This document shows positions 1 to 45,220 of a stretch of 45,220 nucleotides of DNA, one piece after another (within the stretch, counting starts at the first letter, position 1; each line of letters opens with the position of its first letter). The notes under the pieces were generated by a model. It saw nothing but the letters and a program-made list of their open reading frames with translations. It had not been told where the DNA came from and did no database searches. The translations under genes and the position numbers were made by a program. The stretch comes from Egibacteraceae bacterium (GTDB taxonomy: Bacteria; Actinomycetota; Nitriliruptoria; Euzebyales; Egibacteraceae), in assembly GCA_035540635.1 (NCBI GenBank), contig DATLGH010000012.1, positions 1 to 45,220 on the forward strand, given 5' to 3'.

Positions 1-784
1 CCTGGGGGGCGGGCTCCGGCTCGGGGGCGGGCTGGCCGCTCGCGACGATCTCCTCGTAGCGCTCGACGGCCTCCTCGGTGGACCCGTCGAACACGAGACG
101 ACCGTGGTCCAGGACGATGGTCCGCTCGCACAGCTCGGTGATCGCGGCGAGGTCGTGACTGACCATGACGACCGTCTTGCCGCGCTGGTTGAACGCCCGC
201 ATCCGGGCGAGCGAGCGCTCCTGGAAGGCGGCGTCGCCGACCGACAGGACCTCGTCGACGAGGAGGATGTCGGGGTCGACGTGGACCGCGACGGCGAATC
301 CCAGCCGCACGTACATGCCCGACGAGTAGTTGCGCACCGGCTGGTCGATGAAGTCGCGGACGCCGGCGAAGTCGACGATCGAGTCGAACGCCGCGTCGAT
401 CTCCTTCGCGCCCAGGCCGAGGATCGCCCCGTTCAGGTAGACGTTCTCACGCCCCGACAGCTCCTGATGGAACCCCGCACCGAGCTCGAGCAGGGTCGAC
501 ACGCGCCCGCTCACCTCCACCCTGCCCGCGTCGGCGGGCAGGATTCTCGCCAGGCACTTCAGCAGCGTCGACTTGCCCGAGCCGTTGTGCCCGATCAGCC
601 CGACGCTCTCGCCGTGGCGGATCTGCAGCGACACGCCCTTCAGCGCGTGGAAGTCGTGGTAGTGGGACCGCCGGAACCGGTAGAGGCGCTCCTTGATGCC
701 CGGCGGCCGCTCGGTGTAGATGCGGAAGATCTCGTGGAGGTCCTCGACGACGATCGCCAGCCGGTCGCCGGCGTGCGCGCCCAA
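1..784 (-). CDS. ABC transporter ATP-binding subunit, polysaccharide export type (Wzt/TagH-like), 3' end cut by window
   Basis: ATPase that would power export of a lipid-linked surface polysaccharide or teichoic-acid-like polymer through the permease encoded just upstream. The translation shows Walker A GHNGSGKS, signature region NYSSGMYVRLGFAVA, Walker B ILLVDEVLSVGD and switch histidine VSHDL, the pattern of the Wzt/TagH subfamily. A Pro/Glu-rich linker follows at the left edge, so a C-terminal extension (carbohydrate-binding in some Wzt proteins) may lie outside the window. I chose a TTG start because AAGGAGG lies 8 nt upstream, inside the last codons of the permease; the permease stop is in the same reading frame only a few bases away. 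Translation is therefore probably coupled to the permease. The family is clear; the exported polymer cannot be told from sequence. Confidence 0.93.
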   Translation of the reverse strand, partial: MGAHAGDRLAIVVEDLHEIFRIYTERPPGIKERLYRFRRSHYHDFHALKGVSLQIRHGESVGLIGHNGSGKSTLLKCLARILPADAGRVEVSGRVSTLLELGAGFHQELSGRENVYLNGAILGLGAKEIDAAFDSIVDFAGVRDFIDQPVRNYSSGMYVRLGFAVAVHVDPDILLVDEVLSVGDAAFQERSLARMRAFNQRGKTVVMVSHDLAAITELCERTIVLDHGRLVFDGSTEEAVERYEEIVASGQPAPEPEPAPQ

Positions 785-787
785 CCC

Positions 788-1642
788 TCAGACCTCCTTC
801 GCGAACGTGACGGCCAGCCGGTTGAACAGCCAGTAGCCGAGCGCGAACGTGACGACGGCGAGGACCGTGCAGCCGAGCAGCGTCGTCGCGGCCGGCCAGG
901 CGGGTGGCAGGGACGCGGGACCCACGGTCTCCGGCACGTCGGGTGCGACCGCGAGCCCGTACAGCGGCGTCTGGAAGAGCTCGACGAACCACGTCATCGG
1001 GTTCAGGCGCACGAGCGTCACGAAGAACTGGTAGGGGGCGGGGACCCCCTCGACGAAGAACATCGGGTAGATGATCGGGGTTCCGTAGAACCAGGCGAGG
1101 AAGATCACCTGCGTGAGCTCCTGCAGGTCGCGGAAGGGGACGTTGGCCGCCGCGAACGCCATCGACACCCCGGCGGTGAACAGCGTGAGCAGCACGAGCC
1201 CGACGGCCACCGCCGGCAGGTACGGCAGCACGTTGCCGCGCTGCCAGAAGAACAGCGGGGCGGTTGCGAGCAGGGCGAGCAGGAAGTGCACCGCCTGGCT
1301 GCCCACGATCGACAAAGGGATGACCTCGCGCGGGAAGTACACCTTGCGGATGAGCGGGCCGTTGCCGACGATCGCGCCCACGGAGGCGTTGACGCTGTTC
1401 GCGAAGAACTGCCACACGAGGTAGCCGGCGAGGAAGAAGCTCGCGAAGTGCCGCACGGGGATGCGGAGCACGACGGCGAAGATCGCGGTGAAGATCGCCG
1501 TCATGAGTATCGGGGTGAGCAGCGACCACACGAAGCCGAGGGCCGAGTGCTTGTAGCGGACCTTCAGCTCCTTGCGGACAAGGTTGTCGAGGAGCTGGCG
1601 AGAGGTCCACAGCTCGCCGAGCTTCGCGGTGGGGGCGGCCAT
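788..1642 (-). CDS. ABC-2 type permease for polysaccharide/polyol-phosphate export (Wzm/TagG-like)
   Basis: A 284-residue integral membrane protein of the ABC2_membrane family. The N-terminal cytosolic part (SRQLLDNLVRKELKVRYKHS) is the typical amphipathic start of Wzm/TagG exporters, followed by about six hydrophobic segments, with the usual TPIIYPMFFVEG loop near residue 190 and the conserved LNPMTWFVELFQ stretch. It should form the channel for the ATPase whose gene follows immediately. The ATG is preferred over upstream in-frame codons because it gives the normal family N-terminus and has a TAGACT promoter hexamer 10 nt before it. Together with the glycosyltransferases to the right it suggests an ABC-dependent glycan export system. 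Confidence 0.93.
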   Translation of the reverse strand: MAAPTAKLGELWTSRQLLDNLVRKELKVRYKHSALGFVWSLLTPILMTAIFTAIFAVVLRIPVRHFASFFLAGYLVWQFFANSVNASVGAIVGNGPLIRKVYFPREVIPLSIVGSQAVHFLLALLATAPLFFWQRGNVLPYLPAVAVGLVLLTLFTAGVSMAFAAANVPFRDLQELTQVIFLAWFYGTPIIYPMFFVEGVPAPYQFFVTLVRLNPMTWFVELFQTPLYGLAVAPDVPETVGPASLPPAWPAATTLLGCTVLAVVTFALGYWLFNRLAVTFAKEV

Positions 1643-1652
1643 GGTGAGGGCG

Positions 1653-1658
1653 AGTCTA
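1653..1658 (-). promoter_or_regulatory. putative -10 element of the ABC exporter operon
   Basis: TAGACT on the minus strand, 10 nt before the permease ATG. It matches the TAnnnT pattern seen before several genes here and implies a leader of only a few nucleotides. No convincing -35 was seen. Confidence 0.4.
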
Positions 1659-1669
1659 TCCCGCCGGTG

Positions 1670-1697
1670 CGCCACCCCCCGCGACTGCCGGGTGGCG
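1670..1697 (-). terminator. hairpin after the CAP/SLH gene
   Basis: Perfect 8-bp inverted repeat (CGCCACCC / GGGTGGCG) with a 12-nt loop, a few bases after the stop of the CAP/SLH protein and before the exporter promoter. There is no U-run, so it is a GC hairpin of the kind often seen at actinobacterial gene ends rather than a classical terminator. Confidence 0.45.
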
Positions 1698-1701
1698 TGG
1701 C

Positions 1702-2733
1702 TCAGACGAGTCGGAGGGCGCGGGCGAGGAACGAGGCCATCTCCGCGCGGCGGACCGGCTGGCTGGGGCAGAACCGCCCGTCGGCGCAGCCGAGCGTGAT
1801 GCCGGCGTCGGCGATGGCGTTGATCGCCGGCTGGTGCACGGAGCCAAGGACGTCGGAGAAGCGCTGGTACGTGCTGGTCGGCAGCCGCCACGCACGCTGC
1901 AGGAACGACGCCATCTGGCCGCGGGCGACCGGGGCGTTCGGGCAGAAGCGCCCCGGTGCGCAGCCGTTGGCGATCCCGGCGGCCGCGAGCGAGTTGATGG
2001 CCGCCTCGTGCGGCGAGCCGTTGTCGTCGCCGAAGAAGTCCCGGCCGGCCGGCGGCAGCTTGAGCGCGCGGACGATGAACGTCGCCATCTGCGCGCGGGT
2101 CACCTGCCGCTCGGGGCAGAAGCGCTCGGCGGTGCAGCCCGTGGTGACGCCACGCAGGGCGATCGCCTTGATCGCTGCCGAGTGCGGCCCGGCGGTCACG
2201 TCGCGGAACTCACCCGGCGCCAGAGGGGGCAGGCGGACGGCGGCGGCCTGCCCGGCGCCGTGCATGAAGTCGACGGTCGTCCAGAGCTTGCCCGACGCCG
2301 TCACCCGCACCCCCACGCCGACCCAGTTGAACTCCGGGCGTAAAACGTTCGCGCGGTGGCCCGGCGAGTTCATGAACATCGCGTGGGTCCGGTCGACGAG
2401 CTCGGTCTCCGGCGCGCCCGCCCGCTGGCTCCAGCCGACGTTCTCGCCCAGCCGGCGCCAGTCGCGCTGGACCTGCGCGGCGAGGTTCGCGTTGTGGTAC
2501 AGGCGGTCCTCGCGCGCCATGACGTCCGTCCAGCCGCGGGCGACCCGCTGGAGCTCCGCGTCGACCGCGAGGGGTGCGAGCCCCGCGGCGCGCCGCTCGG
2601 CGTTCATGCTGTCGACGAGCCGCTGCTCCGCCCCGCCCCACGTCGACGCCGAGGCGCTGCCGGCGAGCACGCCGACCGCGGCGAGGGCGACGACGAGCAG
2701 GAGACCGAGACGTCGGGTGGTCGGTGACTTCAT
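1702..2733 (-). CDS. secreted CAP-domain protein with three C-terminal S-layer-homology-like repeats
   Basis: A 343-residue exported surface protein. Residues 1-30 form a signal peptide ending in GSASAS. Residues about 35-165 are a CAP (SCP/PR-1-like) domain: ENVGW, HAMFMNSPGHRANVL and the final VDFMH strand are present. Residues about 173-343 contain three related repeats of roughly 57 residues, each with a FxDV start, a GCxxxxFCPxxxVxRxQMAxFxxRA core and a paired cysteine. These resemble S-layer homology repeats that bind secondary cell-wall polymers and probably anchor the protein. The substrate of bacterial CAP domains is usually unknown. It sits upstream of the exporter genes but a hairpin separates them. 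The ribosome-binding site GGAG lies in a predicted hairpin (see 2739-2785). Confidence 0.9.
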   Translation of the reverse strand: MKSPTTRRLGLLLVVALAAVGVLAGSASASTWGGAEQRLVDSMNAERRAAGLAPLAVDAELQRVARGWTDVMAREDRLYHNANLAAQVQRDWRRLGENVGWSQRAGAPETELVDRTHAMFMNSPGHRANVLRPEFNWVGVGVRVTASGKLWTTVDFMHGAGQAAAVRLPPLAPGEFRDVTAGPHSAAIKAIALRGVTTGCTAERFCPERQVTRAQMATFIVRALKLPPAGRDFFGDDNGSPHEAAINSLAAAGIANGCAPGRFCPNAPVARGQMASFLQRAWRLPTSTYQRFSDVLGSVHQPAINAIADAGITLGCADGRFCPSQPVRRAEMASFLARALRLV

Positions 2734-2738
2734 CGTGG

Positions 2739-2785
2739 GGCACTCCGGGGTTGGCGCGGCCGGTGGTGCCGGCCCTTGGAGTGCC
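2739..2785 (-). promoter_or_regulatory. inverted repeat that would sequester the ribosome-binding site of the CAP/SLH gene
   Basis: In the minus-strand RNA, GGCACTCC (2785-2778) begins on the last base of the preceding gene's stop codon and is exactly complementary to GGAGTGCC (2746-2739), which contains the GGAG ribosome-binding site 9 nt before the CAP/SLH ATG. Between the arms lies a second perfect stem, GGCCGG/CCGGCC, with a 5-nt loop. Ribosomes reaching the upstream stop could open the outer arm, giving translational coupling. It could equally act as a transcription terminator. Confidence 0.45.
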
Positions 2786-4377
2786 TATCGACGGCGGCGC
2801 GGGGCTCCTTGAGGCGAGCGCTGCGCGGCGGCTCCGTCGAGGAACGCCGGGACGAGCCACGCGACGAGTGCGACCGCTCCGGCGAGCGCGCCGACCACGA
2901 AGAGGGCCGGCCACGGCGACCAGGCGAGCACCGCGGCGCCCCGGGCCCCTGGCGGGCCCCAGTAGGTGACGAGCGCCAGGCCGGCCGCCGTGGCCTGCAC
3001 GACGACCACGACCGCGAGGGCGACGAACGGCAGGCGCCGGCTGCGCGCCCCCAGCAGGGTGAACGCGCCGAGGGCCCCGACGACCGCGATGCCGACCACG
3101 GCCCCGTACAGGTAGCGGCCGTGGATGGCGAACGGGGTGCCGGTGCGGGCGTAGACGCGCCAGGCCCCGAACGTCACGATCCCGCCGAGCCCGGCGAGTG
3201 GGGCGAGCACGACGGTGAGGTCGGCGGGGCTCTGACCGGTGCGCCGGCAGCCCGCGAACGCCGCGACGCAGAGCATGACGACGACGAGGGTGGCGAGCAG
3301 GTGCAGGGGCGGGGCACCGTCGGGGACGATGTTCGGCTCGATCCAGAAGCGGTGGCTCAGCCGCTCGACGTAGAAGGGCAGCCAGAAGCCGACGTCGGGG
3401 GTGAACCCCTCCGGTGCCGGCGGGCCCGGCAGGCCGGCCGGCTGCACGGTCCCGTGCACGACGAGATTGCGGATCCACCACCATCCGCCGACGGCGACGG
3501 CGGTGGCGACCGACAGCGCCCCGGCGGTCATCCCGCGCCAGCCGGCGCCCCGGAGCACGCCAAGCCCGTACACGGCGGCGAGCCATAGGGGGACGAACAG
3601 TGCGAAGCCCTTCGTGAGCAGCGCGAGCCCGCCGAGCAGGCCGGCGACGGCGGCGGTGCGCCAGGACCGGTCCCCGCGCGCGACGGCGAGGGTCGGCAGC
3701 GTGAGCAGGCCCAAGAGCAGCACGAGCAGGGTGTCGTTGTTGACCGACGCGCCGACGTGGGTGAGCTGCGGCACGCCGAGGGGCAGGACCGCCGCGGTCA
3801 CCGCGGCGGGGCGGGGCGCGCCGAGCCGGCCGGCGACGAGGTAGGCGATCAGCGGCAGGGGCAGCACGACGAGCGCGCTGAACAGCCGCAGGAAGCCCAC
3901 GACCTGATCGAAGGACCAGTCGCCGGTGAAGGGCACGACCGCGGTCACCCCCGACAGGGCCGCCGCGGCGAGGAGGTAGTAGAGCGGCGGGTGCGCGGCC
4001 ATCTGCTGGCGCACGTCGCCCGCCACGTCGGGGCCGAGGTCGGCGAACCTCGGCCGCTCGCCACGCGCCGGGGCGTCCGCGGCCCGCAGCGGCTGTGCCT
4101 CGCCCTCGCGGACGTGCCCGACCACGGCGAACGAGTCGATCACCCGCTGAGAGATCCGCCGCTGCCCCACCTCCGGGTAGCCGGCGCCCTGCGCGACGGC
4201 CACCACCATGTCGACGTGGGCGGACTCGTCCGGTGCCCGGTACGTCGGGAACAGCACGCTCGCGAGCACGAGGGTGAGTCCGTGGAGGGCGACGAGCGCC
4301 CGCACCGCGACGGGCACCCTGCCGAGCCCCCGGCGGGGCGCTGTGCCCCTCGGGGAGGCGCGGCCCTCGGCCCGCAC
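2785..4377 (-). CDS. multi-spanning membrane protein of the DUF2142 / GT-C type
   Basis: A 530-residue protein with roughly 11-13 hydrophobic segments. The first transmembrane segment is followed by FPTYRAPDESAHVDMV, the acidic first-loop motif typical of DUF2142 and related GT-C fold polyprenyl-phosphate-sugar transferases. A likely role is transfer of a sugar to a surface polymer on the outer face of the membrane, but no acceptor or donor can be deduced. The GTG start comes 10 nt after the stop of the upstream glycosyltransferase, with an AGGGG ribosome-binding site between, so the two are probably one operon. Alternative: an O-antigen-ligase-like or uncharacterised membrane protein. Confidence 0.8.
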   Translation of the reverse strand: MRAEGRASPRGTAPRRGLGRVPVAVRALVALHGLTLVLASVLFPTYRAPDESAHVDMVVAVAQGAGYPEVGQRRISQRVIDSFAVVGHVREGEAQPLRAADAPARGERPRFADLGPDVAGDVRQQMAAHPPLYYLLAAAALSGVTAVVPFTGDWSFDQVVGFLRLFSALVVLPLPLIAYLVAGRLGAPRPAAVTAAVLPLGVPQLTHVGASVNNDTLLVLLLGLLTLPTLAVARGDRSWRTAAVAGLLGGLALLTKGFALFVPLWLAAVYGLGVLRGAGWRGMTAGALSVATAVAVGGWWWIRNLVVHGTVQPAGLPGPPAPEGFTPDVGFWLPFYVERLSHRFWIEPNIVPDGAPPLHLLATLVVVMLCVAAFAGCRRTGQSPADLTVVLAPLAGLGGIVTFGAWRVYARTGTPFAIHGRYLYGAVVGIAVVGALGAFTLLGARSRRLPFVALAVVVVVQATAAGLALVTYWGPPGARGAAVLAWSPWPALFVVGALAGAVALVAWLVPAFLDGAAAQRSPQGAPRRRR

Positions 4378-4387
4378 GCGGCGACCC

Positions 4388-6889
4388 CTAGCGGCTGAGA
4401 CGCTGCCGCGCGAAGTTGCGCGCGTGGGTGAGAGCGGTGCGGGGTCCGGCGCTGCGGTAGTAGTCGAGGAAGCGCCGGGCGTAGTACCCGTAGGAGCGGG
4501 TGATGACGGGGGGTGCGCCGGTGACGTACTCCCGGGACCGTCCGACGCGGTCGGCAGCCGGCCGCGGAAGCCGGCAGAACTCCAGGATGGGCGCGAGCGC
4601 CTTGTCCCACGTCATGTCGGGAGCGAGCTGCTCCACCGCCTGTCGGCAGGTGTCGTAGAGGTCACGGTCGTTGCGCATGCGTCGCAGCGCGCTCGCGAGC
4701 GCGCCGACGTCCTCGCCGGGCACGGTGAGGCCGAGCCCGTGGGTGTTCACGAGCCGGGACAGCGAGTCGCCCTCGGTCGCCACGATCGGCAGCCCCGCCC
4801 AGAGGTAGTCGAGGATGCGGGTGCGGTAGCTGAACGCCGTCTCGACATGGTCGAAGTGCGTGGACACGCCGAGGTCCGCCTCGAGCAGGTAGTCGGCGCG
4901 CCGCTCGTACTCGACCCAGCCGGGGTTGAAGAACACGTGGCGGTCGAGCAGCCCGAGCTCCTCGGCGAGGCGGAAGGCGGCCGACGCCATCCGCATCTTC
5001 GGCACGTCGGGGTTCGGGTGCGCCGAGCCGAGGAAGAACAGCTTCATGTCGGGCAGGTCGGCGACGATCTCGCCGAGGGCGCGGATGAGCGTGAGCGGGT
5101 CGAACCAGTTGTAGATGCCCCCGCCCCACAGCAGCAGGAAGTCGTCCTCCCCCACGCCGTCGAGCACCCCCTTGACCACCTTGTCGACCTTCTCCGGCGG
5201 CTCGCTCGGCAGGCCGAAGGGGGCGACGTCGAGGAGCACGCGCATCGAGGCGTCGGCGTCGTAGGTGGCCGGGTTCACGCGGTTGACCCCCGTCAGCTGG
5301 CCGAGCCAGAAGTCGCGCTGCTTCTCGGACGCGCAGACGAAGAAGTCGCCGCGCGCGAGCTGCTCGTTGAGGATCTTCGTGTCGCTGCGCGCGGTCGCGA
5401 AGCGCTCGATCGGCGCCTCCTCGCGGCGCAGCTCCAGACCCTCGAGGTGGAAGGGGTCGTAGATGTCGACGAGGACGGGCACCTCCGACGCCGCGATCTG
5501 CGGGTAGAAGAACATGATGAAGCCCTGGAAGATCACGACGTCGGTGTCGGGCAGCAGCGCGTCGATGCGCTCGCTGTTGACCTGGACGACCTCGAAGTCG
5601 GGATGGGAGAGGTCCGGCGGTGTCGTCGTGCCAAGGGTCACCTGGTGCTCGCGGGACAGCAGCTTGGCCATCTCCCAGCAGCGGATCGCCGGCCCCGCCA
5701 TGCGCGCTCCCAAGCGGTCGGCGGTGAGGATGAGCACCCGCCCGCGTGGCTTCATGTGCGCGCGCAGGTTCCAGGCGTTCAGCACCGCCTCGAACACGTG
5801 CATGAAGTCGGGGTCGGGAACGTTGGGCAGCAGCGCCTCCTCGAACAGCCGCAGGATGCGGCGGTCGTCGGTCCGGCGGCGGGACTGCACGAAGTAGCGC
5901 TTCGCGCCGAGCTCGTCGAGGGCGAGGCCCCAGTCGCGGATGGCGGCGAGGTGCGCGCCGGTCAGCGCGGAGACGCGCGCATCGGCGATCGGGCGCGCGT
6001 CCTCGCTGATGCGGTAGTCCGGCAGGTCCGTCTTGTCGTCGGCGAGGCCGCGCAGCAGGGCGAGCACGAGCGTGCCGGGCAGCGTCCGCGCGAGCTGGTC
6101 GTCCCCGTAGTTCTTGAACACCGTGGCCAGGGCGTTGCGCTCGAGCAGGTAGCGCTCCCTCGCGTAGCCGAAGCGCTCGATGGTGCCATGGTGGCGGTGA
6201 TAGACCTTCGAGGCGGGGACGTAGACGACCTCGTGGCCGAGCACCCACAGCCGCCAGCCGTAGTCGACGTCCTCGAAGAAGGCGAAGTAGCTCTCGTCGA
6301 ACCCGCCGCTCTGCACGAACACGTCGCGGCGGGTGATCATCGCCCCGCCGGAGGCGAACAGCGTCGGGCGGTTGCGCCGGTCCTCGCCCATGTCGGTCTG
6401 GCGGTTGCCCTTCGCGAACCCGTGGCCGTAGAAGGCCATCTGCCCGCCGGCGTAGTCGATCGTCTCGCGGTCGTCGCGGAGGATCTTGCTCGCGACACAC
6501 GCGACCCGCTCATCGATCTCGAGCAGCTGCACCGCCTCGACGATCCAGCGGGGGTCGGCCTCGGCGTCGTTGTTGAGCAGCGCGATGTAGCGGCCTGTGG
6601 CGAGGCGCGCCCCCTGGTTGACCGCCGGGGAGAACCCCGTGTTCGTGTCGTTCACGACCACCCGGCACTCGGGGAACACCTCCCGGACGTACTCGAGGGA
6701 GCCGTCCTTGGAGTTGTTGTCGACGAAGACGACCTCGAGCCGCTCCTGGGGGTACTCGAGCGCCCGCAGGGACCCGAGGCACCGCTCGAGGAAGTCCCGC
6801 CCGTTGTAGTTCACGACGACGACCGACACCGTCGGCCATCGCCGCTCCGGCCACCGGGCGGGGGGCGTCGCGGCGGGGTCGACGGGCAT
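4388..6889 (-). CDS. two-domain glycosyltransferase, GT2 N-terminal and GT4-like C-terminal
   Basis: An 833-residue cytosolic enzyme. Residues 20-260 are a GT-A family 2 domain: VVVVNYNG, VDNNSKDGS (56-64), the metal-binding-type LLNNDAEAD (114-122) and FFEDVDYGWRL (204-214), as in rhamnosyl- and related sugar transferases. Residues about 383-800 are a GT-B, family-4-like domain beginning RVLILTADRLGARMAGPAIR and containing LWGGGIYNWFDP and the nucleotide-binding-side stretch WAGLPIVATEGDSLSRLV. The two halves probably add consecutive sugars to one glycan. The ATG has AGGAG 10 nt upstream. The following gene (DUF2142-like) begins 10 nt after its stop. Sugar specificity is unknown. Confidence 0.9.
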   Translation of the reverse strand: MPVDPAATPPARWPERRWPTVSVVVVNYNGRDFLERCLGSLRALEYPQERLEVVFVDNNSKDGSLEYVREVFPECRVVVNDTNTGFSPAVNQGARLATGRYIALLNNDAEADPRWIVEAVQLLEIDERVACVASKILRDDRETIDYAGGQMAFYGHGFAKGNRQTDMGEDRRNRPTLFASGGAMITRRDVFVQSGGFDESYFAFFEDVDYGWRLWVLGHEVVYVPASKVYHRHHGTIERFGYARERYLLERNALATVFKNYGDDQLARTLPGTLVLALLRGLADDKTDLPDYRISEDARPIADARVSALTGAHLAAIRDWGLALDELGAKRYFVQSRRRTDDRRILRLFEEALLPNVPDPDFMHVFEAVLNAWNLRAHMKPRGRVLILTADRLGARMAGPAIRCWEMAKLLSREHQVTLGTTTPPDLSHPDFEVVQVNSERIDALLPDTDVVIFQGFIMFFYPQIAASEVPVLVDIYDPFHLEGLELRREEAPIERFATARSDTKILNEQLARGDFFVCASEKQRDFWLGQLTGVNRVNPATYDADASMRVLLDVAPFGLPSEPPEKVDKVVKGVLDGVGEDDFLLLWGGGIYNWFDPLTLIRALGEIVADLPDMKLFFLGSAHPNPDVPKMRMASAAFRLAEELGLLDRHVFFNPGWVEYERRADYLLEADLGVSTHFDHVETAFSYRTRILDYLWAGLPIVATEGDSLSRLVNTHGLGLTVPGEDVGALASALRRMRNDRDLYDTCRQAVEQLAPDMTWDKALAPILEFCRLPRPAADRVGRSREYVTGAPPVITRSYGYYARRFLDYYRSAGPRTALTHARNFARQRLSR

Positions 6890-6972
6890 GGGCGAAAAGC
6901 TCCTGCGGTTCTTGCGTGCCGGGTCGTGTTGTCTACCACACCTGGGTCAGGGCTCCCGACGGTGCGCTGCGC

Positions 6973-6978
6973 TAGCGT
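6973..6978 (+). promoter_or_regulatory. putative -10 element giving a leaderless mRNA
   Basis: TAGCGT, separated by 7 nt from the ATG at 6986. Transcription would start at or next to the start codon, and no ribosome-binding site precedes it. Confidence 0.45.
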
Positions 6979-6985
6979 GACCCGC

Positions 6986-7708
6986 ATGCGGATCGGTGTG
7001 GCGGCGCTCCTCCTCGTCGGCGCGCTCATGGTGGGCGGCTGTCAGGCGGCGAGCGGCGAGGCCTTCCAGCACTCGTTCAACCAGCCGATCATGCTCGGCG
7101 ATAAGCCGGTCGGGCAGACGTTCCGCCCGGCCACGAGCCATGTCGCCGGCGTCGACGTCCTCGTGGCGACCTTCGACGAGACCGTCGACCCCGCCGGCCG
7201 TCTCCGCGCCGTCCTGCGCGACGGCGCCGGCGGGCCCGTCCTGGCCCGGACGTCCGTGGACGGCGCGGACATCGGCAACAACGAGTGGGCGCCCGTGCGC
7301 TTCTCCCCCCCGCCGCCCGCGCCGGCGGTCGCCGCCGTCGAGCTCACGTGGGACGGGGCGAGCCCGCTCGCGGTCTGGGCGAACACGCCCCTCGACGACG
7401 GCGGTGGCCTGCGCAACGACCCCTACCCGGGAGGCGAGCTGGTGCGCGGCGGCGAACCGGCGGTCGGCGACCTCGCGTTCCGGGTGGTCGGCACGGGGAG
7501 CCCGGCGGACGCGGCCCGCAACCTTCTCCGCATCGCGCGCGACGGTGCGAGCCGGCTAGCGGGCGACCCGCTGTTTGCGGCTCTGTGGCTCGTGCTGGTC
7601 GGCGGGGCGGTGTGGCTCGGGGTGGGCAACCTGCGGCGCCCGCCCGGCGAGCTCGGCGAGCGCCGGCGCGGCGAGCAGCCCCGTGAGCACGAGGAAGCCC
7701 GTCCGTAG
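6986..7708 (+). CDS. lipoprotein of unknown function with C-terminal membrane segment
   Basis: A 240-residue protein I do not recognise. The N-terminus MRIGVAALLLVGALMVGGC is a lipoprotein signal with Cys19 as the lipid site. Residues 20-165 look beta-rich (GQTFRPATSHVAGVDVLVATF and alternating hydrophobic strands), reminiscent of a galactose-binding-like sandwich, but I cannot assign a family. A hydrophobic segment near residues 195-215 (FAALWLVLVGGAVWLGVG) followed by Arg-Arg would be a second membrane anchor. It is divergent from the GT2-GT4 gene. Its last 153 bp overlap the end of the opposite-strand GT-C-like gene. The ATG is preferred to a GTG nine bases upstream because that GTG overlaps the promoter hexamer. 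Confidence 0.75.
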   Translation: MRIGVAALLLVGALMVGGCQAASGEAFQHSFNQPIMLGDKPVGQTFRPATSHVAGVDVLVATFDETVDPAGRLRAVLRDGAGGPVLARTSVDGADIGNNEWAPVRFSPPPPAPAVAAVELTWDGASPLAVWANTPLDDGGGLRNDPYPGGELVRGGEPAVGDLAFRVVGTGSPADAARNLLRIARDGASRLAGDPLFAALWLVLVGGAVWLGVGNLRRPPGELGERRRGEQPREHEEARP

Positions 7709-8983
7709 AACGCCGATGAGCTGCTCGGTGAGCGCACGGGAGTTGAGCAGGAGCTCGCGGAGGCTCGGCAGCTCGGTCGCCGCCACGGGCGACAGGGGCT
7801 GGAAGAGCCCGAGCACCGTCCGGGGCCCGTTCACCAGGTCGCTGATCGCGAGGATGGTGACGACCTGCAGGAGATGGAGCGCGAGCACGCCCCGCCACCG
7901 GGGCCTGCGCGCGAGCGCGAGCGCCACGAACGGCGTGAACCACATGAAGTAGTGGGCCGAGAAGGTCGCGAGGGCGAAGAACGCCGCGTGGACGACGAGC
8001 AGCCACACCCACAGCTCGCCGACCCGGACCGCGCCGGCGCCCCACCAGCCGGCGGACCGCCCGAGCAGGTAGCCGTACACGGCGAGGACCGCGGCGAGCA
8101 TGAGGTAGATGTCCCCGGCTCCCTGGACAGGCAGCGTCAACGCGAGGAAGGCATCGCCCGGGGCGATGTCGCGCAGGCGGGCGAGCTCGCCGGCGGTGCC
8201 GCCGAGGATCCGGTTCGTCACCATCGTGAGCGCGAAGGGCAGGAGCGCGAGGCCCGCCCACGCGCCCTGCCGGCGCCAGCCCCGCACGGCGACGAGGGCG
8301 AAGACCGGGACGAGCAGGAGCGGGTAGGTGCGCGTGGTGACCGCCAGTCCGAGCAGCAGCGCCCCCGTCCAGGGCCGCCGGCGCTCGCACGCGAGCAGCG
8401 CGCCGAGCACGAGCGCGACGGGGAAGGCCTCGTAGCGGGCGAACAGGTAGGTCGCGTAGAGCCCGATCGGGGAGAGCATCCAGAATGCCCACGCACGCCG
8501 GATCGCCTGCGGCCTCCCGGCGGCGACGAGAGAGAGCAGGAGCAGGCCGGCGGCGAGGTCGAACGCGAGGTAGGGCAGCTTGAGCACGAAAAGCGTCGAG
8601 AAGACGTCCGAGGACGTGGCGAACTCCCGTGTCACCTGCGTCTGCAGCCCACCGGAGTCACCCCACCACCAGGGGTCGGTCCAGACCGCGGCGGGCGGCG
8701 GCAGGAGCGGCCCGAGCAGCCGCAGGGCGAGCGCGTGGACATAGTGCGCGCCCATGTTGACGAGGTAGGACCCGAACAGCTGCCCCTCGTAGGCGATGAG
8801 GTGGGCACGCCAGTAGACGGCGAGCAGGTCGCTGTGGAACGCGAACGGCATCACCGCGAAACGCACGGCCAGGCCGACCCCGAGCCAGCCGAGCAGCGGG
8901 CGGCGCAGCACCGGGTCACGCAGGGGGGCTGGCAGCAGCCGCGAGATCGCCGGGACCCTACCGCTGCGCTGCTTGAGGGTCAT
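7556..8983 (-). CDS. multi-spanning GT-C-like mannosyltransferase-type membrane protein
   Basis: A 475-residue protein with about ten transmembrane segments, an early HSDLLAVYWRAH loop containing an acidic residue, WTDPWWWGDSGG and a YLFARYEAFPVALVLG stretch, the general build of GT-C polyprenyl-phosphate-sugar-dependent transferases (GT87/PIG-M-like). It probably adds a sugar to a lipid-linked or cell-wall glycan on the outer side of the membrane. The C-terminal 35 residues (from about AGRAPQVAHPEPHRP) lose hydrophobicity and overlap, on the opposite strand, the lipoprotein gene. The ATG overlaps the stop of a 12-codon mini-ORF (ATGA) and also has its own TAGGGT hexamer 6 nt upstream, so either coupled or leaderless initiation is possible. 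Confidence 0.82.
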   Translation of the reverse strand: MTLKQRSGRVPAISRLLPAPLRDPVLRRPLLGWLGVGLAVRFAVMPFAFHSDLLAVYWRAHLIAYEGQLFGSYLVNMGAHYVHALALRLLGPLLPPPAAVWTDPWWWGDSGGLQTQVTREFATSSDVFSTLFVLKLPYLAFDLAAGLLLLSLVAAGRPQAIRRAWAFWMLSPIGLYATYLFARYEAFPVALVLGALLACERRRPWTGALLLGLAVTTRTYPLLLVPVFALVAVRGWRRQGAWAGLALLPFALTMVTNRILGGTAGELARLRDIAPGDAFLALTLPVQGAGDIYLMLAAVLAVYGYLLGRSAGWWGAGAVRVGELWVWLLVVHAAFFALATFSAHYFMWFTPFVALALARRPRWRGVLALHLLQVVTILAISDLVNGPRTVLGLFQPLSPVAATELPSLRELLLNSRALTEQLIGVLRTGFLVLTGLLAAPALAELAGRAPQVAHPEPHRPADQHEPQSRKQRVAR

Positions 8984-9018
8984 TCGGGGACCCTACCGCT
9001 GCGCTGCTCGAGGGTCAT
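8980..9018 (-). CDS. 12-codon leader ORF overlapping the GT-C-like gene by ATGA
   Basis: The frame encodes MTLEQRSGRVPE then TGA; the stop overlaps the ATG at 8983. A TACACT hexamer (9026-9031) lies 7 nt before its own ATG, so it would be translated as a leaderless peptide, and the ribosome could restart at the overlapping ATG. It arises from the 35-bp duplication: its sequence repeats the first codons of the downstream gene. Either a true coupling leader or simply the duplicated former start; no homologue known to me. Confidence 0.35.
   Translation of the reverse strand: MTLEQRSGRVPE
8990..8995 (-). promoter_or_regulatory. putative -10 element, 6 nt before the GT-C-like gene ATG
   Basis: TAGGGT on the minus strand, inside the upstream copy of the 35-bp duplication. 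The same hexamer at the same 6-nt distance precedes rarA. Confidence 0.4.
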
Positions 9019-9025
9019 ACGCGTC

Positions 9026-9031
9026 AGTGTA
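9026..9031 (-). promoter_or_regulatory. putative -10 element for the 12-codon leader ORF
   Basis: TACACT on the minus strand, 7 nt before the mini-ORF ATG at 9018. It lies back to back with the plus-strand hexamer at 9041-9046, so the two divergent promoters would overlap. Confidence 0.35.
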
Positions 9032-9040
9032 GGAGTCGGT

Positions 9041-9046
9041 TAGCCT
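9041..9046 (+). promoter_or_regulatory. putative -10 element giving a leaderless mRNA
   Basis: TAGCCT followed after 6 nt by the ATG at 9053; no ribosome-binding site is present in the gap. Confidence 0.45.
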
Positions 9047-9052
9047 GACGGG

Positions 9053-10000
9053 ATGCAGCCCTACCTGTCGGCCGTCGTGCCGGTCTACGACGAGGTCGAG
9101 GCGCTGCCGCAGCTCCACGCCGAGCTCGTCACCGCTCTCGAGATGCTCGACCGTCCGAGCGAGATCGTCTACGTCGACGACGGTTCCACGGACGGGTCGA
9201 CCGAGCTGCTCCACAAGCTCCAGCTCGAGCGGCCCGAGCTCGTGCGGGTCGTCGTCCTCCGGCGCAACTTCGGGAAGTCAGGAGCCCTCGCGGCGGGGTT
9301 CGACGCCGCCCGAGGCGAGCTCTACGTCACCCTCGACGCCGACGGCCAGGACGTGCCCGACGAGATCCGCGCGCTGCTCGCCCGTGTCGAGAGGGACGGC
9401 TACGACCTCGTCGGAGGGTGGCGGCGCGAGCGCGACGACCGCGTCGTGAAACGGCTCACGTCCCGGTGGTACAACGCCGCGACCCGGGCGCTGACCGGGC
9501 TCGACCTGCACGACTTCAACACCGGGTTCAAGCTCCTGCGGGCGGAGGTGGCCGAGGAGCTGCCGCTGTACGGCGAGTTCCACCGCTTCGTGCCGGTGCT
9601 CGCCCACGACCTCGGGTTCCGGGTGACCGAGGTCGCGGTGCGCCACCGCGCCCGCACCGCCGGCAGGAGCAAGTTCCTGTCCGTCCTGCGGTTCCCGAAG
9701 ACGCTGCTCGACCTCATGACGGTGCTGTTCCTCACCCGCTTCGCCGACCGACCGCTCTACCTGTTCGGGGGTGTCGGGGCGGCGCTGTCGCTCATCGGTT
9801 TCACCGTGCTCGCCTACCTGTCGGGCATCTGGCTCTTCACCGACCAGGGCATCGGCAACCGGCCACTGCTGCTGTTCGGTGTGCTGTGCGTGCTCGTCGG
9901 GGTGCAGCTCATCGGCACGGGCTTCATCGGCGACGTGCTGCGGCACACCGGCGCCCGGGACCGCCGGCCCTACCGGGTCCGCGAGATCCTCGAAGACTGA
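9053..10000 (+). CDS. polyprenyl-phosphate glycosyltransferase, family 2 (DPM1/ArnC-like)
   Basis: A 315-residue enzyme predicted to transfer a sugar from a nucleotide donor to a polyprenyl phosphate on the cytosolic face. Residues 5-220 are a GT2 domain: VVPVYDEVE, VDDGSTDGS (41-49), RRNFGKSGALAAGFD (71-85), LDADGQDVP (94-102) and DFNTGFKLLR. Two C-terminal transmembrane segments (about 230-258 and 268-292) are as in ArnC/GtrB-type proteins. The product could feed the neighbouring GT-C-like membrane transferase. It starts at a leaderless-type ATG and is followed after 16 bp by a GT4 gene, probably one operon. Confidence 0.92.
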   Translation: MQPYLSAVVPVYDEVEALPQLHAELVTALEMLDRPSEIVYVDDGSTDGSTELLHKLQLERPELVRVVVLRRNFGKSGALAAGFDAARGELYVTLDADGQDVPDEIRALLARVERDGYDLVGGWRRERDDRVVKRLTSRWYNAATRALTGLDLHDFNTGFKLLRAEVAEELPLYGEFHRFVPVLAHDLGFRVTEVAVRHRARTAGRSKFLSVLRFPKTLLDLMTVLFLTRFADRPLYLFGGVGAALSLIGFTVLAYLSGIWLFTDQGIGNRPLLLFGVLCVLVGVQLIGTGFIGDVLRHTGARDRRPYRVREILED

Positions 10001-10016
10001 CCGGGCCGCCGAGCGG

Positions 10017-11162
10017 ATGCGGATCCTCGCCCTCACCCATGTGTTCCCCCGGAGCGCTGACGACCCGAGCGCGCCGTTCCTGCTCACGTGGGCGCGCGCC
10101 CTGCTGGCAGCCGGCGTCGACGTCGGCGTGGTCGCCCCCCACGACGCCGGTCTGCCCGCACGCCAGACCGTCGCGGGGGTGCCGGTCCGCCTGGCCCGGT
10201 ACGCGCCCGACCGGGCGGAGCGGCTCGCCTACCGCGGCGAGATGCACCAGATCGCCCGGACGCCGGCCGGTCCGCCGCTCGTCGCGTCCCTCGTCGCGTC
10301 CCTGGCCGGGCGGCTGCGGGCGCAGGCCCGCCTCGGCCGCCCCGACGTCGTCGCGGTGCACTGGTGGATGCCCGGGGCGATCGCGGCCCGCCTCGCCCGC
10401 GTCGACGCGCCGGTGGTGCTGACCGCGCACGGCACCGACGTGGCACTGCTCGAGTCCGAGCCACGCCTCGCGCCGCTCGCCCGGTGGGCGCTCGCGGGGG
10501 TCGATCGCGTCGAGGCGGTGTCCTCCGACCTCGCCGAGCGGCTCGCCCGCGCCACCGGGCGGGTCGCCGACGCCGTGAACCCGATGCCGCTCGACGCGGG
10601 GTGGCTCGCCGAACCCGCGCCGCCGCGCGCACGGGCCGCCGACCGGCCGTTGGAGGTCCTCGCGGCGGGGCGCATGGTTCCCGAGAAGGGATTCGCCGAC
10701 CTGCTCGAGGCCGCGCGCCGGGTCCCCGTCCCCGTGCGGGTCACGCTCGTGGGCGACGGCCCCGAGCGAGGGCGGCTCGAGCAGCTGGCCGAGGCGCTCG
10801 GTGTCCACGCCCGGCTGCCTGGGCGCCTGGCTCCCGACGCGCTGCACGCCGCCTACGCCGCAGCCGACGTGGTCGTCCAGCCCTCGCACCGCGAGGGGTT
10901 CGGGCTCGTGGCCGCCGAGGCCCTCGCCCGGGGCGTCCCCGTCGTTGCCACCGACTCGGGCGGGGCCCGCGACGTCCTCGACGCCGGCGAGCTCGTGCCG
11001 GTCGGCGACGTGGCCGCCCTCGCCGACCGCCTCGCGGCCGTCGCCGCGGACCCCCTGGCCGCGCGCGAGCGCGCCGCCCGCCACGGCCCCCGCGTGCGCG
11101 CGCTCCTGGCCCCGGCCGCCGCCGCCGAACGCACCCTCGCCGGCTTCCACGCCGTCACCTGA
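10017..11162 (+). CDS. glycosyltransferase family 4
   Basis: A 381-residue GT-B enzyme, presumably cytosolic, for glycan or lipid glycosylation. The N-terminal half begins MRILALTHVFPRSADDPSAP, a usual GT4 start, with VVLTAHGTD near residue 140. The C-terminal half has AAGRMVPEKGF (about 217) and PSHREGFGLVAAEALARGVP (about 287), with the two donor-binding glutamates of the EX7E motif. The ATG follows the GT2 stop by 16 bp, so the pair is likely co-transcribed. It ends 13 bp short of the convergent CWB2-RlpA gene. Donor and acceptor are not predictable. Confidence 0.93.
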   Translation: MRILALTHVFPRSADDPSAPFLLTWARALLAAGVDVGVVAPHDAGLPARQTVAGVPVRLARYAPDRAERLAYRGEMHQIARTPAGPPLVASLVASLAGRLRAQARLGRPDVVAVHWWMPGAIAARLARVDAPVVLTAHGTDVALLESEPRLAPLARWALAGVDRVEAVSSDLAERLARATGRVADAVNPMPLDAGWLAEPAPPRARAADRPLEVLAAGRMVPEKGFADLLEAARRVPVPVRVTLVGDGPERGRLEQLAEALGVHARLPGRLAPDALHAAYAAADVVVQPSHREGFGLVAAEALARGVPVVATDSGGARDVLDAGELVPVGDVAALADRLAAVAADPLAARERAARHGPRVRALLAPAAAAERTLAGFHAVT

Positions 11163-11191
11163 CCCGCCCGGCCGCCTACCCTCCGCGGGTC
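11161..11191. terminator. possible shared terminator hairpin between convergent genes
   Basis: GACCCGC and GCGGGTC form a 7-bp stem with a 17-nt loop across the ends of the GT4 gene and the CWB2-RlpA gene. There is no U-run and the loop is long, so support is weak. Confidence 0.25.
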
Positions 11192-12687
11192 GCCTCCTCG
11201 TACGCCTCATCTCCCTCGGGCCGGGCGTCCCCTGCCCGGTCGGGGTGGGTGAGGCCGGGCTTCGTGGAGTCGGGGGGTTCATCACCGGCGGGTGAGCCCG
11301 CCGCGGCGGCCCCGTCGAGGATCTCGCCCCGCACCCACGTGACACCCGCGTGGGTGAAGCCGAGGAGCTCGGAGGCGTGGCGCGACACGTCAAGGACGCG
11401 GCCGCCGATGTAAGGGCCGCGGTCGTTGACCCGCACGGTCGTCGTCGCACCGTTGTGGACGTTCGTGACGCGGACGCGGGTGTTGCACGGCAGGGTGCGG
11501 TGCGCCGCGGTGAGCGCCCCGGGGTCGAACCGCTCCCCGCACGCGGTGGTGCGCCCTGCGAACCGCGCCCCGTACCAGCTCGCCTCGCCCTCGAACGCGC
11601 CGACGACCCGCTCCACCGGAGCAGGAGGAGGCGGCGGTGGGGGCGGCTCGGGCGGAGGTGGCCGCGGATCGCCGCGCAGCGCCGCCTCCACCTCCTGGCG
11701 CACGAGGTCGCTCACCGCACCCTCGCCGCCGATGAGCACCGCGCCGGCGAGGCGGTGCCGGCGTCCCCGCAGCCACCGGTCGGTGCCGTCGTTCAGCCGG
11801 TCCGGGGGCACGAGCAGGACGGGTCCGTGCAACGCAGCGGCGAGCGGGCCGGCGCTCAGCGCGTCGGCGAAGCCTGAGCCCGAGGCGAGCACGAGCCGGA
11901 GGGGTTCGTCGCCCATGGCGCCCATGGCGCGCTCGGCGACGTGCACCGACGTGAGGTAACGGCTGGCGCCGGCCACACGCTCGACCGCGTAGCCGAGGCC
12001 GCGGAGGCGTTCGTCCACAGCCGGGGAGATCGCGTTCGTGCCACCGACCAGCACCACGGAGAGGGCCTCGAGGTCGCCGAGGGCCACCTCCGTCTCCGGC
12101 GGCAGGCGGTCGTGACGGGTGAGCAGCGTGGGCACCCGCTGCGGGGCCGCGGCGAGACTCGCGCCCGCCAGCGCGTCGGGCCAGGCCCGTCCCGAAACCG
12201 GATGGCTACCGAGCGCCAGCACGACCTCGCCGGTTGACGAGGGCCCCGCCTCACGCGCGAGCAGCCGCGCCGTGTCGTAGCGGTTGTCGCCGGCGACCCG
12301 CTCGACCACGAGGCCCTGCCCCTCGAGCTCGTCGCCCACCGTGGCCGCGATCGCGGCGGGCCCGCCGACGACCCAGACGCGCTCGGTGCCGAGGCGCCGC
12401 AGCTCGTCGGCCACCTCGCCCGGCAGCCGACCGGGGTGCGTGAGCAGCAGCGGAGCGTCCGCGCGAGCCGCGAGCGCACCCGCGGCGAGCGCGTCGGGGA
12501 AGTCCTGCGCCGTGGCGAGCACCGCTTCGGACGCCGACCCGAACGAGGTCCGCGAGACGGCGACCGCCGTCGCGATCCGGTCGGGCCCGGCGGCGCGATC
12601 CACCGCCGGGCTGTCGGCAGCGACCGTGCCGACCGAAGCCCCGGCTATGGCCACGGTGACAAAGAACATCAGGGCAACCCAACGCAT
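11176..12687 (-). CDS. secreted protein with cell-wall-binding repeat 2 domains and an RlpA-like domain
   Basis: About 503 residues. The N-terminus is a signal peptide (WVALMFFVTVAIAGASVGTVAADS). Residues about 30-335 carry three CWB2 repeats (for example RAAGPDRIATAVAVS, FPDALAAGALAARADAPLLL, VWVVGGPAAI), which bind anionic wall polymers. A Pro-rich linker follows, then residues about 365-460 form a double-psi beta-barrel RlpA-like domain: EGEASWYGARFAGRTTACGE, LPCNTRVRVTNV and VNDRGPY, whose Asp is the catalytic-type residue of RlpA/MltA barrels. It may cleave or bind peptidoglycan while held in the wall. Two ATGs are adjacent; the second is chosen because AGAGG sits 5 nt before it. A short tail rich in charged residues ends the protein. 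Confidence 0.9.
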   Translation of the reverse strand: MRWVALMFFVTVAIAGASVGTVAADSPAVDRAAGPDRIATAVAVSRTSFGSASEAVLATAQDFPDALAAGALAARADAPLLLTHPGRLPGEVADELRRLGTERVWVVGGPAAIAATVGDELEGQGLVVERVAGDNRYDTARLLAREAGPSSTGEVVLALGSHPVSGRAWPDALAGASLAAAPQRVPTLLTRHDRLPPETEVALGDLEALSVVLVGGTNAISPAVDERLRGLGYAVERVAGASRYLTSVHVAERAMGAMGDEPLRLVLASGSGFADALSAGPLAAALHGPVLLVPPDRLNDGTDRWLRGRRHRLAGAVLIGGEGAVSDLVRQEVEAALRGDPRPPPPEPPPPPPPPAPVERVVGAFEGEASWYGARFAGRTTACGERFDPGALTAAHRTLPCNTRVRVTNVHNGATTTVRVNDRGPYIGGRVLDVSRHASELLGFTHAGVTWVRGEILDGAAAAGSPAGDEPPDSTKPGLTHPDRAGDARPEGDEAYEEATRGG

Positions 12688-12780
12688 CATTTCCTCTCGG
12701 ATGGGATGGGGAGCGCCTAACCCGTCGCCGGCGCGCCGAAACCTCCGACCGCGTGGCGGCGGGCCGTTCCGAGCGTCGTG

Positions 12781-13782
12781 TCAGGGGTGGCGCGCGGCGG
12801 CCGCGACGGCCTGCCCGTCGCCGAGGACCGCCTCGGGCCCGACCACGGCAGCCACGCCGACCCGGGCGTTCTCGCCGAGGATCGCGCGGCACACCTGCGC
12901 CTCCTCCCCCACCTCGACGCCCGCGTGGAGCACGGCGTCGGCGACCCGCGCGCCGGCCCCCACGACGCAGCGGGGGCCGACCACGACGGCGACACCGACG
13001 TCGGCGGACCGGTCGACCCTCGCGCTCTCGTGCACCATCGCGAGTCGTCCCACGCTCCGGAAGCCGGCCGCCGCAGGCCACGCACAGCGCCCGTCGAGCA
13101 CGGCGCGGTGCCCGGCAAGGTAGCGGTCGGGCGTGCCGATGTCCTGCCAGTGCCCATCCGACACGACGCCGCGGAGCACCGCTCCGGCGTCGAGCAGGCC
13201 CGGGAAGACCGCACGCTCGAACGACAGCGGGCCGTCGCCGGGGAAGGGGTCGAACGCCTCGGGTGCGAGCACGTAGGTGCCCGCGTTGACCGTGTCGGCG
13301 GCCACGGTGCCTGGCGGCGGCTTCTCCACGAACCGGCGCACCCGCCCGTCGTCGTCGCACACGACCACACCGAAGCTCGCCGTGTCCGCCACCCTCGTCA
13401 GCGCGATCGTGGCCGCCGCGCCGGCCTCGTCGTGCGCGGCGAGCAGGGCGCCGAAGTCGAGGTCGGTGAGGATGTCGCCGTTGCAGACGAGCACCGGGCC
13501 GTGCGCGCGTCCCCGGAGCAGACGTCGGGCCGCGCCGGCGGTGTCGAGCGGCGCCTCCTCGGTGACGACGTCGACGGCCACGCCGGCGTCGCCGAGGCCG
13601 CGCCAGGGGGCGGCGGCGTCGCCGACGAGGAAGGTCGCGCGGTCGCAGCCCGCCGCGGCGAGGCGGCGCAGCAGACCGACGGCGAACGGCTCGCCCATGA
13701 ACGGCAGCAGCGGCTTGGGGCGGGTGTCGGTGAGGGGGCGAAGGCGCGTGCCTTTACCGCCGGCGAGGATGACCGCGTGCAT
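12781..13782 (-). CDS. manB: sugar-1-phosphate nucleotidyltransferase (ManB/GDP-mannose pyrophosphorylase-like)
   Basis: A 333-residue enzyme that joins a sugar 1-phosphate to an NTP. The N-terminus has the pyrophosphorylase signature GGKGTRLRP (8-16) and the lysine region RPKPLLPFMGEPF; VLVCNGDILTDLDF supplies the metal aspartate and FVEKPPPGTV the second conserved lysine. The last ~80 residues are hexapeptide left-handed beta-helix repeats. Size, build and position next to wbbL and rmlD resemble mycobacterial ManB (Rv3264c), which makes GDP-mannose; glucose- or other specificities cannot be excluded. It has its own promoter-like TACCCT 10 nt before the ATG and follows rarA. Confidence 0.85.
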   Translation of the reverse strand: MHAVILAGGKGTRLRPLTDTRPKPLLPFMGEPFAVGLLRRLAAAGCDRATFLVGDAAAPWRGLGDAGVAVDVVTEEAPLDTAGAARRLLRGRAHGPVLVCNGDILTDLDFGALLAAHDEAGAAATIALTRVADTASFGVVVCDDDGRVRRFVEKPPPGTVAADTVNAGTYVLAPEAFDPFPGDGPLSFERAVFPGLLDAGAVLRGVVSDGHWQDIGTPDRYLAGHRAVLDGRCAWPAAAGFRSVGRLAMVHESARVDRSADVGVAVVVGPRCVVGAGARVADAVLHAGVEVGEEAQVCRAILGENARVGVAAVVGPEAVLGDGQAVAAAARHP

Positions 13783-13792
13783 AGGGCTGCTC

Positions 13793-13798
13793 AGGGTA
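13793..13798 (-). promoter_or_regulatory. putative -10 element of the manB-like gene
   Basis: TACCCT on the minus strand, 10 nt before the ATG, implying a leader of only about three nucleotides. Confidence 0.35.
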
Positions 13799-13852
13799 CC
13801 GGCGGGCAGTCCGGCGTGGCCGACCCCCGGGCCGCGCCCGGCAGGTGCCAGC

Positions 13853-15172
13853 TCACCGTTCGGGATCGTCCTCCCGGTCTGCACGCCAGCGGGCGAGGTC
13901 AGGCTCGCGGCCGTGGGGGCCGGGCTCGTAGAGCCGTCCGACGCCCTCCGGGGCGTAGGGCTGGGGTACCCAGCCACGCGGGTCGTCGTGGGGGTAGCGG
14001 TAGCCGGCACCGTGCCCGAGCCGGGCAGCGCCGCGGTAGTGCGCGTCGCGCAGGTGCGCGGGCACGGGAGCGTTGCCGAGACGGGCCACCGCCTCGCCGG
14101 CTGCCGCAAGGGCACGGGTGACGCGGTTGGACTTCGGGGCCAGCGCCAGGTAGATCGCCGCCTCGGCGAGGGCGTAGCGCGCCTCGGGCAGCCCGACGAA
14201 CTCGAGCGCGTGGAAGGCCGCGACGGCCACCTGCAGCGCCTGCGGGTCAGCGAGGCCGACGTCCTCGCCGGCGAGGACGACCATCCGCCGGGCGAGGAAC
14301 CGGGGGTCCTCACCGGCGGTGAGCATCCGCACGAGCCAGTAGACCGCCGCGTCGGGATCCGACCCGCGCAGGGACTTGATGAACGCGCTCACCTGGTCGT
14401 AGTGGTTGTCGGCGGACTTGTCGTAGCGCAGGTGCGGATTGGCCAGCGCCGTGCGCACCGCGCCGGCCGTCACGGGGTCCCCGAGGGCGGCGGCGGTCTC
14501 GAGGCCGGTCAGGGCCACGCGCGCGTCGCCGTCGGCCGCGGCGACGAGGGCGTCGAGCGCCTCGGGCTCCACCGTCACGCCGGGCAGCCCCCGCTCGTCG
14601 CTGACGGCGCGGCCGAGGAGCACCCGGATGTCCTCGCCGTCGAGGGGCTCGAGCCGGTAGAGCAGGCTTCGGGACAGCAGCGGCGCGTTCACCTCGAAGT
14701 AGGGGTTCTCCGTCGTCGCACCGATGAGCACGACCGCGCCGTCCTCGACGCCCGGCAGCAGCGCGTCCTGCTGGGACTTGTTGAACCGGTGGATCTCGTC
14801 GACGAACAGCACGCTGCGCCGACCGGCATGCGCCCGCCGTGTGCGGGCCTCCTCGACGACACGGCGCACGTCCTTCACCCCGGCGGTGACGGCGGACAGC
14901 TCGACGAACGCGGCTTTCGTCGAGGCGGCGACGACGTGGGCGAGGCTCGTCTTGCCGGTTCCCGGCGGTCCCCAGAGCAGCACGCTGCGGATCTCGTCGG
15001 CTTCGACGGCGGCCCGCAACGGTCCCCCCGGACCCACGAGATGACGCTGCCCGACGACCGCGTCGAGGGTGCGGGGACGAAGGCGGGCGGCCAGCGGCTC
15101 ACCCGGCAGCGGGCCCTGCGGCCCGGCCGGGGGCGGGGCGGTCCCCGGGTCGTCGAAGAGCCGATCGCTCAC
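13853..15172 (-). CDS. rarA: replication-associated recombination protein A (RarA/MgsA), AAA+ ATPase
   Basis: A 439-residue clamp-loader-like ATPase that acts at stalled replication forks. The sequence has GQRHLVGPGG, Walker A GPPGTGKT (68-75), Walker B VLFVDEIH (121-128) followed by RFNKSQQD, sensor 1 IGATTENP, and the conserved LLSRSLLYRLEPL arginine-finger region; the C-terminal half matches the tetramerisation domain (YDQVSAFIKSLRGSDPDAAVYWL). Length is normal. The start is GTG with TAGGGT 6 nt upstream and no ribosome-binding site, suggesting a leaderless message. It sits between manB-like and wbbL-like genes and has no functional link to them that I can see. Confidence 0.96.
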   Translation of the reverse strand: MSDRLFDDPGTAPPPAGPQGPLPGEPLAARLRPRTLDAVVGQRHLVGPGGPLRAAVEADEIRSVLLWGPPGTGKTSLAHVVAASTKAAFVELSAVTAGVKDVRRVVEEARTRRAHAGRRSVLFVDEIHRFNKSQQDALLPGVEDGAVVLIGATTENPYFEVNAPLLSRSLLYRLEPLDGEDIRVLLGRAVSDERGLPGVTVEPEALDALVAAADGDARVALTGLETAAALGDPVTAGAVRTALANPHLRYDKSADNHYDQVSAFIKSLRGSDPDAAVYWLVRMLTAGEDPRFLARRMVVLAGEDVGLADPQALQVAVAAFHALEFVGLPEARYALAEAAIYLALAPKSNRVTRALAAAGEAVARLGNAPVPAHLRDAHYRGAARLGHGAGYRYPHDDPRGWVPQPYAPEGVGRLYEPGPHGREPDLARWRADREDDPER

Positions 15173-15178
15173 GAGGGG

Positions 15179-15184
15179 ACCCTA
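15179..15184 (-). promoter_or_regulatory. putative -10 element of rarA (leaderless)
   Basis: TAGGGT on the minus strand, 6 nt before the rarA GTG. The surrounding AGCGGTAGGGTCCCC is the same 15 bases found in the 35-bp duplication near 8990. Confidence 0.5.
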
Positions 15185-15228
15185 CCGCTCGGTGGGCGCT
15201 CACCGCCCGGCCGCCGCCGTCAGGGACG

Positions 15229-16119
15229 TCAGCCGTGGGCGTGCGTACGGCCCCGGACGATCGACCACGTGATGGTGGCGAGGACCCACCCGGCGAGACC
15301 GACCTTGATCGGCAGGCGCAGGACCCGCCGGACGCCCGTGGCGTAGCGGCGGCTGAAGAACCGGTCGAGCGAGCGCGCGTGCTCGACGACCATGCGGAAC
15401 CGCTTGCGCGACACCGCCCCCCCAATCGCGTGGGTTACCTCCACGACCGGTGAGAACACCACCCGCCACCCCCGCTCGCGCAGGCGGTAGCAGAGGTCGA
15501 CGTCCTCGACGAACATGAAGTAGGCCGGGTCGAAGCCGCCGACGTCGTCGAACGCCGCACGGCGCAGCGCGATGCAGCAGCCGCTGATCCAGTCGACGTC
15601 CCGCTCGCTGCGGTGGTCCCAGTCGGTCAGCCGGTACGCGCGCGTCCACCGGTTGTCGGGCTTCCACAGTCCGAGCACCGCATGCCCCACCGCCTGGCCG
15701 ATGGACGGGAAAGCGCGGGCGGACAGCTGCAGCCGCCCGTCGGGGAAGCGCACCATCGGCCCCATCGCGCCGACGTCCGGCCGCGCCGCGAGGTGCTCGC
15801 CGAGGGTTCGGGCCGACCCCGGCGGAAAGCGGGTGTCGGCGTTCGCGACGATGACGAGCTCCGCGGGCGTCACCGCCACGCCGGCGTTCGCGGCTCTGCC
15901 GAAACCGACGTTCGACAGCGCAAGGCGCCGGACGTCAGGGAACGCGGCCGACACCGCGTCGAGGCTCGCGTCCGAGGAGCCCGAGTCGACCACGACGATG
16001 TCGTCGGCGTCCGCCTCCGCGAGCGAGCGCAGGCAGGCCAGCAGGTCGTCGCGGGTGTTGTGGTTGACGACTATGACTCCCACCCGCCCGCCTTCGGCGC
16101 CTCCGGCGCTAGCTGGCAC
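15229..16119 (-). CDS. wbbL: family 2 glycosyltransferase, WbbL-like rhamnosyltransferase
   Basis: About 296 residues, cytosolic side of the membrane. The GT2 core shows VGVIVVNHNTRDDL, VVVDSGSSDAS, VIVANADTRFPPG (metal-binding acidic pair) and FMFVEDVDLCYRL, the pattern of rhamnosyltransferases. In mycobacteria WbbL adds rhamnose to GlcNAc-PP-decaprenol to start the wall linker; gene order here (rmlD then this gene) is the same, so I infer that role. The last ~20 residues include a hydrophobic stretch. The GTG start at 16119 overlaps the rmlD stop by 11 bp; a second in-frame GTG at 16083, preceded by GAAGG, is almost as likely and gives the shorter MGVIVVNHN start. Confidence 0.85.
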   Translation of the reverse strand: MPASAGGAEGGRVGVIVVNHNTRDDLLACLRSLAEADADDIVVVDSGSSDASLDAVSAAFPDVRRLALSNVGFGRAANAGVAVTPAELVIVANADTRFPPGSARTLGEHLAARPDVGAMGPMVRFPDGRLQLSARAFPSIGQAVGHAVLGLWKPDNRWTRAYRLTDWDHRSERDVDWISGCCIALRRAAFDDVGGFDPAYFMFVEDVDLCYRLRERGWRVVFSPVVEVTHAIGGAVSRKRFRMVVEHARSLDRFFSRRYATGVRRVLRLPIKVGLAGWVLATITWSIVRGRTHAHG

Positions 16120-16957
16120 CCTCGTCCAGCTCCGCGATGAGGCGCGGCAGCGAGACGCGCCAGTCCGGCAGCGGTGGCAGCCCGACGAGGCGCGCGAGGC
16201 GGTTGTCGAGCACCCCATAGGCGGGGCGGGGGGCGGGGGCCCCGAACGTCGCGGTGTCCGTGGGTCGGAGGTCGACGGCAACGCCCGCCGCGTCGAAGAC
16301 CGCGCGCGCGAACTCGTACCAGGTGCAGTGGCCGCTGTTCGTCAGGTGGTACGTCCCATGGCGACCGGACACCGCGAGGCGGCGGATCGCCGGCGCGAGG
16401 TCGAAGGTGAACGTCGGCGAGCCGGTCTGGTCGTCGACGACGGCGACCTGGCCCCGGTCGCGGGCGAGGCGCAGCATCGTCCTCGCGAAGTTGTGCCCGT
16501 GGGTCCCGTGCACCCACGACGTCCGCACGATGTAGTGCTCGGCAACAGTGCGTCGGACGAGCTGCTCGCCCGCCTCCTTGCTCCGCCCGTACATCGACTG
16601 GGGGTTCGGGCGGTCGAACTCGGTGTAGGGCCGCCCCGCACATCCGTCGAACACGTAATCCGTCGACACGTAGACCATGGCGGCGCCGGCCAGCGCGCAG
16701 GCGCGCGCGACCCACCACGACCCGACCGCGTTGACCTGCCACGCGGTGTCGGGCTCCGACTCGCAGGCGTCGACCCTCGTGAACGCCGCGGCGTGGACGA
16801 CGAGCTCCGGCGCATGATCGCGGACCGCCGCCACGACCGCCGGCTCGTCCGTGACGTCGAGCGTGCCGAGGTCCGTGCCGACGACGTCGTCGTCAGCGAA
16901 GGCCTTCAGGAGGTCGCGGCCGAGCTGGCCGTCGGCTCCCGTCACGAGCACGCGCAT
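16109..16957 (-). CDS. rmlD: dTDP-4-dehydrorhamnose reductase
   Basis: A 282-residue short-chain dehydrogenase that makes dTDP-L-rhamnose, using NAD(P)H, in the final step of the pathway. The Rossmann motif GADGQLG (7-13), the STDYVFDG stretch (98-105) and the catalytic Tyr123-xxx-Lys127 (YGRSK) are visible; RTSWVHGTHGHNF and DQTGSPTFTFDLA are typical of RmlD. It lies 4 bp after rmlB and overlaps the wbbL-like gene, so it is translated as part of the rhamnose operon. Length is normal. Confidence 0.95.
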   Translation of the reverse strand: MRVLVTGADGQLGRDLLKAFADDDVVGTDLGTLDVTDEPAVVAAVRDHAPELVVHAAAFTRVDACESEPDTAWQVNAVGSWWVARACALAGAAMVYVSTDYVFDGCAGRPYTEFDRPNPQSMYGRSKEAGEQLVRRTVAEHYIVRTSWVHGTHGHNFARTMLRLARDRGQVAVVDDQTGSPTFTFDLAPAIRRLAVSGRHGTYHLTNSGHCTWYEFARAVFDAAGVAVDLRPTDTATFGAPAPRPAYGVLDNRLARLVGLPPLPDWRVSLPRLIAELDEGAS

Positions 16958-16961
16958 GGGG

Positions 16962-17966
16962 TCAGCTCACCAGACCGCGCCGGGCGCCCGCGCCGCCGTG
17001 CTTGAGGGGCCGCCACCATTCCTCGTTCGCGCGGTACCACGCGATCGTCGCGTCGAGGGCGTCGGCGAACGCGTGCTCGGGCTTCCAGCCGAGCTCGCGG
17101 ACCCGCGTGGTGTCCACCGAGTAGCGCAGGTCGTGGCCCGGCCGGTCCGGGACGAACTCGATGCGGGCGTCGGCCTCCTCGCCGGTGAACCCGAAGCGCT
17201 CGAGGATCGCGTAGGTGAGCGCCTTGTTGCTCATCTCGTTGCCCGCCCCGACGTTGTACAGGCCGCCGGGCTCGCCCTCGGTCAGAACGAGCCACTGCGC
17301 GGCGCAGTTGTCGAGGACGTAGGTCCAGTCGCGCACGTTCGCGCCCCGCCCGTACAACGGCACCCTGCCCCCGTCGATGAGGTTCGTGACGAACAGCGGG
17401 ATGACCTTCTCCGGGTAGTGGTAGGGGCCGAAGTTGTTCGCGGTGCGCGTCACCATGATCGGGTAGCCGTAGGTGACGCGGTAGGCCCGGGCGAGCAGGT
17501 CCGCGGACGCTTTCGAGGCCGAGTACGGCGAGTTCGGTTCGAGCGCGTCGCCCTCGACGAACGAATTGGGCTCCGGGATGGAGCCGTAGGTCTCGTCGGT
17601 GGAGATGTGCAGGAAGCGTTCGACCTCGACCCGCATGGCGGCGTTGAACAGCGTGTTGGCCCCCGCGACGTTCGCCTGGATGAAGTCGTCGGACGCGGTG
17701 ATCGACCGGTCGACGTGGCTCTCCGCGGCGAAGTTCACGACCGCGTCGTGCCCGGGCAGCACGTCGGCGAGCAGCGCGGCGTCGTTGATGTCTCCGCGCA
17801 CGAACGCGTAGCGCGTGTCGTCGGCGAGGTCGGCGAGGTTCGCGAGGTTGCCGGCGTAGGTGAGCTTGTCGTAGTTCGTGACCGCGACGTCGGGCTGGGT
17901 GGTCAGGACGTGGCGAATGAAGTTCGAGCCGATGAACCCGGCTCCGCCGGTGACGAAGATGCGCAT
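16962..17966 (-). CDS. rmlB: dTDP-glucose 4,6-dehydratase
   Basis: A 334-residue NAD-dependent SDR-fold enzyme converting dTDP-glucose to dTDP-4-keto-6-deoxyglucose. The sequence shows GGAGFIGSN (7-15), HISTDETYG with the catalytic Thr-Asp-Glu (123-125), and Tyr148-xxx-Lys152 in PYSASKAS; NNFGPYHYPEKVIPLFVTN is the usual RmlB stretch. The ATG is set by GGAAGG about 8 nt upstream and gives the canonical MRIFVTGGAGF start; a longer frame upstream lacks support. It lies 51 bp after rmlA. Confidence 0.96.
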   Translation of the reverse strand: MRIFVTGGAGFIGSNFIRHVLTTQPDVAVTNYDKLTYAGNLANLADLADDTRYAFVRGDINDAALLADVLPGHDAVVNFAAESHVDRSITASDDFIQANVAGANTLFNAAMRVEVERFLHISTDETYGSIPEPNSFVEGDALEPNSPYSASKASADLLARAYRVTYGYPIMVTRTANNFGPYHYPEKVIPLFVTNLIDGGRVPLYGRGANVRDWTYVLDNCAAQWLVLTEGEPGGLYNVGAGNEMSNKALTYAILERFGFTGEEADARIEFVPDRPGHDLRYSVDTTRVRELGWKPEHAFADALDATIAWYRANEEWWRPLKHGGAGARRGLVS

Positions 17967-18017
17967 GGTCCGAGCCTTCCACAATGCAGCCCGGTGGGCG
18001 AAAGCGGCCCGCGCTGC

Positions 18018-18887
18018 TCAACCCTCGGCAGCCAGCCGGCGGACGTACGCGCCGTAGGAGGACGTGCCGTGACGCCGGCCGAGCAGGGCGAGCTGGTCGC
18101 GGTCGATGTAGCCCATCCGGTAGGCGACCTCCTCGAGGCAGGCGATGTGCACGCCCTGACGGTGCTCGAGCACCTGCACGAACGTCGCCGCCTCGAGCAG
18201 GCTGTCGTGCGTGCCGGTGTCGAGCCACGCCATACCGCGGCCGAGGTTCACGACCTTGGCCCTGCCCGCCCGAAGGTAGGTGTTGTTCACGTCGGTGATC
18301 TCGAGCTCGCCACGCGCGGACGGCGAGAGGTTCTTCGCGATCTCGAGCACGTCGTTGTCGTAGAGGTAGAGGCCGGTGATCGCAAGGTTGGACTTCGGCT
18401 GTGCGGGCTTCTCCTCGATGGACACGACGCGGCCGTCGGGTCCCGCCTCGACGACGCCGTAGCGCTGCGGGTCGGTGACGGGGTAGCCGAACAGCGTGCA
18501 GCCGTCGACGGTTGCGGCCTCCTCCTGGATCATCTGCGGGAAGCCGTGCCCGTGGAAGAGGTTGTCGCCGAGGACGAGGCAGGCGTGGGCGCCGCCGACG
18601 AAGTCCGCCCCGATCACGAACGCCTCCGCGAGGCCGCGGGGTTCCGGCTGCACCGCGTAGGAGAACGCGATGCCGAGATCGGCGCCGTCGCCGAGCAGTC
18701 GGCGGAACAGCGGCAGATCGGCCGGCGTGGAGATCACGAGGATGTCGGTGATGCCGGCTAGCAGAAGCACCGACACGGGGTAGTAGATCATCGGCTTGTC
18801 GTAGACCGGCAGCAGCTGCTTCGACACCGAAAGCGTGACGGGGTGCAGGCGTGTGCCGCTGCCTCCGGCTAGCACGATTCCCTTCAT
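18018..18887 (-). CDS. rmlA: glucose-1-phosphate thymidylyltransferase
   Basis: A 289-residue enzyme forming dTDP-glucose, the first step to dTDP-rhamnose. The signature GGSGTRL (8-14), [17 protein letters not shown] (20-36), [10 protein letters not shown] with its metal aspartate, SIEEKP and [15 protein letters not shown] are all standard for RmlA. The ATG has GGAG 7 nt upstream and lies 14 bp after the LCP-family gene, so LCP, rmlA, rmlB, rmlD and the wbbL-like gene look like one transcription unit. The rhamnose product is probably also regulated by feedback on this enzyme, as in its family. Confidence 0.96.
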
Positions 18888-18901
18888 GCATCAACTCCGA
18901 G

Positions 18902-20398
18902 TCAGCAGCGGTCCCTGTGCGCGGTGGCCCCGAGGTACGTCGGCGAGGGCGACGGCTCGGGGCTGGCCGCGCCGCTTTGCGGTGACGGCTCGGGGCTCTC
19001 CTGCGCATCCGCCTCGGGAGGCTCGTCGACGGTAGCGGGGTCGAAGTGGCTGCCGACCACGACCGTGAAGCCGTCGTCGGGGTCGCCCGGCTCGAGCACG
19101 GCGTCGCCGAACGCGCCGGCGACGAGCTCCGCCTCCTCCCGGAGCCCCGGCGGATGCAGCACGTGGACCCGCTCGTAGTCGAAGCTCTCGGCGTTGGCGG
19201 TCGACGCCACCTCGAAGCCCTGCCCCGCGAGGAGCTCCGCGGCGGCTGCCGCGAGCCCGTTGACCCCGGCGCCGTTCAGGACCACGAGCGCCGGCACGTC
19301 CTCGGCGACGAGCGCACGCGGTTCCTCGCGGCCGAGGTCGTCCGGGGCGAGCGTGCCCTCGCGGAACGCGCGGAACAGCTCCTCCGCCTCCTCCTCCTTG
19401 GCGACCACCATCGCCGCCCCGTTGATCGTCCGGGGCACCGCGGGGACGACCCGCGCGTCGAGCTGCTCCTCGGTGAAGTTGCGGAGGCTGAAGGCGATGC
19501 GGCGCATGTCCGCGAGCGACAGCGCCCGGTCGGTCTTCACCGCCCGGCCGGTGGCGTCGACGAGGGCGAAGAGCCGGGGGACGTTGAGCAGCGTGCCCGC
19601 GCTCGTGATCTCGTTGACGAGCTCGCGGATGAAGCGCTGCTGGCGGGCCATCCGGCCGAAGTCGTTGTCTATCCTGCGGGCCCGCACGAAACCGAGGGCC
19701 TGCGCGCCGTCGAGCCGCTGGCAGCCCGGTGCGAGGTCGAGCCCGGCGTAGCGGTCGCGGATCCCCGGCTTCTCGACGTAGAGCGTCACGCCTCCGAGCA
19801 CGTCGACGACGTCGATGAAACCGGCGAAGTTGACCTCGACGTAGTGGTTGATCGGGATGCCGGTGAACGTCGTGACGGTCTCGACGAGGCAGGCGGCGCC
19901 GCCCACGCCGGTCTCCTCCCCTTTCCCGTACGCGCCGTTGATCCTGCCCCTGCTGCCGTCGCAGCGGGTGACGAGAAGGTCACGCGGGAAGCTCAGCAGC
20001 GCCGCGCGCTCCCGGTTCGGGTCGATCTGCAGGAGCATGATCGTGTCGGTCCGGCCGCCCTCGGTCGCGTCGGTGCCGAGCGCCTGCAGCTGCTCGTCGG
20101 TGAGCCCGTCGCGGCTGTCGTCGCCGACGAGCAGCACGTTGAGCACCTCGGAGACCTCCTCGACCGCGCCGACGGCGGGACCCCCGGTCACGAGGCCCGG
20201 CACGTCCACCCGGCTCACCGCGCGCTCGCCGTACCACAGCAGCGCACCGGCGGTGACCGACGTCGTGATGCCCACGACGATTGCGAACGTCGTGGCGAGC
20301 ATCGCGACCCGCCGCCATGACCATCCCCCGGTGGGCCGACCGCCGCTGTGCGCCGGACCGAACTGCCCGGGAGGCAGGTTCTGGCCGAGTTCGGACAC
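18902..20398 (-). CDS. LytR-CpsA-Psr family glycopolymer ligase with C-terminal LytR_C domain
   Basis: About 498 residues from a GTG start. One transmembrane helix (31-56) is followed by an extracellular LCP domain (about 87-275): GGRTDTIMLLQID with Arg116 and Asp118, SFPRDL with Arg139 and Asp140, INGAYGKG and GCQRLDGAQALGFVRAR. Residues about 365-445 are a LytR_C domain, then a Pro/Ser/Glu-rich tail. LCP proteins move lipid-linked glycans onto peptidoglycan; the mycobacterial neighbour of rmlD (Rv3267, Lcp1) joins arabinogalactan to the wall. Position as first gene of the rhamnose operon supports that kind of job. GTG was chosen because the sequence upstream looks non-coding; a longer N-terminus from an ATG at about 20539 is possible. 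Confidence 0.9.
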   Translation of the reverse strand: MSELGQNLPPGQFGPAHSGGRPTGGWSWRRVAMLATTFAIVVGITTSVTAGALLWYGERAVSRVDVPGLVTGGPAVGAVEEVSEVLNVLLVGDDSRDGLTDEQLQALGTDATEGGRTDTIMLLQIDPNRERAALLSFPRDLLVTRCDGSRGRINGAYGKGEETGVGGAACLVETVTTFTGIPINHYVEVNFAGFIDVVDVLGGVTLYVEKPGIRDRYAGLDLAPGCQRLDGAQALGFVRARRIDNDFGRMARQQRFIRELVNEITSAGTLLNVPRLFALVDATGRAVKTDRALSLADMRRIAFSLRNFTEEQLDARVVPAVPRTINGAAMVVAKEEEAEELFRAFREGTLAPDDLGREEPRALVAEDVPALVVLNGAGVNGLAAAAAELLAGQGFEVASTANAESFDYERVHVLHPPGLREEAELVAGAFGDAVLEPGDPDDGFTVVVGSHFDPATVDEPPEADAQESPEPSPQSGAASPEPSPSPTYLGATAHRDRC

Positions 20399-20571
20399 CG
20401 CGACGTCGTCTCTTTCCGTTGGTGCAGCGTTGGTGTGGGGAACAACGGTGCGCGTGCTCACCGCCGGCGTGGCGGCACCCTCGCGTCCCGCGACGGCAAC
20501 CCCGGAACCGTACACGTTGGCCGACCGGGCCTCCACCATGCCCGACGGGCCGACCGGCCGGTCGAGGCGGC

Positions 20572-20577
20572 TACGAT
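20572..20577 (+). promoter_or_regulatory. putative -10 element giving a leaderless mRNA
   Basis: TACGAT, 8 nt before the ATG at 20586. It lies in the 187-bp region between this gene and the divergent LCP gene; no convincing promoter for the LCP side was seen there. Confidence 0.45.
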
Positions 20578-20585
20578 CGGTCGCC

Positions 20586-21905
20586 ATGGGCTCCCTCGAC
20601 GAGCTGGCCGGCGCCGCCCGACGGCTGCCCGCAGGCGACCCTCCGGCGGCGAGGAACCTGTCGGCGCTCTTGGCCGAGCGCGTCGCGGCGCGGGGCCACC
20701 ACCCCTTCCTCACCTTCTACGACGACGCGTCCGGCGAGCGCACCGAGCTGTCCTACGCGACCTTCGACAACTGGGTGGCAAAGACAGCCAACCTGCTCGT
20801 CGAGGAGCTCGGGGTCGGACGGGGCGATCGGGTCGCGACGGTGCTCGGCGACCACTGGACGGCCCTCGTCGTCGCATTCGCCTGCTGGAAGGTCGGCTCC
20901 TGTGTCGTCCCGCTCACCGCCGGGGACCCGGGCCCGGAACCGGCCCTGGGCCCGGGGCCCAGTGCGGCGGCGGCGTTCGTGCGGGAGAACCTGCTCGGCG
21001 GCGACGGTTTCGGCGGCGGCGCCCCGTGCCGCCTCGTCGCCGTCGGCACGGGAATGGGCGCCCGCCTGACCGCTCCCGCGGCGCTGCCCCCCGACGTGCT
21101 GCCCTACGGGGAGGAGGTTCCCGCGTTCGCCGACGACTACGACGACCCCGAGGTGCGCCTCGATGACGACGCCCTCCTCGTGCCGGGAGGCGGGGTGTCG
21201 CCCGCGAAGGTGCGGCTCACGCAGGGCAACCTGCTCGCGGCCGCAGAAGCCGTGTGCGCCTGGGGGGTCGGGCCCGGCGACCGGGTGCTCTGCGCCCAGC
21301 CGGTGCAGCTCGTCGACTCGCTCGCCCTCGGCCACCTCGGGCCGCTGGTCGCCGGGGGCTCCGTCGTGCTCAACCGCGCGCCGGACCCCGCGGGGCTGTG
21401 GCGGCGCGCCGCCGGGGAGCGCGTCACGCTGCTGCTCGCGTCACCGACCGTGGTCGACCGGCTGCCCGAGGGCGATCCTCCCGAGGGGCTGCGGGGCGTG
21501 CTCGTGGCCAGCGGTGCGGCGTCGGACGTGCTGACCGATGCGGGGCAGCGCCTGCCCGTCGCCGTCGGCCACGGCGTGGTCGAGGCCTGCTGCGCCTCGA
21601 CCCTGTCCCCGCTCCCCGCCGACGGGGAGACGACGGCGTGGATGCGATCGGCCGCCGGTCGGCCGGTCGGTGCGGTCACGGCGCGCGCGGCGGTGGCCGC
21701 ACTCGATGCGGACGGCAGCCCCTTCCCGCACGGGCGAACTGGTCAGCTGGCCGTGCGAGGCCCGGTCGTGATGGCCGGTTACGACGGGCGTGCGGACCTC
21801 GACGCCGAGGTGTTCGCTGCGGGGTGGCTCGCAACCGGCGACCGCGGCTTCACCGACACCGCCCCCGACGGGCGGGTCCACGCCTTCGTGACCGGTCCCG
21901 CCTGA
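20586..21905 (+). CDS. degenerate AMP-dependent synthetase/ligase-like protein (TIGR03089-like)
   Basis: A 439-residue protein related to the N-terminal domain of adenylate-forming enzymes. LTFYDDASGERTELSYATFDNWVAKTANLL and RGDRVATVLGDHW are normal, but the AMP-binding P-loop, usually SGTTGxPKG, reads VPGGGVSPAKVRLTQGNL; the adenine-side YGxTE motif is GHGVVEACCAS; WLATGDRG remains. The C-terminal subdomain with the catalytic lysine is missing. It is therefore probably inactive as a ligase, or has another role. Actinobacteria carry short proteins of this sort (TIGR03089) beside the LCP gene near rmlD, as with Rv3268, and the same arrangement is seen here. The ATG is a leaderless-type start. 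Confidence 0.75.
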   Translation: MGSLDELAGAARRLPAGDPPAARNLSALLAERVAARGHHPFLTFYDDASGERTELSYATFDNWVAKTANLLVEELGVGRGDRVATVLGDHWTALVVAFACWKVGSCVVPLTAGDPGPEPALGPGPSAAAAFVRENLLGGDGFGGGAPCRLVAVGTGMGARLTAPAALPPDVLPYGEEVPAFADDYDDPEVRLDDDALLVPGGGVSPAKVRLTQGNLLAAAEAVCAWGVGPGDRVLCAQPVQLVDSLALGHLGPLVAGGSVVLNRAPDPAGLWRRAAGERVTLLLASPTVVDRLPEGDPPEGLRGVLVASGAASDVLTDAGQRLPVAVGHGVVEACCASTLSPLPADGETTAWMRSAAGRPVGAVTARAAVAALDADGSPFPHGRTGQLAVRGPVVMAGYDGRADLDAEVFAAGWLATGDRGFTDTAPDGRVHAFVTGPA

Positions 21906-21951
21906 CACGCCCCGGCCACGTCAACGCCGGCTGTCGCTCCGTGCGCATGCG

Positions 21952-21957
21952 TAGACT
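21952..21957 (+). promoter_or_regulatory. putative -10 element of the permease-PhoU/TrkA_C operon
   Basis: TAGACT about 30 nt before the ATG at 21987, followed by a 7-bp inverted repeat (TCCGCCG / CGGCGGA, 21957-21973) and an AAGGA-containing ribosome-binding site. Unlike many genes here, this one would have a short leader. Confidence 0.4.
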
Positions 21958-21986
21958 CCGCCGCTGCGGCGGAAGGATGGCACAGG

Positions 21987-23216
21987 ATGCGATTCAACCC
22001 TGGGCTGCCCCGGGAGGTGTTCGGCTACTGGACTCAGGAGCGGCGCACCCTGCGACAGGGCTTCACCGCCCTCGCCATCTCCTCTGGCGTCGGGATGGCC
22101 GCCGGCACCGTGCTCGGGTTCATGGACGAGCTGCTGCACGCCCTTCCTGGCCTTTTCCTGCTCATCCCTGCCGCCATCGGGATGCGCGGAGCGATCTTCG
22201 GGGCTCTCGCCGCCCGGCTCGGCACGGGCATCCTGACCGGACAGTTCACCACCCAGTGGGACCGCCGGTCGTTCACCGGACAGAACGTCGAGGCGGCGGC
22301 GCTGCTCACGCTGTTCAGCTCGGCGCTCGCCGCGCTCGCCGCCCGGGCGCTCGCGGCGGCGTTCGGCCTGCCGAGCATCGCGGTGTGGCGGCTCATGGTC
22401 ATCTCCATGGTCGGGGGGGTCCTCGCGAGCGCCTTCATCGTCGTGATGGTCATCGCTCTGGCCACCACCGCGCAGCGCCGCGGCTGGGACATGGACGCAA
22501 TCGGGGCGCCGCTCGTCACGACCACCGGCGACATCGTCACCCTGCCGGCGCTCGTCGTCGCGACCTTCCTCGTGGCCGACGAGACCTTCAGCGCCGTGCT
22601 CGGGGCGGTGCTGCTCGCATTCGCGGTCGGGGCCGTGTGGACCGGCCTGCGCAGCCCGGGCCAGATCACCCGGCGCATCATGCTCGAGAGCCTGCCGGTC
22701 CTGACCTACGCGGCCATCGTCGACATCCTCGCCGGCGGGGTTCTCGAGGCCCGCGTCGAGGCATTCGTGACCAACCAGGCACTGCTCGTGCTCATCCCGC
22801 CGTTCATCGCGAACTGCGGCTCCCTCGGCGGGATTCTGTCCGCCCGGCTCGGCAGCGAGCTGCACCTCGGCCTCATCAGCCCGCGCCGGTGGCCGGAGAA
22901 GATCGCCGCGTTCGAGGGGTCCATCACCGTGCTGTTCAGCGTGGCGGCGTTCGCCGGGGTGGGGCTCATCGCGCACACGGTCTCGATCGTGTTCGGTTTC
23001 GACTCCCCCGGGCTGGCCACGATGGTCGGCGTGGCACTCACCGGGGGCCTGCTCGCCTTCGTGTTCCTGTTCGCGGTCGCCTACTACGCGGCGACGGCGA
23101 CGTTTCGGTTCGGTCTGGACCCTGACAACCACGGCATCCCCATCGTCACCGCAACCATGGACTTTCTCGGCGTCCTGTGCTTGGTTGCGGCGATCGCGCT
23201 GTTCGGAGTGGGCTGA
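21987..23216 (+). CDS. MgtE/SLC41-like divalent cation permease without cytosolic sensor domains (COG1824-like)
   Basis: A 409-residue membrane protein made of two similar halves of about five helices. Half 1 has LIPAAIGMRGAIFGALAARLG and GAPLVTTTGDIVTLPALV; half 2 has LIPPFIANCGSLGGILSARLG and a PDNHGIPIVTATMDFLG stretch. These are the pore-lining motifs of MgtE/SLC41 Mg2+ transporters. The N-terminal MgtE_N and CBS domains that sense Mg2+ in classical MgtE are absent. The next gene, starting one base after the stop, encodes a PhoU/TrkA_C protein that may supply regulation. Substrate is inferred to be Mg2+ or another divalent cation; it is not shown. Confidence 0.85.
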   Translation: MRFNPGLPREVFGYWTQERRTLRQGFTALAISSGVGMAAGTVLGFMDELLHALPGLFLLIPAAIGMRGAIFGALAARLGTGILTGQFTTQWDRRSFTGQNVEAAALLTLFSSALAALAARALAAAFGLPSIAVWRLMVISMVGGVLASAFIVVMVIALATTAQRRGWDMDAIGAPLVTTTGDIVTLPALVVATFLVADETFSAVLGAVLLAFAVGAVWTGLRSPGQITRRIMLESLPVLTYAAIVDILAGGVLEARVEAFVTNQALLVLIPPFIANCGSLGGILSARLGSELHLGLISPRRWPEKIAAFEGSITVLFSVAAFAGVGLIAHTVSIVFGFDSPGLATMVGVALTGGLLAFVFLFAVAYYAATATFRFGLDPDNHGIPIVTATMDFLGVLCLVAAIALFGVG

Positions 23217-23217
23217 C

Positions 23218-24414
23218 ATGCGACGCAATGTGAAAGACCTCCTCGTGGAGGCGAAGGACGCCTCCGAGCTCATGGTGGACCTCGCCTACGCCGCGGTGTT
23301 CTTCGGCGACGACGACCTCGGGCGCGAGGTCATCCGCCTCGAAGAGCGCATGGACGTGGCGATGCACGAGCTGCGGGTGATGTGCATGCTCGCCGCCCGC
23401 TCCCCCGACGACGCCGAGCAGCTCGCCGGCGTGCTCGGCATGGTCAACTCCATGGAGGAGATCGCCGACGCCGCCGAGGACATCGCCCGGGTCGTCCTGA
23501 AGGGCCTCGACGTACCCGGCGAGCTCCGCGACGACCTGCGCCACGCCGAGGAGGTGACCGCGCGCGTCAAGCTCCGGGCGGACAACCGGCTCGCCGGCCG
23601 ACCGTTGCGCCAGCTCATGCTCCCGCGCGAGACCGGCATGTGGGTCATCGCCATCCGGCGCGACGTCGAGTACCTGTGGGGCCCCTCGGGCGACACGGTC
23701 CTCGCCGAGGGGGACGTGCTGTTCCTCCAAGGCCCCGCGGAGGGCGTGGACCGCGTGCGATCGCTGGCCGGCGGCGAGCCCTTCGGCCTCGCGCCGCCGG
23801 CGCAGGCGGCCCGCCTGAGCGACCTCGACCGGGCCGTCGACATCCTCGTCGAGCTGAAGAACGCCACCGAGGTGGCCGTGGGACTGGCCTACTCGGCGAT
23901 CCTGTTCCGTGACCGCGGGCTCGTCGGCGAGGTCTCCACCGTCGAGGACAAATGCGACGACCTCTACTACGAGCTGCAGCGCTGGGTCCTCAGGGCAGCC
24001 GGCGGGCTCGAAGACTCCGAGCTCGGCGAGCTCCGCGGACTGCTGCAGATCGGCAACTCGTCGGAGCGCATCGCCGACGCGGCGAAGGAGATGACCCGGC
24101 TCGTCGAAGCGGACGAGGACCCCCATCCGATCGTCGCGGTGGCGCTGCGCGAAGCGGACGAGATCGTCGCCGACGCCGTCGTGTCCGCCGGGTCCGCCGC
24201 CGAGCAGCAGACCCTGAAGGACCTGTCGCTGGAGACGGAGACGGGGATGTACGTGCTCGCGATCCAACGTGCCGGCCGGTGGATCTACCGTCCGCGTGGT
24301 CGCCGGCGGCTCGAGGCGGGGGACCGCCTCCTCGTCACGGGGCCCGAGGAGGGCGTCGAGCGGCTGCGGAACCTCGTCGGCGACGTGCGCGACTACACCG
24401 AGGAGCAGGTGTAG
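23218..24414 (+). CDS. duplicated PhoU-TrkA_C (RCK_C) regulatory protein (COG3273-like)
   Basis: A 398-residue soluble protein built from a tandem repeat. Residues about 5-105 and 205-300 are helical PhoU-like domains; residues about 137-185 and 340-390 are TrkA_C/RCK_C ligand-binding domains, seen in the paired stretches ETGMWVIAIRR...GDVLFLQGPAEGVDRVR and ETGMYVLAIQR...GDRLLVTGPEEGVERLR. RCK_C domains bind small ligands such as nucleotides and control cation channels. It has no membrane segment. The ATG lies one base after the permease stop, so the two are made together and probably form one complex. Similar pairs are known from COG1824/COG3273 gene neighbours. Confidence 0.85.
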   Translation: MRRNVKDLLVEAKDASELMVDLAYAAVFFGDDDLGREVIRLEERMDVAMHELRVMCMLAARSPDDAEQLAGVLGMVNSMEEIADAAEDIARVVLKGLDVPGELRDDLRHAEEVTARVKLRADNRLAGRPLRQLMLPRETGMWVIAIRRDVEYLWGPSGDTVLAEGDVLFLQGPAEGVDRVRSLAGGEPFGLAPPAQAARLSDLDRAVDILVELKNATEVAVGLAYSAILFRDRGLVGEVSTVEDKCDDLYYELQRWVLRAAGGLEDSELGELRGLLQIGNSSERIADAAKEMTRLVEADEDPHPIVAVALREADEIVADAVVSAGSAAEQQTLKDLSLETETGMYVLAIQRAGRWIYRPRGRRRLEAGDRLLVTGPEEGVERLRNLVGDVRDYTEEQV

Positions 24415-24464
24415 CGGCTGGCCCGAGGCCCCCGGAGCCCTCACCACGCCCGCTGAGCCCGGGT

Positions 24465-24493
24465 TCCGCCCGGCCCGCTCGTCCCCGGGCGGA
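24465..24493 (+). terminator. hairpin after the permease/regulator operon
   Basis: TCCGCCCGG pairs with CCGGGCGGA (9 bp, 11-nt loop), about 50 bp after the stop of the PhoU/TrkA_C gene. The following bases GAAATTG are unusually AT-rich for this region, but there is no U-run. Confidence 0.45.
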
Positions 24494-24593
24494 GAAATTG
24501 CCGCGGTCATACGAGGTTGAACGTAGGTGTTCGGGGAATGGATCGGCCTTGCGACTCCGCGACGGCGTGGAGCCACAGGCCAAGGAGATCACC

Positions 24594-24758
24594 GTGACTG
24601 CACGCAAGACGCTCACCGCGGCCGCCCTCGCGGCCCTGCTCGCGCTTGGCGGCGTCGCCTGCGACCAGGGGGCCGGCGACGGAGGCACGACCGACACACC
24701 CGCCGGCACCGACGGCGGCGGCGCTGGTGGCGGTGGCGCCGGCACCGGAGGGTCCTAG
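24594..24758 (+). CDS. small Gly-rich lipoprotein, 54 residues
   Basis: From a GTG with a strong AAGGAG ribosome-binding site 6 nt upstream, the frame encodes a signal peptide (TARKTLTAAALAALLALGGVAC) with Cys23 as likely lipid-attachment site, then about 30 residues rich in Gly, Thr and Asp (DQGAGDGGTTDTPAGTDGGG). The -3 position before the Cys is Gly, which is not ideal for a lipobox. No known domain. A 14-bp terminator-like hairpin follows the stop, so it is probably transcribed alone. I do not recognise the gene; the ribosome-binding site and signal peptide are what support it. Confidence 0.6.
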   Translation: MTARKTLTAAALAALLALGGVACDQGAGDGGTTDTPAGTDGGGAGGGGAGTGGS

Positions 24759-24781
24759 CTCCACCTGATCCACCGAGTTCC

Positions 24782-24818
24782 CGACGGACGCGAGGAGCCT
24801 GGCCCCTCGCGTCCGTCG
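24782..24818 (+). terminator. strong 14-bp stem-loop after the small lipoprotein gene
   Basis: CGACGGACGCGAGG and CCTCGCGTCCGTCG are perfectly complementary with a 9-nt loop. It is the longest perfect hairpin I found in the window. No U-run follows, so it would be an actinobacterial I-shaped-type terminator. Confidence 0.65.
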
Positions 24819-24855
24819 CGCTTGGGGGGCGCGGCGCGAGGGGTAGGAAGCAGCC

Positions 24856-25818
24856 ATGCAGCAGACCACGCTCGACCACAACGGGGACTTCGTCCGGTCC
24901 ACCGACCTCTTCGACGCCCGGATCACCGTCGACGGCGGCTCGCCGTGGCCCGTGGAGCCCCGGCGCTACCGGCTCGTCGTCAGCCTCGCCTGCCCGTGGG
25001 CGCACCGTTCGCTGATCGTGCGCCGGCTGCTCGGCCTGGAGGACGTCATCTCGCTGGCCGTGGTCGACCCGATCCAGGACGCGCGGAGCTGGCGCTTCAC
25101 CCTCGACCCCGACGGCCGCGATCCCGTGCTCGGCATCCGCTACCTGTCCGAGGCCTACCACGCCGCCGACCCCTCCTACGAGGGCGGCGTCAGCGTGCCG
25201 GCGATCGTCGACGTGCCATCGGGGCGGCTCGTCACGAACGACTACCACCAGATAACCCTCGACCTCGCCACGCAGTGGCAAGCCCACCACCGACCGGGCG
25301 CGCCCGACCTCTACCCCGAGGACCTGCGCGAGGAGATCGACGAGGTCAACGCGCTCGTCTTCCGCGACGTGAACAACGGCGTCTACCAGGCGGGGTTCGC
25401 ACAGACCCAGCAGGCCTACGAGCGGGCCTACGAGCGGTTGTTCCGCCGGCTCGACTGGCTCACCGAGCGCCTCGCGCGGAGCCGCTACCTCGCCGGCGAC
25501 CAGATCACCGAGGCCGACGTGCGCCTGTTCACCACCCTCGTGCGCTTCGACGCCGTCTACCACGGCCATTTCAAGTGCAACCGGGAGAAGCTGTCGGAGA
25601 ATCCGGTGCTGTGGGCCTACGCCCGCGACCTCTACCAGACGCCCGGCTTCGGTGACACGGTCGACTTCGACCACATCAAGCGGCACTACCACCTCGTGCA
25701 CACCCAGCTCAACCCGTCGGGCATCGTGCCGGCGGGGCCCGACCTCGCCGGCTGGCAGGAGCCGCACCGGCGACAGGCGCGCGGCTGGTCGGGCTATCCC
25801 GCCCGCATGAGCGGCTGA
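24856..25818 (+). CDS. glutathionyl-hydroquinone reductase-like protein (Xi-class GST; thiol cofactor uncertain)
   Basis: A 320-residue cytosolic enzyme of the ECM4/YqjG/PcpF family, which removes a thiol from S-conjugated hydroquinones. The thioredoxin-like N-terminal domain has SLACPWAHR, with catalytic Cys46 in the family motif, and VSVPAIVD; the C-terminal all-helical domain includes ERLARSRYLAGDQITEADVRLFTTLVRFDAVYHGHFKCN. Most actinobacteria make mycothiol rather than glutathione, so the real cofactor may differ. The ATG has AGGAAG 7 nt upstream. It follows a terminator-like hairpin and appears to be a single-gene unit. Confidence 0.9.
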   Translation: MQQTTLDHNGDFVRSTDLFDARITVDGGSPWPVEPRRYRLVVSLACPWAHRSLIVRRLLGLEDVISLAVVDPIQDARSWRFTLDPDGRDPVLGIRYLSEAYHAADPSYEGGVSVPAIVDVPSGRLVTNDYHQITLDLATQWQAHHRPGAPDLYPEDLREEIDEVNALVFRDVNNGVYQAGFAQTQQAYERAYERLFRRLDWLTERLARSRYLAGDQITEADVRLFTTLVRFDAVYHGHFKCNREKLSENPVLWAYARDLYQTPGFGDTVDFDHIKRHYHLVHTQLNPSGIVPAGPDLAGWQEPHRRQARGWSGYPARMSG

Positions 25819-26104
25819 ACCCGCAGGTCACCGTCGGACCGCTCCACCTCGACCATGTAGCCTCGTCCACGGAGGGCTCCGCCGCGGGCTCCTCGGCGGC
25901 CGGCGGCGTGTCGGCGAAGTCGACGCCGCGCTCGGCCCGCAACGCGAGCAGCGTCGGGGCCACCGCGGCCACCACCGCCACGACGAGCAGCGGGGCCCGA
26001 CCATGCGCCCGACACCCGCGGAAACCCCCGTTTGCGCAACGGCGGCGCAGGCCCCGGCCGCCGCCCGTCCAGCTGGAGGCCGCCGCCCCGGGTTTCCCGC
26101 GCAT
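25794..26104 (-). pseudogene. possible remnant of a small membrane-anchored protein, frameshifted
   Basis: On the minus strand one frame reads a hydrophobic helix and acidic linker (PLLVVAVVAAVAPTLLALRA, then DFADTPPAAEEPAAEPSVDE), after which a sensible continuation (YMVEVERSDGDLRVQP, then stop) occurs only in another frame, with the shift near 25860. The upstream part from an ATG at 26104 is Arg/Gly-rich and not convincing. This may be a decayed gene, a sequencing indel, or chance. It overlaps the last bases of the hydroquinone-reductase gene. Confidence 0.2.
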
Positions 26105-26345
26105 GCGCCGGATTGGTGCAACGTTGGGGGCCGGCCACCGGCCGTCGCGCCGGTCGCCGCGCACCCCCCGCGCCAAGATTCCCGCGCACGGGCCCGTCTC
26201 GTGGACACCGCACGGATGGTGGTGTGCGGCGGGGAGGGTGTGCGAGGTGGTCGTGGACGACCGCGGGGCCGCCCGCCCCCTGTTGTGCGATCCCCCAGAG
26301 CAGCCTGATGGCGGCTCGTGGAGGGCGACAGAAGTGCGGGTCCCC
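25819..26345. other. 527-bp stretch without a convincing intact gene
   Basis: The longest gene-free stretch in the window. It holds the possible frameshifted fragment at its left end. I found no tRNA, no clear promoter and no repeat. On the plus strand, between about 26210 and 26345, one frame gives a moderately protein-like run, but it has no stop before the opposite-strand redoxin gene and no start with a ribosome-binding site. Confidence 0.5.
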
Positions 26346-26822
26346 CTACGAGCAGTCGCAGGCGACGTAACGCAGCGTGTCGACGACCTCGTCGGGGTCG
26401 GGAAAGCGATGGTCGGGCGCCGGGAAGGACTCCACGACGGCGGTGTAGCGGTCCGCGACGAGAACGGTCGGCAGCCTGCCGTCGGGACCGAGCATCCGCT
26501 CCCGCGCCTGCCCGTCCTCGTCGACCATGACCCGGTAGGCACCGTCGGCGCAGGGGAAGGGGCCGTCGACCGCCTCCGGCAGCACGACCCGGACCTGGGC
26601 GTCGGCGCGTCGGATGGCCTCTTCGCGCTCGGCCAGCTGTGCGACCGTGCGCGCGCACGCGTCGCAGCGCGCGTGCAGGAAGCACAGGACGACGGCCGAG
26701 CGCTGCCGCAGCTCCGACGGGCGCCACGGCTCGCCGCTGCCGGCGTCGGTCAAGGCCACTTCGGGCAGCAGCTGCTCGGGCATCAGGGCGGTACCGGCCA
26801 GATGGTCCTTGGTCACGACCAT
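26346..26822 (-). CDS. redoxin (AhpC/TSA, thioredoxin-fold) protein
   Basis: A 158-residue protein with a thioredoxin fold. VVLCFLHARCDACARTVAQL carries a CxxC motif (Cys53, Cys56) after the first beta strand plus Cys47, and VMVDEDGQARERML matches the second half of AhpC/TSA-type domains. The C-terminus ends ACDCS, giving two more cysteines that could act as a resolving pair. It has no signal peptide, so it is cytosolic. AGAGG lies 7 nt before the ATG. Substrate (peroxide, methionine sulfoxide, protein disulfide) is unknown. A GC-rich hairpin lies in its leader. Confidence 0.82.
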   Translation of the reverse strand: MVVTKDHLAGTALMPEQLLPEVALTDAGSGEPWRPSELRQRSAVVLCFLHARCDACARTVAQLAEREEAIRRADAQVRVVLPEAVDGPFPCADGAYRVMVDEDGQARERMLGPDGRLPTVLVADRYTAVVESFPAPDHRFPDPDEVVDTLRYVACDCS

Positions 26823-26835
26823 GGTGATACCTCTA

Positions 26836-26866
26836 CCCTCCGGCGGGGGGCCTTCACCCCGGAGGG
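26836..26866 (-). promoter_or_regulatory. hairpin in the leader of the redoxin gene
   Basis: CCCTCCGG and CCGGAGGG form a perfect 8-bp stem with a 15-nt loop, 14 nt before the redoxin start. In the minus-strand RNA it sits just before the AGAGG site. It could regulate translation or be a terminator for antisense transcripts; nothing distinguishes these. Confidence 0.35.
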
Positions 26867-26928
26867 CCCCGTGACTATCGGTGCCGCTATGAAGCTCGCC
26901 GTCCTCTCGAGAGCATGAGCGCCCACGG

Positions 26929-26958
26929 TTGACACCGAACCGCGACCGCTGCCAGCAT
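26929..26958 (+). promoter_or_regulatory. promoter of modABC with consensus -35 (leaderless)
   Basis: TTGACA (26929-26934), an 18-bp spacer and CAGCAT (26953-26958), followed after 6 nt by the modA ATG. This is the only clear consensus -35 I found in the window. Confidence 0.55.
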
Positions 26959-26964
26959 TCCCCC

Positions 26965-27768
26965 ATGCCGGGGGTGCCGGTCGCGGCCATGGCGCGACGC
27001 CTGCTTCCCGTGCTGCGCCCCCTCCTGCTCGCCATGGCGCTGACGCTCGTCGTCTCGGCGTGCGCGGGTGCGACCGGCTCCGACGACACCCCCGACGGGG
27101 AGGTCGTCGTGTTCGCCGCCGCGTCGCTCGCCGAGGGCTTCACGGCGGTGGGTGAGGCCTTCCGCGGCAAGCACCCGACCGTGGGGGTGCGGTTCAGCTT
27201 CGCCGGCAGCGACACGCTGTCGCGCCAGGTCGTCGAGGGGGCGCCCGCCGACGTGCTCGCGTCGGCCGACCCCGTGCAGATGGCCGCGGTCGAGGCGGCG
27301 GGCAGCCTCGCCGCACCGCCGTCGGTTTTCGCCCGTAACGTCCTCGCGATCGCCGTGGAGCCCGGCAACCCGCTCGGGATCTCCGGGCTCGCCGACCTCG
27401 GTGAGCCCGGTCTCCTCCTCGCCCTTGCCGGCGAGGAGGTGCCGGCCGGCGCGTACGCCCGGTCGGCCCTCGAGGCGGCAGGGGTGACGGTGAGGCCCGC
27501 CACGCGGGAACCTGACGTGCGTGCGGCGATGAGCAAGGTCGTCCTCGGCGAGGCCGACGCGGCCATCGTCTACGCGAGCGACGTCGCCGCTGCGGCAGGC
27601 CGCGTCGCGGGCGTGGCCATCCCGCCCGAGCACAATGTCAGCGCGGCCTACCTCATCGCCCGGCTGGACGGCGCCCCGAACCCCCGAGGGGCACGCGCGT
27701 TCGTCGACTTCGTGCTCGGTGCCGAGGCCCGGGACATCCTCGCCGAGCACGGCTTCCTGCGCCCATGA
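26965..27768 (+). CDS. modA: molybdate ABC transporter substrate-binding lipoprotein
   Basis: A 267-residue periplasmic-type binding protein that captures molybdate or tungstate. The N-terminus is a lipoprotein signal ending LTLVVSAC, with Cys33 as lipid site. ModA features follow: VVVFAAASLAEGF at the start of the mature domain, SFAGSDTLSRQV, APADVLASAD and DVRAAMSKVVLGEADAAIVYASDV. The ATG at 26965 is chosen because it sits 6 nt after the -10; a second ATG at 26989 would give a shorter signal. The stop overlaps the modB start (ATGA). Molybdoenzymes are not seen in this window. Confidence 0.93.
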   Translation: MPGVPVAAMARRLLPVLRPLLLAMALTLVVSACAGATGSDDTPDGEVVVFAAASLAEGFTAVGEAFRGKHPTVGVRFSFAGSDTLSRQVVEGAPADVLASADPVQMAAVEAAGSLAAPPSVFARNVLAIAVEPGNPLGISGLADLGEPGLLLALAGEEVPAGAYARSALEAAGVTVRPATREPDVRAAMSKVVLGEADAAIVYASDVAAAAGRVAGVAIPPEHNVSAAYLIARLDGAPNPRGARAFVDFVLGAEARDILAEHGFLRP

Positions 27769-28601
27769 GCGGCCTACCCGCACCCGCGCGCCGTGCCGGC
27801 ACGGGCACCGGCGACCCCGGTCGGCGCGGCCTGCCCCGGCCGGTGGTGCCCCTCGCCGTCGCGGGTCTCGCCCTGCTGCTCCTCCCGCTCGCCGGGCTCG
27901 TGGCACGGACACCGCTGCGAACGGTGCCCGAGATCCTCGCCGACCCCGCGGTCGGCGAGGCCCTGCGGCTGTCCCTGCTCTCCTCGCTCGCCGCCCTCGT
28001 CCTCGCCACCGTCCTCGGCCTGCCCCTCGCGCTGCTCTTCGCCCGCGCCGACTTCCCCGGCAAGAGCCTCCTGCGGGCGCTGGCGGTCCTGCCCATGGTG
28101 CTGCCCCCGGTGGTCGGCGGCGTGGGGCTGCTCCTCGCGTTCGGGCGCAGGGGCATCGTCGGCGGGCCGCTCGCGCAGGCGACGGGGATCGTCATCCCGT
28201 TCACCCCGGTGGCTGTCGTGCTCGCCGCGACGTTCGTCGCGATGCCTTTCCTCGTCGTGACGGTCGAGTCGGGCCTGCGCCTGCTCGACCGCCGCTACGA
28301 GGACGCGGCGACCACGCTCGGGGCGGGTCCCTGGACGACGTTTCGTCGGGTGACCCTGCCGCTCATCTGGCCCTCCCTGGCGGCGGGCATGGCGTTGTGC
28401 TGGGCGCGCGCTCTCGGGGAGTTCGGCGCGACCATCACCTTCGCCGGCAACCTGTCCGGGCGCACGCAGACCATGCCGCTGGCAGTCTACGTCGAGCTCC
28501 AGCGCAACCCCGAGGCGGCCTACCTGCTGAGCCTGCTGCTGCTCGCGGTGTCCGTCGCGGTCCTCGTCGCGTTGCGCGACCGGTTCCTCGGCGGCCGATG
28601 A
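27765..28601 (+). CDS. modB: molybdate ABC transporter permease
   Basis: A 278-residue inner-membrane permease with a proline- and arginine-rich cytosolic N-terminus, then about six hydrophobic segments. The ABC-permease loop EDAATTLGAGPWTTFRRVTLPLIWPSL (EAA motif, about residues 184-210) contacts ModC; ARALGEFGATITFAGNLSGRTQTMPL is the characteristic ModB stretch. It overlaps modA by ATGA and modC by ATGA, so all three are translated together. Length is normal apart from the extended N-terminus. Confidence 0.94.
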   Translation: MSGLPAPARRAGTGTGDPGRRGLPRPVVPLAVAGLALLLLPLAGLVARTPLRTVPEILADPAVGEALRLSLLSSLAALVLATVLGLPLALLFARADFPGKSLLRALAVLPMVLPPVVGGVGLLLAFGRRGIVGGPLAQATGIVIPFTPVAVVLAATFVAMPFLVVTVESGLRLLDRRYEDAATTLGAGPWTTFRRVTLPLIWPSLAAGMALCWARALGEFGATITFAGNLSGRTQTMPLAVYVELQRNPEAAYLLSLLLLAVSVAVLVALRDRFLGGR

Positions 28602-29650
28602 GCCTGCACGCGCACGTCGTCGCCGACGTCGGTGCCCTGCACCTCGACGTGCGCCTTCACGCGGCCGCCGGTGAGGTCGTCGCCGTGCTCGGGCCGAACG
28701 GCGCGGGCAAGACCACGCTGCTGCGGGCCCTCGCCGGGCTCGTGCCGCTGTCGGCCGGCCGCGTCGTCCTCGACGGGCGCGTGCTCGAGGATCCCGCCAC
28801 CGCCAGCCGTCGTACCGCCGAGGACCGCGACGTCGGGTTCGTCTTCCAGGACCACCTGCTGTTCCCCAACCTGTCCGTCCTCGACAACGTCGCGTTCGGC
28901 CTGCGCTGCCGCGGGGTGCGCAAAGGGCGCGCACGCGAGATCGCCGCCGCATGGATCGGTCGCGTCGAGCTGGCGAGCCTCGCACAGGCCCGGCCCGGCG
29001 CGCTGTCGGGCGGGCAGGCGCAACGGGTCGCCCTCGCCCGGGCCCTCGCGTGCTCGCCGGCGCTGCTCCTGCTCGACGAGCCCCTGGCGGCCCTCGACGT
29101 GCAGGCCCGCCAGTCGATGCGCCGCCTGCTTCGTCGCCACCTCGACGCCTTCGGTGGCCCGTGCGTCATCGTCACCCACCAGCCACTGGAGGCGATCGCG
29201 CTCGCGGACCGCCTCGTCATCGTCGAGCAGGGCGTGGTCGTGCAGGACGGCGCAGCCGCGGAAGTGGCCCGCCGGCCCCGCTCCAGGTGGGTCGCGCGTC
29301 TCGTCGGCCTCAACCTCTACCGGGGGACGGCCCGCGACCACACGGTCGCGCTCGAGGGCGGAGGATCGCTGCGGACGGCCGACGCGGCCGGCGGCGAGGT
29401 CTTTGCGACCGTCCATCCCCGGGCGGTCGCGCTCCATCCCGAGGCTCCTCGGGGAAGTCCCCGCAACGCCTGGCGCGGCACCGTCGCCGAGATCGACCTC
29501 CACGGCGACCACGTCCGCGTGCACGTCGAGGGACCGATACCGATCGTCGCCGAGATCACCCCTGCGGGCCTCGCCGACCTGTCCCTCAGCGAGGGTCAGC
29601 CGACGTGGGTGTCGGTGAAGGCGAGCGCCGTCGACCTGTTCCCCCGGTGA
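28598..29650 (+). CDS. modC: molybdate ABC transporter ATP-binding protein with TOBE domain
   Basis: A 350-residue ATPase. Walker A GPNGAGKT (32-39), Q-loop FVFQDHLLFP, signature LSGGQAQR (136-143), Walker B LLLLDEP (156-162) and switch His in VTHQP are present. The C-terminal part (about 285-350), ending AEITPAGLADLSLSEGQPTWVSVKASAVDLF, is a TOBE/MOP oxyanion-binding domain, which in ModC allows inhibition by intracellular molybdate. Its start overlaps the modB stop. It ends 15 bp before the convergent PPOX-type gene. Confidence 0.95.
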   Translation: MSLHAHVVADVGALHLDVRLHAAAGEVVAVLGPNGAGKTTLLRALAGLVPLSAGRVVLDGRVLEDPATASRRTAEDRDVGFVFQDHLLFPNLSVLDNVAFGLRCRGVRKGRAREIAAAWIGRVELASLAQARPGALSGGQAQRVALARALACSPALLLLDEPLAALDVQARQSMRRLLRRHLDAFGGPCVIVTHQPLEAIALADRLVIVEQGVVVQDGAAAEVARRPRSRWVARLVGLNLYRGTARDHTVALEGGGSLRTADAAGGEVFATVHPRAVALHPEAPRGSPRNAWRGTVAEIDLHGDHVRVHVEGPIPIVAEITPAGLADLSLSEGQPTWVSVKASAVDLFPR

Positions 29651-29665
29651 GGCGCGGCGGGGCCG

Positions 29666-30220
29666 TCACGCCTGGGCCGGCGGGTAGGCGGGCAGGCCGT
29701 CGATGCTCCGCGCGTTGCGCTTGGCGCGGTAGTCGCGCAGCCCCTCCGGGCCCTTCTTCGCGCTCCACCTGTCGAGCACGTCGCGGCCACCCCGCAGCTG
29801 CATGAGCGGGACCGCGTAACCGCAGGAGCTCGACACGCGGCTCACGTCCACGCGCACGTACGCGCGGGTGCCAAGGTGGTCGGGGAAGCGGCCGTCGAGA
29901 TCGTCGAAGCCCGCGTCTCCGGGAAGTACGACCGTGCCCCGCCCGTGGAGCCGAACGATGCGTGGCGGCCCGGAGAAGGCGCAGAACATCACCACGATGC
30001 GGCCGTTGTCCCGCAGGTGCGCGACGGTCTCCGCGCCGCTGCCGGTGAGGTCCTGGTAGACGACCGCGCGCGCACCCAGGACGCGGAAGGTGTCGAGCCC
30101 CTTCGGGGAGACGTTCACGTGCCCGTCGACCGCGGTCGGCGCCGTGGCGACGAAGAACACCGGCTGAGCCTCGAGCCACTCACCGAGAGCAGCGTCGATG
30201 CCGTCGGACTCCTTTGCCAT
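29666..30220 (-). CDS. pyridoxamine 5'-phosphate oxidase-related (PPOX-class) flavin protein
   Basis: A 184-residue split-beta-barrel protein. EAQPVFFVATAPTAVDGHVNVSPKG, VVYQDLTGSGAETVAHLRDNGRIVVMF and RIVRLHGRGTVV match the pyridoxamine-phosphate-oxidase-like family that binds FMN or F420, here of the group with a C-terminal extension (SSSCGYAVPLMQLRGGRDVLDRWSAKKG). Likely a cytosolic oxidoreductase or flavin-binding protein; the substrate is unknown. TACGGT lies 6 nt before the ATG, again a leaderless start, which argues against the longer frame beginning MRYGRGMAK. It is convergent with modC. Confidence 0.85.
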   Translation of the reverse strand: MAKESDGIDAALGEWLEAQPVFFVATAPTAVDGHVNVSPKGLDTFRVLGARAVVYQDLTGSGAETVAHLRDNGRIVVMFCAFSGPPRIVRLHGRGTVVLPGDAGFDDLDGRFPDHLGTRAYVRVDVSRVSSSCGYAVPLMQLRGGRDVLDRWSAKKGPEGLRDYRAKRNARSIDGLPAYPPAQA

Positions 30221-30226
30221 GCCGCG

Positions 30227-30232
30227 ACCGTA
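30227..30232 (-). promoter_or_regulatory. putative -10 element giving a leaderless mRNA
   Basis: TACGGT on the minus strand, 6 nt before the ATG at 30220; no ribosome-binding site lies between. Confidence 0.45.
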
Positions 30233-30256
30233 CCGCACGCCCGGGGCGGCGCGGAC

Positions 30257-30262
30257 TACCCT
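30257..30262 (+). promoter_or_regulatory. putative -10 element of the DUF2993 gene
   Basis: TACCCT, 5 nt before an in-frame GTG (30268) and 32 nt before the chosen ATG. It lies close to the divergent element at 30227-30232. Confidence 0.35.
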
Positions 30263-30294
30263 CGCGCGTGAGTCTGTCAGCGAAAGGCACGTGG

Positions 30295-30897
30295 ATGAAG
30301 AAGGTGCTCGTGGGGTTGCTGCTGCTCCTCGCCGTCGTCGCGCTCGCCATCGAGGTGGTCGCTCCCCAGCTGGCGGAGGCCCGCATCGAGGAGCACGTGC
30401 AGGCGCGCACGGAGGGCGCGGTGGGGGTTTCCGCCGACGTCGGCACCTTCCCCGTCGTCACCCGACTGCTCGCCACCGAGCGACTCCCCCGGCTCGCCGT
30501 CACCCTCGACGAGGTGGCCGGCCAGCAGCTCACGTTCACGTCGGTGCGCTTCGAGCTGCGCGGCGTGTCGCTCGACCGCGACGCTCTGCTCGCCGGCAAC
30601 GTCCGCGTCCGCGGGATGCAGTCCGGTCACGTCACCGTGACGGCCGACGCCGCCGCGCTGCAGGAGGCGATCGGCGCGCCCGTGCGCCTCGAGGGCGGCA
30701 GCGTGATCGCGGACGTGGCCGGGCGCCAGGTGCAGCTGCCGCTCGCGCTCGAGGGCGGGGCGCTGCGCCTGCCCGGCGGGTTGCCGACGCTCGCGCTGCC
30801 CGACGTCGTGCCGTGCACGACCGCGGACACCGCCGTGCTCGACGGTCGGATCGAGCTCTCGTGCGCCCTCGAGGAGGTGCCCCTCATCCTCACCTGA
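30295..30897 (+). CDS. DUF2993 (LmeA-like) exported lipid-binding protein
   Basis: A 200-residue protein with an N-terminal hydrophobic anchor or signal (KKVLVGLLLLLAVVALAIEVV) and a beta-rich body of the DUF2993 family: LAEARIEEHVQARTEG, VGTFPVVTRLLATERLPRLAVTLDEV and VRFELRGVSLD. The mycobacterial member LmeA is a cell-envelope phospholipid-binding protein needed for mannan elongation; a related envelope role is inferred here. A GAAAGG ribosome-binding site supports ATG 30295; a leaderless GTG at 30268, adding nine residues, is a real alternative. Two late cysteines (PCTT, LSCAL) could form a disulfide. Confidence 0.8.
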   Translation: MKKVLVGLLLLLAVVALAIEVVAPQLAEARIEEHVQARTEGAVGVSADVGTFPVVTRLLATERLPRLAVTLDEVAGQQLTFTSVRFELRGVSLDRDALLAGNVRVRGMQSGHVTVTADAAALQEAIGAPVRLEGGSVIADVAGRQVQLPLALEGGALRLPGGLPTLALPDVVPCTTADTAVLDGRIELSCALEEVPLILT

Positions 30898-31013
30898 CCC
30901 GCAGGCCGTTTGCCCTGGCGGCCGCGCGGGGAGGAGGCCGTCGCCGGCGTCTGGCGTAGACGCCGCTCGCGCCGGAGCGTCCACTCGCCGCAACCCTCAC
31001 GGAAGGCTCACTC

Positions 31014-32144
31014 ATGCCGCAGCGCGTCGCGATCGTCGGCGCCGGTTGGACGGGCGCGGTCACCGCCCGGCTGCTGGACGAGGGCGGGGTCTCGGTCGAG
31101 GTCTTCGAGCGGGCGGCGGTCGTCGGCGGCCACTCGCGTGTGGAGACGATCAACGGCGTCGTCTACGAGCCGAACGGCGCCCACATCTTCCACACCTCCG
31201 ACGAGGAGGTCGCCGCCTTCGTGAAGCGCTTCGGGATGGGGCGGCCCTACGAGCACAAGGTCCTCACCGAGGTGTTCCTGTCCGACGACGACGACGAGGC
31301 CTGGATGCTGTCGTGGCCGCCGCAGGTCGCCGAGCTCGAGGCGCTGCCGATCTGGTCGCAGATCGCGCGCGAGCTCTCCGAGCTGCCGCCCGAGCCGCAC
31401 GGCGACGACTTCGCGACGTTCGCGGTGTCCCTCATGGGGCCGACCCTGTACCGGTTGTTCATCGAGGGCTACACGGTGAAGCAGTGGGGCCGCCAGCCCT
31501 CGGAGCTGTCGAGCCGGTTCGCGCCGAAGCGCATCGACCTGCGCCGCGACGGCAACCGGCGGCTGTTCCGCGACCGCTACGAGTTCTTCGAGGCCGAAGG
31601 CGTCAACGAGGTGATCGGGGCCGTCCTCGCCGACGTACCCGTCACCTGCGGTGTGACGATCCTGGCCGATGACCTGCCCGAGCTCGCCCGCCGGTTCGAC
31701 GCCGTCGTCATCACCGCGCCGCTCGACGACTTCCTCGGTCGCTCCGGCGAGCTCGAGTGGCGGGGGATCACGATGCGTTCGACCTACCACCCCGTCGACG
31801 ACGAGGGGGCCACGCGCACCCCCGCGTACGTCGTGAACCGCCCGTCGCTGCGGGTGCCGTACACCCGCACGGTCGAGACGAAGCACGCGACCGGTCAGCG
31901 CGCGCCGGGCACGGTCGTCAGCGAGGAGTACCCGGGCGCGCCCGCGCGGCACTACCCCGTCCCGACCGTGGACCGCGTGAACGAGCGCCGCAACGCCGAG
32001 CTGAAGGCGGAGATCGAGGCTGGCGCTCCGCTGCCCGTGCTCTTCGCGGGACGGCTGGCGAACTACCTCTACATCAACCAGGACGAGGCGATCAGCCAGG
32101 GCATGGCCTGCGCCGACCGCACCGCGGCGCTGCTCGCTCGTTGA
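31014..32144 (+). CDS. glf: UDP-galactopyranose mutase
   Basis: A 376-residue flavoenzyme converting UDP-galactopyranose to UDP-galactofuranose, the precursor of galactofuranose in cell-wall glycans. FAD-binding GxGxxG is VGAGWTG (8-14); PNGAHIFHTSDEEV, EGYTVKQWGRQPSEL and the C-terminal FAGRLANYLYINQDEAISQG are diagnostic of Glf. The start has GGAAGG 7 nt upstream. A GH1-like glycosidase and a glycosyltransferase follow on the same strand, suggesting a small galactofuranose- or glycan-related cassette; the gap to the next gene is 98 bp. Confidence 0.95.
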   Translation: MPQRVAIVGAGWTGAVTARLLDEGGVSVEVFERAAVVGGHSRVETINGVVYEPNGAHIFHTSDEEVAAFVKRFGMGRPYEHKVLTEVFLSDDDDEAWMLSWPPQVAELEALPIWSQIARELSELPPEPHGDDFATFAVSLMGPTLYRLFIEGYTVKQWGRQPSELSSRFAPKRIDLRRDGNRRLFRDRYEFFEAEGVNEVIGAVLADVPVTCGVTILADDLPELARRFDAVVITAPLDDFLGRSGELEWRGITMRSTYHPVDDEGATRTPAYVVNRPSLRVPYTRTVETKHATGQRAPGTVVSEEYPGAPARHYPVPTVDRVNERRNAELKAEIEAGAPLPVLFAGRLANYLYINQDEAISQGMACADRTAALLAR

Positions 32145-32242
32145 CGCCGCGACGCGACGTTTGCGGGCCCTCCCGGCGAGGGTAGGTGGCAGCGGAGCCC
32201 GGCCACCAACTCGCCCGGCGAACGAGCGAGGAAGGGCTTCCT

Positions 32243-33562
32243 GTGGGCATCGAGTTCGTCGGGGGTTTCGAAAGCACGTACCTGCCGGCGCACGACCGTG
32301 ACGTCTTCGAGACGTCGGGGCACGCCACCGCGTGGGCGCAGGACGTCGAGCTGCTGCGTTCGGCCGGCGTTCGCCGGCTGCGCTACCCGGTGCGCTGGCA
32401 CCGCGTCGAGCCCTCCCCCGGCGCGTACGACTGGCGGGTGACCGACGCGACGCTCGGTCATCTGCGCGAATGCGGGATGGGCGTGATCGTCGACCTCGTG
32501 CACCACACGAGCTACCCCGCCTGGCTCACCGACGGCTTCGCCGACACCCGCTTCGGGACCGCGTACCTGCGTTTCTGCGAGGCGTTCGCCGCCCGCTACC
32601 CCTGGACCCGTGAGTACACGCTGTTCAACGAGCCGTTCTCGACGCTCTTTCTGGCCGGGCACGAGGCGATCTGGCCGCCCTACGGGCGCGGCATGGCGGA
32701 CCTCGTGCGGCTGTTCCGCAACGTGCTCCCGGCGGTCGCCGAAGCAGGCCGCATGTACGCCGACGCGCTGCCCGACGCACGCCACGTGTACGTCGACACC
32801 TGCGAGCGCCACACCGGCGAGCCGGGCCAGAGCCACCGCTACGCGACGATGGCCAACGACCGGCGGTTCTTCGTCGTCGACGCGCTGCTCGGCCGTGATC
32901 TCGACCCGCAGCGGCCGTTCGTGCGTGACGTGCTCGCCGCGGGGGGCGAGGATCTGCTCGACATCGCGCCGTTGTCGATCGACGTGCTCGGGCTCGACTA
33001 CTACGCCCACTGCCAGTGGCACTTCACCGACGCCGGCGGGGTCATCCCCTCACCGCACCCGCCGCCACTCGCGTCGCTGATCGTCGAGTACGCCGACCGC
33101 TACGGGCTGCTTTGCATGCTGAGCGAGACGAACCTGCGGGGCTACGCCTCGGACCGGGCGAGCTGGCTGCGCTACACGCTCGAGCAGTGCGAGCTCGCCG
33201 AGGAGGCCGGTGTGGACATCGACGGGTACTGCTGGTTCCCCGCCGTCGACTCCTGCGACTGGGACTCCCTGCTCTTCCGGTGCGACGGCAACGTCGACCC
33301 CGTCGGCGTGTGGTGGGTGGACCGCGACGGAGCGCGCAGGGGGTCGTCGATGTCACGCGCGTACGCCCTGGCGGCTGGGGGAGCACCGGCCGCCGAGCTG
33401 CCCGCCTACCGGTTCCGCAAGCCGGTCAGCGACTGGCTGCGCGGCTACCTGCCGCAGCTCGCGCACTGGCAATGGCGACCCCCGCCCGAGGGGGAGGGCT
33501 GCTCCCAGACCTCGTCCGATGACGACCGCATCGAGTTTCGGATCGCCGATGTCCAACACTGA
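32243..33562 (+). CDS. glycoside hydrolase family 1-like (beta-glycosidase fold) protein
   Basis: A 439-residue cytosolic TIM-barrel protein of glycoside hydrolase clan A. The acid/base Glu130 is in LFNEPFSTLF (NEP motif) and a candidate nucleophile Glu295 in MLSETNLRG, 165 residues later, as in retaining family-1 enzymes, though the usual ITENG is replaced by SETN. RYPVRWHRVEPSPGAYDW and VDLVHHTSYPAWL fit too. There is no signal peptide, so it would act inside the cell, perhaps as a trimming or transglycosylating enzyme in glycan assembly. GTG start with GAGGAAGG 7 nt upstream. Its end overlaps the next glycosyltransferase by 14 bp. Confidence 0.8.
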   Translation: MGIEFVGGFESTYLPAHDRDVFETSGHATAWAQDVELLRSAGVRRLRYPVRWHRVEPSPGAYDWRVTDATLGHLRECGMGVIVDLVHHTSYPAWLTDGFADTRFGTAYLRFCEAFAARYPWTREYTLFNEPFSTLFLAGHEAIWPPYGRGMADLVRLFRNVLPAVAEAGRMYADALPDARHVYVDTCERHTGEPGQSHRYATMANDRRFFVVDALLGRDLDPQRPFVRDVLAAGGEDLLDIAPLSIDVLGLDYYAHCQWHFTDAGGVIPSPHPPPLASLIVEYADRYGLLCMLSETNLRGYASDRASWLRYTLEQCELAEEAGVDIDGYCWFPAVDSCDWDSLLFRCDGNVDPVGVWWVDRDGARRGSSMSRAYALAAGGAPAAELPAYRFRKPVSDWLRGYLPQLAHWQWRPPPEGEGCSQTSSDDDRIEFRIADVQH

Positions 33563-34673
33563 GCTCGTCGTCTTCTCCCACCTGCGCTGGACCTTCGTCT
33601 GGCAGCGGCCGCAGCAGCTGATCTCCCGCCTCGCCGCGGACCGCAAAGTCTTCTTCGTCGAGGAGATGACGCGCGGCGACGTCGACGCCCCGGTGCTCCG
33701 CCACGAGCAGGCGGGGCCCGTCACCCGCGTGTGGATGGAGGTCCCGTTCGGCGAACCGGGCGAGCCCGTGGGGTTCGACCTCGCCGGCCAGAGCGGCTAC
33801 GGCGAGGCGGTCGCCGAGCTCGTCGGCCCGTCAGAGGGCCGTGTGGCCTGGCTCTACACGCCCCTCGCCCTCGACATGGCGCGTGCGGTGGAGCCCGCAC
33901 TGCTCGTCTACGACGTCATGGACGACCTCGCGTCGTTCAAGGGCGCCTCCCCCCAGCTCGTCCTGCGCCAGCGCCAGACACTCGCGGGAGCGGACATCGT
34001 CTTCACGGGTGGCCGGTCGCTGCACCGGACCGTGACGCGCCACCGCACGCCGGGCGTGCACCTGTTCCCCTCCGGGGTGGAGACGCAGCACTACGCGACG
34101 GCGCGGCAGCGCCAGCCGCGCACCGGCTCCCGACCCGTCGCCGGCTACGTCGGCGTGGTCGACGAGCGCCTCGACCTGGTGCTCGTCGCCGACCTCGCCG
34201 CGGCGCTGCCCGACTGGGAGATCCGCATGGTCGGACCGGTCGCGAAGATCGACCCCTCGTCGCTGCCGCAGGCGCCCAACCTCTCATGGCTCGGCTCCCG
34301 CCGCTACGAGGAGCTGCCGGAGGTGATGGCGGGGTTCGACGTCGCGCTCATGCCCTTCGCCCTGAACGACGCGACCCGGTCGATCAGCCCGACGAAGACG
34401 CTCGAGTACCTCGCCGCCGGCCTGCCGGTCATCTCCACCCGCGTGCCCGACGTCGTGGCGGACTGCTCGGAGCTCGTCGACCTCTGCGACGACGGGCCGG
34501 CGTTCGCCGAGGGCTGCGCCCGGGTCCTCGGTCACGACCGGTTGGAGCGCTACGGGCGCGCGGCCCGGCTGCTCCACGACCGCAGCTGGGACACGATCGC
34601 GGCGCGGATGAACGGTCTCATCGGCGCCGGCCTCGAGCGGTTCAGCTCCCCAGCCCGAGCGAGCGGGCGATGA
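33549..34673 (+). CDS. glycosyltransferase, GT-B fold (GT1/GT4-like)
   Basis: A 374-residue enzyme starting MSNTELVVFSHLRWTFVWQRPQQL, the stretch usual for a glycosyltransferase family found beside UDP-galactopyranose mutase genes. YDVMDDLASFKGASP, GADIVFTGGRSLH, FPSGVETQHY and, in the second half, PTKTLEYLAAGLPVISTRVPDVV are conserved. It overlaps the GH1-like gene by 14 bp and so is translationally coupled to it. Its last 32 bp overlap the convergent acyl-CoA dehydrogenase gene. Donor unknown; UDP-galactofuranose is a guess from context. Confidence 0.88.
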   Translation: MSNTELVVFSHLRWTFVWQRPQQLISRLAADRKVFFVEEMTRGDVDAPVLRHEQAGPVTRVWMEVPFGEPGEPVGFDLAGQSGYGEAVAELVGPSEGRVAWLYTPLALDMARAVEPALLVYDVMDDLASFKGASPQLVLRQRQTLAGADIVFTGGRSLHRTVTRHRTPGVHLFPSGVETQHYATARQRQPRTGSRPVAGYVGVVDERLDLVLVADLAAALPDWEIRMVGPVAKIDPSSLPQAPNLSWLGSRRYEELPEVMAGFDVALMPFALNDATRSISPTKTLEYLAAGLPVISTRVPDVVADCSELVDLCDDGPAFAEGCARVLGHDRLERYGRAARLLHDRSWDTIAARMNGLIGAGLERFSSPARASGR

Positions 34674-35796
34674 GCAGCCGCTGGACCTCGCTGGTGCCCT
34701 CGCCGATCTCGAGGATCTTCGCGTCCTGGTAGAAGCGGCCCACCGGGTACTCGGTGGTGAACCCGTAGCCGCCGAACACCTGGCAGGCCTCGCGCGCGGC
34801 GGTCACCGCCGACTCGGTCGCGTAGAGCTTCGCGATGGCCGCGGCCCTCGTGAAGGGTTTCCCGGCCTGCACGAGCCGGCAGGCGTGGCGGTACTGGTTG
34901 CGGGCGAGCTCCGCTGCCGCCTCCATGTCGGCGATCTTGAACGCCACGGCCTGGTACGAGCCGATCGGCCTGCCGAACGCCTCCCGCTCGCGCGCATAGC
35001 GCACGCACTCGTCGACGCAGCCCTGGATGAGTCCGACGGCGAGCGCCGCGATGGCGATGCGGCCCTCGTCGAGCACGGCGAGGAGGTTCCCCAGACCCCT
35101 GCCGGTCTCGCCGAGCTGGTGGTCGGCCGGGACGCGGCAGTCGACGAAGGCGAGGTCGCGGGTGTCGCTCGCGTGCCAGCCGACCTTGCGGTACCCGCCA
35201 CCGACCGTGAAACCCGCCGTGCCCGTCGGCACGACGAAGTTCGTCACCCTCCGGGGCGGCCCCTCGTCGGTCACCGCGGCGACGACGACGAGCGCGGTGA
35301 TGGCCGTGCCGGCGTTCGTGATGAACTGCTTGGCGCCGTTTATGACCCAGTCGTCGCCGTCACGCACCGCGGTGGTGCGCAGCGCCCCGGCGTCGGTGCC
35401 GCCACCGGGCTCGGTGAGTCCGAAGGCGGCGAGCCGCTCCCCGCGAGCGAGGGGCGGGAGCCAGCGCGCGCGCTGCTCGTCCGTGCCGAACCGGGCGATG
35501 GGCATGGCGCCGAGCCCCACCGCGGCCTCCAGGGTCACACCGAGGGACTGGTCGACCCGTCCGATCTCCTCGATCGCGAGGCAGAGCGACAGCAGGTCGC
35601 CGCCCATGCCGCCGTCCTCCTCGGCGAACGGCAGGCCGAACAGACCCATGGCCGCCATCTCGCGGACGAGGTCGAGGGGGAACTCCCCTTTCGCGTTCAT
35701 CTCCTCCGCGCGCGGGGCGACGCGGTCGGCCGCGAACTGCCGGACGACGCGCCGCAGCTCCTCCTGCTCGTCGGTGAGCTCGAACGACGCGGTCAC
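34642..35796 (-). CDS. acyl-CoA dehydrogenase of the leucine-type operon
   Basis: A 384-residue FAD enzyme forming the alpha-beta double bond of acyl-CoA. AFGLTEPGGGTDAGALRTTA and WVINGAKQFITNAG bind flavin and substrate, and GGYGFTTEYPVGRFYQDAKI, EIGEGTSEVQRLLIAR close the C-terminal domain. The Glu in GEGTSE is at the place of the catalytic base of medium- and short-chain enzymes; isovaleryl-CoA dehydrogenases have Ala or Gly there and place the base elsewhere. So although it ends a leucine-degradation operon, it may act on another branched or short acyl-CoA. GTG start with AGAGGA 5 nt upstream; 116 bp separate it from the small membrane gene. Confidence 0.9.
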   Translation of the reverse strand: MTASFELTDEQEELRRVVRQFAADRVAPRAEEMNAKGEFPLDLVREMAAMGLFGLPFAEEDGGMGGDLLSLCLAIEEIGRVDQSLGVTLEAAVGLGAMPIARFGTDEQRARWLPPLARGERLAAFGLTEPGGGTDAGALRTTAVRDGDDWVINGAKQFITNAGTAITALVVVAAVTDEGPPRRVTNFVVPTGTAGFTVGGGYRKVGWHASDTRDLAFVDCRVPADHQLGETGRGLGNLLAVLDEGRIAIAALAVGLIQGCVDECVRYAREREAFGRPIGSYQAVAFKIADMEAAAELARNQYRHACRLVQAGKPFTRAAAIAKLYATESAVTAAREACQVFGGYGFTTEYPVGRFYQDAKILEIGEGTSEVQRLLIARSLGLGS

Positions 35797-35912
35797 GTTC
35801 GTCCTCTCGCGGGGCGATAGGGGGCCGGTTTCGCCGGTCCGGCGGTGCGGCCATGGTCGCATGCCGTGCGAGCGGTGCGGCGGTCCTCGGGGACGCGGCC
35901 CTACGCGCCTGC

Positions 35913-36077
35913 TCAGCGCCGGCGCAGGACGTTGACCGTGAGGCCGGCGATGGCGGCGGCGAGCAGCACGACGGCCGCGACACGCGGCAACCCGTCGAGC
36001 GCGGTGACGGCCAGGTAGGCGACGAACGTGAGCACCGCGATGAACAGCAGCCCGCCACCCCGTCCGGCTCCTCCCAT
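35913..36077 (-). CDS. small two-helix membrane protein, 54 residues, coupled to HMG-CoA lyase
   Basis: The ATG shares its first base with the TGA of the HMG-CoA lyase gene (TGATG). The product has two hydrophobic helices (LLFIAVLTFVAYLAVTAL and VAAVVLLAAAIAGLTVNVL) and ends in three arginines. I do not recognise a family. The overlap and membrane pattern make it plausible as a real gene; its link to leucine breakdown is not evident. Confidence 0.6.
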   Translation of the reverse strand: MGGAGRGGGLLFIAVLTFVAYLAVTALDGLPRVAAVVLLAAAIAGLTVNVLRRR

Positions 36078-37009
36078 CAGGCGTCCTTCCACGCGCGGAC
36101 GACCCGTGACGGGCTCGGCCGGCCGAGCCGGCCCTCCATCCACCGGCTCGTCGCGACGAGCCGGCCGAGGTCGACGCCGGTGGTGATCCCGAGCCCCTCG
36201 AGCATCCACACGAGGTCCTCGGTCGCCAGGTTGCCGGTCGACGACGCCGCGTACGGGCAGCCGCCGAGGCCGCCGGCGGCGGCGTCGACGACGGTCACCC
36301 CCGACTGGAGCGCGGCGAGGGTATTCGCGAGCGCCTGGCCGTAGGTGTCGTGGAAGTGCACCGCGAGCCGGTCGGCGCCGACCCCGGCGCGACCGAACGC
36401 GGCGATCAGGGCGGTGACGTGGCCGGGGGTGGCGACCCCGATGGTGTCACCGAGGCTCAGCGCGTCGCAGCCGAGCTCGAGCAGCCGCACACCCACCTCG
36501 ACCGCCTGCGCGACGGGGACCGGGCCCGCCCACGGGTCGCCGAAGCACATGGACAGGTAGGCGCGGACACCGACGCCCGCTGCCCGGGCCTCGGCGACCA
36601 CGGGACGGAACATCGCGATGGACCCGTCGACGCTGCGGTTGAGGTTGCGCCGCGCGAACGCCTCGGTGGCGCTGCCGAAGATGGCGACGTCGGTGACGCC
36701 GGCTGCGAGGGCGCGCTGCAGTCCCCGGGCGTTCGGCACGAGCACCGGGTAGCGGGTGGCACCGCCGTGGGGCAGGCCGGCCACGACCTCCGCCGCGTCC
36801 GCCAGCTGGGGGACCCAGTCGGGATGCACGAAGCTCGTCGCCTCCACGACGGCGAGGCCCGCGTCGGCGAGCCGGCGGATGAGCTCGATCTTCACCGGCG
36901 TCGGGACGGTGCCCGCCTCGTTCTGCAGGCCGTCACGGGGCCCGACCTCGTAGACGGTGACGCGGGCGGGAAGCCCGTCGAGTGGCACGCGCTGCGGCCG
37001 GGGGCTCAC
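36077..37009 (-). CDS. hydroxymethylglutaryl-CoA lyase
   Basis: A 310-residue TIM-barrel enzyme that cleaves HMG-CoA to acetyl-CoA and acetoacetate, the last step of leucine degradation. EVGPRDGLQNE (catalytic Arg-Asp, about residues 21-31), VEATSFVHPDWVPQ, ALSLGDTIG and HFHDTYGQALAN (metal-binding His pair) are present, as is the GGLGGCPYA loop with the active-site cysteine. The GTG start overlaps the carboxylase alpha stop by GTGA, and its own stop overlaps the next small gene, so translation is coupled on both sides. Commonly called liuE/mvaB in other bacteria. Confidence 0.95.
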   Translation of the reverse strand: MSPRPQRVPLDGLPARVTVYEVGPRDGLQNEAGTVPTPVKIELIRRLADAGLAVVEATSFVHPDWVPQLADAAEVVAGLPHGGATRYPVLVPNARGLQRALAAGVTDVAIFGSATEAFARRNLNRSVDGSIAMFRPVVAEARAAGVGVRAYLSMCFGDPWAGPVPVAQAVEVGVRLLELGCDALSLGDTIGVATPGHVTALIAAFGRAGVGADRLAVHFHDTYGQALANTLAALQSGVTVVDAAAGGLGGCPYAASSTGNLATEDLVWMLEGLGITTGVDLGRLVATSRWMEGRLGRPSPSRVVRAWKDA

Positions 37010-38997
37010 GCGGTTCCGCCGGTCTGCTCGACGACCGCGAGGACCTGCTCGAGGTGGACCCGCTCGCCGAGGCGCACCGCGATCGCCGTCACCGTGCCGT
37101 CGACCGGCGCGGTCACGGGGTGCTCCATCTTCATGGCCTCCACGACGACGAGCGTCTGTCCCACCCGCACCGCGTCCCCCGGGGCGACGTGCACGGCGGC
37201 GACCGTGCCGGGCATCGGCGCGACGAGCGGTCCGCCGGCCGCGGCCGCGGCCGCGTGGCGGGCGGCGGCCAGCTCGTGCTCCTCGGCGAGCGCCCAGGTC
37301 CCGAGCCCGGGAGCGGCGAGCCACACGACGCCGTCGCCGAAGGCGGCGGTGAACACGACCTGCTCGCCGGCGACCTCGGTGACGAGGACGTGACCGTCCC
37401 GGCGGACGCGTGCGGGCAGGACGGGCCCGTCGTCGACGCGCACCTCGGCGGCACCCGGTCCCCCGCGGGTGGCGACGTCCGCGATGCGCCCGCCCGCACG
37501 GACGCGCCAGCGCGCCCACGCCCGCTCACCGACGCGCCAGCCGCCGACGAGGTCGAACGCGTCCACGGTCGGGCCCACCGCCCCGAGCTCCGCGAGCTTG
37601 GCGAGGCCCGCCGCCGCGAGGACGGTCTCGGGGACGACCGTCGCGCTGACCAGCTCGTCGACGGCGCGCTCGACGAGGAGGGTGTCGAGGCGGCCCGCCT
37701 CCACGTCGGGGTGGGCGAGGAGCGCGGTGAGAAAGCTCGCGTTCGTCACCACCCCGAGGATCGCGGAGGCGTCGAGGTGGCGGCGGAGCCGGCGCAGCGC
37801 GGACCCGCGGTCGGGACCCCAGGCGATGACCTTGCCGAGCAGCGGGTCGTAGGCGCTGCCGACCGACGCGCCCGCATCGACGCCCCGGTCGGTCCGCACG
37901 TCCTCGGCTGGCGGCTCCCACCAGCCGAGGACGGTGCCCCCCGTCGGCAGGAACCCGCGGGCGGGGTCCTCGGCGTTCACGCGCGCCTCGATCGCGTGGC
38001 CCCGTGGCCGCAGCTGCTCCTGCGTGACCGGCAGCGGGTGACCGGCGGCGACCTGCAGCTGCCAGGCGACGAGATCCACCCCGTACACCATCTCGGTGAC
38101 CGGGTGCTCGACCTGCAGGCGGGTGTTCATCTCGAGGAAGAAGTAGTGGAGGGCGCCGGCGTCGACGAGGAACTCCACCGTGCCCGCGCCGACGTAGCCG
38201 CACGCCTGCGCGACAGCGACGGCGTGCGCCGCCATGCGGTTGCGCAGGTCCTCGTCGGTCAGCGGCGACGGGCACTCCTCGATGATCTTCTGGTGGCGGC
38301 GCTGCAGGCTGCACTCGCGCTCGCCGAGGTGCACGACGCCGCCGTGGGCGTCGGCGAACACCTGGACCTCGACGTGGCGGGCCCGCCGCAGGTACCGCTC
38401 GAGCAGCAGCGCGTCGTCACCGAACGCCCCGAGGGCCTCGCGGCGGGCGGCGGCGAGGCCCTCGGCCAGCTCTCCGGGCCCCGCGACGACCCGCATGCCC
38501 CTGCCGCCGCCCCCGGCGGCGGCCTTCACGAGCAGCGGGTAGCCGACGTCGCCGGCGGCCGCGATCAGCGCCGCGTCGTCCATGCCGGGCCGGTGCACCC
38601 CCGGCACGACCGGCACCCCGGCGGCCTCCGCAAGAGCCTTCGCCCGGGTCTTGTCGCCCATCGCCTCGAGCGCGTCGGCAGGCGGCCCGACGAACACGAG
38701 CCCCGCCTCGGCGCACGCGCGGGCGAACCCCGCGTTCTCCGACAGGAAGCCGTAGCCGGGGTGCACCGCCTGGGCGCCCGTGCGCCGCGCCGCCGCGACG
38801 AGCCGCTCGGCGGACAGGTAGGACGCTGCCGGTGGCTCGGCGCCGATGCGCACCGCGACGTCGGCCGCCCGCGCGTGCGGGGCGTCCTCGTCGGCGTCGC
38901 TGTACACGGCGACCGACCGGATGCCGAGCCGCGCGAGGGTGCGGATGACGCGCACCGCGATCTCCCCGCGGTTGGCGACGAGCACCGTGTCGAACAC
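37006..38997 (-). CDS. methylcrotonyl-CoA carboxylase alpha (biotin carboxylase plus biotin carrier) subunit
   Basis: A 663-residue protein. The biotin carboxylase part (1-450) has NRGEIAVRVIRT, the ATP-grasp loop KAAAGGGGRGMRVV, ECSLQRRHQKIIEE and FLEMNTRLQVEHPVTE; the last ~70 residues are a biotinyl domain with the biotinylated lysine in EAMKMEH. It carboxylates biotin for transfer to 3-methylcrotonyl-CoA by the beta subunit encoded upstream in the operon. A propionyl- or geranyl-CoA-type partner cannot be excluded from this subunit alone, but the gene neighbours (hydratase, HMG-CoA lyase) indicate leucine. GTG start; it overlaps the lyase by GTGA. Confidence 0.93.
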   Translation of the reverse strand: MFDTVLVANRGEIAVRVIRTLARLGIRSVAVYSDADEDAPHARAADVAVRIGAEPPAASYLSAERLVAAARRTGAQAVHPGYGFLSENAGFARACAEAGLVFVGPPADALEAMGDKTRAKALAEAAGVPVVPGVHRPGMDDAALIAAAGDVGYPLLVKAAAGGGGRGMRVVAGPGELAEGLAAARREALGAFGDDALLLERYLRRARHVEVQVFADAHGGVVHLGERECSLQRRHQKIIEECPSPLTDEDLRNRMAAHAVAVAQACGYVGAGTVEFLVDAGALHYFFLEMNTRLQVEHPVTEMVYGVDLVAWQLQVAAGHPLPVTQEQLRPRGHAIEARVNAEDPARGFLPTGGTVLGWWEPPAEDVRTDRGVDAGASVGSAYDPLLGKVIAWGPDRGSALRRLRRHLDASAILGVVTNASFLTALLAHPDVEAGRLDTLLVERAVDELVSATVVPETVLAAAGLAKLAELGAVGPTVDAFDLVGGWRVGERAWARWRVRAGGRIADVATRGGPGAAEVRVDDGPVLPARVRRDGHVLVTEVAGEQVVFTAAFGDGVVWLAAPGLGTWALAEEHELAAARHAAAAAAGGPLVAPMPGTVAAVHVAPGDAVRVGQTLVVVEAMKMEHPVTAPVDGTVTAIAVRLGERVHLEQVLAVVEQTGGTA

Positions 38998-39007
38998 GCC
39001 GCGCCCT

Positions 39008-39802
39008 TCAGGAACCCGGCGCCCAGGGCGGGGCGCGCCTGTCGAGGAACGCCGCCATGCCCTCCTGGGCCTCTGCGCCGACGCGCAGGTCGGCGATGAC
39101 CTCGGCGGTGGCGGCGGCGGCCTCGTCGAGCGGCCGGAGCGCCCCCTCGGGCAGGCGCTTGGCGGCGGCGACGGCACGCGGCCCGGCGCGCAGGCAGCGC
39201 TCGACGCACGCCGCGACGGCGGCGTCGAGGGCCGCGGCGTCGACGGACACCTCGTGCACGAGGCCCACCTGCCGGGCGCGCTCGGCGCCGAAGCGCGCTC
39301 CGGTGACGAACGCCGCCCGCGCGAACGAGGGGCCGACCTTGCGGACGACGTAGGGCGAGACGACCGCCGGGGCGAGGCCGAGGACGACCTCGGGGAGCCC
39401 GAACGTCGCGTCGGCGACCGTCAGCGCCACGTCGCACACCGCGACGAGCCCGACGCCGCCGCCGAGCGCGGCGCCGTTCACCCGGCCGACGAGGGGCTTC
39501 GGCAGGTCGTGGAGCGCGCGGAGCATGGCGGCGAGGCGCTTGGCGTCGGCGAGGTTGTCGGCGTGGGAGTAGCCCCGCGTCGCGCGCATCCAGCCGAGGT
39601 CGGCGCCGGCGCTGAACACCCCGCCGGCGCCCGTCAGCACGACGACGCGCACGGCGTCGTCGGCCGCGAGCGCGTCCGCGGCGGCGAGCAGCGCCGCGAC
39701 GAGGCCGTCGTCGAAGGCGTTGCGCACCTCGGGCCGGTTCATCGTGACGGTGGCGACTCCACGCCCGTCCCGGTCCACCGCGAGCGTCCCGTCGACGGCC
39801 AT
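39008..39802 (-). CDS. methylglutaconyl-CoA hydratase (enoyl-CoA hydratase family)
   Basis: A 264-residue crotonase-fold enzyme hydrating 3-methylglutaconyl-CoA to HMG-CoA. The oxyanion-hole stretch FSAGADLGWMRATRGYSHAD and GAALGGGVGLVAVCDVALTV, then PEVVLGLAPAVVSPYVVRKVG, match the LiuC/AUH type closely. The ATG is immediately preceded by GAAGGAG, an unusually short spacing, so a slightly later start is possible. The biotin carboxylase gene starts 10 bp after its stop. Confidence 0.92.
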   Translation of the reverse strand: MAVDGTLAVDRDGRGVATVTMNRPEVRNAFDDGLVAALLAAADALAADDAVRVVVLTGAGGVFSAGADLGWMRATRGYSHADNLADAKRLAAMLRALHDLPKPLVGRVNGAALGGGVGLVAVCDVALTVADATFGLPEVVLGLAPAVVSPYVVRKVGPSFARAAFVTGARFGAERARQVGLVHEVSVDAAALDAAVAACVERCLRAGPRAVAAAKRLPEGALRPLDEAAAATAEVIADLRVGAEAQEGMAAFLDRRAPPWAPGS

Positions 39803-39824
39803 CTCCTTCTCGCCCCGCCCGTCC

Positions 39825-40061
39825 CTAGACGGGACCGGGATGGCCGCCCTCGAGTCCGGGCGTGAGGTCGGTCGCGGCGAGGCACGCGGGGCACGCCTTG
39901 CCGCCGTCGACGTGCTCGGCGGGGATCCAGCGCACCCTGCCCTCGGCGCCGCAGACGGTCGTGGCGTCCCAGGCCCGCACGACGTCGTCGTCGGGTGCCG
40001 GGCTGAGGTGCTGGGCGTCGCGGTCGTCGTCGAGCCACACCCGGACCCGCTCACCAGCCAT
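39825..40061 (-). CDS. small Cys-containing protein, possible zinc ribbon, 78 residues
   Basis: The ATG has AAGGAGG with a 5-nt spacer, one of the best ribosome-binding sites in the window. The product has an acidic, tryptophan-containing N-terminal half (VRVWLDDDRDA), then TTVCGAEGRVRWIPAEHVDG and KACPACLAATD: one Cys, a His and a CxxC that could hold a zinc ion. No family recognised. It lies between the P450 gene and the hydratase gene, inside the catabolic operon. Confidence 0.6.
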   Translation of the reverse strand: MAGERVRVWLDDDRDAQHLSPAPDDDVVRAWDATTVCGAEGRVRWIPAEHVDGGKACPACLAATDLTPGLEGGHPGPV

Positions 40062-40120
40062 GCGTGCCTCCTTGCCCGCGGTCGCTGTGTGTCATCACAG
40101 GATGGCATCCCGGGGGCTCC

Positions 40121-41539
40121 TCAGCCGCCCGGCACGCGGCGCGCCGGGACCATCCACAACCCGTCGCGGGGGCGCAGCGTGAGCAGGGGGTCGAGGACGA
40201 GGGGGCGCTCGGGCAGCGCGCGCAGCCGCCACGAGCGGGCGATGGCCGCGAGCGCGAGCACGCCCTCCGTCCAGGCGAACCCCTCGCCGATGCAGCGGCG
40301 CACCCCACCGCCGAACGGGAAGAACGTCCACCGCGGACGCCCTGCGACCGGGTCGGCCCAGCGGTCGGGGTCGCAGCGCTGCGGGTCGGGCCACCAGCGC
40401 GGGTCGCGGTGGACGACCCACTGCGGCGCCAGCACGAGGTCGCCCTTCGCCACGAGGTGGTCGCCGACCGCGTGGTCCTCGACCGCCTGGCGACCCATCG
40501 CCCACGACGGGGGGTACAGGCGCAGCGCCTCGGCGATGAGGCCCCGGCATCGCGCCAGCCGCCCGACGTCGGTGGACTCGGGCGCCCGCCCGCCGAGCAC
40601 CTCGTCGATCTCGGCGTGCACGCTCGCGTCGACGGCGGGGTCGGCCGCCATGAGGTGGAAGGCGAAGGTGAGGGCGTTCGCGGTGGTCTCGTGTCCGGCG
40701 AGCAGGAGCGTCAGGGCCTCGTCACGGATCTCGTCGTCGCTCAGCGCGTCGGCGCCGTCCTGCAGGACGAGGGCGGACAGGAGGTCCCCGGCGTCCTCGC
40801 CGCTCGCGCGACGCTCGGCGATCATCCGGCCGACCAGCCGGTGCAGCGTCGCCCTGCCGCGCTGGAGGCGGCGCATGGGCCCGACCGGCAGGCGGTGCAG
40901 GCGCCAGCCGAACGGCACGAAGGCGAGCTTGTACGCGCTCAGCAGGTCGGCGATCGCGCCGTCGATCGCGGCGACGTCGGACTCCACGTCGGTGCCGAGG
41001 AGGGTCGCGCCGGCCACGGTCAGCGTCGTGCGGACCGCTTCGGCGTGTACGTCGACCGCCTGCCCGGGCACCCACCCGGCGGCGGCCCGCTCCGCCTGCG
41101 CCACCATGACCGGGGCGTAGCCCGCGACGCGGCGGGGGTGGAAGGCGTGCTGGAGCAGGCGCCGGTGCCGGCTGTGCGTGGCGCCCTCGGCGGTGAGCAG
41201 CCCCTCGCCGAGCACGAGCCGCGCGCGCTGCAGGACGGGGCCCTTGCGGAAGCCCCGGGCGCCGGCGCCGAGCACGCCGGCGATGTCGTCGGGGTGGGCG
41301 AGCTGCCAGACGCGGTAGGGGCCGACGCGGAACGCCGCGACGTCGCCGTGGTCGCGGGCGAGACGGGTGAGGAACCCGAGCCGGTCGGCGCGGAAGGCCG
41401 GCAGGTCGCCCACGAGCGGCAGGGGCCGGCGGCGGGCGGGGCGCCGTCCGCGGTGGCGGTCGGTGACCGCGGGGGTGTCGGGGCTGCGTCGCTCCCCGGA
41501 TGACGCAGTCCCGACACCGTCGCTCGTCAACCCCCTCAC
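40121..41539 (-). CDS. cytochrome P450 embedded in the leucine-type operon
   Basis: A soluble P450 of about 470 residues. I-helix [10 protein letters not shown] (oxygen-activating Thr), ExxR in [15 protein letters not shown], and the heme-binding [15 protein letters not shown] with the axial Cys are intact, so it should be active; it needs a ferredoxin and reductase not found here. The GTG start overlaps the stop of the carboxylase beta gene (GTGA), implying coupled translation; a TTG nine bases later is an alternative. Substrate unknown: hydroxylation of a branched-chain or isoprenoid-like acid would suit the context, but that is a guess. Confidence 0.92.
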
Positions 41540-43164
41540 ATCCTGAAGACGCCGTAGCGGGGCGGCGCGACCGGGGCGTTGGCGCACGCGGACAGGGCGA
41601 GCCCGAGGACCATGCGGGTGTCGGCGGGGTCGATGACCCCGTCGTCCCACAGCCGTGCGGTCGCGTAGTAGGGGTTGCCCTGATGCTCGTACTGGGCGCG
41701 GACGGGCGCCTTGAAGGCCTCCTCGTCCTCGGCGGACCAGGGCTCTCCCGCCGCCTCGGCCTGCTCGCGGCGGATCGTGGCAAGCACCGCCGCGGCCTGC
41801 TCGCCGCCCATCACCGAGATCCGCGCGTTCGGCCACGTCCAGAGGAACCGGGGCGAGAACGCCCGGCCGCACATGCCGTAGTTGCCCGCGCCGAACGACC
41901 CGCCGATCACGACCGTGAGCTTCGGGACCGCCGCGCACGCGACCGCGGTGACCATCTTCGCCCCGTCCTTGGCGATCCCACCGGCCTCGTACTCCCGGCC
42001 GACCATGAACCCGGCGATGTTCTGGAGGAAGAGGAGGGGGATGCCGCGCTGGTCGCAGAGCTCGATGAAGTGGGTGCCCTTGAGCGCGGACTCGCCGAAC
42101 AGGATGCCGTTGTTGGCCACGATCCCGACGGGGTGACCGAGGATCCGGGCGAAACCCGTGACGAGCGTCGTCGCGTACAGCGCCTTGAACTCGTGGAACC
42201 GGCTGCCGTCGACGACGCGGGCGATCACCTCGCGGACGTCGTAGGGGGTTCGCGGGTCGGTCGGCACCACGCCGTAGAGCTCGCCCGGGTCGACGGCCGG
42301 CTCGGTGACCGGGGCGACGTCCCAGGGCGGCTCCGGCCGGCGCCCGAGCGTCGCGACGATCGATCGCACGCGCAGCAGAGCGTCGGCATCGTCGGCGGCG
42401 AGGTGGTCGACCACCCCTGAGGTGCGGGCGTGGAGGTCCCCCCCGCCGAGCTCCTCGGCGGACACGACCTCGCCGGTCGCCGCCCGCACGAGCGGCGGCC
42501 CGCCGAGGAAGATCGTGCCCTGACCGCGCACGATCACCGTCTCGTCGCTCATCGCGGGGACGTAGGCGCCGCCGGCGGTGCACGACCCGAGCACCGCCGC
42601 GATCTGCGGGATCCCCCGCGCGGACATCCGCGCCTGGTTGAAGAAGATGCGCCCGAAGTGGTCGCGGTCGGGAAAGACTTCGTCCTGGCGGGGCAGGAAC
42701 GCGCCGCCCGAGTCGACGAGGTAGACGCACGGCAGGCGGTTGTCGAGGGCGACCTCCTGCGCGCGCAAGTGCTTCTTCACCGTCATGGGGTAGTAGGTCC
42801 CGCCCTTGACCGTCGCGTCGTTCGCGACGGCGACGACGAGCCGGCCGGCGATGCGGCCGACGCCGGTGATGAGCCCCGCCGCGGGCGCGTCGCCGTCGTA
42901 CAGCTCGTGCGCCGCGAGGGGCGAGAGCTCGAGGAAGGGGCTCGACGGGTCGAGCAGCTTGTCCACCCGGTCGCGTGGAAGGAGCTTCCCCCGTGCGGCG
43001 TGGCGCTCGCGGGCGCGCTCACCGCCCCCACGGGCGGCCGCCGCGAGTCGCTCGCGCAGCTCGGCGACGAGCCCCCGGTGCGACGCGACGTTGCGCGCGA
43101 AGGTCGCCGACCGGGGGTCCGCGGTCGTGGGGAGCACGTCACCGGACGGCATCGCAGCCGTCAT
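41536..43164 (-). CDS. methylcrotonyl-CoA carboxylase beta (carboxyltransferase) subunit
   Basis: A 542-residue carboxyltransferase. [81 protein letters not shown] and [20 protein letters not shown] are typical of the MccB/LiuB family. It transfers CO2 from biotin to 3-methylcrotonyl-CoA. It is the first major gene of the catabolic operon; its ATG overlaps the stop of an 11-codon leader ORF (ATGA). A second ATG twelve bases downstream is possible. The P450 gene overlaps its end. Confidence 0.95.
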
Positions 43165-43196
43165 GCGGGGTGCCGCCGTCCGGCGTTGCTGGCCAT
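43161..43196 (-). CDS. 11-codon leaderless leader ORF overlapping the carboxylase beta gene by ATGA
   Basis: The frame encodes [11 protein letters not shown] then TGA, whose bases overlap the ATG at 43164. TACGCT lies 6 nt before its ATG, so a leaderless message would start here, and ribosomes ending at TGA could restart on the carboxylase gene, which has no clear ribosome-binding site of its own. The peptide has no leucine, so classical leucine attenuation is not suggested. Confidence 0.4.
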
Positions 43197-43202
43197 GAGG
43201 GA

Positions 43203-43208
43203 AGCGTA
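43203..43208 (-). promoter_or_regulatory. putative -10 element of the leucine-type operon
   Basis: TACGCT on the minus strand, 6 nt before the mini-ORF ATG at 43196. It is the only promoter-like hexamer I could place before the operon. Confidence 0.45.
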
Positions 43209-43266
43209 ACGCCGCCGCTGCTCGTCCCTGTCCGACCGGCCCCTGACGCGGCGGGGGCTGACCGGG

Positions 43267-43272
43267 CATCCT
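43267..43272 (+). promoter_or_regulatory. putative -10 element giving a leaderless mRNA
   Basis: CATCCT followed after 6 nt by the GTG at 43279. The first base deviates from TAnnnT. Confidence 0.35.
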
Positions 43273-43278
43273 TGAGCG

Positions 43279-43899
43279 GTGCGCGGGGCCCCTCTTCGGA
43301 CGCTCGTCGCCGCCGCGTGTTGCGCGGTGGCGGTGGCCGCCTGCCAGGCGGCGCCGGAGGCGAGCCCCGGTGCCTCCGATCGCGGTGACGGGGCGGGGGC
43401 GCCCTTCGACCTCACCGTCGAGGACATCGTCATCGTCGGCATGGACAACGCCGGCATCCTCGGCGTGGCGGGCACCCCGCCGAGCGACGCGGCCGCGGCC
43501 GCGGCGGTCAGCGCCGCGCGCGACGCGCTCGGGGCGTTCCTGAACGCCCAGCTCGTCGACGAGGCGACCCGGTTCTCCGCAGCGCCCGTCGACCAGCTGC
43601 TGTCGGCGCGCGCGCGCGCGACGGCGAGCGAGAACGACCGTGCGGGACTCGGGCAGGTGGACCTGCCCGTCGCCCGCACGATCACGGGGCCCGCGTCGGC
43701 CGTCGCCGAGGTGCTGCTGCACGGTGAGGAGGTCCACGCCGTGACGCTGTCCTTCAACGCGCTGCTCACCGTCGAGCTCGCGGGCGGCACCGCCTCCGCC
43801 GCAAAGCAGTCCGGCGCCATGACGTTCCTCCCGACGGAGGAGGGCTGGCGGGCCGACGCCGTCGAGGTCACCATCGAGCTGCCGGAGGGGGCCCCATGA
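43279..43899 (+). CDS. lipoprotein of unknown function coupled to an LCP protein
   Basis: A 206-residue protein from a GTG start. The signal ([17 protein letters not shown]) ends at Cys22, a likely lipid site. The mature part starts with a Ala/Gly/Ser/Asp linker and continues as a mixed helix/strand domain ([68 protein letters not shown]) that I cannot assign. Its stop overlaps the start of the LCP gene by ATGA, so it may assist that enzyme at the outer face of the membrane. It diverges from the catabolic operon. Confidence 0.75.
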
Positions 43900-44747
43900 G
43901 GCGGCTGGCGCTCGCCGTCGTCGTCGCCGGCTGCCTGCTCGGGTTGGCGGCGTCAGCCTTCGCCACCGCGGCCCTGCGGGCCTCGGTGCACCCCGCGCAC
44001 GCCCAGGACGGCCTGCTCACCATCCTCGCCATCGGCTCGGACATCGGCCCGCCGCACCGGCCCGGCGATCCGCTGCACGGGCGCGCCGACGGTGTGCACC
44101 TCATCGCCGTGGACGCGACCACGCGCCGCGCGACGATCGTCAACATCCCCCGCGACGCGTCCGTCGGGGGGCAGAAGCTGTCCGACCTGCTCTACTACCT
44201 CGGACCCGACGCCTTCACCGCAAGGGTCGCGGAGTTCGCCGGGGTGCGCATCGACTACTGGGCGCTCATGACCTTCCGGTCCATCGAGGACGTCGTCGAC
44301 GGGCTGGGCGGCGTCGACGTGCACATCCCCCAGCCCATGCACGACGCCTTCTCCGGGTCGAAGTTCCCCGCGGGGCCCCAGCGGCTCGCCGGGCACCAGG
44401 CCCTCGCCTACGTGCGCGACCGCAAGTCCGTGGCCGGCGGCGACTTCGGGCGCAGCGCCAACCACGGCAACCTCATGCGCTTCGCGCACGCGCAGGTGCG
44501 CGGAAACGTGACGAACCTGCCGGAGCTCGGCCGCATGGTCGCCCTGTTCGCCCGCAACACCGTGACGAACATCCCCCGCTCCGAGCTCCTGCCGCTCGCG
44601 CGGCTCGCGCTGATGATCGAGCCGGGTGACGTGCGCCAGACCGCCCTGCAGGGCACCTTCGGGTTCGGCCCCGGCGGCGCGTCCGTCGTGCACGTGCAGC
44701 CCGGCGACGCGTTCGACCGCATCCGGGCGGGCCAGGTCGGTCCCTGA
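43896..44747 (+). CDS. second LytR-CpsA-Psr family protein, short form without LytR_C
   Basis: A 283-residue protein with an N-terminal membrane anchor or signal ([20 protein letters not shown]) and an extracellular LCP domain. [13 protein letters not shown] supplies Arg63 and Asp65, NIPRDASV Arg86 and Asp87, and [18 protein letters not shown] the later conserved arginines. It lacks the LytR_C and Pro-rich tail of the LCP protein at 18902-20398. The role is again linking a glycopolymer to the wall. It overlaps the upstream lipoprotein gene by ATGA. Confidence 0.87.
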
Positions 44748-44791
44748 GGGACCGGCGAGCTCGGCGCTGCGGACCGGGCGCCGCGGCGCAC

Positions 44792-44797
44792 TATCCT
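44792..44797 (+). promoter_or_regulatory. putative -10 element of the thioesterase gene
   Basis: TATCCT about 60 nt before the ATG at 44859, giving a short leader with an AGGAAG ribosome-binding site. Confidence 0.4.
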
Positions 44798-44858
44798 TGC
44801 GCCGCAATCCGATGAGGGGGCCTCACGGCCCCCGCTCCCGCGGCAGGAAGACCCGACG

Positions 44859-45220
44859 ATGCACTGCACCGAGGTGAAGGTCCGGTTCAGCGAGCTCGAC
44901 CCCTACGGCCACGTCAACCACGCGGTGCACCTCACCTACTTCGAGACCGCCCGGATCGAGGCGCTCGGGAGCATCGGCCTCGGGCTGGCGCGGCTGCAGG
45001 ACGAGGGCTTCCACCTCATCGTCGTCGAGGTCCAGGCGCGCTACCTGCGGCCGGCGATGTTCGGCGACGTGCTGACCGTCGAGACGGCGATCGCCGAGGT
45101 CCGGGCGGCGTCCGCCCGCTGGAGCCAACGCATGACCCGGGGCGACGAGCTCATCGCCACCTTGGAGCTGCGCGGCTGCGGGTGGAGCATGTCCGAACGG
45201 GCGTGCGGTCCGCCGAATGG
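44859..45220 (+). CDS. hotdog-fold acyl-CoA thioesterase (4-hydroxybenzoyl-CoA thioesterase/FadM-like), 3' end cut by window
   Basis: The first 120 residues of a YbgC/FadM-type hotdog enzyme that hydrolyses acyl-CoA. RFSELDPYGHVNHAVHLTYFETARIE carries the catalytic Asp14 and the conserved His18-Val-Asn20-His21 helix start, and LIVVEVQARYLRPAMFGDVLTVET continues the fold. AGGAAG lies 8 nt before the ATG. The last ~15 residues visible (RGCGWSMSERACGPPN) do not look like the usual final strand of the family, so either the end is divergent or a frameshift lies near 45170. Confidence 0.85.
   Translation, partial: MHCTEVKVRFSELDPYGHVNHAVHLTYFETARIEALGSIGLGLARLQDEGFHLIVVEVQARYLRPAMFGDVLTVETAIAEVRAASARWSQRMTRGDELIATLELRGCGWSMSERACGPPN

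Follow-up and report, generated by a model that had tools for sequence, protein, structure and literature searches.

The gene for a GT87-family membrane glycosyltransferase (475 aa, minus strand, 7556..8983) begins inside two near-identical copies of a 35-bp sequence in the 45,220-nucleotide stretch of DNA analysed here (the window), raising the questions of where these copies came from and from which start the gene is now read. In keeping with the preliminary description the copies lie at 8952-8986 and 8987-9021 (33/35 identical, 94%, spacing 35), forming a minus-strand two-unit array (8952..9021) whose Tandem Repeats Finder score of 127 far exceeds that of any other repeat in the window, the second-ranked one scoring 56. 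In the sense of the GT87 mRNA the upstream copy holds hairpin unit 1 (8989..9016, minus strand, GACCCTCGAGCAGCGCAGCGGTAGGGTC), with the outer stem GACCCT/AGGGTC, the bulge CGA and the GNA-type loop GCA, while the downstream copy holds hairpin unit 2 (8954..8981, minus strand, GACCCTCAAGCAGCGCAGCGGTAGGGTC), which codes for the beginning of the GT87 N-terminus, the two hairpins being separated by the spacer CCCCGAAT. A 12-codon ORF encoding MTLEQRSGRVPE (8980..9018, minus strand) opens at the ATG at 9018-9016 with its TGA (8982-8980) overlapping the GT87 ATG at 8983-8981 as ATGA. Two -10-like boxes stand on the same strand, TACACT (9026..9031) 7 nt before the ATG at 9018 and TAGGGT (8990..8995) within unit 1, 6 nt before the ATG at 8983, the latter generated where the end of the repeat core (GGTAG) joins the array's own arm (GGTC). 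Both boxes and the overlapping ORF had been claimed beforehand and are present at these positions, the start region reading in gene sense TACACT-GACGCGT-ATG-ACCCTCGAGCAGCGCAGCGGTAGGGTCCCCGA-ATG-ACCCTCAAGCAGCGCAGCGGTAGGGTCCCGGCG. The GT87 residues MTLKQRSGRVP are encoded by the repeat. Divergent from GT87 is a GT2 glycosyltransferase gene (plus strand, 9053..10000) with a leaderless-type start of its own, TAGCCT-N6-ATG. Elsewhere in the window a 1166-codon open frame (4208-7708, plus strand) runs antisense to a GT2/GT4 gene, and codon statistics mark it as a high-G+C by-product rather than a gene.

The copies are units of a repeat family. Each unit, read in mRNA sense, is an imperfect hairpin of 26 nt with the form N3-CTCNNGYAGCGNAGCGGTAG-N3', that is N3-CTC-NN-GYAGC-GNA-GCGGTAG-N3, with a 5-bp outer stem, a 3-nt 5' bulge, an inner stem and a GNA loop, the repeat hairpin sequence being CUCAAGUAGCGAAGCGGUAG. 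Structure was examined in 129 arrays from Actinomycetota (Nitriliruptorales, Euzebyaceae) and Alphaproteobacteria, collected with a pattern from which the outer arms were absent. Three of the five outer base pairs are variable and covary; first units have Watson-Crick pairs at these three positions in 91, 84 and 77% of cases compared to 47, 35 and 52% with arms shuffled among loci, and 19 distinct complementary arm triplets were found across the arrays. Pairs of the inner stem covary too: among 410 units one of them is G-T in 380, A-T in 15 and G-C in 11, and the next T-G in 220, C-G in 165, T-A in 15 and C-A in three, with the A-G mismatch, two G-C pairs and the GNA loop near-invariant and all four bases occurring at the loop N. 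The G-T and T-G wobble pairs occur on the mRNA-sense strand only, which points to this as the strand that folds. As RNA the hairpins are predicted to fold with modest energies (z about -0.3 to -2.4), and in arrays with unequal arms the within-unit and across-spacer outer stems showed no difference, such that the outer arms cannot separate these two pairings. Rfam 15 gave no match at gathering threshold in the window or seven loci, with nothing overlapping the array at E values up to 1. A CRISPR array was considered and rejected, since the spacers of any one array resemble each other and what is conserved is a 20-nt core.

The host genome (G000, Nitriliruptorales) holds ten further unit matches besides the GT87 locus. 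Its 13-nt core, ACCGCTKCGCTRC, occurs 47 times against two occurrences of the reversed control pattern, and the 20-nt form (with at most one mismatch) gives 41 units against none for reversed controls. A two-unit array before coaD on contig C45 is 63/65 identical (97%) to the GT87 array with the spacer included, the identity stopping at the array edges. This array (L002, 1480-1590; C45:73700-73800) is located between the end of an rsmD-like gene and the start of coaD, and its last unit ends on TAGGGT, a hexamer that already precedes coaD in the sister species G001. Between conserved flanks the coaD locus measures about 80 bp in the host genome and 10 in G001, which has no array there, and it gives a cleaner comparison with G001 than GT87 does. 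The longest array seen in the host genome has six units with arms GACAT/ATGTC and lies in a flagellar region (fliH/fliG-like; L028, 1490-1710; contig C37:3590-3790).

Beyond the host genome, nine of the 21 genomes searched by DNA similarity (the host and 20 relatives) carry the repeat, and a scan of species genomes, which itself required head-to-tail core pairs, found at least 118 stretches with two cores 29-39 nt apart. Carriers among the matches listed are Nitriliruptorales, Euzebyaceae and many Alphaproteobacteria. The tandem form is present in isolates, including Erythrobacter longus, E. tepidarius, Altererythrobacter xiamenensis and Asticcacaulis biprosthecium as well as Roseobacter isolates. 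A few matches fell in Kitasatospora, Brevibacterium, a Bacteroidia and a cyanobacterial record, with flanks that look unrelated; plasmid records gave matches in Alphaproteobacteria and phage records no convincing match to the repeat. Copy number is patchy, with 41 units in the host genome and about 100 in one Euzebyaceae and one Robiginitomaculum genome, while G001 has four mismatched units and five other family members have none. A diverged two-unit array with core CTGCCGCTTCGCTAC... and arms GCG/CGC is present in G001 (L209, 150-215; contig C165, near 61067), so judging from the sequences the repeat family was probably already in the common ancestor of the genus.

Arrays run head to tail with a spacing of mostly 33-36 bp. 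Neighbouring units within an array are near copies, spacer included, and the flank of the first unit resembles the spacer for about 11 nt on one side only; arrays therefore appear to grow by local duplication of units. In orthologous arrays of sister species the arms are kept while unit number and core variant differ. The orthologous arrays L284 and L277 (genus g13, genomes G019 and G015), which share the same arms, differ between the species in core variant and spacer and are uniform inside each array, as if each had been homogenised or re-amplified as a block. The idea that core variants are homogenised across the loci of one genome, prompted by L284 and L318, was not borne out by counts. 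Copying of the arms from the target site, suggested by the GGGTC already standing at GT87 and coaD in G001, was set aside because arms are typical of a genome (GAC in genus g13, GCG in the host).

With respect to genes, arrays lying between tandem gene pairs are in mRNA-sense orientation in 47 cases and in the opposite orientation in 11 (p = 2e-6). In 64 cases the upstream gene reads toward the array; the median distance to its stop codon is 5.5 nt, and for 41 of the 64 a sense-oriented hairpin stands within 15 nt of that stop. Twelve of the 129 arrays lie inside a called ORF, the gene calls coming from a simple codon-model script that left 32 arrays with no called neighbour. The GT87 array is atypical in this respect as it is located on a start rather than behind a stop. 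In E. coli, REPs are reported to lower translation when they stand less than 16 nt from a stop codon (PMC12306157), and by analogy such stop-proximal REPs may serve as a model for the function of the arrays described here.

What the array did to GT87 can be approached through the relatives. G001 (78% protein identity) has the same divergent GT2/GT87 pair, homology between the GT87 proteins beginning at residue 7 of the host one; the G001 start reads CCTACACTGACCCG-GTG-AGCGCACGGGTCCCC (protein MSARVPFLRRLLPAPLRD), with a leaderless GTG 6 nt past the same TACACT (TACACT-GACCCG-GTG). GT87 of two further relatives, G004 (TATGCT, gap 7) and G008 (TAGCCT, gap 8), also appears leaderless, and the claim that the ancestral start was of this kind thus gains support. 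The start region is 51 bp longer in the host genome than in G001, where there is no array and not even one intact unit; a GACCC..GGGTC pair at the G001 site might mark a single unit that has decayed instead of an empty site. As G001 keeps the TACACT and has no array, it follows that the array gave GT87 a new start and a new N-terminus, with the old start position now belonging to an out-of-frame ORF.

Given the ATGA overlap and the conserved TACACT, the resulting region holds a promoter-like box followed by a short ORF that runs into the main start. The proposed leader ORF with two stacked promoters fits this anatomy and would plausibly be a local consequence of the array. Four of the 36 predicted starts in the window carry a TANNNT box separated from the start codon by exactly 6 nt, including GCGGTAGGGTCCCCTC-GTG at 15172, and the layout is also found at coaD of G001. 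The start at 15172 belongs to a gene for a RarA/MgsA-like AAA ATPase (13853-15172, minus strand) that has no repeat array. As this start shares the lower GT87 box and its context, GCGGTAGGGTCCCC is suggested to be a common leaderless promoter context in the host genome. With the TANNNT-gap-6 layout recurring at other starts, the ATG at 8983 could be reached either on a new leaderless transcript for which the TAGGGT in unit 1 serves as promoter box, or through the ATGA overlap by termination-reinitiation; the former appears slightly more likely, as this genome evidently makes use of leaderless starts.

Taken together, these observations make it probable that the two copies at GT87 are an array of a dispersed, tandemly arranged hairpin repeat that sits REP-like at 3' ends and has here been displaced. 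Placement and covariation suggest that the repeats are transcribed and act as hairpins at 3' ends, where they may tune how the upstream message is terminated, translated or degraded. The GT87 array would then be a displaced copy with a side effect, lying on the ancestral leaderless start such that the old start position now opens the 12-codon ORF and the gene is presumably read from the ATG at 8983. The preliminary description saw instead a recent duplication at this site. Local unit duplication can indeed be part of the origin, the neighbouring units being near copies, but at most part of it, and a private origin is contradicted by the dispersed family and the coaD array. In its strict form, a private recent 35-bp slippage at the start codon unrelated to other loci and creating both leader ORF and second promoter, that account has become improbable: local growth, the spacer-like first flank and the mere two differences between the GT87 copies agree with it, but the unit recurs genome-wide and in two phyla, the same two units and spacer stand before coaD, and G001 lacks even one intact unit at GT87. 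Still less credible is a false array produced during assembly: the host genome, derived from a metagenome, is in 110 contigs, but the same tandem form occurs in isolate genomes and the two GT87 copies differ.

How the family spread bears on the remaining alternatives. That the family is a classical REP/BIME mobilised by a Y1 transposase (RAYT) is very unlikely. The family does consist of short extragenic palindromes, in high copy, patchy among congeners, behind stop codons and with GTAG at the end of the core, but Y1_Tnp (PF01797, RAYT) is missing from the host genome and was found in one of 24 repeat-carrying genomes, some of them incomplete assemblies; in addition this GTAG is no free tag, its AG being paired in the stem, and head-to-tail arrays are rare among REPs (PMC3733652). 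The single Y1_Tnp was observed in an Emcibacter sp. genome (G036, L200). A mobile element spread by some other enzyme and having no selected function at 3' ends, with the stop-codon bias reflecting tolerated insertion sites, is a possibility, if a doubtful one. It would account for the patchy copy number between sister species with lineage-specific gains or losses, for arms typical of a genome and for one array copied between two loci, and the pairing could likewise be due to an enzyme whose substrate is a folded single strand. The orientation bias, the clustering at stop codons and the strand-specific wobble nevertheless exceed what tolerance predicts, and favour a transcribed 3'-end hairpin.

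A broader proposal can be advanced tentatively, namely that these repeats might be an undescribed class of tandem RNA hairpins in which the bulge and GNA-capped head are read by a dedicated protein, which act behind stop codons in Nitriliruptoria and Alphaproteobacteria in a common post-transcriptional control, which spread without RAYT, and one of which has become a start-site switch at GT87. The dispersed tandem-hairpin family is apparently undescribed so far, with no description of the repeat or its sequence found in the searchable literature, a scope mostly outside subscription journals. If the interpretation as a dispersed hairpin family is right, two phyla harbour a so far unnoticed repeat family whose covariation is strong and of the RNA type, its REP-like placement in the absence of tag or transposase makes the mode of spreading and the reader of the conserved head directly testable, and GT87 clearly exemplifies a repeat that rewrote a gene's start and N-terminus in one of two congeneric species.

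Among known systems the REP GTAG and CGTC super-families are the closest, being 20-40 bp imperfect palindromes in many copies, mostly intergenic and behind coding regions, with wobble pairs suggesting RNA, compensatory stem changes, and dimers that are mainly inverted and rarely head to tail (Di Nocera et al., 2013; PMC3733652). The present repeat is alike in size, copy number, placement, wobble pairs and compensatory stem changes, and is likewise a short palindrome in many copies largely outside genes, as the 41 units of the host genome and the few arrays within ORFs attest. It differs in having no unpaired terminal GTAG or CGTC tag, the AG of the core GTAG being part of the outer stem that covaries, in lacking a RAYT in 23 of the 24 carriers, and in having a conserved head (bulge, A-G mismatch and GNA loop) with variable arms, and nearly always a head-to-tail tandem form of period 33-36 in place of inverted dimers, although the scan asked for head-to-tail pairs. 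With the free tag, inverted dimers and transposase missing, the repeat resembles REPs in placement but does not belong to them. The stop-proximal, ribosome-stalling REPs of E. coli, in the summary given by PMC12306157, share the hairpin within 15 nt behind the upstream stop. The repeat described here is unrelated to them in sequence, forms tandem arrays and belongs to other phyla.

GNA-triloop mini-hairpins, d(GCGNAGC), have mostly been described in DNA, as a short and stable motif. The GCGAAGC form has been used in aptamers (PMC4686876). The invariant head of the unit is likewise GC-GNA-GC with all four bases at N, differing in being the head of a larger bulged hairpin that is probably RNA. 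Leaderless starts whose -10 box (TANNNT) lies 6-7 nt ahead of the start codon are known in actinobacteria. This layout is common to GT87 of the relatives, GT2, coaD and the RarA-like gene, while at GT87 of the host genome the array separates the old start from the reading frame.
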